Shown in pieces: positions 1 to 37,376 of a stretch of DNA of 37,376 bases. Source of the stretch: Thermaceae bacterium. Its GTDB lineage: Bacteria > Deinococcota > Deinococci > Deinococcales > Marinithermaceae. The notes beneath the pieces were generated by a model. The model was not told the origin of the DNA and searched no databases. It worked only from the letters and a program-made list of their open reading frames with translations. Where the stretch lies: positions 1 through 37,376 of the forward strand of contig JALSIA010000221.1 in the NCBI GenBank assembly GCA_026981865.1. The letters run 5' to 3'. Within the stretch, counting starts at the first letter, position 1. Every line of letters begins with the position of its first letter. The translations under genes and the position numbers were made by a program.

Positions 1-1
1 C

Positions 2-166
2 CGGATCGGCCACACCCCGATGCCCAGCACCCTCCCGGTCGGGGCCTCGATCCTGATCGGGCTCGAGCCCGGGCGCGACTGCCTCGCCGGCCCCGAGTGG
101 CCCCCCGAGCAGGTGCGCTGGAAGGCCGTGCCCCCCGGCGAGGTCGCCCGCTACCGCTGCGATTGA
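2..166 (+). CDS. C-terminal end of an unrecognised protein (partial)
   Basis: An open frame enters from the left edge and stops at TGA 164-166, leaving 54 visible residues. These are rich in Pro, Gly and Arg and end in YRCD. The GC-rich third positions match the surrounding genes, and a strong hairpin follows 22 nt after the stop, which supports a genuine gene end. No family was recognised. A short Cys/Pro-containing tail is not enough to assign a function. Confidence 0.55.
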   Translation, partial: RIGHTPMPSTLPVGASILIGLEPGRDCLAGPEWPPEQVRWKAVPPGEVARYRCD

Positions 167-187
167 TCCCCGGCCCCGCCAAAGCAC

Positions 188-213
188 AGCGGCCGGCCCG
201 AGGGCCGGCCGCT
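188..213. terminator. Bidirectional hairpin between convergent genes
   Basis: A perfect 12-bp inverted repeat (188-199 with 202-213, GC-only except the outer pair) lies between the stop of the left-edge gene and the stop of the minus-strand Fur-family gene. There is no clear T-run on either side. It is best read as a strong transcription barrier serving both convergent genes. Confidence 0.7.
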
Positions 214-229
214 CCACGAGGCGTCGGGT

Positions 230-670
230 TTACTGGCAGTCGGGGCAGAGCCCGCGCAGCTCGACCCGGGGGTCGCCCACGAACCAGCCGGTGCGCGACT
301 CGACGGCGCGCGCCACCTTTTCGGCATCGAACTCGGGAAGCTCGTCCTCCATCACGTCTTCGATGCGGCCGCAGCTGGTGCAGAAGAGGTGGTGGTGCTT
401 CTTGGTGAAGCCGTCGTAGCGGGTGTGCCCCTGCTGATCCTTGAACTCCCAGAGCAGACCGGCGTCGCGCAGCACCTGCAAGTTGAGGTAAACGGTCGAA
501 AGGCCGATCGAATACCCCTTCTTCTTGAGGCCCTGGTAGAGCTCCTCGGGGGTCGGATGCACGTTCTTGCGGTCCAGGTAGGCGAGAATGCGCTCGCGGG
601 GCAGGGTGTGGCGCAATCCAACGGCCTTTAATCGAGAGCGGTAGACTTCTTTTTCTTTTGTTTTAGCCAT
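230..670 (-). CDS. Fur/PerR-family metal-dependent transcriptional regulator
   Basis: This 146-residue protein has the Fur-family layout: an N-terminal winged helix (about 15-90) with the recognition segment GLSTVYLNLQ, then a metal-binding dimerisation domain. HHHLFCTSCG (about 91-100) carries the sensory histidines and the first zinc Cys pair, and GLCPDCQ at the C-terminus carries the second pair. Both CxxC pairs are present, so structural zinc binding is expected. The family binds palindromes as a dimer and responds to Fe, Mn, Zn or peroxide. The sequence does not say which. The ATG at 670 follows a GGAGG 8 nt upstream. A palindrome at 696-712 suggests autoregulation. A second Fur-family gene lies at 35565-35960. 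Confidence 0.9.
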   Translation of the reverse strand: MAKTKEKEVYRSRLKAVGLRHTLPRERILAYLDRKNVHPTPEELYQGLKKKGYSIGLSTVYLNLQVLRDAGLLWEFKDQQGHTRYDGFTKKHHHLFCTSCGRIEDVMEDELPEFDAEKVARAVESRTGWFVGDPRVELRGLCPDCQ

Positions 671-695
671 CCTTCATGCCTCCAATCTCGTCAAT

Positions 696-712
696 TGTAA
701 GTATACCTTACA
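696..712. promoter_or_regulatory. Candidate Fur-family operator (TGTAAG-N5-CTTACA)
   Basis: A perfect 6-bp inverted repeat with a 5-nt centre sits 26 nt upstream of the minus-strand Fur-family start. On that strand TATACT (700-705) overlaps the palindrome and could be the -10 box. A repressor bound here would block its own promoter. The size and symmetry fit Fur/PerR-type boxes. The identity of the bound protein is inferred from position. Confidence 0.55.
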
Positions 713-790
713 CTGGTTCCACCTGCCAGTGTCAAGGGGAGGGCTTTCTTAATGAATGAAGATGCAATCCCCCGCATGCTCGCGGTTCCT

Positions 791-804
791 TATAATGAGC
801 GACG
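791..804 (+). promoter_or_regulatory. Leaderless-type promoter, TATAAT 8 nt before ATG
   Basis: A consensus TATAAT (791-796) lies 8 nt before the ATG at 805, so transcription would begin at or within a few bases of the start codon. No Shine-Dalgarno sequence and no good -35 box are seen. Confidence 0.6.
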
Positions 805-1077
805 ATGAAGCAAGGCATCGTCGGCCGCGTCCTCTACGTTCTCTTCGCCTTGGGAACGGCCCACCTGCTCCTGTTGGTGGGCGTGGAGGCCCAGCGCGGA
901 TGGGCGTTGCGGCAGGAGGTCCGCATCGTCGACGGCCAGCTGGAGGCGCTCGCCGCCGAAGTGGCGGCTTTGAAGAGCGAGCTCGCCCACGCCGACGACC
1001 CCGCCTACCTGGAGGCCAAGGCGCGCGCGCTTGGCTACGTCTACCCGGAAGAGGTGCTGCGTGCCCCATCCCGCTGA
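805..1077 (+). CDS. FtsB/DivIC-like septum formation protein
   Basis: This 90-residue protein has one N-terminal transmembrane helix (about 9-28), then a coiled-coil segment (about 38-62) and a C-terminal YLEAKARALGYVYPEE element. The same order is found in FtsB/DivIC septum initiators, where it mediates interaction with FtsL and FtsQ partners at the divisome. Length is normal for the family. The ATG at 805 is preceded by a TATAAT box at leaderless distance, which supports this start. The next gene overlaps its last 17 nt. The assignment rests on architecture plus the C-terminal motif. A generic small membrane coiled-coil protein is the alternative. Confidence 0.75.
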   Translation: MKQGIVGRVLYVLFALGTAHLLLLVGVEAQRGWALRQEVRIVDGQLEALAAEVAALKSELAHADDPAYLEAKARALGYVYPEEVLRAPSR

Positions 1078-1342
1078 GGTCTTCTTCGAGGACGAAACCC
1101 TGACCGAGGGCCTGACCGACGACGAGGCCCGCGACCTGCTGGCCTGGCTGGTGGGGCTGGCCGACGAGATGGAGGGCGAGGACCCCGCCTACATCGAACA
1201 GCTCAAACGCCTGGGCCGGCACTTGGCGCGCCTGAGCGCCCGCTGGGGGGTGCCCGTGGGCGACCTGATCGACCTGGTGGAGATCGCCTGGGAGGACCCC
1301 GACCAGCCGCAGGGCCGCCCGCCGCGGCCGATGCGGGCCTAG
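1061..1342 (+). CDS. Small acidic protein of unknown function
   Basis: This 93-residue frame probably starts at GTG 1061, inside the 3' end of the FtsB-like gene, with GAGGTG 4-9 nt upstream as ribosome binding site. A TTG at 1031 in the same frame is a less likely start. The protein is acidic and helical-looking, rich in Glu, Asp and Leu (DDEARDLLAWLVGLADEM), with no membrane segment, signal peptide or Cys motif. The overlap with the upstream gene indicates a translationally coupled pair. No family was recognised. Confidence 0.65.
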   Translation: MPHPAEVFFEDETLTEGLTDDEARDLLAWLVGLADEMEGEDPAYIEQLKRLGRHLARLSARWGVPVGDLIDLVEIAWEDPDQPQGRPPRPMRA

Positions 1343-1536
1343 GCTCACGCTGGGAAAGGGCACGAGGAATCCTCGCAGCGCTGCGACGAGGCCAGGCTTA
1401 CCTGCAAGCCGTGCAGTGCGCAACTCAACGAAGTCCGCTGGTTGAGGCCTAACCACGCACGCTGCCGTCGCTTTGAACCAGCCGCCTTGTCTGCCTGCTG
1501 TACAATTAATCAAAGATTGAGACTGCGGCCAACGAG
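1343..1536. other. Gene-free left border of the island
   Basis: These 194 bases contain no convincing gene or RNA. A short inverted repeat (CTCAAC ... GTTGAG, around 1422-1445) is visible but too small to interpret. No attachment-site duplication was found when compared by eye with the other border near 4680. Confidence 0.3.
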
Positions 1537-1800
1537 GTGCTAGTCATGGACATAAGACTAGGCGGTGCCCGGAACCCTCTCGAACAGTCACTGCTGCACG
1601 AGTTCGAGGAGCACCGCAAATCTCACCTGAAACGCCAGAAGGCTCTTCATTCAGAGGCCGTCTACACCGGTTCAAGAAGGCATGGCAGGCGCACGATCAT
1701 GCCACCTCCATCGTCGTGTCACACAAGATCCCAGGCAACACCCCCAAGGAGGAGCCCTAGCTCCTCATGTGGTTCGACCAAGCAGTAACCAGGATGGGAG
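1537..1800 (+). pseudogene. Frameshifted remnant of a larger gene's 3' end
   Basis: From GTG 1537 one frame reads through HEFEEHRKSHLKRQKALHSE and EAVYTG. Near 1670 the protein-like signal moves into another frame, reading FKKAWQAHDHATSIVV and then, after an in-frame stop, LLMWFDQAVTRMGGE, ending at TAA just before the SIR2 start. The stitched text resembles a continuous helical C-terminus interrupted by one frameshift and one stop. It faintly recalls the tails of large defence-island ATPases of the DUF499 type, but that recollection was not tested. The segment belongs to the island by composition. It could also be non-coding DNA read by chance. Confidence 0.4.
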
Positions 1801-1807
1801 GAGAGTA

Positions 1808-2869
1808 ATGCCTACAAAAACAGTCTTAGACTGGATTATAGATGCTAACACCTGTTTCCTAGTAGGCGCTGGCTGCAGCAAATGCGCGGGAAAGCCTTTA
1901 ATCGGAGAACTAACCGAAGAAGTAAGGAAAGCCTTATCACGCCCAGCTAAAGCCATCCTTGAGGACTTGCGCGGCACCTACGGTCGTTCCGCCACGGTTG
2001 AGGATCTGATCAATCATCTCCTCCAGCTTCACAAGCTTTTATCCTCTAGAAAAAGTCAAGAACATGAAGACTGGACTCCCAAGAGTATTGAACAGGAGAT
2101 TGCCACGATCCAAAGGGCAATAGTTGAAGCCATAGGAACTGAATGGGCAGGCAGCGATATCCACAAGAAATTTCTATTGCGCCTAACAGATCAGCGCGCC
2201 AGAAAAACCTGCGACATCTTTTGCCTTAACTATGACACCGTAATCGAAGCGAGTTTAGAAGAGCTAAGGCTTCCCTATACCGATGGTTTCCGCGGTGCGG
2301 AGAATGCGTATTTCGACCCATCTCTGTACGGTCAGATCCCAGGAAACGGCCCGTATTTCAGGGTGTTCAAACTGCACGGCTCGATTAATTGGATACGGGA
2401 CGCAGATGAAACTGTTCGGCGCCGGCCTGCGACGGCTGTCGAAGATCGCCGTAGAGCTGTGGTCTACCCAGCAGAACAAAAGTACGTTCAGACTCAGTAC
2501 GGCGTCTATGAAACATTACTGTCACTTTTTAGGGACCGCCTAAGAGAAGATCGCCCCAACAATAAACTCGTTGTAATTGGCTATAGTTTTAGTGATGAGC
2601 ACATTAACGTGGCTATCGAGGATAGCATTCTCGCTGATGGCAGCAACTTAACAGTCTACGGTTTTGTCGGGCCAGAAGAGAACAAAGAGGAACAGGAAAA
2701 GCGTTTAAGGGAAATGGCGGCGCGCTGTGACGACCGGTTTAATGTCTTTATCGGACAACACGCATACATTAGCTCGTCCATCGAGCCTGATGAGTGGGAG
2801 GAGATTAAAAAGCTAGATCTCTGGAAGTTTGAGAACTTGGTCAACCTAATGGTTGGAGGTGGCCGATGA
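1808..2869 (+). CDS. SIR2-family NADase-like protein of a SIR2-HerA defence pair
   Basis: This 353-residue protein starts at ATG 1808 after a strong GGGAGGAG. SIR2 signatures are in order: FLVGAGCS (17-24) for NAD binding, LNYDT with Asn141, KLHGSINW with His190, and the C-terminal VIGYSFSDEHIN (about 256-266). Asn and His are the residues expected for NAD+ hydrolysis. In characterised SIR2-HerA systems the SIR2 subunit assembles with HerA and depletes NAD+ during phage infection. The stop overlaps the HerA start as ATGA, so the two are co-translated. GC content is far below the neighbours (53% in one 60-nt line counted), which points to horizontal acquisition. The family call is firm; the defence role is inferred from the pairing. 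Confidence 0.9.
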   Translation: MPTKTVLDWIIDANTCFLVGAGCSKCAGKPLIGELTEEVRKALSRPAKAILEDLRGTYGRSATVEDLINHLLQLHKLLSSRKSQEHEDWTPKSIEQEIATIQRAIVEAIGTEWAGSDIHKKFLLRLTDQRARKTCDIFCLNYDTVIEASLEELRLPYTDGFRGAENAYFDPSLYGQIPGNGPYFRVFKLHGSINWIRDADETVRRRPATAVEDRRRAVVYPAEQKYVQTQYGVYETLLSLFRDRLREDRPNNKLVVIGYSFSDEHINVAIEDSILADGSNLTVYGFVGPEENKEEQEKRLREMAARCDDRFNVFIGQHAYISSSIEPDEWEEIKKLDLWKFENLVNLMVGGGR

Positions 2870-4503
2870 GTCAGAGCGTCTTGCGCATAGGCCGCGTAAT
2901 CGAGGTGAATGGGTCTAGAACCATCGGTGAATTGGAGGCATCTGTAGACGATCTGTATCGAACATATAAAAGTCGCAAATATACGATAGGACAAGTTGGC
3001 TCAATTGTAAAAATTGAGTCTGGCGATCTCCTGATTTTCGGAATAGTCATCTCCTTGAGAATGGAGGAGACGGATTCCACGCAAGCCAACACAGCTGGTC
3101 GTACCGAATCATCAGCGAAATGGATAGAAATAGAGCTCTTTGGACAAGGTCACAAGACAGGGTTGGGAGAAGCAGAATTTCATTTCGAACGAGGCATTTC
3201 GACTTATCCATTGCCCGGCCAAGCGATTTACCTTGCGACCGTTGAGGAACTCCGTCGGATCTATGCCAAGCCGGACAGGCCAACCATTAAAGTGGGTAGT
3301 GTCGCTCAAGCGCGCGGGTTGCCTGTTCATCTGCTAACGAATGAGCTACTTGGGAAACATTTTGCGATACTTGGAACTACCGGTTCTGGAAAATCATGCG
3401 CCGTTGCGCTTCTCATACACAGTATTATCGAGGAATATCCGCACTCGCATATTATTCTCCTCGACCCCCACAATGAATACTACAGAGCCTTTCCAGAAAA
3501 GGCCGAGATAATTGATCCAACATCACTCGAAATACCGCACTGGCTGCTAACCCTCGAAGAGAGCATAGAGCTCTTCATAGGTAGAACTGAACATGCAGCA
3601 ACACGCCAGACGAACATTCTTAAGGACGCCATTCTGCAGGCGCGGAAAGGTTTTCCTGATCAAGCCATGCCTATCGAGAAGATTACTGTAGATACACCAG
3701 TGCCATATAGGCTTGGAGATCTTGTCAGTAACATTAACGCGTCAAAGCCGTCACAAGCGTCAAAAGCCGAGTCGCATGAGAAAATCCTAGCAAAGATTGA
3801 AACGTTACAAGCAGACAAGCGGTTTGAGTTTCTTTTGCGTCCTGATGATAGCGTATCCGACAATCTTGCAGATCTATTATCACAGTTGTTCAGGATACCG
3901 GATAAAGGGAAGCCATTGACCATAATAGATTTGTCAGGTGTCCCATCAGATGTCGTGGATGTTGTGGTATCAGTCCTCTGTCGCACTATTTTTGACTTTG
4001 CTCTTTGGAACCCAAAGCGGTCTGAGATTCCATTATTTCTCGTATGCGAAGAGGCGCATCGTTACGCCCCGAGGAGCGAGGAGGCGTCCTTCCAGCCGAC
4101 GAAGCGTGCGTTGGCGCGCATTGCGAAAGAAGGAAGGAAATATGGCGTTGGGCTCGCCCTAGTGACACAAAGACCATCCGAACTTTCAGAGAGTATACTT
4201 TCTCAATGTAACACGATTATCGCTCTTCGGATGAGCAATGAGCAGGATCAGCACTTTGTACGAAGAGCACTTCCAGATAGCGTTAGAAGTCTGGTTGATG
4301 CTCTTCCAGCACTGCGCACGCGGGAGGCGCTGGTAGTCGGTGAGGGAACAGCAGTTCCAGTACGGATGCTTTTTAACGAAATCCCGGAAGACAGGCGACC
4401 GCATAGCGCAGACGTTCCATACGCCGAAGCGTGGCAAAAGGAATGTGGTAATGAGGAAATGGTGAGGGATGTTGTGAAACGGTGGCGAGAGCAACAGCGA
4501 TGA
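2866..4503 (+). CDS. HerA-like hexameric ATPase of a SIR2-HerA defence pair
   Basis: This 545-residue protein has an N-terminal beta-barrel (HAS-like) region to about 140, then a RecA-like ATPase core. The Walker A motif GTTGSGKS is at 170-177, LLDPHNEY at about 198-205, the Walker B-type LVCEEAHRY at about 390-400, and the sensor segment LALVTQRPSELS follows. This order is typical of HerA/FtsK-superfamily translocases. No nurA is nearby, so it is not the standard end-resection pair. The partner is the upstream SIR2 gene, which overlaps by 4 bp. The family forms hexameric rings that scaffold SIR2 subunits. Composition is low-GC (45% in one 60-nt line counted) against about 70% nearby. Confidence 0.92.
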   Translation: MSQSVLRIGRVIEVNGSRTIGELEASVDDLYRTYKSRKYTIGQVGSIVKIESGDLLIFGIVISLRMEETDSTQANTAGRTESSAKWIEIELFGQGHKTGLGEAEFHFERGISTYPLPGQAIYLATVEELRRIYAKPDRPTIKVGSVAQARGLPVHLLTNELLGKHFAILGTTGSGKSCAVALLIHSIIEEYPHSHIILLDPHNEYYRAFPEKAEIIDPTSLEIPHWLLTLEESIELFIGRTEHAATRQTNILKDAILQARKGFPDQAMPIEKITVDTPVPYRLGDLVSNINASKPSQASKAESHEKILAKIETLQADKRFEFLLRPDDSVSDNLADLLSQLFRIPDKGKPLTIIDLSGVPSDVVDVVVSVLCRTIFDFALWNPKRSEIPLFLVCEEAHRYAPRSEEASFQPTKRALARIAKEGRKYGVGLALVTQRPSELSESILSQCNTIIALRMSNEQDQHFVRRALPDSVRSLVDALPALRTREALVVGEGTAVPVRMLFNEIPEDRRPHSADVPYAEAWQKECGNEEMVRDVVKRWREQQR

Positions 4504-4580
4504 AGGAGACTTCAAGAGATTGTGCTCGGCCGGGGCCTAGTGGAGAAGTGAGCAACGATGACCCTGTCGGTGGAAAATGA
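4500..4580 (+). CDS. 26-residue open frame overlapping the HerA stop (doubtful)
   Basis: An ATG at 4500 overlaps the HerA stop as ATGA and opens a 26-residue frame ending at TGA 4578-4580. It contains no recognisable motif and overlaps the next fragment. The coupling geometry is the only support. It may be a chance frame or the start of a lost third gene. Confidence 0.15.
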   Translation: MKETSRDCARPGPSGEVSNDDPVGGK

Positions 4581-4680
4581 CAACTGGTACTACAGCCCCG
4601 AGCACGGGGAGCTCTGCCGGGTCATCGAGACCCAGACGCTCTGGGGCGAGACCTTCTGCCGTGTCTGGCTGCCGGTCTAG
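4558..4680 (+). pseudogene. Fragment resembling a segment of a SNF2-type helicase protein
   Basis: A 40-residue frame from ATG 4558, preceded by GGAGAAG, reads YYSPEHGELCRV, then IETQTLWGETFCRVWLPV, then TAG. This Cys/Trp-containing text looks like a conserved domain segment, not random sequence. From memory it resembles a region near the N-terminus of helicase-related defence proteins. The reading frame stops abruptly, so the rest of the gene is missing. The family suggestion is tentative, while the protein-like character of the fragment is clear. Confidence 0.4.
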
Positions 4681-4910
4681 CGGGTCGTTGGTGTGCTTTT
4701 TGCTTCGTCCTTGTCCACAACCCCCTAGGGCAGGGTGCTATTTTACGCCGCAACTTTACGAAAGGCTTTGGCCGCCGCGAGGAGGCCGCATAAAAGCCTG
4801 TAGGCTACGCGCTACCTTCCTCCGGCCGCTGATACCTCCACCGCCACCAACGGCGTACCGCACAAGGCGTTCCCTCTACATCGTACCGTGCACCACGAAC
4901 CACGCACCTT
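4681..4910. other. Gene-free segment between the island and dnaE
   Basis: These 230 bases separate the helicase-like fragment from the dnaE stop. No gene, hairpin terminator or RNA is evident. GC-rich host-like sequence resumes here, so the island's right border lies at or just before this stretch. Confidence 0.35.
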
Positions 4911-7900
4911 CTAGAAAGGCACCACCTCGGCCTGGCCCTCGCCGCCCAGCTTGCCCGCGAGCAGCGCTTCGCGATCGGGCAGCGAGCGCACCTCGAGCCC
5001 CTCCAGCTTTTCCAGCTCGGCGGTGACGCCGGGGTCGACGCGCACCTCGCGCGCCTCCAGAAGCGCCCATCCCCCGGGGCCGCGCACCTTCAGGTAAACG
5101 GGTACGACGCCCGGGTGCTCGTCAAGCAGGCTGCGCAGGTCGAGCAAACGCGCGTCGTCCATCAGGCTCAGGTCAAAGCCCAGCTCGAGCACCTGGGGCA
5201 GGCCGTCCAGTTCCTCGTAGAGGAAGACGTCCTGCACCATCACCCGCAGGCTCTCGCCGTCGGCGTCGGGCTCCACGTCGCAGACGGCGATGACCGGCAT
5301 GTCCTCCTTGACCCGCGTCATCACCCGGTCGTAGGCGCGGCCGAAGACCACCACCTCGAGCGCGCCCGAGGCGTCGGCCAGGTTGAAGCGCGCCATCATC
5401 CCGCCCGAGCGCGTGGAGCGGCGTACGATCTGCTCGACCATCCCTGCGAGCAGCACCCGCACCCGCGACTTGGAGCCCGAGTTCTGCTCGTACCAGCGTG
5501 CCACCTCGGCGACCTGGCAGGTGGCCGCCTCGGCGAGGCCGGGGTAGTGCTCCAGCGGGTGCCCGGTCACGTAGATGCCCAGGGCCTCCTTCTCGAAGCG
5601 CAGCCGGATCACCTCCTCGAGCGGCGCGGTCTCGGGCAGCGGCGGCTCGGTGACGCCGTCGTCGAAAAGGCCGGTCAGGCCGCCCGCGGTCTTCTGCTGC
5701 TCGGCGGCGGCCCACTTGAGCAGGCCCTCCATGGCGTCGAGCATCTGCCCGCGCTCGCCGAAGGCGTCGAAGGCGCCGGCCTTGATGAGCGACTCGAGCG
5801 CGCGCTTGTTGACGTGGTGCAGGTCCACCCGCCGCAGGAAGTCGGGCAGGCTCCGGTAGGGCCCGCCCTTCTCGCGCTCGGCGAGAATGCTCTCCACCGC
5901 CCCCTCGCCCACGTTCTTGACCGCCGAGAGGCCGAAGAGGATCTCGCGCCCCACGACGCTAAAGTCGGCCCCCGAGCGGTTGATGTCGGGCGGCAGCACG
6001 TGGATGCCGCCGGCCTCGGCGTCGCGGATGTACTCGGCCACCTTGTCCGAGTTGCGGCGTTCCACCGTGAGCAGCGCGGCCATGAACTCGACCGGGAAGT
6101 GGGCCTTCACGTAGGCCGTCTGGTACGAGATCAGCGAGTAGGCCGCGGCGTGCGACTTGTTGAAGCCGTAGTTGGCGAAGGCCTCGAGCAGGTCGAAGAT
6201 GCGGCTGGCCTCGTCGGGGGGGACGCCCCGCTTCTCGGCGCCGGTGATGAAGCGGTCGCGGTGGGCCTTCAGCTCTTCGACCTTCTTCTTGCCCATCGCG
6301 CGACGGAGCAGGTCGGCTTCGCCCAGGGTGTAGCCCGCCACCGCGCTGGCGATCTGCATGATCTGCTCCTGGTAGACGGGGATGCCGTAGGTCTCGGCCA
6401 GGATGGGCTCGAGCATCTCCGCGGCGTGGGGGAACTCGGCGTAGCTCACCGGCTCCTGCCCGTGGCGACGGCGCAGGTAGGTGGGGATGTTGTCCATCGG
6501 CCCCGGCCGGTAGAGCGAGACGATGGCGATGATGTCGTGCAGCCGCTCGGGTTTGAAGGCCTTGACCGTGTTCGTCATCCCCGTGCCCTCGAGCTGGAAG
6601 ACGCCCTTGGTGTCGCCGCGGCCCAGCATCTCGAAGGTCTTGGGGTCGTCGAGGGGCAGGTTGTCGTAGTCGAGCTCCACGCCCGCGGATTCCCTCACGA
6701 TGCGCTTCGCCTCGTCCAAAAACGAGAGCGTGCGCAGCCCCAGGAAGTCCATCTTGAGCAGGCCCAGCGCCTCCACCGACCCCATGTCGTACTGGGTGAC
6801 GACGCCGTCGCCGCGGGTGTCGCGCATCAGCGGCACCAGGTCGGTGAGCGGCTCGTCGGCGATCACCACCCCCGCGGCGTGCACCGAAGCGTGGCGGTTC
6901 AGCCCCTCGAGCCGCTGGGCGATCTCCAGCACCTCGCGCACGGTCGCGTCCTGCTGCATCGCCGCCTTGAGCTCGGGGATCTGCTCCATCGCCCGCGCCA
7001 GCGGCAGCGGCTTGCCGAACTGCACCGGAATCAGCTTGGCCAGCTGCTCGGCGCGCTTGTACTCGAGCCCGTAGACCCGGGCCACGTCCTTGAGCGCCGC
7101 CTTGGAGGCCAGCGTCCCGAAGGTGGCGATCTGGGCCACCTTGTCCTCGCCGTAACGCTCGCGCACGTAGTCGATCACCTCGTCACGGCGCACGTCCGAG
7201 AAGTCGGTGTCGATGTCGGGCATGCTCACGCGCGCGGGGTTGAGGAAGCGCTCGAAGAGCAGGCCGAACTCGAGCGGGTCGATGTTGGTGATCCGGATCG
7301 CATAGGCCACCAGGCTGCCCGCGGCGCTGCCGCGCCCGGGCCCCACGCTGATGCCGTGGTCCTTGGCCCAGTTGATGTAGTCCTGGACGATCAGCAGGTA
7401 GCCGGGAAACCCCATCTGCTCGATCGTGCCCAGCTCGTACTCGGCCCGCGCCAGCACGCTCCAGCCGTCCCACTCGTGCACGTTGCGCACCTCGGGGAAG
7501 AAGTCCACCCGCTCCCGCGTTTCGCGGTCCAGCCGCGCGAGCTGCAGAATCAGGTCTTCTTCGCGCTCGGCCGGCTCGATCTCGAGCCGGGTCAGGTAGG
7601 CGCGGTAGAGCGCGGGGTTCACCCGGTCGGGGTAGCGCTCCAAGAGCCCCTTGAAGGTCAGCTCGCGCAGGTACTGGTTCTCGTCGCGCCCCTCGGGCAG
7701 CGGGTAGCGCGGGATGCGGTAGGTCATCTTGTCGCCCACCGGCAGCTCTACGTTGCACATCGCCGCGATCTCGGCGCTGTTGCTGAAGATCTCGTCGGGC
7801 CAGTCGGGGAGCGCCTGCTTCATCTCCTCGGGCGTCTTGACGTAGAACTCGTCGCAGGGGAACTTCCAGCGGTCCTCGTCGGCCAGCGTCGCCTTCGACT

Positions 7901-8579
7901 GGATGGCGAGCAGCACCTCGTGGGCGCGGGCGTCCTCCTGCTTGACGTAGTGGCCGTCGTTGGTGGCCACCATGCCCAGGCCGTACTTCTGTGCGAACTC
8001 GCGCAGCACCGCGTTGACCTTCTTCTGCTCCTCGAGCCCGTGGTCCTGGATCTCGATGAAGTAACGGTCGCCGAAGATCTCCAGGTACTCGTTCAACCGC
8101 TCCTCGGCCAGGTCTTCGCGGTCCGCCAGAATGAACTGGGGAATCTCCGCCCCCAAACAGCCCGAAAGCGCGATGATGCCCTCGTTGTGCTCGCGCAGGA
8201 TCTCGCGGTCGATGCGCGGCTTCATGTAGAAGCCCTCGAGGTAGGCGCGGCTCGCCAGCCGCACCAGGTTCTGGTACCCGGTGAAGTCACGCGCCAGCAG
8301 GGTCAGGTGGAAGTAGCCGCCGTCGAGGCCCTTGCGCATCGTACGGTCGAAGCGGCTCTCGGCGGCTACGTAGGCCTCGTAGCCGATGATGGGCTTGACC
8401 CCCGCGGTCGTGGCCTTCTTGTAGAACTGCACCGCCCCAAAGAGGTTCCCGTGGTCCGTGGTCGCGAGTGCCGGATCTTCGGGCGTGGTCTGCTTGACCC
8501 ACTGGATCAGCTCGTCCAGCTTGGCCGCGCCGTCGAGCAACGAGAACTGGGTGTGCTGGTGCAGGTGGGCGAACTTCAT
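4911..8579 (-). CDS. dnaE: DNA polymerase III alpha subunit
   Basis: This 1222-residue replicative polymerase closely matches the Taq-type DnaE size. It begins with an intact PHP domain (HLHQHT at 6-11, then TTDHG, NDGHY and related metal ligands), which in Thermus enzymes is a metal-dependent proofreading exonuclease. The polymerase active site is PDIDTDF (Asp455, Asp457), with the third carboxylate Asp611 in KMDFLG. Glycine-rich GPGRGSAAGS precedes the palm motif. The C-terminal part carries the helix-hairpin-helix and OB-fold regions. No intein interrupts it, unlike some Thermus dnaE genes. The ATG at 8579 lies 6 nt after TAAACT with no Shine-Dalgarno sequence, so the mRNA is probably leaderless. 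Confidence 0.98.
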   Translation of the reverse strand: MKFAHLHQHTQFSLLDGAAKLDELIQWVKQTTPEDPALATTDHGNLFGAVQFYKKATTAGVKPIIGYEAYVAAESRFDRTMRKGLDGGYFHLTLLARDFTGYQNLVRLASRAYLEGFYMKPRIDREILREHNEGIIALSGCLGAEIPQFILADREDLAEERLNEYLEIFGDRYFIEIQDHGLEEQKKVNAVLREFAQKYGLGMVATNDGHYVKQEDARAHEVLLAIQSKATLADEDRWKFPCDEFYVKTPEEMKQALPDWPDEIFSNSAEIAAMCNVELPVGDKMTYRIPRYPLPEGRDENQYLRELTFKGLLERYPDRVNPALYRAYLTRLEIEPAEREEDLILQLARLDRETRERVDFFPEVRNVHEWDGWSVLARAEYELGTIEQMGFPGYLLIVQDYINWAKDHGISVGPGRGSAAGSLVAYAIRITNIDPLEFGLLFERFLNPARVSMPDIDTDFSDVRRDEVIDYVRERYGEDKVAQIATFGTLASKAALKDVARVYGLEYKRAEQLAKLIPVQFGKPLPLARAMEQIPELKAAMQQDATVREVLEIAQRLEGLNRHASVHAAGVVIADEPLTDLVPLMRDTRGDGVVTQYDMGSVEALGLLKMDFLGLRTLSFLDEAKRIVRESAGVELDYDNLPLDDPKTFEMLGRGDTKGVFQLEGTGMTNTVKAFKPERLHDIIAIVSLYRPGPMDNIPTYLRRRHGQEPVSYAEFPHAAEMLEPILAETYGIPVYQEQIMQIASAVAGYTLGEADLLRRAMGKKKVEELKAHRDRFITGAEKRGVPPDEASRIFDLLEAFANYGFNKSHAAAYSLISYQTAYVKAHFPVEFMAALLTVERRNSDKVAEYIRDAEAGGIHVLPPDINRSGADFSVVGREILFGLSAVKNVGEGAVESILAEREKGGPYRSLPDFLRRVDLHHVNKRALESLIKAGAFDAFGERGQMLDAMEGLLKWAAAEQQKTAGGLTGLFDDGVTEPPLPETAPLEEVIRLRFEKEALGIYVTGHPLEHYPGLAEAATCQVAEVARWYEQNSGSKSRVRVLLAGMVEQIVRRSTRSGGMMARFNLADASGALEVVVFGRAYDRVMTRVKEDMPVIAVCDVEPDADGESLRVMVQDVFLYEELDGLPQVLELGFDLSLMDDARLLDLRSLLDEHPGVVPVYLKVRGPGGWALLEAREVRVDPGVTAELEKLEGLEVRSLPDREALLAGKLGGEGQAEVVPF

Positions 8580-8591
8580 GGGGTCAGTTTA
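8580..8591 (-). promoter_or_regulatory. Leaderless-type promoter of dnaE, TAAACT 6 nt before ATG
   Basis: On the minus strand TAAACT (8586-8591) precedes the dnaE ATG by 6 nt. No ribosome binding site lies between them. No convincing -35 element was found at 16-18 nt spacing. Confidence 0.5.
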
Positions 8592-8717
8592 CCGGCCCGG
8601 CCGTTTGCGTGGATGTGGAGCGTACGCGAACACGGGAGGCGCAGCGGGCACGCCTTTCTTCAACACCCCGACGCTGCTTTTCCGCCTCCGGTGATCGTGT
8701 TGCGAAAATCACCGAGA

Positions 8718-8753
8718 CCCCGGATCTCGCCCCCCTACGGGACTCGTCCGGGG
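8718..8753. repeat. Imperfect palindromic element, CCCCGGA/TCCGGGG arms
   Basis: Seven-base arms (8718-8724 and 8747-8753) enclose a 22-nt GC-rich interior. It belongs to the group of palindromes between dnaE and the coupled operon. Confidence 0.55.
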
Positions 8754-8786
8754 TTACGTGGGCCTTGCGAAGCAGACGTTCGCCTG

Positions 8787-8804
8787 TCCCCGCGAAAGCG
8801 GGGA
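8787..8804. repeat. Hairpin with GAAA tetraloop
   Basis: A perfect 7-bp stem (8787-8793 with 8798-8804) is closed by GAAA, a stable tetraloop. It is immediately followed by repeat copy A. The motif resembles small intergenic palindromes common in many bacterial genomes. Confidence 0.6.
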
Positions 8805-8805
8805 A

Positions 8806-8892
8806 CGTTCCGGACGAGGGAACTGCAGGTTGCCGCGATCCCCGGATCAAGTCCGGGGCGGGCTCGGAACCTCGCCGCGCGCGCCAAAGGAG
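8806..8892. repeat. Intergenic repeat copy A
   Basis: Copy A shares two long blocks with copy B at 9105-9164: a left block starting CGTTCCGGACGAGGGAAC and a right block CGGAACCTCGCCGCGCGCGC followed by CAAAGGAG. Copy A contains an additional internal hairpin (8840-8846 with 8852-8858, arms CCCCGGA/TCCGGGG) that copy B lacks. This nested arrangement is typical of mobile palindromic repeat families. No coding potential is seen here. Confidence 0.7.
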
Positions 8893-8992
8893 TCAGAGGT
8901 CACGTACTAAGCCCGGAACAGATCCCGATCCTTGCTGTACTTACCATGAAACGAGCACCCGGAAAAACGTTGTACTCTACCAACTTTATCGC

Positions 8993-9376
8993 TCACGCAA
9001 TCCAAGCCACCCGCGCGTCCCCCGGACCCCGCTCCGCTCGTCCGGGTGGACGAGGGAGGTGGAGGCGGGGGAAAAGACCTGCCAGACAAGAGAAAACTAG
9101 CCGTCGTTCCGGACGAGGGAACCGCAGGTTCCCGAGATCCGGAACCTCGCCGCGCGCGCCAAAGGAGCCAAAGATGGCGATCGTATTCAGCCCCCAGCAA
9201 ACCCAAAACCTCACCGCGTACGCTGGAGCGCCGGGCTTGGCCACTTTCTCCGCCACCAGCGCAAGGGGCCGCCGCCACCAACGGCGGGTCGCTGCCGGCC
9301 GGGCCTCGCGCTGACCGGCTCCGAGGGTGAACAGGGTGAGTAGGGCCAAAAAAATAAGAAGGGGTTTCTTCCTCAT
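8993..9376 (-). CDS. Small exported protein of unknown function, tail encoded by repeat DNA
   Basis: This 127-residue frame starts at ATG 9376, overlapping the previous stop as ATGA, with GGAGG 6 nt upstream, so the start is well supported. Residues 1-21 form a signal peptide or membrane anchor (KKPLLIFLALLTLFTLGAG). The region to about residue 70 contains WWRRP and RFWVCWGLNTIAIFGSF, which looks protein-like. From about residue 71 the frame reads through repeat copy B, and the Arg/Pro-rich remainder resembles translated repeat, not a domain. The original C-terminus may therefore have been replaced by repeat insertion. No family was recognised. Confidence 0.5.
   Translation of the reverse strand: MRKKPLLIFLALLTLFTLGAGQREARPAATRRWWRRPLALVAEKVAKPGAPAYAVRFWVCWGLNTIAIFGSFGARGEVPDLGNLRFPRPERRLVFSCLAGLFPRLHLPRPPGRAERGPGDARVAWIA
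9105..9164. repeat. Intergenic repeat copy B, inside the end of a reading frame
   Basis: Copy B matches both blocks of copy A in the same orientation but lacks the internal hairpin. It lies within the 3' half of the minus-strand frame 8993-9376, so translation from that frame would pass through repeat sequence. Confidence 0.7.
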
Positions 9377-10290
9377 GGCTGCCTCCGGTTGGGGGGCGGC
9401 TCGCCACCGCCCAGCGGGTTGTAGATCACTTGGCCAAGGGAAAGTTCGTAGTAGCGGGTGTCAATGTCCCCGCCGCAAGCTGCGGCAAAGGACCCGTACA
9501 CGTTCTCGTAGAACCTTCCCCCCGCCGCCTCGCAGTGGGCCCGGGCCCAGTCGCGGGGGTACTGGAAGAGGTAAAAGGTGATGCCCTCGGGGCCGAAGCC
9601 CTTGATGGTGATGGCGACCCAGCCGGAGCCCTTTTGGGTGGGGTCGCCGGAGCGAACCTCGTAGGATCGGCAGGCCCATTCTCCATACATACCCGGACTG
9701 CCCTCTTCGGGGGGAAACCAGAAACAAATCTCGGTGAAGTGGTCGCTGTTCTCCACCGGGGCGACGGCGTTTTTGAGGCTGAGCTGGACCTCGGGCAGGA
9801 AGAAGTTCTGCCACTCCTCGGGGAAGGGGTGGCTCTGTTCGAAGCGGGCGGCGGCGATGAGCTGGACCTCGGGGGGCAGGGCGGGGCCGGGAAGGGGGGC
9901 GGTGAGGGGGAGGGAGGTGACCTTGAGCAGCAGGGGAACGGGGAAGGAAACGGGCTGGACGACGACGCGGGCCATGCGGTCGGGCGTCATCACCTGGCCG
10001 CCTTCGGGGCCGACGAGCTTGACGCTGCTCTTGGCGCTCACCGGCAGGCCCGGGAAGAAGGCGTAGAGCACGGCGAGGGCGAGCAGGAAGGCGCTGGCAA
10101 GGAGCATGCGCCGGCCCCAGGCGCGGGTGGCGGGACTGAGCAGGGCCAGGGCGAAGACGAGGTTCACGGTTAGCAGGGGCAGGCCCAAAACGACGTAGCG
10201 GGGAACGAAGGGGATCCAGGCGAGGGCGAAGAGGAGGAGCTGGTAGAGGAGGAAGAGGGGGAGGAGGGACCAAAACCTGCAGCTCTTCAT
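9373..10290 (-). CDS. Membrane protein of unknown function with large extracytoplasmic domain
   Basis: This 305-residue protein begins at ATG 10290, overlapping the preceding stop as ATGA. Three hydrophobic helices occupy about residues 5-90 (LLPLFLLYQLLLFALAW, then two more). A soluble domain of about 200 residues follows, with FPEEWQNFF, CFWFPPEEGSPG and an ending YNPLGGGEPPPNRRQP. Four or five Cys residues in that domain could form disulfides if it is exported. It is the middle gene of a three-gene coupled operon whose other members are also exported. No family was recognised. An upstream start in the same frame is excluded because it would overlap the previous gene extensively. Confidence 0.7.
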   Translation of the reverse strand: MKSCRFWSLLPLFLLYQLLLFALAWIPFVPRYVVLGLPLLTVNLVFALALLSPATRAWGRRMLLASAFLLALAVLYAFFPGLPVSAKSSVKLVGPEGGQVMTPDRMARVVVQPVSFPVPLLLKVTSLPLTAPLPGPALPPEVQLIAAARFEQSHPFPEEWQNFFLPEVQLSLKNAVAPVENSDHFTEICFWFPPEEGSPGMYGEWACRSYEVRSGDPTQKGSGWVAITIKGFGPEGITFYLFQYPRDWARAHCEAAGGRFYENVYGSFAAACGGDIDTRYYELSLGQVIYNPLGGGEPPPNRRQP

Positions 10291-11168
10291 TTCTTTGGAC
10301 AGGGAGGCAGCTTGCCGCGAGCATCCCAAAGGGAGAGCCGCGTCGCCTGAAAACGTACGTAGTACCGACCGGTAAGATCGGCCGTCACCCTTGCCTCTTC
10401 GGTTTCGGGGACGGGGCGGCGTTCCGCGTCGAGCAGGACGCCCAGCGTGCCCTGAACCCAGATCCCCCGATCTTCGTCGAAAAAATACATGGGAACGTCG
10501 TAGCTTCCGTTTCCGGGCCGGGCGTCGCGTAAGTAGTAGCGGTGAGTCGATGGCAAAACGAAGAAGACGGTGACCGGCTCGACCGGCGGCCCCATTCCCT
10601 GGACGGAATCGCCTCTGGCCGCCACGAAAAGGAACCCGAGCGAACGGTAACCGTCGGCATCCTTGTAACGCCCCGGGAAGAAAGCGCGGTCGAACTCGGG
10701 GTCGAGCGCCCGTGCCCATACCTGCGCCAAGCTGCCAGCCTGTACCCGAATCTCGACCTCTCCGTCTTCGCTGCGCCAGGACAAGCCGGACCACGACAGC
10801 TCGGCGTCGCTCAAATTCACGAAGGAGAGGTCGGGAACGAATGCGTACCCACGCTCGTCAACCCCCACTCGCCTGCCGGTGGTCAGCGCTACCCCCGCCA
10901 CCTTCAACCTCGCCCGTACGTACAGTTCGTCCCCCGGTGCCGCGTTCTCGAGGGTCAAACCGTACTGGCCCACCCGCCCGGTCGCGGTTCGCGCCAAAAG
11001 ACGCCCGTCGTCGGAAAGCACCTCAACCCAGGCGCCCTCGGGGCGGATGTCGTCGGCCATGGGATCAGCGGCGCGCACGACGACCATGCCGCCCACTTTC
11101 ACGGGCCCGGAGGACGCGCAGGCAAGGCCCGCGGCAGCCAAAACTACCACCAACGCAACCAGCTTCAT
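10287..11168 (-). CDS. Lipoprotein with surface-type beta domains, unknown role
   Basis: This 293-residue lipoprotein starts at ATG 11168. The signal peptide MKLVALVVVLAAAGLAC ends in the lipobox LAC, so the mature protein is anchored at Cys17. The N-terminal part (GAWVEVLSDDGRLLARTATG) resembles a carboxypeptidase-regulatory-like beta domain. A later YDVPMYFFDEDRGIWV segment resembles beta repeats in secreted surface proteins. The start is supported by TAGAAT 8 nt upstream and TTGTGA a further 17 nt upstream, with no Shine-Dalgarno sequence. It heads the coupled operon 11168-8993. Confidence 0.75.
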   Translation of the reverse strand: MKLVALVVVLAAAGLACASSGPVKVGGMVVVRAADPMADDIRPEGAWVEVLSDDGRLLARTATGRVGQYGLTLENAAPGDELYVRARLKVAGVALTTGRRVGVDERGYAFVPDLSFVNLSDAELSWSGLSWRSEDGEVEIRVQAGSLAQVWARALDPEFDRAFFPGRYKDADGYRSLGFLFVAARGDSVQGMGPPVEPVTVFFVLPSTHRYYLRDARPGNGSYDVPMYFFDEDRGIWVQGTLGVLLDAERRPVPETEEARVTADLTGRYYVRFQATRLSLWDARGKLPPCPKK

Positions 11169-11205
11169 TTGGGAGCATTCTAGTACAAGCATTCGGGCGT
11201 CACAA
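11169..11205 (-). promoter_or_regulatory. Promoter TTGTGA-N17-TAGAAT, leaderless geometry
   Basis: On the minus strand TAGAAT (11177-11182) lies 8 nt before the ATG, with TTGTGA 17 nt further upstream. This is one of the best two-box promoters in the window at leaderless distance and drives the three-gene envelope operon. Confidence 0.65.
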
Positions 11206-11258
11206 CACGCGCCAAACGTTCCGGTGCGGTTCACAGCGGCACCCGCATCCCCGGCGAC

Positions 11259-12056
11259 CTAGTCAGGCAGCCGGGTGCTGCGCAGCACGAACTTCCAGGG
11301 GATGGGGTAGGTCTGGTCCAGGTCGGGGTAGGTTTCCTGCACCCACGCCCACAAGCGCTCGATCGAAGGTCGGAAGACCTCGGGCGGAACCTGCCAGGTG
11401 TAGGAGTAAAGGCGCTCTTCCAGGATCTCCATCGTTTGCCTGGGGGTGCGTTCCTCCACCCACTCGGCCACCGCCTGGGTCTGGGGCTCGAGCCCCAGCT
11501 GCACGAGCGCCCGCTCCACCTCGTCGAGCCGGCGCGTGTGCGCGCCGCGCTTCAGCTCGTACCCCATCTCGCCCAGCAGCTCGCGCCAGCGCTCCTGGAT
11601 GTTCCAGTCCTCACTGGGGCCGGTGGAGACGTCCCACCCCTCGTAGAGCACCCCTCCGGGGGCCAGGACCCGCAAGGCTTCGAGCAGGGCCCGCTGCCAG
11701 TCGGGGATCAGGTGCCACAGGTGCACCCCGATGACCGCGTGGAAGCTGTCCTTGGCGAAGGGCAGGCTGCGCGCGTCGGCCTCGACCAGGCGCACCTTGC
11801 GGGCCACCCCGGCGATTTTGTAGCGCATCACCTCGAGCATCGCCGGGCTCACGTCCACGCCCACGAACTTGTGCCCGCGCGCGATGATCGGTACGCCCAC
11901 CCGGCCCGTACCCACGCCCAGCTCGAGAAAGACCGGCTCACGGAAACGGTCCTCCACCGGTGCGATGATCGCGGTGGCGATCCGCCCCGAAACCTCGGGC
12001 GGGTGGTAGCGGGTTCGGTCGTAGGCGTAGGCCACGCGGCCAAAGTTCAACGTCAT
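11259..12056 (-). CDS. Class I SAM-dependent methyltransferase
   Basis: This 265-residue protein has the Rossmann methyltransferase order: motif I LELGVGTGR (44-52), the acidic residue ending strand 2 in VGVDVSP (Asp68), VEADARSLPF (91-100) and LRVLAPGG later. This matches the Methyltransf_11/25 group acting on small molecules or lipids; the substrate cannot be read from sequence. The C-terminal third is Trp- and Glu-rich. ATG 12056 is preferred because it begins the family-like segment and has GGAGAGGAAG upstream, although 13 nt away. A TTG at 12110 would add 18 residues and is the alternative. Confidence 0.85.
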   Translation of the reverse strand: MTLNFGRVAYAYDRTRYHPPEVSGRIATAIIAPVEDRFREPVFLELGVGTGRVGVPIIARGHKFVGVDVSPAMLEVMRYKIAGVARKVRLVEADARSLPFAKDSFHAVIGVHLWHLIPDWQRALLEALRVLAPGGVLYEGWDVSTGPSEDWNIQERWRELLGEMGYELKRGAHTRRLDEVERALVQLGLEPQTQAVAEWVEERTPRQTMEILEERLYSYTWQVPPEVFRPSIERLWAWVQETYPDLDQTYPIPWKFVLRSTRLPD

Positions 12057-12128
12057 CGAGCGAGCAGCACTTCCTCTCCGGGCCAGGCTTATGACAACCC
12101 CGACGTTCAAAATGTATGATATTAAGAA

Positions 12129-12156
12129 TTAATACTTCTGTCCAGTAAACCCTCAA
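12129..12156 (-). promoter_or_regulatory. Candidate promoter TTGAGG-N16-TATTAA
   Basis: On the minus strand TTGAGG (12151-12156) and TATTAA (12129-12134) are 16 nt apart in an AT-rich patch. Transcription would start near 12121 and give a leader of about 65 nt for the methyltransferase gene, consistent with its Shine-Dalgarno-like sequence. Confidence 0.4.
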
Positions 12157-12230
12157 ATTTTCCGTCGCCTGCGCGCCTTTCCCCATACCGCAATCCCGCT
12201 TCGCTGACGTCAGGCTCGGGACGGGCGTGG

Positions 12231-12244
12231 TAAAGTTAGGCGTT
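12231..12244 (+). promoter_or_regulatory. Leaderless-type promoter of phnD, TAAAGT 8 nt before ATG
   Basis: TAAAGT (12231-12236) matches TANNNT and is 8 nt from the ATG at 12245. No Shine-Dalgarno sequence lies between. The -35 region is weak. Confidence 0.45.
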
Positions 12245-13123
12245 ATGAAAAGAATATGGGTCTTGCTCCTGGTCCTTTTGGGCCTCACCGGCGTGATGGC
12301 GCAGAGCGCGCTCAAGGTTCGCATCGGCTTCAACCCCACCCAGAACTCCGACCAGCTCAGCCAGGCCGCGCAGGCCATCGCCGACTTCATCGAAGATCAG
12401 CTCGGCGGCGCGGTGGAGGTGGAGGTCTTCCTCCCCACCGAGTACCGCGGCTTGGTCGAGGCGATGCGCTCGGGCAACCTCGACTTTGCCTTCTTCCCGC
12501 CCGACGGCTACGTGATCGCCTCGCGCGAGGCCGGCGCGAAGGTGTTGCTCAAGAGCGTCCGCTTCGGCAACGCCTTCTACTGGAGCGCCATCATCGTTCG
12601 CAAGGACTCGGGCTACGGCACCATCGCCGACCTGGAGGGCAAGACCATCGCCTGGGTCGACCCCAACTCGGCCGCCGGCTACGTCTTCCCGCGCGCCGCG
12701 CTGCTGGCCGCGGGCATCAACCCCGACGAGTTCTTCGGTAAGCAGGTCTTCGCCGGCAAGCACGACGCCGCGGTGCTGGCGGTGCTGAACAAGTCGGTGG
12801 ACGCCGCCGCGGTCTTCGCCAACGACGACCAGAACAAGTCGGGCGCCTGGACCCAGTTCCTCTCGCCCGAGGAGGCGGCGCAGATCCACGCGATCTTCTA
12901 CACCAAGCCGATTCCGGGCGACACCTTCTCGGTCTCCAAGGAGTTCGCCCAGCAGTACCCGCAGCTCACCGAGAAGATCAAGGCCGCGATCATGACCTGC
13001 AAGGTGGGGGAAGGCTGCAACCTGCTCAAGAACCTTTACCGCATCGATTACATGGTGCCCGCCACCGACGCCGACTACGACGTAGTGCGCGAAGCCCGCA
13101 AGCTGCTGGGCCTCGACAAGTAG
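12245..13123 (+). CDS. phnD: PhnD-type phosphonate/phosphite ABC transporter binding protein
   Basis: This 292-residue exported protein has a signal peptide (about 1-19, ending GVMAQ). The fold signatures of PhnD-like binding proteins follow: RIGFNPTQN near the N-terminus, YRGLVEAMRSGNLDFAFFPP, and DLEGKTIAWVDPNSAAGYVFPR. It captures a phosphorus oxyanion or organic phosphonate and delivers it to the PhnC/PhnE transporter encoded directly downstream. Substrate choice between phosphonate, phosphite and related anions cannot be resolved, and no C-P lyase or phosphite dehydrogenase gene is present in the window. The ATG at 12245 is supported by the leaderless -10 box. Confidence 0.9.
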   Translation: MKRIWVLLLVLLGLTGVMAQSALKVRIGFNPTQNSDQLSQAAQAIADFIEDQLGGAVEVEVFLPTEYRGLVEAMRSGNLDFAFFPPDGYVIASREAGAKVLLKSVRFGNAFYWSAIIVRKDSGYGTIADLEGKTIAWVDPNSAAGYVFPRAALLAAGINPDEFFGKQVFAGKHDAAVLAVLNKSVDAAAVFANDDQNKSGAWTQFLSPEEAAQIHAIFYTKPIPGDTFSVSKEFAQQYPQLTEKIKAAIMTCKVGEGCNLLKNLYRIDYMVPATDADYDVVREARKLLGLDK

Positions 13124-13140
13124 GAGGCGCGAAGGGTTCC

Positions 13141-13890
13141 ATGATCGAAGCGAAGGGTCTCGGCGTCGTCTTTCCCAATGGAACCGAGGCGCTGCGGGAC
13201 ATCAACGTAACCATCGATGACGGCGAGTTCGTCGCCGTCATCGGCCTTTCGGGGGCGGGCAAGTCCACCTTCCTGCGCACGCTCAACGGTCTGGTGCGCC
13301 CCACGTCGGGAACGGTGCGCGTGGGCGGGGTCGAGGTGAACCGGCTCTCCGGCCGCTCGCTTGCGCAGTTCCGCCGCACCGTCGGCTTCATCTTCCAGCA
13401 GTTCAACCTGGTCACCCGGCTGACCGCGATCGAGAACGTGCTCCATGGCCGGCTGGGCTACCTGCCCACCTGGCGGGGGGTCCTGGGCCTCTACGGCGAA
13501 CGCGACTACGAGCTGGCGGCGGGCTACCTCGACGAGGTGGGGCTCGCGGGCAAGGAGCACGTGCGGGTGGACAACCTCTCGGGGGGGCAGCAGCAGCGGG
13601 TGGCCATCGCCCGTGCGATGGCGCAGCAGCCCCAGCTGGTCCTCGCCGACGAGCCCATGGCCAGCCTGGACCCGCGGCTCTCGGACGTGATCCTGGGGCT
13701 GCTCAAGAGCTACAACGAGGCCCACGGGGTCACGGTGCTCGTCAACATCCACGTGCTCGAGCTGGCCCGCCGCTACGCCCGGCGCGTGCTCGCCTTCAAC
13801 CAGGGCCGCCTCGTCTTCGACGGCCCCACCGAAACCCTGACCGACGACCTGGCCGCGCAGATCTACGCCGGCAGCCTGGAGGCGCTATGA
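13141..13890 (+). CDS. phnC: PhnC-type ABC transporter ATPase
   Basis: This 249-residue ATPase carries Walker A GLSGAGKS (about 37-44), the signature LSGGQQQR (about 145-152) and Walker B LVLADEPMASLD (about 163-174), followed by the switch histidine in LVNIHVLEL. These match the PhnC subfamily. It powers uptake through PhnE at the inner face of the membrane. It starts 17 nt after phnD, with GAGG-like bases upstream, and its stop overlaps phnE as ATGA. Confidence 0.93.
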   Translation: MIEAKGLGVVFPNGTEALRDINVTIDDGEFVAVIGLSGAGKSTFLRTLNGLVRPTSGTVRVGGVEVNRLSGRSLAQFRRTVGFIFQQFNLVTRLTAIENVLHGRLGYLPTWRGVLGLYGERDYELAAGYLDEVGLAGKEHVRVDNLSGGQQQRVAIARAMAQQPQLVLADEPMASLDPRLSDVILGLLKSYNEAHGVTVLVNIHVLELARRYARRVLAFNQGRLVFDGPTETLTDDLAAQIYAGSLEAL

Positions 13891-15497
13891 CCTGGGTCTT
13901 TCCCGCACTGGGCGTACTGGTTGCCGTGCTCACCTCGATCTCGCGCGGCTCGGCGCGCCGCTACCTCTACGCCTCGGGCCTCGGGCTGCTCGTGCTCTTC
14001 TTCGCCTTCCCCTTCTCCAGCGCGCTCGGCTACCTGAGCCGCGAGGCCGTTCACCCCACGCCCGTAGGGCTGCTGCCCAGCTGGCCGCCGCTGGCGCTGA
14101 TCGCGGTGGCGGGGGCGCTGGCGCTGCTCCCCTGGCCGCGGCGGCTGCACGGCTGGGTGGGAGCCGCCTCGGGGCTCGCGGTCCTGGGGCTCGTCTACGC
14201 ATGGTTGGGCCGGCCGGTCTTCCTGGCCCGGGTGGTCCCCCTCGCGGGCGTCATGGAGGGCGCGATCGCCCTGGGCCTGGCGTTGCTCGTGTTTCTGGCC
14301 GCGCGCCGCCGAGGAGCGCTCGTGGCCCTGCTGGCCGCCCTGCTGGTCGGGGGCGGCGGCTTTGCGCTGCTGGCGGGGCCCACGGGGCACACCTATTTCC
14401 CGCGCCTCGTGGGGTACTACAAGCTGCTCACCCCCGTCTCCGAACCGGACACCCGCGCGCTCGTCGAGCGCTACAACGCGGGGTTGGAGAAGGCCAACGC
14501 CCTCCGCGCCGAGATCGGCCTCAAGAAGCTCGAGCCCATCGGCTCGCTCGCCGACCTGCAGGGTGGCCTGCCCAAGGACCTCGCCCGCGAGGGGGTGCGC
14601 CTGGTACGCCCCGCGAGCCTGCGCTACGGCACCCTGGCCGCACTCTTCCTGGCCGGTCTGATGCTGGCGAGCGGTTTCTTCCTGGCCCGCAAACCCGAGC
14701 TGGCCGAGGAAGGCGACCCGACCGGCGGCCTAGTGGCCGCGGGCGTCTTCGCGGTGCTGGTGCCCTCGTTCTACGCCACCGAGTTCAGCCTGGCCAAGCT
14801 GGTGAAGGGCTGGCCCTTCTTCGTCAACTTCCTCGACCGCGCCTGGCCGCCGCGCCTCGCCGATCCGGCGCACAACGTCTTCCCGCTGCAGGAGGTGGCC
14901 AGCCAGATGGCGCTCACCGTGGAGATCGCCCTGGTGGGCACCTTCCTGGCCATGCTCTTCGCCGTGCCCACCAGCTTCCTGGCGGCGCGCAACCTCACCC
15001 GCGGCAGCGCCTTCACCCGCGCCATCTTCACGCTCACCCGCGCGTTCTACAACGTCGACCGCGGCGTCGACACCCTGATCCTGGCGCTCGTCTTCGTGGC
15101 CGCGGTGGGGCTGGGTCCGTTCGCGGGGGTGCTGGCCATGGCCATCCACTCGATCGCCGACCTGGGCAAACTCTACTCCGAGGCCATCGAGAACGTGGAG
15201 AAAGGGCCCATCGAGGCGCTCGAAGCCGTGGGCGCCTCGGGCACCGGCGTGGTGCGCTGGGCCATCCTGCCCCAGGTGCTGCCCCTCTTCGTCGCCTACA
15301 CCCTCTACCGCTTCGAGATCAACTTCCGGGTTTCCATCGTCCTCGGCTTCGTGGGCGCAGGGGGCATCGGCTTCTTCATCCAGAACGCCATGGCCAGCGG
15401 GATGTACGACCAGATGATCATCGGCATCATCGCCATCGTCCTGGTGGTCAACCTGATCGACTTCGGCTCGTCCTGGCTGCGCAGCAAGCTGGTCTGA
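13887..15497 (+). CDS. phnE: PhnE-type ABC permease with a long N-terminal membrane extension
   Basis: The C-terminal 260 residues of this 536-residue protein are a standard PhnE permease, with VASQMALTVEIALVGTFLAM and the EAA loop EAIENVEKGPIEALEAVGAS that contacts PhnC. The first 270 residues are extra. They hold about six hydrophobic segments and one soluble loop (roughly 175-245, HTYFPRLVGYYKLLTPVSEP onward) before rejoining the permease. Typical PhnE proteins are about 260-290 residues. The extension does not itself contain an EAA motif, so it is not a second permease copy. It may be an accessory domain for assembly or binding-protein docking. Translation is coupled to phnC by ATGA. Confidence 0.9.
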   Translation: MTWVFPALGVLVAVLTSISRGSARRYLYASGLGLLVLFFAFPFSSALGYLSREAVHPTPVGLLPSWPPLALIAVAGALALLPWPRRLHGWVGAASGLAVLGLVYAWLGRPVFLARVVPLAGVMEGAIALGLALLVFLAARRRGALVALLAALLVGGGGFALLAGPTGHTYFPRLVGYYKLLTPVSEPDTRALVERYNAGLEKANALRAEIGLKKLEPIGSLADLQGGLPKDLAREGVRLVRPASLRYGTLAALFLAGLMLASGFFLARKPELAEEGDPTGGLVAAGVFAVLVPSFYATEFSLAKLVKGWPFFVNFLDRAWPPRLADPAHNVFPLQEVASQMALTVEIALVGTFLAMLFAVPTSFLAARNLTRGSAFTRAIFTLTRAFYNVDRGVDTLILALVFVAAVGLGPFAGVLAMAIHSIADLGKLYSEAIENVEKGPIEALEAVGASGTGVVRWAILPQVLPLFVAYTLYRFEINFRVSIVLGFVGAGGIGFFIQNAMASGMYDQMIIGIIAIVLVVNLIDFGSSWLRSKLV

Positions 15498-15508
15498 GCC
15501 GGACCGCA

Positions 15509-15541
15509 GCCAACCGCCGTGGCTTGGCCACGGCGGTTGGC
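15509..15541. terminator. Bidirectional terminator between phnE and the SPFH gene
   Basis: A perfect 15-bp stem (15509-15523 with 15527-15541) has a 3-nt loop and lies between two convergent stops. The T-run is weak, but the stem is one of the longest in the window. Confidence 0.75.
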
Positions 15542-15553
15542 ACGTTCTCAGGA

Positions 15554-16495
15554 CTAGCGGTTGGGCGAAGCCTCTTCCAGTTTGCGCAAATCCAGCAGAA
15601 AGTTGCCGTCGGTGGGCAGCATGATCGTCTTGATGTTGGGCGAAAGCTTTTCGGCCACGGTCAGCTGAATGACCTGAGGGTAACGCTTGAGGGCATCACC
15701 CCGCAGCTCGAGCGCCTTGGCCTCGCCCTCGGCCTTGAGGATGGCCGCATCGCGCTCGGCCTGGGCTTCGATGACCCGCCGTTGGGCGGCGATCTCGGCC
15801 TGGCGGCGACGGTTCTCTTCGATCTGTACCTGCTGCTCGGCGGTCTGTTTCTCTTCGATGACCCGCGCCACCGTATCGGGAATGCGGATCTCGCGCAGCA
15901 ACACCGACTCGAGGACGATGTGCTTCTGTTCCAGCGCTTCGCGCAGGGCGGTGGTCACCGAACGCTCCAGGTCGCCGCGGCGGGTGCTGATCAGCTCCGC
16001 AGCGTTGAAGAGGCCGACGGCGTCGCGCACCTTGCTGCGGATCTGGGGCACGACCATCGTCTCGCGGTAGGCCGGGCCCACCTCCTTGTGCAAAAGCGGC
16101 GCCTTCGCCTTCTCGATGCGGTACTGCACGGTCACGTCCACCCCGATGTCCAGACCCTCCTTGCTGCGGGCCTGGATGGGGCCGAAGCCGACCCGGCGGG
16201 CGTTGGACTTCGAAAGGGTGACCTCCTGCAAACGCGCGTCGTAGAGCACGACCTCCTGCACGAGCGGCAGGACGAAGTGCAGCCCTTCGTCGAGGGCGTC
16301 GGGCTGGACCCCCGAGAAGACGTTGAAGACGACGCCCACGTGCCCTGCAGGGACGACCACGAAACTGCGCGAAACCACCCCGAGGAGCAACCCGGTCAGG
16401 ATTAGCGCCGTGCCCAGGCTACGGCGCCCGGGCTGGGCCAGCAACCCGATGCCCAGCACCACGGCGACCAGCGCCACGATCAGCAAGATTCCCAT
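15554..16495 (-). CDS. Prohibitin-like SPFH/band 7 membrane protein
   Basis: This 313-residue protein has two N-terminal hydrophobic segments (about 2-20 and 27-48), the SPFH domain starting FVVVPAGHVGVVF, and a coiled coil (about 200-270) with repeated EEK/EAQAERDAAILKAEGEA heptads, then a C-terminal tail. The layout matches prohibitin/stomatin proteins that oligomerise at the membrane and organise lipid domains or restrain FtsH-type proteases. No NfeD partner is adjacent. The ATG at 16495 is 6 nt after TAGAGT with no Shine-Dalgarno sequence. Confidence 0.9.
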   Translation of the reverse strand: MGILLIVALVAVVLGIGLLAQPGRRSLGTALILTGLLLGVVSRSFVVVPAGHVGVVFNVFSGVQPDALDEGLHFVLPLVQEVVLYDARLQEVTLSKSNARRVGFGPIQARSKEGLDIGVDVTVQYRIEKAKAPLLHKEVGPAYRETMVVPQIRSKVRDAVGLFNAAELISTRRGDLERSVTTALREALEQKHIVLESVLLREIRIPDTVARVIEEKQTAEQQVQIEENRRRQAEIAAQRRVIEAQAERDAAILKAEGEAKALELRGDALKRYPQVIQLTVAEKLSPNIKTIMLPTDGNFLLDLRKLEEASPNR

Positions 16496-16507
16496 GTGCC
16501 CACTCTA
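16496..16507 (-). promoter_or_regulatory. Leaderless-type promoter of the SPFH gene, TAGAGT 6 nt before ATG
   Basis: On the minus strand TAGAGT (16502-16507) is followed by 6 nt and the ATG. There is no ribosome binding site. Confidence 0.45.
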
Positions 16508-16522
16508 ACCCAGGGGCACCGG

Positions 16523-16552
16523 TTGACATTGGGATACAAAACCACGTTTAAT
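16523..16552 (+). promoter_or_regulatory. Promoter TTGACA-N18-TTTAAT for the lipoprotein-protease pair
   Basis: A perfect -35 TTGACA (16523-16528) and TTTAAT (16547-16552) are 18 nt apart. The predicted leader of about 100 nt runs to the ATG at 16660, where GGAGG and AGAGGTGA provide ribosome binding. It lies back to back with the SPFH promoter. Confidence 0.7.
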
Positions 16553-16659
16553 TTGTCTTAAAGCTTTATCATCATTGCACGGAGGTGAAAACTGAGCAAC
16601 GCTGTGGTATCGACGATCGCAGGACCCTACTCGAATCGCAGGAGGAAAGAGGTGAGCGC

Positions 16660-18309
16660 ATGAGGTTGAAACTATTCATTGGAGCACTGTTGATGTTGGT
16701 ACTCGCCGCCTGCGGGGAGTTCGTGACCCCGAACGCCACGATCAGCGGCTACGTGGTGGACATGAAGGCCGGCGAACCCGTACAGGGCGTCAGCGTGACG
16801 ATCGTCCAAACCGGCGAATCGGCCACGACGGACGCCCAAGGCTACTATTCGATCGACACCAAGCGAGGCCGCTACACTTTGGTCTTCACCAAGGCCGGCT
16901 TCGCGACCTCGAAGGTGACGGGGCTCCTGACGCTCGACGAGAAGACCCTGTACAGCACCATCCTTCGTCCGGTGTTCGATCCCCAAGCCACCGTCGACCC
17001 CCCTGAGCTGAACCTCGACATTCCCGATTGGTACGAGCCCGGCCAGGAGATCACGGTCACCGTCAGCGGATCGGTCGCCGACCCCGACACCAACGGCTTC
17101 CAGTTCCTGGACGTGGCCCTCGGGCAGCAGGGCGGCAGCTCGGGCTACCTGAACGGCTACGTGCGCCACCAGCGTTTCTTCGACTTCGACGGCAGCGACA
17201 AAGAGGTCACGATCGACACGACGGGCTACAACGACTTCGTCACCGTGCACGCGGTCGCCTACGACGTCAACGGCAACCGCACCGAAGCCATCGGCTACGT
17301 TTACCGCAGCCCCGACCTCACCGCCGCCGCTCCCGCGAACCCCACCGATCTGACGGCCCAGGCGGTCACCTTTGGCGACGTGGCCGTCTTTGGCACCTTG
17401 AGCGTTCCGGGCCTCACCGGTAACGCCATCGTCAACGCCATGAAGTCGGGCGAAGTTGCGACGCTGAAGCGGCTGGGCGAGGCGGTCCGCGAAGTCAGCG
17501 GCAAGGCCGGCGGGATTGCACCCCAAGGCAACAGCCTCGACAAGGCCATCACCTGGGTGGACCTCAGCTGGAGCTACGACCCCAACGCCACCGCGCCGGA
17601 AGCCTTCGAGATCTTCCGCAAGAACGGCGAGAACGGTACGTTCTACCGCATCGGCCGCATCGCCGCCGAGGACGCTCAGAACCTGGACGAAAACGGCGAC
17701 CCGATCCCCGGTTCGTACAGCTTCCGCGACGCCACCCCCGGCACCCTTCCCGGCGTGCTGCTGACCTACCGCGTCGAAGCCGTGAACGGCGACAAGCGGG
17801 CCGCCTCGGGCGAGTACAGCGTGACGCCGCTCCCGGTCTTCAAGGTGCAGGCCGTGGCCCCCGGCGACAACGTGACCGACGTTGATTTGGCCCCGGGGTA
17901 CGTGATCTCGGTGGAGAACTCCTCGACGATCAACTTTTTCATGGCCATCGTCCTCGACCGCGTGCAGGTGGACGGCTTCAACGTCGAGTACATGTCGCCG
18001 GTCTTTGTGGTTCCCGGTGCCGACGGCGAGTTCCACCCGTTCAACGGGTTCGTGGGCATCCCCCATGGCGTGATCGAAACGGCAAACGGCTACGGGCTCA
18101 CCGGTGCTTCGCTGCAGCCCTTCCACACCTACGACTGGCAACCCTTCGCCGTGACTGCCCACATCAACGACAACGGGGAGATGGACGCGGTCTCGATCGG
18201 CTCCGACTTCTTCGCGCTTTGGGGCCCCTTCGGCGTGGAGGACGGTCCCGTGAACACCTTCGTCACCGGCAGCGGCGTCGTTGCAGCCGCAGCCGCGGAG
18301 GGGAGGTAG
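16660..18309 (+). CDS. Surface lipoprotein with carboxypeptidase-regulatory-like and FN3-like domains
   Basis: This 549-residue lipoprotein starts at ATG 16660 after GGAGGAAAGAGGTGA. The signal peptide ends LVLAAC, giving a lipidated Cys. Residues about 25-95 form a carboxypeptidase-regulatory-like beta sandwich (GEPVQGVSVTIVQTG, then TDAQGYYSID, then YTLVFTKAGF). A middle region is an Ig-like extracellular domain, and about residues 310-415 resemble a fibronectin type III module (VDLSWSYDPNA, FEIFRKNGENGTFYRIG). No catalytic motif is seen. It is 3 nt upstream of the S8 protease lipoprotein and presumably co-expressed, possibly as its envelope partner. Confidence 0.8.
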   Translation: MRLKLFIGALLMLVLAACGEFVTPNATISGYVVDMKAGEPVQGVSVTIVQTGESATTDAQGYYSIDTKRGRYTLVFTKAGFATSKVTGLLTLDEKTLYSTILRPVFDPQATVDPPELNLDIPDWYEPGQEITVTVSGSVADPDTNGFQFLDVALGQQGGSSGYLNGYVRHQRFFDFDGSDKEVTIDTTGYNDFVTVHAVAYDVNGNRTEAIGYVYRSPDLTAAAPANPTDLTAQAVTFGDVAVFGTLSVPGLTGNAIVNAMKSGEVATLKRLGEAVREVSGKAGGIAPQGNSLDKAITWVDLSWSYDPNATAPEAFEIFRKNGENGTFYRIGRIAAEDAQNLDENGDPIPGSYSFRDATPGTLPGVLLTYRVEAVNGDKRAASGEYSVTPLPVFKVQAVAPGDNVTDVDLAPGYVISVENSSTINFFMAIVLDRVQVDGFNVEYMSPVFVVPGADGEFHPFNGFVGIPHGVIETANGYGLTGASLQPFHTYDWQPFAVTAHINDNGEMDAVSIGSDFFALWGPFGVEDGPVNTFVTGSGVVAAAAAEGR

Positions 18310-18312
18310 ACC

Positions 18313-20856
18313 ATGAAGAAGCTCTTCTATCTTGCTGGCCTGCTCCTGCTGCTTGCAGCCTGCAGCACCGGCGGCCTCTCCCCCAAGGCCGAAACCCCGG
18401 GAAGCAGCGACGGCGCCCCCGCCGTAGACCTGACCAAACGGTACGTCCTCGGTCAGGTGATCGTTGGCTACCGTGACGCGGCCGACCTTGGCACGATCCT
18501 CAACGCCCTCGGCGGAAGTCTGATCAGCGACTGGGCCCCGATCAAGGCCGCCCTGGTCGCACTGCCCGACGGCATGCCGGTGGAGAAGGCGCTCGGCCTC
18601 CTCGAGCGTCGCGGCGACGTGCGCTACGCCGTCCCCAACCGGCTCGTCAAGGAGCCCGAGCCGGTAGACACGGTCAACACGACCGGGATGGGCGTCGGCG
18701 CCCTGGCCGACTCGCCGTACTCGGACCCCGACTTCGACAAGCAGTGGATGCACCGGCAGATGAACACCCCGGCCGCCTGGAACGCGGGCATCACCGGTAG
18801 CGGCGTGCGCATCGCCATCCACGACGACTTCATCGACCACACCCACCCCGACCTGGCGGCCAACATCGCCTACCCGGGTTTCTACGGCACCACGGGTGAG
18901 CTGATCTGCCCCGACACCCCCCACAACGGCCTGGGCACCCACGGCACCAGCGTGGCCGGCACCGCCGCCGCCGTTGCCAACGACATCGGCGGCCGTGGCA
19001 TCGCCTACGGCGCCAGCATCGTGCCCATCGCCATCGACCACCCGGTCGAGGGGTACCTGACGCTCTCGGGCATCGTCTATGGGGGCTTCTTCGCCGTCGA
19101 CGGTCCGAGCGCGTTCGGCTTGACCGTTCCGGACGGCTGCGGCGACGGCTACTCCCCGCCGGCCGGCCGCCCCTACGTGGACGTGCTCAACATGTCCTGG
19201 GGCAGCGGCGCCTACGATCAGGTGATCAAGGACCTGATGGACTGGATGCTGATGAACGGCATCGTCCTGGTCACCTCGGCGGGCAACACCCCCACCACCG
19301 GCTTCGCCGAACCCGCCTGGCACCCCGGCCTGATCACCGTCGCCGCGACCCGTGCCGACGGCCAGCGGACCGACTTCTCGAACCGCGGCGTCCACCTCGA
19401 CGTGGCCGCACCCGGCCAGAACATCTGGGTGCCCACGACCCGCCAGTGCATCCTCGACGACCCCACGGGCGCGGGTTGCACGGGCGACGAGAACGACTAC
19501 ACCTACATCGCCGGCACCTCGTTCTCCAGCCCCGCCACCGCGGGCGCGGTGGCCCTCATCCTCGAAGCCGCGGGCGGTCCCGGCAGCCTCGACGCGCGCC
19601 AGGTGCGCACCGTCCTGACCCAGACCGCCTGGGACGCCAACGCCGACACCCTTCCGGGCTTCGACGAGGACCTGGGCTGGGGCATCGTCGACGCCGGCGC
19701 GGCCGTGGCCAAGGCCCTGGCCATTGCCGGAGGCAGCGAACCTGCGCCCGAAGCAGGTGCAAATGTCTACGTCGATGTTTACGACGTCAACACGGGGACC
19801 CCGCTGCCGATGACGAGCGTCACGCTGGTTCCGGTCGATGCCAACGGCAACCCGCTGCCCGACCGCCCCATCCTGCCCACGCAAACCACGGGCACCGGCC
19901 TGTTCGACGACGGCACCGCGATGTTCCTGCAGATCGACCCCGGCTTCTACCGGGTCATGGTGGGCGGGCCGCATAAGAAAAGCGGCGTCGTCCCGGGAAC
20001 GAACGAGGGCATCGTGCAGGTGGTCAGCGGCGACAACGCGTTCGCCATCCCGCTGGACATCCAGCTCCCCACCGACCTCTACGAACCCAACGACACCGTC
20101 GCCGATGCCACCCCCGTAAGTGCGGGTACGACCTACAAGGGCATTATCTACAACGCCAGCACCGGAAGCGACGTGGACTTCTACGCCCTCACCGTCACCG
20201 CGGGCACCGAATACGTGCTGAACACCGAGTCGCTCTCGGGCCAGATGGACCTCGCCATCACCGTCTATGCCAGCGACGGCACGACCGTCATCGCATCCAA
20301 CGACAACAACCAGTCCTTCACCGACGATGCTTGGGTCAGCTTCACCGCCAGCGCCGACGGCACCGTCTACATCCTGGTCCAGGATCTAAACGGCTCCTCG
20401 AGCCCCTTCAACAGCTACGCCCTCGACATCGCCAGCCCCTTCGTGGCCGAGACCGAACCCAACGGCTCGGCGACCGTGAACGGCACCAACATCTCCAACG
20501 TCGACCTCACGAACGCCCAAGCCGTGGCGCTGGGATCGGCCGTGAACGCCGCGATCGACCCGCTCGGCGACGACGACATCTTCATGCTGACGCTCACCGC
20601 GGGCACCACCCTGGTCGCCGACGTCGAAACCGTGGACAGCGGCGCGCCCGACACTATGCTCGCTATCTACGACAGCATCGGAAACCAGGTTGCTTACAAC
20701 GACGACTTCACCGGCCGCGAGTCGCGGCTCGAGTTCACCCCGACGGCCGACGGCACCTACTACGTGCTGGTCACCGCCTGGGACGGCGACGCCGGCGGCA
20801 GCACCACCGGCAGCTACGTCCTGAGCCTCACCCAACTCGACAACCCTGGACCGTAA
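18313..20856 (+). CDS. Subtilisin-like (S8) serine protease lipoprotein
   Basis: This 847-residue lipoprotein has a signal peptide ending LLAAC. Next comes a propeptide-like region (about 40-115, QVIVGYRDAADLGTIL), then the S8 domain with an intact triad: Asp171 in IAIHDDFIDH, His210 in GTHGTSVAGT and Ser403 in GTSFSSPATAG. VTSAGN supplies the oxyanion Asn. Two C-terminal prepeptidase-type beta domains follow, starting at YEPNDTVADATP and ETEPNGSATVNG. The catalytic Asp sits in HDD where the usual context is DTG. Four Cys in the catalytic domain may form disulfides. GGGGAGG precedes the ATG, and a terminator follows the stop. The protease probably acts outside the cell, anchored to a membrane. 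Confidence 0.93.
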   Translation: MKKLFYLAGLLLLLAACSTGGLSPKAETPGSSDGAPAVDLTKRYVLGQVIVGYRDAADLGTILNALGGSLISDWAPIKAALVALPDGMPVEKALGLLERRGDVRYAVPNRLVKEPEPVDTVNTTGMGVGALADSPYSDPDFDKQWMHRQMNTPAAWNAGITGSGVRIAIHDDFIDHTHPDLAANIAYPGFYGTTGELICPDTPHNGLGTHGTSVAGTAAAVANDIGGRGIAYGASIVPIAIDHPVEGYLTLSGIVYGGFFAVDGPSAFGLTVPDGCGDGYSPPAGRPYVDVLNMSWGSGAYDQVIKDLMDWMLMNGIVLVTSAGNTPTTGFAEPAWHPGLITVAATRADGQRTDFSNRGVHLDVAAPGQNIWVPTTRQCILDDPTGAGCTGDENDYTYIAGTSFSSPATAGAVALILEAAGGPGSLDARQVRTVLTQTAWDANADTLPGFDEDLGWGIVDAGAAVAKALAIAGGSEPAPEAGANVYVDVYDVNTGTPLPMTSVTLVPVDANGNPLPDRPILPTQTTGTGLFDDGTAMFLQIDPGFYRVMVGGPHKKSGVVPGTNEGIVQVVSGDNAFAIPLDIQLPTDLYEPNDTVADATPVSAGTTYKGIIYNASTGSDVDFYALTVTAGTEYVLNTESLSGQMDLAITVYASDGTTVIASNDNNQSFTDDAWVSFTASADGTVYILVQDLNGSSSPFNSYALDIASPFVAETEPNGSATVNGTNISNVDLTNAQAVALGSAVNAAIDPLGDDDIFMLTLTAGTTLVADVETVDSGAPDTMLAIYDSIGNQVAYNDDFTGRESRLEFTPTADGTYYVLVTAWDGDAGGSTTGSYVLSLTQLDNPGP

Positions 20857-20871
20857 CGGTCGAGCCCGCAT

Positions 20872-20903
20872 GCCCCGGCGACCCGATGGTCGCCGGGGCT
20901 TTT
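20872..20903 (+). terminator. Rho-independent terminator of the lipoprotein-protease pair
   Basis: A 12-bp perfect stem (20872-20883 with 20888-20899) closed by CGAT is followed by TTTT. It lies 16 nt after the protease stop and just before the promoter of the PASTA gene. Confidence 0.85.
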
Positions 20904-20926
20904 CATGCGGTTATTACACCGGGCGC

Positions 20927-20940
20927 TATACTTTATGAAG
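20927..20940 (+). promoter_or_regulatory. Leaderless-type promoter, TATACT 8 nt before ATG
   Basis: TATACT (20927-20932) is 8 nt from ATG 20941. Another ATG at 20935 is only 2 nt from the box, so the 20941 start is favoured. Confidence 0.55.
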
Positions 20941-22467
20941 ATGTCGGAGCGTCTGGGTCCATACGAAGCCTCACAGCAGGAGCGCCGCGAAGACTTCCTC
21001 ACGGTGTGGCGCGCTCGAAGCCCGTCCGGTGCTGAGGGCCGCCTGTACTGGTTCGACGTCCGGGGCCCCGAGGCGCGCGCCGTCTTCTTCCGTTTCCGCA
21101 AGGCGCTCAAGGCCCTCTCCGCTCTGGGGGTGCTGCCCGGGGGCCTGGAAATCAGCGCCAAACCCGGGCAGTACTACGTCTTCTGGCCGTCCTGCGACGC
21201 CCCCTCGGCGCTGCCGGCCAAGGGCCGCAAGGTCGTGCGCGAGGTGGGCCGCATCCTGGAGGCGCTCAGGCCTCTGGGGTTCGCGCTGTCGGATCTGGAT
21301 CTGCGTTTGCACGAAGAAGGGGTGCGGGTGGCCGCCCTCGATCCTCTGAGCGAGCACGACGAGACCGAGATCGAGCGCCTTGGCGGGCGCTTTCTGCGGG
21401 CCCTGCCCTCGGCGCGGTCGGGTCGCGGGAACCGTGCCGCCTCCTGGGTGCCGGGGCTGCTCCTGGCGGTGCTGGGGCTGTGGCTCTTCGTCGCCGGCAG
21501 CGCGCGCTACCTGAACCCCCCCGAGTTCACGATCCCCGACCTGCGCGGTCAAGACCCGCGCACCGCGCTGGAAGCGGTCAAGAACATGGGGCTCAAGGTC
21601 ACCTTCACCATGGCCAGCGAGCCGGACCGGCCGCGCGACCTTATCCTGGAACAAAATCCACCCCCAGGAACCCGGGTCAAACCCGGACGCGCCCTCGAGC
21701 TCGTCCTCAACCGGCCCAAGGACGGCCGGGTACCGCCGCTCGCGGGGCGGCCGCTCAGCGACGCGCAACGCACGCTTGAGGAGGCCGGTTACCTGCCCGG
21801 GGCCGCGGCCACGGGATACAGCGAGGAGCCCGAGGGCACGGTGCTGGCCAGCGCGCCGCCTGCGGACGCGCCGCTGCCCCAGGGCGCCACGGTGCGCCTC
21901 CTCACCTCCGACGGCCCCGCGCCGCGCAAGACCGTGCTGCCCGAGCTCACCGGACTCAACCTGGAAGAGGCGCGCTACCTGATCTCGGTCGCGGAGCTGC
22001 GCCTGGGCGAAGTGCAGACCCTGCCCTCCCCACAGCCCGAGGGCACGGTGCTGGCCCAGTCCCCCCCCGCGGGTGTCGCCCTCGACGTGGGCAGCCCGGT
22101 GGTGGTGACCGTGTCCGGCCGGGGCGAGGTGCTGCTCCCCGAGCAGGGCTTCATGGCGCCGCCGGCCCCGCAGGAAACGCCCCCCGAAACCCCGGCGACG
22201 GATACCGAAGCATCGCCGCCGCCGCCCGACCTCGCCCCCGGGGAGCGCATCGTCCCCATCCGGGTGCCGCTACCCGCCAGCGGGACCCAGGCCCCCGTGC
22301 ACGTGCGCCTCGTCGTTGCCGACGACGACGGCGAACGCACGCCCATCGACACCTTCGCCCAGGGCGGAACCACCCTCGAGGGCAGCGTCCGGGTGAAGGG
22401 CGACGCCCGCTTCAAGCTCTACCTCGACGGCTTCCTCTACCAGGAGTGGACGAGCCCGGCCCCCTGA
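20941..22467 (+). CDS. PASTA-domain membrane protein with degenerate kinase-like domain
   Basis: This 508-residue protein has a cytoplasmic domain (1-165), one transmembrane helix (about 168-190), three PASTA repeats (about 197-265, 266-332, 335-404), a Pro-rich linker and a C-terminal beta domain. The order matches PknB/Stk1 kinases, which sense peptidoglycan through PASTA repeats. The cytoplasmic part lacks the glycine loop, VAIK lysine, HRD and DFG motifs. LSDLDLRLHEEGVRVAALDP sits where the catalytic loop and DFG segment would be. It therefore looks like a pseudokinase or unrelated domain on a PASTA sensor. Three PASTA repeats and topology are clear; the kinase ancestry is inferred. Confidence 0.85.
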   Translation: MSERLGPYEASQQERREDFLTVWRARSPSGAEGRLYWFDVRGPEARAVFFRFRKALKALSALGVLPGGLEISAKPGQYYVFWPSCDAPSALPAKGRKVVREVGRILEALRPLGFALSDLDLRLHEEGVRVAALDPLSEHDETEIERLGGRFLRALPSARSGRGNRAASWVPGLLLAVLGLWLFVAGSARYLNPPEFTIPDLRGQDPRTALEAVKNMGLKVTFTMASEPDRPRDLILEQNPPPGTRVKPGRALELVLNRPKDGRVPPLAGRPLSDAQRTLEEAGYLPGAAATGYSEEPEGTVLASAPPADAPLPQGATVRLLTSDGPAPRKTVLPELTGLNLEEARYLISVAELRLGEVQTLPSPQPEGTVLAQSPPAGVALDVGSPVVVTVSGRGEVLLPEQGFMAPPAPQETPPETPATDTEASPPPPDLAPGERIVPIRVPLPASGTQAPVHVRLVVADDDGERTPIDTFAQGGTTLEGSVRVKGDARFKLYLDGFLYQEWTSPAP

Positions 22468-22497
22468 ACCTCAAAACGTAAGGACGGCCGCACCGCC

Positions 22498-22620
22498 CTA
22501 GACGAGCTCGACGTCCGCTCCCGCGTCCGCGGCTTCGGCGGCCGTTTCCAAAGCGTTCGCCAGGCGCCCCAGGTCGCCGTGGGTTTCGGTATCGGCCAGA
22601 ACGACGACGGTCAGCTCCAT
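22498..22620 (-). pseudogene. Truncated DsrE-family gene
   Basis: On the minus strand a 40-residue frame starts at ATG 22620 and reads MELTVVVLADTETHGDLGRL, then an ALETAAEAADAGADVELV segment, then TAG. This is the N-terminal strand-helix of DsrE-like sulfur-relay/peroxiredoxin-type proteins, which normally run about 110-120 residues. After the stop no continuation of the domain is seen in any frame, so the gene is truncated. It is squeezed between the PASTA and LOG genes. A functional short peptide is unlikely but cannot be excluded. Confidence 0.55.
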
Positions 22621-22655
22621 GCCCCGTTGTACGGTGCACGCAGCATCGGCTGGCC

Positions 22656-22667
22656 TACACTGGGGGC
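22656..22667 (+). promoter_or_regulatory. Leaderless-type promoter, TACACT 6 nt before ATG
   Basis: TACACT (22656-22661) is followed by GGGGGC and ATG 22668. The G-run could also serve as a weak ribosome binding site, so this case is less clear than others. Confidence 0.4.
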
Positions 22668-23336
22668 ATGGTCAACGAACGCGGGGTCATCGACCGGCTG
22701 CACCACACGGATGCCTGGCGCCTTTTCCGTATCCTCGCCGAGTTCGTGGACGGCTTCGAGTTGCTCTCGGGGATCGAGGTGCCGCTGGTCTCGGTCTTCG
22801 GGTCGGCGCGCTTCGGTCCCGATCACCCCTCGTACGCGCTGGGGGAGGAGCTGGGGCGCGAGCTTGCCAAGGCCGGCTTCGGGGTGGTCACCGGGGGCGG
22901 CCCCGGCATCATGGAGGCCGTCAACAAGGGGGCGTACGAAGCCGGAGGGGTGTCCGTGGGGCTGAACATCGAGTTGCCGCACGAGCAGCGTCCCAACCGC
23001 TACCAGACCCACAGCCTGCAGTTCCGCTACTTCTTCGTCCGCAAGGTGATGTTCGTACGCTATGCGGTGGGTTTCGTGGTGCTTCCGGGGGGGTTCGGAA
23101 CCCTCGACGAGCTCACCGAAGTGCTCGTCCTGCTGCAGACGGGCAAGGTGCACCCCTTCCCGCTTTTCGCCATGGACCGCGGCTACTGGCGGGGGCTCGA
23201 GGCCTGGATCCACGACACGCTCGCCGAACGTCGGGCCGTGGGCCCGCAGGATTCTGGCCTGCTGCGGCTCGCCGACCGCCCCGAAGAAGTCATCGAAGTC
23301 TTCCAAAAGGAGCTCGAAGAGCGTCGCCGTGCTTGA
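22668..23336 (+). CDS. LOG-family phosphoribohydrolase-like protein
   Basis: This 222-residue protein contains the LOG family signatures GGGPGIMEAVNKGA (about 65-78) and PGGFGTLDE (about 140-148), with the Rossmann-like start VSVFGSARF. Members hydrolyse nucleoside 5'-monophosphates to base plus ribose 5-phosphate; some were formerly called lysine decarboxylases. The true substrate in this organism is unknown. RNase HII starts inside its last codons. Confidence 0.9.
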   Translation: MVNERGVIDRLHHTDAWRLFRILAEFVDGFELLSGIEVPLVSVFGSARFGPDHPSYALGEELGRELAKAGFGVVTGGGPGIMEAVNKGAYEAGGVSVGLNIELPHEQRPNRYQTHSLQFRYFFVRKVMFVRYAVGFVVLPGGFGTLDELTEVLVLLQTGKVHPFPLFAMDRGYWRGLEAWIHDTLAERRAVGPQDSGLLRLADRPEEVIEVFQKELEERRRA

Positions 23337-23922
23337 GCAGGAGTTCTGGCGCCAGGGCCTGAGGGTCGCCGGGGTCGACGAAGCCGGCCGCGGGGCGCTC
23401 GCGGGACCCCTGGTGGCGGCCGCGGTGGTGCTTGCTCCGGGCCGCCACCCCTACCGCGATTCGAAGCGGCTGACGCCGCGGCGCCGCGAGCAGCTGCTCG
23501 AGCACCTGCGGCGCCAAGCGCTGGCCTGGGGGGTGGGCGCCTGCAGCGCGGCCGAGGTGGACCGGCTCGGGGTGCTGCGCGCCACCCACTGCGCCGCCCA
23601 GCGGGCGCTGGACCGTCTGCGCGTCCCACCCCAGGCGCTCGTCACCGACTTCCTCTTCCTGGAAACCGAGCTTCCGCTGCTGGCCCCCGCCCGCGCCGAG
23701 GCGCAAAGCCCCAGCGTGGCGGCCGCCTCGATCCTCGCCAAGGTGGTGCGCGACCGAATCATGGTCGGCCTGCACCGCCGCTACCCCGGCTACGGCTTCG
23801 CGCGGCACAAGGGCTACGGCACCCCCGAACACCTTGCCTGTCTGGCGCGGCTGGGCCCTTGCCCCCAGCACCGCCGCCGCTTCGCCCCGGTCGCCCAGGC
23901 GGGTTTGTGGGATCCGCCTTAA
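23329..23922 (+). CDS. rnhB: Ribonuclease HII
   Basis: This 197-residue protein removes ribonucleotides and RNA primers from RNA-DNA hybrids. The catalytic carboxylates are visible: Asp17-Glu18 in GVDEAGRG, Asp107 in VTDFLF, and Asp142 in AKVVRDRIM. C-terminal GYGFARHKGYGTPEH is the family's substrate-binding segment. GTG 23329 is chosen because it overlaps the LOG stop by 8 bp and leaves a normal-length N-terminus. The pair is probably co-translated. Confidence 0.95.
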   Translation: MLEQEFWRQGLRVAGVDEAGRGALAGPLVAAAVVLAPGRHPYRDSKRLTPRRREQLLEHLRRQALAWGVGACSAAEVDRLGVLRATHCAAQRALDRLRVPPQALVTDFLFLETELPLLAPARAEAQSPSVAAASILAKVVRDRIMVGLHRRYPGYGFARHKGYGTPEHLACLARLGPCPQHRRRFAPVAQAGLWDPP

Positions 23923-23987
23923 AACGCCTTAATCTTCCCGCCCGCGGCTTTCATCCGCAGCGGCTAGACTGGGACTGGGGAGGTGCC

Positions 23988-24494
23988 ATGAAAAGGATGT
24001 TCTTGCTCTTGGGGCTCGGCGCCCTGCTGTCCGCGTGTACGATCACCCTCCGGCCCGGAGACGTCCAGGTGGGGGTCTCCGTCGAGTTCGGCCTGGCCGA
24101 CGTGATCGCACGTTTTGAACCCGACCGCGGCCAGGGCGCCACCTACCGCGTCGGGGAGGAGGTGCAGTTCGTGGTCACGCTGCGCCGGCCCGGTTACGTC
24201 AGCCTCGTGGCCATCGATCCCGACGGCCGCACGTACGAGTTCGAGCACGGCGTCTACCTGCCCGCGGGCACCCACGTGCTGCCCCTGCCCAGCATGCGGC
24301 GCCGCTACGTCGTGGACTACCCCACCGGGAAGCAGCGGGTACGGGCGATCTACACCGACACCCGCCCGGGAAGCGTCTACTTCCGCGGCGTGTACAGCAG
24401 CGACGGGTTCAACGACCGCCTGCGGCTGTACTTCAAACAGAGCTACGCCCAGGTGCGCGACGTGAAGGAAACCTATTTCTACATTGCATACTAA
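23988..24494 (+). CDS. DUF4384-like lipoprotein
   Basis: This 168-residue lipoprotein starts at ATG 23988 after GGGGAGGTG. The signal peptide ends GALLSAC. The following domain, with YRVGEEVQFVVTLRRPGYVSL and AIDPDGRTYEF, matches the DUF4384 beta domain common in Deinococcota envelope proteins. Later segments (VRAIYTDTRPGSVYF) are beta-rich. No enzymatic motif is present. It likely sits on the outer envelope. Family assignment is from motif memory. Confidence 0.75.
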   Translation: MKRMFLLLGLGALLSACTITLRPGDVQVGVSVEFGLADVIARFEPDRGQGATYRVGEEVQFVVTLRRPGYVSLVAIDPDGRTYEFEHGVYLPAGTHVLPLPSMRRRYVVDYPTGKQRVRAIYTDTRPGSVYFRGVYSSDGFNDRLRLYFKQSYAQVRDVKETYFYIAY

Positions 24495-24521
24495 TTCTTT
24501 CCGACGCCGTCGCAGCCGGCC

Positions 24522-24551
24522 TTGCGCAGGTTTCGGCTGTGACCGTATAAT
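24522..24551 (+). promoter_or_regulatory. Promoter TTGCGC-N18-TATAAT of the TRAP binding protein
   Basis: TTGCGC (24522-24527) and a consensus TATAAT (24546-24551) are 18 nt apart. The predicted leader of about 33 nt contains AAGGAGG (24577-24583), ideally spaced before ATG 24591. Confidence 0.7.
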
Positions 24552-24590
24552 CGAGCCGTAACAACGCAGTACCTAAAAGGAGGGCATGGA

Positions 24591-25670
24591 ATGAAACGTC
24601 GTGATTTTATGAAGAAGGCAGCGGCCGGTGTCGCTGCGAGCACCGTCTTCGGTCCGGTCTTCGCCCAGACCAAGAAGAAGATCCGCTGGCGCATGGCCAC
24701 CAGCTGGCCCAAGGCGCTGGACACCATTTACGGCGGCGCGGAAACGATCGCCGACCGCGTGCGCGCGATGACCGACGGCAACTTCGACATCCGCGTTTAC
24801 GCAGGCGGCGAGATCGTGCACGGCCTCAAGGTCGTGGACGCCGTTCAGCAGGGCACCGTGCAGGCGGGCCACACCGCCGGGTACTACTACATCGGCAAGC
24901 ACCCGGCCTTCGCCTTCGCGACGGCGCTGCCCTTCGGCCTCAACTTCCGTCAGCAGAACGCCTGGCTCTACGACGGCAACGGGAACAAGCTGCTGAACGA
25001 GCTCTTTGCCGACTTCAACATGATCGGCTTCCCCGCCGGCAACACCGGCGTGCAGATGGGCGGTTGGTTCCGTAAGGAGATCAACAGCGTCGCCGACCTC
25101 AAGGGCCTCAAGATGCGCATCCCCGGCTTGGGCGGCAAGGTGATGGCGCGCCTGGGCGTGACCGTGCAGGTGCTCGCGGGCGGCGAGATCTACCCGGCGC
25201 TCGAGCGCGGCGCCATCGACGCCACCGAGTGGGTCGGCCCCTACGACGACGAAAAGCAGGGCTTCTACAAGGTCGCCAAGTACTACTACTACCCCGGGTG
25301 GTGGGAACCGGGCCCCACGCTGCACACCTTCGTCAACCTCAAGGCCTGGAACGACCTGCCGAAGGAGTACCAGCAGATCTACATGACCGCGGCCGCCGAG
25401 GCCAACCAGCAGATGATGGTCGACTACGACTTCAAGAACCCGCCGGCCTTCAAGCGGCTGCTGGCCAAGGGCGTGAAGCTGCGCCGCTTCTCCAACGAGA
25501 TCATGGACGCGGCCCGCAAGGAGGCCTTCGCCCTCTTCGACGAGCTGGCCGCCTCCGACAAGTTCTACGAGAAGGTCTACACCGACTGGAAGGCCTTCCG
25601 CGAGGACATCTACCGCTGGTACGGCACCGCCGAGTCCGCCTACCTGCAGTACGTCGCTTCGCGCTCCTAA
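24591..25670 (+). CDS. dctP: TRAP transporter substrate-binding protein (DctP family)
   Basis: This 359-residue exported protein has a twin-arginine-type signal (MKRRDFMKKAAAGVAAS). The mature DctP fold shows GGAETIADRV, LKGLKMRIPGLGGKV (the conserved Arg-containing anion-binding region) and YPALERGAIDATEW. It resembles the TakP/calcium-lactate binding subgroup, which includes a Thermus protein. The ligand is probably an organic acid. The membrane subunits lie on the opposite strand immediately downstream. Confidence 0.92.
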   Translation: MKRRDFMKKAAAGVAASTVFGPVFAQTKKKIRWRMATSWPKALDTIYGGAETIADRVRAMTDGNFDIRVYAGGEIVHGLKVVDAVQQGTVQAGHTAGYYYIGKHPAFAFATALPFGLNFRQQNAWLYDGNGNKLLNELFADFNMIGFPAGNTGVQMGGWFRKEINSVADLKGLKMRIPGLGGKVMARLGVTVQVLAGGEIYPALERGAIDATEWVGPYDDEKQGFYKVAKYYYYPGWWEPGPTLHTFVNLKAWNDLPKEYQQIYMTAAAEANQQMMVDYDFKNPPAFKRLLAKGVKLRRFSNEIMDAARKEAFALFDELAASDKFYEKVYTDWKAFREDIYRWYGTAESAYLQYVASRS

Positions 25671-25694
25671 AACCGGCGTCGCGCGAATTACGAG

Positions 25695-25725
25695 CGCACC
25701 CCCGGCCGCGGCCGGGGGTGCGTTT
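25695..25725. terminator. Terminator between convergent TRAP genes
   Basis: A perfect 13-bp stem (25695-25707 with 25710-25722) is followed by TTT on the plus strand. It separates the binding-protein gene from the convergent dctM stop and can serve both. Confidence 0.8.
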
Positions 25726-25758
25726 GATCGTGTGGGTCGGTGGGCCCAGACAACAGCC

Positions 25759-27131
<1,373 letters not shown>

Positions 27132-27135
<4 letters not shown>

Positions 27136-27692
27136 AGCGAGGGCTCCTCTTCGCTTCCGCTGGCGAGTGCGACCCGGTGACCGGTGAGCAGGGCAATGCG
27201 CTTGATCAGCTCGCTGAGGCCCTGCAGGAAGAGCAACACGAAAGCGACGATCAGCGCCGCCTTGATGGGGTAGCGCGGCAGCCCGCCGGGGTCGGGCGAC
27301 ATCTCGTGGATCTTCCAGGACTCGAAGACGATCGGCCCTGCGGTCCAGAGCACCACCGCGGTGAAAGGCAGCAGAAAGAGCACGGTGCCAAAGACGTCGA
27401 CCCAGGCCTTACCGCGATCCGACAGGCGGGAATAGATAATGTCCACGCGGACGTGCGCGTTGTGCTTGAGGGTGTAGGCCGCGCCCCACATGAAGACGAG
27501 CGCGAACATGTACCATTGCAGCTCGATGTAGGTGTTCGAGCTCAGGTCCACGCCGATGGTCTGCGAAAGCTTTCGCGTGACCGCGTTGTACACGCCGATG
27601 ACGACCATCAGGAGCGTCAGCCAGGACACCAAGCGGCCCACGGCCTCGTTGAGGGCGTCGATAAGGCGGGAAAAGCTTAATAGGAAATCCAC
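27132..27692 (-). CDS. dctQ: TRAP transporter small permease (DctQ)
   Basis: This 186-residue protein has four predicted helices, with the family segments LVSWLTLLMVVIGVYN and YMFALVFMWGAAYTLKHNAHVRVD. It begins at GTG 27692 after GGAAGGAGG with 7-nt spacing. It is 60 nt downstream of the MFS gene on the same strand and may be read from that transcript. Confidence 0.92.
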
Positions 27693-27752
27693 TCGGGGCC
27701 TCCTTCCTCGCCAGCCCCCTAATGCTACCCGGGGTGTGCATGGATATTCAAC

Positions 27753-28982
27753 CTAACGAACGCTGCGCACCTGACGAACCAGCACGGTCCCCAGCACGAA
27801 CCCCGCCGCGGCCAGCAAGAACAGCGCAGTGTACCCGGAACCCGGCTGCGAACGGTTGAGCAGGTCCACCATGCCGCCCAGGGAGCCGGCCAGGATCTGG
27901 GGGAGGACGATCGAGGTCTGCCAGATCCCCATGTCGGTGGCGTGCGCCTCGGGTGCCCCCAGCACGTCGGTGGCCAGAGCCCAGTCCACGGCGGTGTAGG
28001 CGCCGTAGCCGAGGCCGAAGAGCAGGGCCACGAAGACGAGCACGTCGTAGCGCGGGACCAGCAGCAGGGGAAGGATCACGAAGGCCATCACCCCGCCCGC
28101 GAGGTAGATGGGCCGCTTGCGGCCCACCCGGTCGGACCAGCGGCCCGCGGGCACCGAGCTGAGCGCCGCCCCGGCGGAGATGACCAAGCCCAAGAGCGCC
28201 ACCGCCTGGAAGGCCTGGGTCGCGACGCTCTTGCCCCAGAGCGTGAAGACGCGCACCACGTCGGCCAGGTAGTACTGCAGGTAGGTCTGCACCACGTACT
28301 GGCCGAACATCACCAGGAAGCGCGTGCCCCAGACCCAGCGGAAGTCGGGGTTCTTCCAGGGCGCCAGCATGCTTTCCACGAAGCCCTCACGCCGGCCGGG
28401 AACCCCCCGCGCTTCGCGGATGACCAGCAAGGTCCAGGCTGCGGCGACGAGGTTAAGCCCGGCGGTGATCCAGAAGAGCAGGGGCAGGTGGGCGACGGTA
28501 AAGCCCACCACTCCGGCGGCGATCTGCGCCGACACCTGCAGCGCCCCCATCCAGCCCGAGGCGGTGCCGCGGTGCTCGCGGGGCACCAGGTCGGGGATCA
28601 GCGCCGAGTACGGCCCGGTGGCCAGGTCGTCGGCCAGCTGCAGAACGATATAGGCAGCGAAGAGGCTCCAGTAGCTGGGGGCGTAGGCCATCCAGACGAG
28701 CCCCACGGCGGTGAGCAGCGCCCCCGCGCCCAGGTAAGGCATGCGGCGGCCCCAGCGGGAGGGGAAGCGGTCGGACAGGAAACCGAAGACCGGCGGCCCC
28801 ACGAAGGCCATGACCGCGCCCACGGCGAACAGCCAGCCCAGCCGCGTGGCCTTCTCGGCCGGATCGACCAGCTCGGCCACCCGCGCCGGCAGCAGCACGA
28901 GCAGCACCAGGAACCACTTGAAGCTGGTGGCGAACCAGTACGCCGAAAGGCTCAGGTACCACGGGGTCGTATGGGGCCTCAT
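27753..28982 (-). CDS. MFS transporter
   Basis: This 409-residue protein has about 12 transmembrane helices. The MFS loop motif is GFLSDRFPSRWGRRMPYLG after helix 2, and a second copy GRWSDRVGRKRPIYL begins the C-terminal half. The sequence resembles the GPH/SLC45-like group that moves sugars or glycosides with protons. The substrate is not determined. The ATG at 28982 is 7 nt after TATACT with no Shine-Dalgarno sequence. Confidence 0.9.
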   Translation of the reverse strand: MRPHTTPWYLSLSAYWFATSFKWFLVLLVLLPARVAELVDPAEKATRLGWLFAVGAVMAFVGPPVFGFLSDRFPSRWGRRMPYLGAGALLTAVGLVWMAYAPSYWSLFAAYIVLQLADDLATGPYSALIPDLVPREHRGTASGWMGALQVSAQIAAGVVGFTVAHLPLLFWITAGLNLVAAAWTLLVIREARGVPGRREGFVESMLAPWKNPDFRWVWGTRFLVMFGQYVVQTYLQYYLADVVRVFTLWGKSVATQAFQAVALLGLVISAGAALSSVPAGRWSDRVGRKRPIYLAGGVMAFVILPLLLVPRYDVLVFVALLFGLGYGAYTAVDWALATDVLGAPEAHATDMGIWQTSIVLPQILAGSLGGMVDLLNRSQPGSGYTALFLLAAAGFVLGTVLVRQVRSVR

Positions 28983-28995
28983 TGGACCCAGTATA
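28983..28995 (-). promoter_or_regulatory. Leaderless-type promoter of the MFS gene, TATACT 7 nt before ATG
   Basis: On the minus strand TATACT (28990-28995) is followed by GGGTCCA and the ATG. No ribosome binding site intervenes. Confidence 0.55.
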
Positions 28996-29012
28996 GCGTC
29001 TGTGCCAGGGCG

Positions 29013-29882
29013 CTAAAGGTGGGCGGCTTCCGGAACGACGAGGAGCGGCAGGTCGGCCTTGTACAGCAGACCGACCACGCTGCGGCCCAGGCGGGTCCAG
29101 TGGCTGCTCTTGGCCTTGGAGCCAAGCACCAGCAGGTCCACGCGGTGTTCGTGCGAGAGCTCGAGCAGCCCCTCGATCTCCTCGCCACGGGCGACGACGA
29201 GCGGCCCTTCGTACCCCAGCGCCTCGCGCAGCGCCGCCTCGGCGCGGCGGTCGAGGTCGGCGGCCTCGAGCGCCTCGGGCGGCAGGTACTGGGGCACGCA
29301 GCAGCTATGCGGCCCCACGCTGACGAGGTGAAAGGCCACCAGCTCGCCGCCCGCCCCCTCGGCGAGCCGCGACGCGACACGGAGCGCCGCCAGCGAGGCG
29401 CTGGAATCGTCGACGGCTACGCCCAAGCGGCCCAGGCGCTGGAGCGGACGGTCGGGCCGCACCGAGAGCACGGGCACCTCGCCGCGGTGCATCAGGTAAC
29501 GCGAGACGCCACCGCGGGCCACCCGCTCGAGGGGCGTGCTCCCCTCGGAGGCCAGCACCGCCAACGCCTGTCGGCGCGCCTCCGCGGCCACCTCCTGGGT
29601 GGGGTTGCCGTGCGGCAGCTTTAGTTCGGCCCCTTCGGGGGCAAGGCGCTCGAGCTTCTTCCGCGCCAGCCGACCCAGGGACGCGCTGGCCCGCTCGAAG
29701 AGCGGTTCCAGCTCCGGCTCCCACACCTCGGCGAAGCGCCGCGGCGCCGAGCGCAGGTAGCCGTCGGCCACCACGTGCATGGCCACGAGCGGGCGCCCCA
29801 GCGCCCGCGCCAGCACCTCCGCGCTTGCGAGCACCGCTTCCGAACCCGAGCCCAGGTCCACGGCTGCGAGAACTCCGCTCAT
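29013..29882 (-). CDS. Tandem universal stress protein (UspA family)
   Basis: This 289-residue protein contains two Usp domains in series (about 1-145 and 147-289). Each starts with a short strand before an acidic loop (VLAAVDLGSGSEAV; LGVAVDDSSASLAAL). The second ends LLVLGSKAKSSHWTRLGRS, the region corresponding to the ATP-binding GxxGxnGS motif, and continues to PLLVVPE. The first domain lacks an obvious glycine-rich motif, so only the second may bind nucleotide. The start is supported by AGGAGG upstream of ATG 29882. It is divergent from folP. Confidence 0.9.
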   Translation of the reverse strand: MSGVLAAVDLGSGSEAVLASAEVLARALGRPLVAMHVVADGYLRSAPRRFAEVWEPELEPLFERASASLGRLARKKLERLAPEGAELKLPHGNPTQEVAAEARRQALAVLASEGSTPLERVARGGVSRYLMHRGEVPVLSVRPDRPLQRLGRLGVAVDDSSASLAALRVASRLAEGAGGELVAFHLVSVGPHSCCVPQYLPPEALEAADLDRRAEAALREALGYEGPLVVARGEEIEGLLELSHEHRVDLLVLGSKAKSSHWTRLGRSVVGLLYKADLPLLVVPEAAHL

Positions 29883-29943
29883 CAGGGCCTCCTTTCTTCC
29901 TGCCCCCAGCCTAGCGCAGGCGGCCGGGGACCGGTGCCCCGCG

Positions 29944-29955
29944 TATAATGCCGGG
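29944..29955 (+). promoter_or_regulatory. Leaderless-type promoter of folP, TATAAT 6 nt before GTG
   Basis: A consensus TATAAT (29944-29949) lies 6 nt before GTG 29956. This placement decides the GTG start over the in-frame upstream ATG at 29779, which would lie inside the divergent Usp gene. Confidence 0.6.
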
Positions 29956-30777
29956 GTGAAACTGCAACTCCGCGGCCGCACCCTCGACCTCAGCCGCCCC
30001 CGGCTGATGGGGATCCTCAACGTCACCCCGGACTCCTTCTCCGACGGCGGACGCTACCTGGACGTGGAAGCCGCGCTCGCCCGGGCCCGAACCCTGAAGG
30101 CCCAAGGGGCCGACCTGATCGACCTCGGCGGCGAGTCCACCCGCCCCGGCGCGGCGCCGGTGAGCGCGAGCGAGGAGAAGCGGCGGGTGCTGCCGGTGCT
30201 CGAGGCCGTCCTCGAACTGGGCCTGCCCATCAGCATCGACACCCGCAAGCCCGAGGTGGCCGCCGAGGCGCTGTCGCTGGGGGCGCACCTGCTCAACGAC
30301 GTGGGGGGGTTGCGCGACGGCCGCATGGTGCGGCTCGCCGCCGAGCACCAAACGCCGGTGGTGATCCTGCACAGCCCCGTGAACGACCCCCAGACGATGA
30401 TGCAGCACGCCCGCTACACCGACGTGGTGCGCGAGGTCGCGGGCTTCCTGCGGCACCAGGCCGAAAACGCCCTCGCGGCCGGGGTGCCCGCGGTGGTGCT
30501 CGACCCCGGCTTCGGCTTCGGGAAGCGGCTCGAGCACAACCTCGAGCTGCTCAGGAGGTTGGACGAGCTCGTCGCCCTGGGGCACCCGCTGCTCGCGGGC
30601 CTTAGCCGCAAGCGCACGATCGGCGAGCTCACCGGGGTGGAAGCGCCCGAGCGCCGTGTTTGCGGCAGCGTGGCCGCCCACCTGGCGGCGGCACGTCGGG
30701 GGGCCCGGATTCTGCGGGTGCACGACGTGGCCGCCCATGCCGAGGCGCTGGCGGTCTGGAACGCAGTGGAGGGCTAG
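29956..30777 (+). CDS. folP: Dihydropteroate synthase
   Basis: This 273-residue TIM-barrel enzyme condenses the pterin pyrophosphate with p-aminobenzoate. Signature motifs are MGILNVTPDSFSDGG (about 17-31), DLGGESTRPGA (about 56-66), SIDTRKPEVA, and LDPGFGFGK near residue 180, with the C-terminal AGLSRKR segment. Length is normal. It starts with GTG 29956 from a leaderless-type promoter and abuts folB with no gap. Confidence 0.97.
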   Translation: MKLQLRGRTLDLSRPRLMGILNVTPDSFSDGGRYLDVEAALARARTLKAQGADLIDLGGESTRPGAAPVSASEEKRRVLPVLEAVLELGLPISIDTRKPEVAAEALSLGAHLLNDVGGLRDGRMVRLAAEHQTPVVILHSPVNDPQTMMQHARYTDVVREVAGFLRHQAENALAAGVPAVVLDPGFGFGKRLEHNLELLRRLDELVALGHPLLAGLSRKRTIGELTGVEAPERRVCGSVAAHLAAARRGARILRVHDVAAHAEALAVWNAVEG

Positions 30778-31143
30778 ATGGGCAAGATCGCGCTGGTGGG
30801 GCTCGAGTTCTACGGGCGGCACGGCGTCAAACCCGAAGAAGGAGCGCTGGGCGCGCGCTTCATCGTCGACGTCGAGCTGGAGATCGCCTACGAGGGCCGG
30901 GGCGACCGGCTGGCGGCTACCGTGGACTACGCCGAGGTCCACCGGCTGGTGGCCGAAGTGGTCACGGGCGAGCGTTTCTACCTGATCGAGGCGCTCGCCG
31001 ACACGCTGGCCGAGCGTCTGCTGCGCGCCTTCCCCAAGGTGGAGGCGCTGGTCGTGCGGGTGCACAAGCCCCACGCGCCGCTGCCGGGGGTCTTCCGCGA
31101 CGTCTACGCCGAGGTGGCGAAGAAACGCCCTGCGGGCGAATGA
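30778..31143 (+). CDS. folB: Dihydroneopterin aldolase
   Basis: This 121-residue protein makes 6-hydroxymethyl-dihydropterin from dihydroneopterin. Family motifs are LEFYGRHGVKPEE at the N-terminus, TVDYAEVHRLV in the middle, and a conserved C-terminal VRVHKPHAPLPG. The ATG follows the folP stop directly, so the two are one operon. Confidence 0.95.
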   Translation: MGKIALVGLEFYGRHGVKPEEGALGARFIVDVELEIAYEGRGDRLAATVDYAEVHRLVAEVVTGERFYLIEALADTLAERLLRAFPKVEALVVRVHKPHAPLPGVFRDVYAEVAKKRPAGE

Positions 31144-31148
31144 CCCTA

Positions 31149-31154
31149 TATAAT
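31149..31154 (+). promoter_or_regulatory. TATAAT box after folB
   Basis: A consensus -10 lies 5 nt after the folB stop, 42 nt before the ATPase ATG, with GGAGGTG (31183-31189) in the leader. No convincing -35 was found in the folB 3' end. It suggests the ATPase has its own promoter. Confidence 0.45.
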
Positions 31155-31195
31155 AAAACTTGAGCGCAGTACCCTAAGGGCTGGAGGTGTCGTTT

Positions 31196-33838
31196 ATGCC
31201 GGACACCAAGAACGCCGCTCCTTTTCGCGTGGATGAGCTGAAAGGCCTTGACCCCGAGGAGCTGGCGCGTCGGCTGGCGACCTCGCTGGAAAAGGGCCTG
31301 ACGGAAAGCGAGGCGCGGGCGCGGCTCGAGCGGTACGGCCCCAACGAGGTACCCGAAAAGGAAGAGAGCGCGTGGCTGCGGCTGCTACGGCGGTTTTGGG
31401 GGCCCATCCCCTGGATGATCGAGGTGGCCGCGCTGCTCTCGGCGCTCGTGGGCAAGTGGGAGGACTTCACGATCATCCTCGTCCTCCTCTTCGTCAACGC
31501 CGGGGTGGACTTCTGGCAGGAGTCGAAGGCGATCTCCGCCCTCAAGGTCCTGCAGCAGCGGCTGGCGCGCAAGGCGCGGGTGCTGCGCGACGGCCGCTGG
31601 CAGGAAGTCGACGTACGCGACCTCGTCCCCGGCGACGTGCTGCGGCTACGGATGGGCGACCTCGTTCCCGCCGACGCCGTGCTCGCAGACGGAACCTACC
31701 TGCAGGTGGACCAGTCGGCGCTTACCGGAGAGTCGCTGCCGGCCAGCAAGAAGGTCGGCGACCCCCTCTATTCCGGCAGCGTCATCAAGCAAGGGGAGGC
31801 GCGGGCCGTCGTCGTGGCCACCGGCACCCACACCTACTTCGGGCGCACCGTGGCGCTCGTCGCCAAGGCGGAGCGCGAAGAGCGCAGCCACTTCCAGCGC
31901 GCGGTCATCCAGATCGGCGACGCGCTGATCGTGATGACGATCGCGCTGGTGGTAATCATCCTGATCGTAGGGCTGTTCCGGCAGGAGAACCTGCTCGAGC
32001 TGCTGCGCTTCGCCCTGGTGCTGACCGTCGCCTCGATTCCGGTGGCGCTGCCCGCGGTGCTCACCGTGACCATGGCCGTTGGCGCACTCGCGTTGGCGCG
32101 CCGCCAGACGATCGTGCGCAAGCTCGCGGCGATCGAGGAACTGGCCGGAGTGGACGTACTCGCCGCGGACAAGACCGGGACCCTGACACGGAACCGCATG
32201 ACGATCGAGCGCATCCGGCCCCACCCCCCCTTCCAGGCGGCCGACGTGATCTTCTACGCGCTGCTGGCTTCGCGCGAGGAAAACCACGACCCCATCGAGG
32301 AACCCATCTTCAGCGAGGCCAAGAAGCTCAGCCTCGACCGCCGCCTGGGCGGCTGTCAGGTCACCGACTTCGTCCCCTTCGACCCCGTGCGCAAGCGTAC
32401 CGAAGCCACGGTGCGCTGCGATGGAAAGGAGCTGTGGGTGGCCAAGGGGGCGCCCCAGGTCATCCTGCAGCTCTGCGAGGAAAGCCTCGACGACGCCGAC
32501 GCGGTCAACCAGGAGCTGGAGCGCCTCGCCGAAAACGGTTTCCGGGTGCTGGGCGTGGCCGTGCGCGAGGAGAACGGGAAGACGCGCTTCGTGGGCCTGA
32601 TCCCCCTCTACGACCCTCCGCGTCCCGACTCCGCCGAGGTCGTGGCCCAGGCGCGCAAGCTGGGCCTCGAGGTCAAGATGATTACCGGCGACCACGTCGC
32701 CATCGCCCGCTACATCGCCCGGGTGCTGGGCATCGGGGAGCGAATCCTGGACGTGCGCGAGCTGCGCGAGGCGGGCATGAAGGAGTGGCAGGTCCTCGCC
32801 GAGGTGCTCACCCACGAACTCTTCGAGGCCTTCAAGCCCGACGCCGGCGAGGCCGAGGTGCGGCGCTTCACCCACCGGGTCGTCGAGGAGCTGACCCAGA
32901 TTTTCGAAAAGGAACACCTGGGGACGGTACACCGCCACGAATCCGAGATCGTACGGCTGGTCGAGGAGGCCGACGGCTTCGCCCAGGTCTACCCCGAGGA
33001 CAAATACTTCATCGTCGACAAGCTGCAGAAGGCCGGGCACTACGTGGCCATGACCGGCGACGGCGTGAACGACGCCCCCGCCCTCAAGAAGGCCGACTGC
33101 GGGATCGCCGTGCAAGGCGCCACCGACGCCGCCCGCGCCGCGGCCGACCTGGTGCTGCTGGCGCCGGGGCTGCGGGTCATGGTGGAGGCGGTGGAGCTGG
33201 CGCGCCAGATCTTCGAGCGCATGAAGAGCTACGCCATCTACCGCATCGCCGAGACCGTGCGCGTGGTGCTGTTGATGTGGGCCACGATCACCTTTTTCAA
33301 CTTCTACCCCGTCACCGCGCTGATGATCATCATCCTGGCGCTGCTCAACGACCTGCCCATTCTCTCGATCGCCTACGACCACGCCAAGGTGGCCCGGAAC
33401 CCGGTGCGCTGGAACATGCACGAGGTGCTCACGGTCGCGGGCTGGCTCGGCGTCGCGGGGCTGCTCTCCTCCTTCCTGCTCTTCTACCTCACCGTAGTGG
33501 TCTGGCAGCTGCCGCACGACCTGATCCAGACGATCTTCTTCCTCAAGCTGGTGGTCGCGGGCCACGGCACCATCTACAACACCCGCACCTACGACCGCTG
33601 GTTCTGGACGAAGCCCTACCCCTCGGCCGTCCTCTTCGGGGCCACCTTCTCGACCCGGGTCCTGGGCACCCTCATCGGGGTCTACGGCTGGTTCTTCGCG
33701 CCGGTCATGACGCCGGCCGGCTGGGGCTGGGGGCTGGGCATCTGGGCCTACTCCCTGGCCTGGTTCGTCTTTAACGACGTGGTCAAGGTTTCGGTCTACC
33801 GCTACCTCGAGCGTCGCGGTCTGGTGGAGCCCAGCTAG
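31196..33838 (+). CDS. P-type (IIIA) plasma-membrane H+-ATPase
   Basis: This 880-residue protein shows P-type ATPase signatures in order: TGES (actuator), the phosphorylation site Asp325 in DKTGTLT, TGDH (497-500) and TGDGVNDAP (about 618-626). About ten transmembrane helices fit the PMA1-like proton pumps, including VDVLAADKTGTLTRNRM and MWATITFFNFYP. The segment between TGDH and GFAQVYPEDK is about 92 residues, roughly twice that of fungal PMA1. ATG 31196 is chosen because GGAGGTG lies 6 nt upstream; a GTG at 31187 is inside that site. Ion specificity is inferred from subfamily resemblance. Confidence 0.92.
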   Translation: MPDTKNAAPFRVDELKGLDPEELARRLATSLEKGLTESEARARLERYGPNEVPEKEESAWLRLLRRFWGPIPWMIEVAALLSALVGKWEDFTIILVLLFVNAGVDFWQESKAISALKVLQQRLARKARVLRDGRWQEVDVRDLVPGDVLRLRMGDLVPADAVLADGTYLQVDQSALTGESLPASKKVGDPLYSGSVIKQGEARAVVVATGTHTYFGRTVALVAKAEREERSHFQRAVIQIGDALIVMTIALVVIILIVGLFRQENLLELLRFALVLTVASIPVALPAVLTVTMAVGALALARRQTIVRKLAAIEELAGVDVLAADKTGTLTRNRMTIERIRPHPPFQAADVIFYALLASREENHDPIEEPIFSEAKKLSLDRRLGGCQVTDFVPFDPVRKRTEATVRCDGKELWVAKGAPQVILQLCEESLDDADAVNQELERLAENGFRVLGVAVREENGKTRFVGLIPLYDPPRPDSAEVVAQARKLGLEVKMITGDHVAIARYIARVLGIGERILDVRELREAGMKEWQVLAEVLTHELFEAFKPDAGEAEVRRFTHRVVEELTQIFEKEHLGTVHRHESEIVRLVEEADGFAQVYPEDKYFIVDKLQKAGHYVAMTGDGVNDAPALKKADCGIAVQGATDAARAAADLVLLAPGLRVMVEAVELARQIFERMKSYAIYRIAETVRVVLLMWATITFFNFYPVTALMIIILALLNDLPILSIAYDHAKVARNPVRWNMHEVLTVAGWLGVAGLLSSFLLFYLTVVVWQLPHDLIQTIFFLKLVVAGHGTIYNTRTYDRWFWTKPYPSAVLFGATFSTRVLGTLIGVYGWFFAPVMTPAGWGWGLGIWAYSLAWFVFNDVVKVSVYRYLERRGLVEPS

Positions 33839-33842
33839 CGGT

Positions 33843-33854
33843 TAGGCTGGAAGC
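33843..33854 (+). promoter_or_regulatory. Leaderless-type promoter of folK, TAGGCT 6 nt before ATG
   Basis: TAGGCT (33843-33848) matches TANNNT and is 6 nt from ATG 33855, in the 16-nt gap after the ATPase stop. GGAA lies in the gap but is too close to the ATG for a normal ribosome binding site. Confidence 0.35.
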
Positions 33855-34355
33855 ATGCAGCGCGTTTCCGCCCTGGTGGCGATGGGATCCAACCTGGGCG
33901 ACCGCGCCGGCCACCTGCTCGGCGCGGTGACCGCGCTTGCGCGCCGGCCGGAGGTGCGGCTCGCGGGGCTCTCGCGCGTCTACGAAACCGAGCCCGTAGG
34001 TCCCCCGGGGCAGGGGCCCTACCTCAACGCGGTGGCGGCCCTGGAAACCGAGTGCGACCCCCAGGAACTGCTCGCGACGCTGCTCGCGATCGAGCGCGCC
34101 CACGGCCGGGTGCGGCGCGAGCGCTGGGGCCCCCGCACCCTTGACCTCGACCTGCTCGACTTCGGGGGGCGGGTGCTCGAGCGTCCGGGGCTCGTCCTGC
34201 CCCACCCGCGGCTGCACGAACGCCCCTTCGTGCTGGTGCCGCTCGAGGAGGTCGCCCCCGGCTGGCGCCATCCCGTCTTCGGCAGGACGGCGCAGGAGCT
34301 GCTGGAAGAACTCGATTCCAGCGGGGTAAAGCTCTGGCACCCCTCTAGCGGATGA
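33855..34355 (+). CDS. folK: 6-hydroxymethyl-dihydropterin pyrophosphokinase (HPPK)
   Basis: This 166-residue enzyme transfers pyrophosphate from ATP to hydroxymethyl-dihydropterin, the step before FolP. Motifs are ALVAMGSNLGDR near the N-terminus, SRVYETEPVG and the metal-binding WGPRTLDLDLL (Asp residues), followed by PHPRLHERPFVL. Length is normal. Its last 11 bp overlap the convergent folC gene. Confidence 0.96.
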   Translation: MQRVSALVAMGSNLGDRAGHLLGAVTALARRPEVRLAGLSRVYETEPVGPPGQGPYLNAVAALETECDPQELLATLLAIERAHGRVRRERWGPRTLDLDLLDFGGRVLERPGLVLPHPRLHERPFVLVPLEEVAPGWRHPVFGRTAQELLEELDSSGVKLWHPSSG

Positions 34356-35568
34356 ATGCTTCGGGCGCGGGCCCAAAGCCGGGACGCGCGAGCGCCGCGA
34401 TCAGGTAGAGGCTGCCGGCGACCACCACCAAGCCTCCCGGCGGACGCCCGGACCGTGCCTGCGCCAGCGCCCGCTGCGGGTCGGGCTCGAGGCGCGCTCC
34501 CGGAAAGAACTCCGCCAGCGCCGCGGGGGCGGACGAACGCGGCCCTGGGTAGCGCGTCAGCCAGACGTTTTTGAACCGGGACCGCAGCGCGGCGGCCATG
34601 GCCGCCGCGTTCTTGTCCCTGGCGACGGCGAAGACCAGCGTTTTGGGGGTGCCGGGAAAGTAGTCGGCGAGCGCGCGAACGAGGGTGCGGGCCCCCGCGG
34701 GGTTGTGGGCCCCGTCGAGGAGCAGGCGCTCCGCGGGCCGGTACTCCAGCCGACCCGGGTGCTGCACCCGCGCCAGCCCCGCGCGCGCCGCAGCCGCGCT
34801 CGCCCCCAGCTCCCGCGCCGCCCGCACCGCCAGCGCCAGGTTTTCGGCCTGGTGACGCCCCATCAACCCAGCGGCGTAGGTGCACCCGTCCAGCACGAAG
34901 CTCACGCCGTAGCCGTTCACCTCCACGTGGGTGGGTGCGACCCGCTCGAGGCGCACCCCGCGCTCCCGCGCCGCGGCCGTCAGGAAGGCCGCGCCCGCGC
35001 CGGTCGCCGCGGTGAGGGCGGACCGCCCCGGCCTCAGGATGCCGGCCTTCTCGCGGGCGACGTGGGCCAGCGTGGGCCCCAGCCAGTCCGTGTGGTCGAG
35101 GGCCACGTTGGTGACGATCGAGAGCGCCGGCTCGGTTGCGTTCACCGCGTCGAAGCGCCCGCCCAGCCCCACCTCGAGCACCGCGGTCGTGACCTTCTGC
35201 TCGGCGAAGTGGACGAGGGCCAGGGCCGCGAGGGCTTCGAAATAGCTGGCGCCGCTGGCCTCCAGCGGACCGGCGAGGCGGTCCAGGAGTTCGTCCAGGG
35301 CCTCGGGGGCGATCGCCGAGCCGTCCACCTCGATGCGCTCACGCACGTCCTGCAGGTGGGGGCTGGTGAACAGCCCCACCCGCTCGCCGGCGGCCTGCAG
35401 GATACGCGCCAGCGCCCGCGCGGTGCTGCCCTTGCCGTTGGTCCCGCCAACCAGAACCACGCGAAACGCCCGCTCCGGGTGATCCAGGCGGGCGAGCAGG
35501 GTGCGAATACGCTCGAGTCCGGGGGTCATCCCCCGGCGGGCCAGGCGCTCGAGCCGCTTCCGGCTCAA
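34345..35568 (-). CDS. folC: Dihydrofolate synthase/folylpolyglutamate synthase
   Basis: This 407-residue ligase adds glutamate to dihydropteroate or folate. The P-loop GGTNGKGST is at 41-49, followed by LFTSPHLQDVRERI and the Mur-ligase-type DHTDWLG (about 155-161), with LLLDGAHNPAG in the C-terminal domain. The start is taken as TTG 35568, overlapping the Fur stop as TTGA; an internal ATG (14 codons in) is less likely because it would trim the conserved N-terminal helix. Its 3' end overlaps folK by 11 bp. Confidence 0.94.
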   Translation of the reverse strand: MSRKRLERLARRGMTPGLERIRTLLARLDHPERAFRVVLVGGTNGKGSTARALARILQAAGERVGLFTSPHLQDVRERIEVDGSAIAPEALDELLDRLAGPLEASGASYFEALAALALVHFAEQKVTTAVLEVGLGGRFDAVNATEPALSIVTNVALDHTDWLGPTLAHVAREKAGILRPGRSALTAATGAGAAFLTAAARERGVRLERVAPTHVEVNGYGVSFVLDGCTYAAGLMGRHQAENLALAVRAARELGASAAAARAGLARVQHPGRLEYRPAERLLLDGAHNPAGARTLVRALADYFPGTPKTLVFAVARDKNAAAMAAALRSRFKNVWLTRYPGPRSSAPAALAEFFPGARLEPDPQRALAQARSGRPPGGLVVVAGSLYLIAALARPGFGPAPEAFIR

Positions 35569-35960
35569 GACCGCAGCGTCTGGCGGCAGGCGGAGCAGAG
35601 CCCGCGAAACTCCACCTTGGCCTCGTGGACCTGTAGCTCCGGGTACGCCGCACGCGCGGGGGTGAGCAGGTCGGGCAGCTCGACCTCGAGGTCGACGATC
35701 TCGCCGCAGCGCTCGCAGATCAGGTGGTGGTGCGGCACCGGGTTGGCGTCGTAGCGGGTCGCCTCGCCGGCGCGCGCCAGCACCGCGATCTGGCCCTCCG
35801 AAACCAGGGCCTCGAGGGTGCGGTAGACGGTCCCCAGGCTGATGCTGGGCACGATCTTGCGCACCTCCTGGTAGATCCAGGCGGCGTCGGGGTGGTTGCG
35901 GGCCTTCTGCACCACGTCGAGCACGGCTTTGCGTTGGCGCGTCAGGCGCTTCATCGCCAT
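35565..35960 (-). CDS. Fur/PerR-family transcriptional regulator (second paralogue)
   Basis: This 131-residue protein has the Fur winged helix (about 8-75, SLGTVYRTLEALVSEG) and the metal domain with PHHHLICERCGEIVD and GLCSACR, retaining both zinc CxxC pairs. It is shorter than the paralogue at 230-670 and differs throughout, so the two probably sense different signals. hemC is upstream on the same strand, which hints at haem or peroxide regulation (PerR-like), but this is inference. ATG 35960 is 9 nt after TATACT. It overlaps folC by 4 bp and is probably co-translated. Confidence 0.9.
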   Translation of the reverse strand: MAMKRLTRQRKAVLDVVQKARNHPDAAWIYQEVRKIVPSISLGTVYRTLEALVSEGQIAVLARAGEATRYDANPVPHHHLICERCGEIVDLEVELPDLLTPARAAYPELQVHEAKVEFRGLCSACRQTLRS

Positions 35961-35975
35961 AGTGCCCCCAGTATA
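35961..35975 (-). promoter_or_regulatory. Leaderless-type promoter, TATACT 9 nt before ATG
   Basis: On the minus strand TATACT (35970-35975) precedes the ATG at 35960 by 9 nt. A hyphenated CTGA-N6-TCAG repeat lies about 12 nt further upstream (35988-36001 region) and could be an operator half-site pair, but it is short. Confidence 0.45.
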
Positions 35976-36013
35976 CGGGAAATTCTGATGGTTTTCAGTA
36001 ATGCGTATGAGAA

Positions 36014-36925
36014 CTAGTTGCCCGCCGCCTCGGTCAGCACCTCGCGGCCGCCGGCTTCGAGCACGTCGCGGGCCAGCTCCAACCCCAGCTCCCAGGCCTC
36101 CTCGGGGTCGCCCTCGATCTCCCCGCGGATCAGCGTCTGGCCGTCCAGCGAAAGGACCCCGGCGTCGAGCACCAGCACGTCGTCCTCGATCTGCGCCAGC
36201 GCCCCCACCGGCGCCAGGCAGCCCGCGCCCAGACCGTGCAGGAAGCCGCGCTCGGCCAGCACCCGCGCGCGTGTGGGGGCGTGGTTGAGGCTGTAGGCCA
36301 GCTCGTCGGCCATGTCGTCGCCCTCGCGCACCTCGAGCGCCAGCGCCCCCTGACCCGGGGCCGGCAGCAGGATCTCGGGGTCCACGAACTCGCCGATGCG
36401 GTTGCGCATCTCCAGGCGCAAGAGCCCCGCCGCGGCCAGGATGATGCCGTCCAGGTCGTCGCTCACCAACCGCTTCAGGCGCGTGTCCACGTTGCCGCGC
36501 AGCGGCACGATCTCCAGGTCGTCGCGCCAGGCGAGCAGCTGCGCCCGCCGCCGCACCGAGCTGGTGCCGATGCGCGCCCCCTTGGGCAGGTCCGCCATGC
36601 GGGCCACGCTGTTGCGCCCGATGAAGACGTCGCGCGGGTCCACCCGCCGGGGCACGCCGGCGATCACCAACCCCTCGGGCTGGGTGGTGGGCAGGTCCTT
36701 GAGCGAGTGCACGGCGATGTCGATCTCGCCGCGTCGGAGGGCCTCTTCCAGCTCCCCCACGAAGATGTTCTGCTCCCGCGGGTCGGCGCCGCGGTCGCCC
36801 TTGGTCTGGATCGTCTTGATCTTGAACTCGGTCTCGGGCCAGTTCTCCTTCAGCCGCTCGACCGCCCAGCGGGTTTGGGTAAGGGCAAGGAGGCTCCCGC
36901 GGGTGCCTACGACGATAACGCGCAT
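36014..36925 (-). CDS. hemC: Hydroxymethylbilane synthase (porphobilinogen deaminase)
   Basis: This 303-residue enzyme joins four porphobilinogen units in haem biosynthesis. Motifs include [13 protein letters not shown] at the start, [10 protein letters not shown] and LRGNVDTRL for the substrate-binding arginines, and [12 protein letters not shown] with the Cys that holds the dipyrromethane cofactor. A GTG at 36931 would add two residues. ATG 36925 is preferred because TAAGAT lies 9 nt upstream. Confidence 0.97.
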
Positions 36926-36940
36926 ACGCACCCCATCTTA
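36926..36940 (-). promoter_or_regulatory. Leaderless-type promoter of hemC, TAAGAT 9 nt before ATG
   Basis: On the minus strand TAAGAT (36935-36940) is followed by GGGGTGCGT and the ATG. The G-run is too far from consensus to be a clear ribosome binding site. Confidence 0.4.
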
Positions 36941-36966
36941 ACGGCCGCGGGTCGGGGGCGCAAAGG

Positions 36967-37376
36967 TCAACCCGACCATCCCACCAGCCAGACGAGCGCG
37001 TCGGGGGCGTCGATCACGTAGAGCAGGGCGCGCCTTCCGTCCATGGACTCGAAGACGTAGCGGGTGTGCCGCTCCGGGCCCACCTGGAAGGTCTTCTCCT
37101 CCGCCAGCAGGTAACCGGCGACGGCGAAGCCGGTGGCCAGCTGATGCACGTAGGCGTTCCGCAGGTTCCTGGCGATTCCCCGGGCCGCGTAGGCCTCCCA
37201 GTCGCCAAAGCCCTCGCGGCCGCGCACCTTGGTCACCAGGCGCGCCACCCCCTTCCCCAGCGCGCGGTAGGAACCGCTAGGGAGGCGGATCTGGCTGTCC
37301 AGCTTGAGCGCGGTCGCGGTGACGAGCTGCACCTCGACGAGGGTCTGGGCGAGTCTGGGCAGACCCCAGACCAGCC
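36967..37376 (-). CDS. C-terminal part of an unrecognised protein (partial)
   Basis: The reading frame stays open to the right edge. A GTG at 37332 lies inside it, but upstream codons continue LVWGLPRLAQTLVE without a stop, so the true start may lie outside the window. The visible 136 residues are soluble, basic in the middle (VARLVTKVRGREGFGDW) and end in VWLVGWSG. One line of text (GPERHTRYVFESMDGRRALLYVIDAPD) looks like a small beta sheet. No family was recognised. It lies upstream of hemC on the same strand. Confidence 0.6.
   Translation of the reverse strand, partial: LVWGLPRLAQTLVEVQLVTATALKLDSQIRLPSGSYRALGKGVARLVTKVRGREGFGDWEAYAARGIARNLRNAYVHQLATGFAVAGYLLAEEKTFQVGPERHTRYVFESMDGRRALLYVIDAPDALVWLVGWSG

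What the first reader, a model, noticed from the sequence alone, without database searches (positions are those of the whole stretch)
1808..4503. SIR2-HerA defence pair on a low-GC island
The two genes overlap as ATGA. SIR2 retains Asn141 and His190, HerA retains Walker A and B, and both are far lower in GC (45-53% in two lines counted) than the surrounding DNA. The system is known in mesophiles; a thermophile copy beside a housekeeping polymerase gene would be a useful heat-stable model.
Basis: partly seen in the sequence, partly recalled or inferred. Interest (0 to 1): 0.6.

Follow-up and report, generated by a model that had tools for sequence, protein, structure and literature searches.

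The report
SIR2-HerA cassette orphaned from BREX operon
A bacterium of a heat-loving group carries a known two-gene anti-virus system whose edges still hold broken ends of two genes from a larger anti-virus system (BREX), which suggests that it is a plug-in defence cassette that outlived, or travelled without, its parent system.

Summary
Window 1808-2869 encodes a SIR2-like protein (Asn141, His190 present) and 2866-4503 a HerA ATPase (Walker A and B present). They overlap as ATGA at about 48.5% GC in a window averaging 66.5%. Their best solved relatives share four PDB entries. The pair belongs to a known system (SIR2-HerA, also called Nezha).

Directly upstream is a frame-broken remnant of the PglXI C-terminus; just downstream are the first ~40 codons of BrxHII. 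These genes are neighbours in type-3 BREX operons. A 3.4-kb metagenomic contig has the same pair (HerA 99% identical) between a pglXI 3' end and a brxHII start. In 15 of 20 scorable BREX-3 operons that junction holds at least 1 kb of extra DNA, often with defence-like genes. A second two-scar orphan, with AAA-ATPase and subtilase genes, turned up in another phylum; a plasmid shows a third with the upstream scar only.

So the pair looks like a BREX-3 cargo cassette living without BREX in an Oceanithermus-group chromosome. It keeps a Shine-Dalgarno-like motif and TAATG overlap from the pglXI end. The SIR2 gene is mosaic relative to the contig. Activity and heat stability are untested.

The parts
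1671..1808 (+). Scar of the 3' end of a type-3 BREX pglXI methyltransferase gene (last ~45 codons, with an in-frame TAG, then a TAA stop). Weaker, frame-shifted similarity may begin near 1590 (by eye).
   Evidence: PglXI profile positions 874-918 of 919, E 3e-10, one internal TAG; 70.5 bits to an intact PglXI tail against at most 22.7 in 40 shuffles; frames read side by side.
1796..1810 (+). GGGAGGAGAGTAATG: Shine-Dalgarno-like motif inside the last pglXI codons, and the pglXI stop TAA (1806-1808) overlapping the SIR2 start ATG (1808-1810).
   Evidence: Sequence. The same TAATG arrangement precedes unrelated first cargo genes in other BREX-3 loci (the window row of that script failed, so the window motif is read). 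That it drives translation is inference.
1808..2869 (+). SIR2-like NAD+ hydrolase gene (353 aa), N141 and H190 kept
   Evidence: Pfam SIR2_2 3e-12, PADLOC SIR2 2e-47, PDB 8w9l 1e-24, active-site columns.
2198..2199 (.). Identity breakpoint inside SIR2 against L003: 67% nucleotide identity before, 97% after
   Evidence: Log-likelihood gain 193.6 against at most 8.4 in 200 shuffles.
2866..4503 (+). HerA-type ATPase gene (545 aa), Walker A 170-177, Walker B ending at EE 395-396
   Evidence: Pfam DUF87 6e-49, PADLOC HerA 3e-137, PDB 8wiv 4e-79, motifs.
4558..4680 (+). Scar of the 5' end of brxHII (first ~40 codons up to CRVWLP, then a stop; one alignment runs weakly on to 4713)
   Evidence: PADLOC model BrxHI|BrxHII positions 3-36, 2e-10; 74.7 bits to an intact BrxHII head against at most 18.9 in 40 shuffles; the first 20 codons are the same in L003, whose contig then ends.
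1342..4911 (.). Whole foreign stretch between a small ORF (1031-1342) and the dnaE 3' end; two same-genus genomes have shorter other DNA here
   Evidence: BLASTN: homology to G001 and G002 stops at 1341 and resumes at 4912-4913; G001 has ~540 bp and G002 ~1.1 kb there; G004 has 2.4 kb with a different gene.

Best explanation
The pair is an intact SIR2-HerA (Nezha-type) anti-phage system that sits in the chromosome as an orphaned cargo cassette of a type-3 BREX operon. In type-3 BREX the junction between pglXI and brxHII is a slot for varied extra genes, many of them defence-like. This cassette occupied such a slot, directly behind the pglXI stop codon. It ended up between a small ORF and dnaE of an Oceanithermus-group bacterium with only the tail of pglXI and the head of brxHII, and these have since decayed. 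Likely working: SIR2 and HerA assemble into one complex; phage infection activates it; SIR2 hydrolyses NAD+ while HerA acts on DNA, stopping phage replication. Shown here: gene identities, active-site residues, scars, sites without the cassette, slot statistics, a second two-scar orphan. Inferred: NADase activity, phage defence and complex formation (from studied homologues), translation from the pglXI-derived motif, and the order of events (cassette transfer with its flanks, or deletion of BREX around it).
For: Identity; entries 8wld, 8woc, 8wod and 8wof hold both best relatives. Scars. Same pair in BREX-3 context: L003 (pglXI 3' part, SIR2, HerA, brxHII start) and L138 (near-complete pglXI, then SIR2 55.5% and HerA 74.2%; two more genes follow and the contig ends before any brxHII). 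Slot: gaps of at least 1 kb at pglXI|brxHII in 16 of 21, or 15 of 20 leaving out L134 whose 'brxHII' is a remote 26% helicase, against 1 of 18 at brxHII|pglZ, 0 of 19 at pglZ|brxA, 2 of 7 at brxC|pglXI and 0 of 4 at brxF|brxC. Recurrence: L220 carries the AAA+subtilase genes seen in the slots of L143, L145, L146 and L149, between a decayed PglXI tail and a BrxHII head; pGSUB1 has a PglXI tail before an ATPase gene. No other BREX sign in this genome: PglZ no match, PglXI only the scar. Sites without the cassette. Selection: both genes open while the flanks are broken; HerA against L003 differs at 12 bases, 8 in third positions.
Against: No activity was tested. The genome is a draft (88% complete, 228 contigs), so a BREX operon elsewhere could be missing. 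No sigma-70-like promoter was found on the + strand between 1300 and 5000, so expression is not assured. L003 is a 3.4-kb contig of a metagenome bin; its pglXI tail has 65% GC (87% at third positions) against 49-58% for the other G111 stretches measured, so its host is uncertain. L220's scars score lower (39.3 and 38.9 bits against at most 21.2 and 22.7 for shuffles). pGSUB1 shows only the upstream scar. Five of the 20 scorable slots are short (89-534 bp), among them all three plasmid ones. The sample comes mainly from one phylum.
Confidence: 0.82

Rival explanations
1. A variant on the order of events: a complete type-3 BREX operon once sat at this dnaE site and was deleted around the cargo, rather than the cassette arriving with only its flanks.
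For: Scars on both sides are what two flanking deletions would leave; many intact operons carry cargo in this slot.
Against: In the genome only the pglXI end was found by the PglXI and PglZ searches (BrxC, BrxF and BrxA were not searched); the other five genomes of the genus searched have no PglXI match; two of them have only ~540 bp and ~1.1 kb of other DNA at the site. A second orphan shows similar extents.
Confidence: 0.4
2. The pair is an ordinary SIR2-HerA island gained as such; the flanking similarities are incidental.
For: SIR2-HerA pairs occur without BREX: 19 of the 21 paired places gave no PglXI, BrxHII or PglZ match, though at most 1.5 kb on each side of the HerA match was held.
Against: Both scars are statistically clear, in the right order, orientation and position, and a contig with the same HerA (99%) has pglXI and brxHII exactly there.
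Confidence: 0.04
3. The arrangement or the mosaic SIR2 is an assembly artefact of metagenome binning.
For: The window genome and L003 are drafts; the window-L003 comparison has an abrupt breakpoint at 2198 and L003 has an odd GC for its bin.
Against: In the window, genes matching the genus lie on both sides in one contig, so two false joins would be needed. L138, from another genome, shows pglXI directly followed by the pair.
Confidence: 0.08
4. The pair is a decaying relic without function.
For: Its neighbours are decayed and no promoter was recognised.
Against: Two complete open frames with all motifs; 8 of 12 changes between the two HerA copies are in third positions (one-sided binomial p 0.019).
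Confidence: 0.12

Closest known systems
SIR2-HerA (Nezha) anti-phage system; solved entries 8wld, 8woc, 8wod, 8wof
   Same: Same two kinds of protein, adjacent, with catalytic Asn/His and Walker motifs; most of each protein aligns.
   Different: Distant in sequence from the solved copies (SIR2 90 bits, HerA 270 bits); under NCBIfam's curated cut-offs for the named anti-phage subfamilies (74 of 500 and 336 of 850 bits). Embedded in BREX scars. No study of a copy from this lineage was seen in the searches made.
Type-3 BREX operon (brxF, brxC, pglXI, brxHII, pglZ, brxA)
   Same: The flanking scars are the ends of pglXI and brxHII in operon order.
   Different: pglXI and brxHII are only fragments here and PglZ has no match in the genome; it is not a BREX system.
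BxaP, a defence gene inserted between PglXI and BrxHII of type-3 BREX (PMC10799925, passages read)
   Same: Same junction, an independently acting defence gene.
   Different: Another gene. The passages read describe no SIR2-HerA, no series of varied cargo and no orphan scars.
Auxiliary and backup nuclease effectors inside BREX core loci (PMC12839542: outline, passages, first parts of sections 25 and 35 read)
   Same: The general idea that BREX loci carry extra effectors.
   Different: That section deals with nucleases; a term search of the main text found no 'SIR2' or 'sirtuin'. Its supplements were not read.

Membership tests
SIR2-HerA (Nezha) system | SIR2-like protein with catalytic Asn and His | tested here: met
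   The functional roles of the Asn/His were read for the V. cholerae homologue (PMC11559045 passages).
SIR2-HerA (Nezha) system | Adjacent HerA-type ATPase with Walker A and B | tested here: met
SIR2-HerA (Nezha) system | The pair co-occurs in other genomes | tested here: met
   SIR2 match beside HerA at 21 of 37 distinct HerA places (two of the 21, L173 and L180, only at 3e-5 and 1e-4), and at 3 of 3 with HerA identity of 65% or more; of ten places at 42-47% identity over most of HerA (L155-L164) one has SIR2 in the flank held.
SIR2-HerA (Nezha) system | 12:6 complex, NAD+ hydrolysis, phage protection | not testable with these tools
   Known for homologues (PMC11559045 passages). A 3-sequence AlphaFold run of SIR2 gave mean pLDDT 46.6 and is uninformative.
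NCBIfam SIR2_antiphage (NF042942) and HerA_antiphage_2 (NF042944) equivalogs | Score above the curated cut-off | tested here: not met
   74.4 of 500 and 335.7 of 850 bits: related, but not these named subfamilies.
Type-3 BREX system | Intact brxC, pglXI, pglZ core | tested here: not met
   Own draft genome: PglXI matches only as the scar, PglZ does not match. BrxC was not searched in the genome.
Cargo cassette of the BREX-3 pglXI|brxHII slot | pglXI 3' end upstream and brxHII 5' end downstream, same strand, adjoining | tested here: met

The most novel reading that the evidence does not exclude
The pglXI|brxHII junction of type-3 BREX is a docking slot for exchangeable defence cassettes. Each cassette is bounded by a short piece of the pglXI tail, which brings its own ribosome-binding site and start overlap, and a short piece of the brxHII head. 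Cassettes move and stack as such units (L139 shows a brxHII head followed by a pglXI tail between two cargos) and survive as free-standing systems without BREX. The Oceanithermus-group SIR2-HerA, the AAA-subtilase pair of L220 and the pGSUB1 ATPase are three such escapees.
Probability: 0.45. Interest if true: 0.68.

Novelty: new variant of a known kind. Interest (0 to 1): 0.5.

Why it matters
If right, BREX-3 operons are sources of stand-alone defence systems, and the scars give a simple way to find such systems: look for orphan pglXI tails and brxHII heads and read what lies between. It also suggests that SIR2-HerA can act either beside BREX, as a back-up when BREX is defeated, or alone, which is directly testable. 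A copy from a moderately thermophilic genus could be a convenient protein for structural work if it proves stable.

Tried and rejected
Searches that led nowhere: an exact 30-mer of the SIR2 gene in viral contigs (0 hits); the SIR2 protein in viral contigs (0 relatives); distant blastn of the cassette in plasmids (one short HerA match); an AlphaFold model of SIR2 from a 3-row alignment (mean pLDDT 46.6, no fold search made); promoter and terminator scan (no more than in shuffles); repeats at the insert edges (none at both boundaries); tRNA genes in the window as an integration site (none).

Considered and rejected: HerA as the DNA-repair HerA (the neighbour is SIR2, and NCBIfam's best match is an anti-phage HerA, 336 bits against 163 for the repair HerA); low GC as proof of entry from a low-GC host (the cassette is low-GC in L003 too); a transfer between phyla read from L003 (its GC makes the bin assignment doubtful).

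Rows dropped before counts: L134 in the slot count (its 'brxHII' is a 26% remote helicase; both counts are given); four pairs of loci are one gene each (41 loci, 37 places). L135, L138, L144, L147 and L150 gave no scorable core junction; L095 and L097 gave no pglXI|brxHII junction. The window row of the script failed (wrong frame) and was not used.
Full report
The observation. SIR2 has N141 in NYD and H190 in LHGS. HerA has GTTGSGKS from residue 170 and FLVCEEAH from 391. Pfam, PADLOC and PDB sequence searches agree on both. The best solved relatives of SIR2 (8w9l) and HerA (8wiv) are both listed in entries 8wld, 8woc, 8wod and 8wof. NCBIfam's named anti-phage equivalogs match well below their cut-offs, so the pair is a distant branch. 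N141 and H190 are invariant in four close SIR2s. GC is 48.5% and 48.6% against a window mean of 66.5% for stretches of that length.

The organism. One search finds dnaE 98% identical in same-genus genome G001, whose main contig is 2,303,940 bp. That is the chromosome length published for Oceanithermus profundus, a moderate thermophile growing at 40-68 C (PMC3111992, passages). The window genome is therefore placed in the genus of G001; it is a draft of 228 contigs, 88% complete. SIR2 has a match in 1 of 61 genomes of the relatives search, the window's own. For HerA, 10 of the 13 other family genomes have only weak matches (best E 3e-8) and 3 have none.

The site. fur, a DivIC-like septum gene and a small ORF on the left and dnaE on the right match relatives. 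Homology to G001 stops at window 1341 and resumes at 4912; G001 has about 540 bp and G002 about 1.1 kb of other DNA there, and G004 has 2.4 kb with a different 591-aa gene. The contigs of G003 and G005 do not span the site in what I fetched. The cassette is thus an insert in a variable gap. No tRNA lies in the window and no repeat pair frames the insert.

The scars. A contig whose title names a Deltaproteobacteria bin and 'Guay16' (L003) has a pair with HerA 99% identical. Its upstream frame is the C-terminus of PglXI (PADLOC 2e-87). The frame that starts downstream is the one that in the window matches PADLOC BrxHI|BrxHII at 2e-10. Type-3 BREX has the order brxF, brxC, pglXI, brxHII, pglZ, brxA (PMC10799925 passages; plasmid operons). 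The window has the same two ends but broken: a PglXI tail with an internal TAG at 1668-1802 (profile positions 874-918 of 919, E 3e-10), and a BrxHII head that meets a stop after CRVWLP. Against panels of intact tails and heads the window scars score 70.5 and 74.7 bits, with at most 22.7 and 18.9 in 40 shuffles each. Other BREX genes are not seen: PglZ has no match in the genome and PglXI only this scar; BrxC, BrxF and BrxA were not searched there. Of 111 genomes of the class searched with the PglXI profile, 22 match; all listed matches outside the window's genome lie in profile positions 114-611, short of the C-terminus.

The slot. The PglXI C-terminus was found in 21 of 395 genomes of the phylum of G111 (L003's genome) at E 1e-10. 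I fetched 23 PglXI stretches from these 21 genomes and read their neighbourhoods. With five plasmid regions added (28 in all), gaps of 1 kb or more lie at pglXI|brxHII in 16 of 21 scorable operons (15 of 20 without L134), at brxHII|pglZ in 1 of 18, at pglZ|brxA in 0 of 19, at brxC|pglXI in 2 of 7 and at brxF|brxC in 0 of 4. The five short pglXI|brxHII gaps are the three plasmid ones (89 bp each), L133 (120) and L137 (534).

The cargo. I scanned 30 proteins with Pfam: 29 of the 52 frames listed, plus one from pGSUB1. They include OLD/TOPRIM-type ATPase plus UvrD helicase (L152), AAA_21 ATPases (L131, L148), an AAA_13 protein (L147; PrrC-like is my recollection), AIPR (L151), GmrSD_N with a DprA-like protein and a DEAD helicase (L140), Schlafen AlbA_2 (L134), a protein kinase (L142), AAA plus S8 subtilase (L145), RNA ligase (L148), and a further SIR2_2 protein (L150). 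Seven of the 30 had no Pfam family at 0.001. SIR2-HerA is one of the cargos (L003, and L138 followed there by a metallophosphatase and an AAA_23 gene); L137 has a more distant pair behind brxA.

Translation. GGAG, GAGG or AGGA starts 5-9 bases before the pglXI stop in 18 of the 23 fetched loci and in L003 and pGSUB1, but in 0 of 4 plasmid operons looked at. In L003, L138, L131, L142, L143, L145, L146, L149 and pGSUB1 the stop TAA overlaps the first cargo ATG as TAATG (for pGSUB1). The window has GGGAGGAGAGTAATG at 1796-1810, as L003 does. My inference is that pglXI's end doubles as the cargo's ribosome-binding site, which would explain why it is kept beside an orphan.

Other orphans and stacking. 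A search with the last 51 residues of L003's PglXI gave 24 of 395 genomes at E 0.01; three (G154, G196, G423) were not. G154 (L220) has an AAA gene 88-89% and a subtilase gene 67-74% identical in protein to those in the slots of L143, L145, L146 and L149. They are preceded by a frame-broken PglXI tail and followed by a BrxHII head whose likeness also ends at CRVWLP (39.3 and 38.9 bits against at most 21.2 and 22.7). No further BREX core gene matched in that 13.8-kb contig. The G423 and G196 matches are weak; G423 showed no such cassette and G196 was not followed. Plasmid pGSUB1 of Geoalkalibacter has a 42-residue PglXI tail directly before an ATPase gene; no BrxHII head was found in the 197 bp after that gene or by tblastn in the 24-kb stretch. 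In L139 a BrxHII head fragment is followed by a PglXI tail fragment between two cargo groups, as stacking of one cassette behind another would leave.

Mosaic SIR2. Between the window and L003, identity changes abruptly at 2198 (SIR2 residue ~130): 67.2% of bases before, 97.0% in the rest of SIR2 and 99.3% in HerA. The log-likelihood gain is 193.6 against at most 8.4 in 200 shuffles, and synonymous differences jump as well (54% of shared residues before, 5.6% and 1.5% after). Either recombination exchanged the 5' third of SIR2, or L003 is an assembly chimera. L003's pglXI tail has 65% GC and 87% at third positions, unlike the other G111 stretches measured (49-58%), so its host is uncertain and I do not claim a transfer between phyla.

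Mechanism. Published work on the V. cholerae homologue (PMC11559045, passages) says that Nezha is a complex of 12 SIR2 and 6 HerA, that it depletes NAD+, and that the catalytic Asn/His and HerA are needed for resistance. The sequence features I could check are present here. Activity, activation trigger and heat stability are not shown.

Literature. Those for SIR2-HerA with BREX, BREX embedded or accessory genes, brxHII/pglXI, Sir2-HerA enzymology, Nezha with BREX, BREX hotspots, Oceanithermus defence, BREX with pglX, Sir2 and HerA and BxaP (94) returned no paper whose listing, or passages where I opened it, describes SIR2-HerA in the pglXI|brxHII slot or orphan BREX-3 cassettes. I opened passages of PMC10952713, PMC12839542, PMC3111992, PMC11559045, PMC10799925 and PMC9122589; all other papers were seen as listings only. 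Close published points are BxaP in the same junction (PMC10799925) and nuclease effectors inside BREX loci (PMC12839542). Preprints outside PubMed Central and most subscription papers are not in this library.

Verdict. The pair itself is a known kind. Its state as a scarred, free-standing cassette from a BREX-3 slot, with an independent parallel, is not described in what I could search, and it is testable.

Noticed in passing
L130:9811-11160, L132:3458-4807, L139:6624-7973: A 449-aa cargo protein recurs in three BREX-3 slots (alike by eye); the L130 copy has no Pfam match at 0.001. A candidate unknown defence protein.
   Followed up: partly
L143, L145, L146, L149 slots; L220:4259-7847: An AAA ATPase plus S8 subtilase pair recurs in four BREX-3 slots and once as a two-scar orphan without other BREX genes on its contig.
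   Followed up: partly
L131:4830-5282 and L132:4807-5335: Both have a brxHII head fragment, then a small gene (97 and 126 aa, alike by eye), then brxHII again.
   Followed up: no
L137:7494-10431: A more distant SIR2-HerA pair lies some 0.7 kb behind brxA of a BREX-3 operon, outside the usual slot.
   Followed up: no
L155-L162; L089:14845-16482: HerA-like ATPases 41-47% identical to the window's stand without SIR2 in the flank held (eight places; a Sphingomonas plasmid): a solo relative of unknown role.
   Followed up: partly
L092:12001-13352 (pGSUB1, Geoalkalibacter): The 42-residue PglXI tail is 97.6% identical to that of the L143 operon and precedes an ATPase gene, with methylase and nuclease-domain genes behind it.
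   Followed up: partly
L052:5066-6841 (G004): The same fur-dnaE gap in another species of the genus holds a 591-aa repeat-rich protein gene instead, so the gap is a variable site.
   Followed up: no
L004:1-5653: The Anaerolineae relative of the pair (SIR2 46%, HerA 66%) follows a type III restriction enzyme gene.
   Followed up: partly
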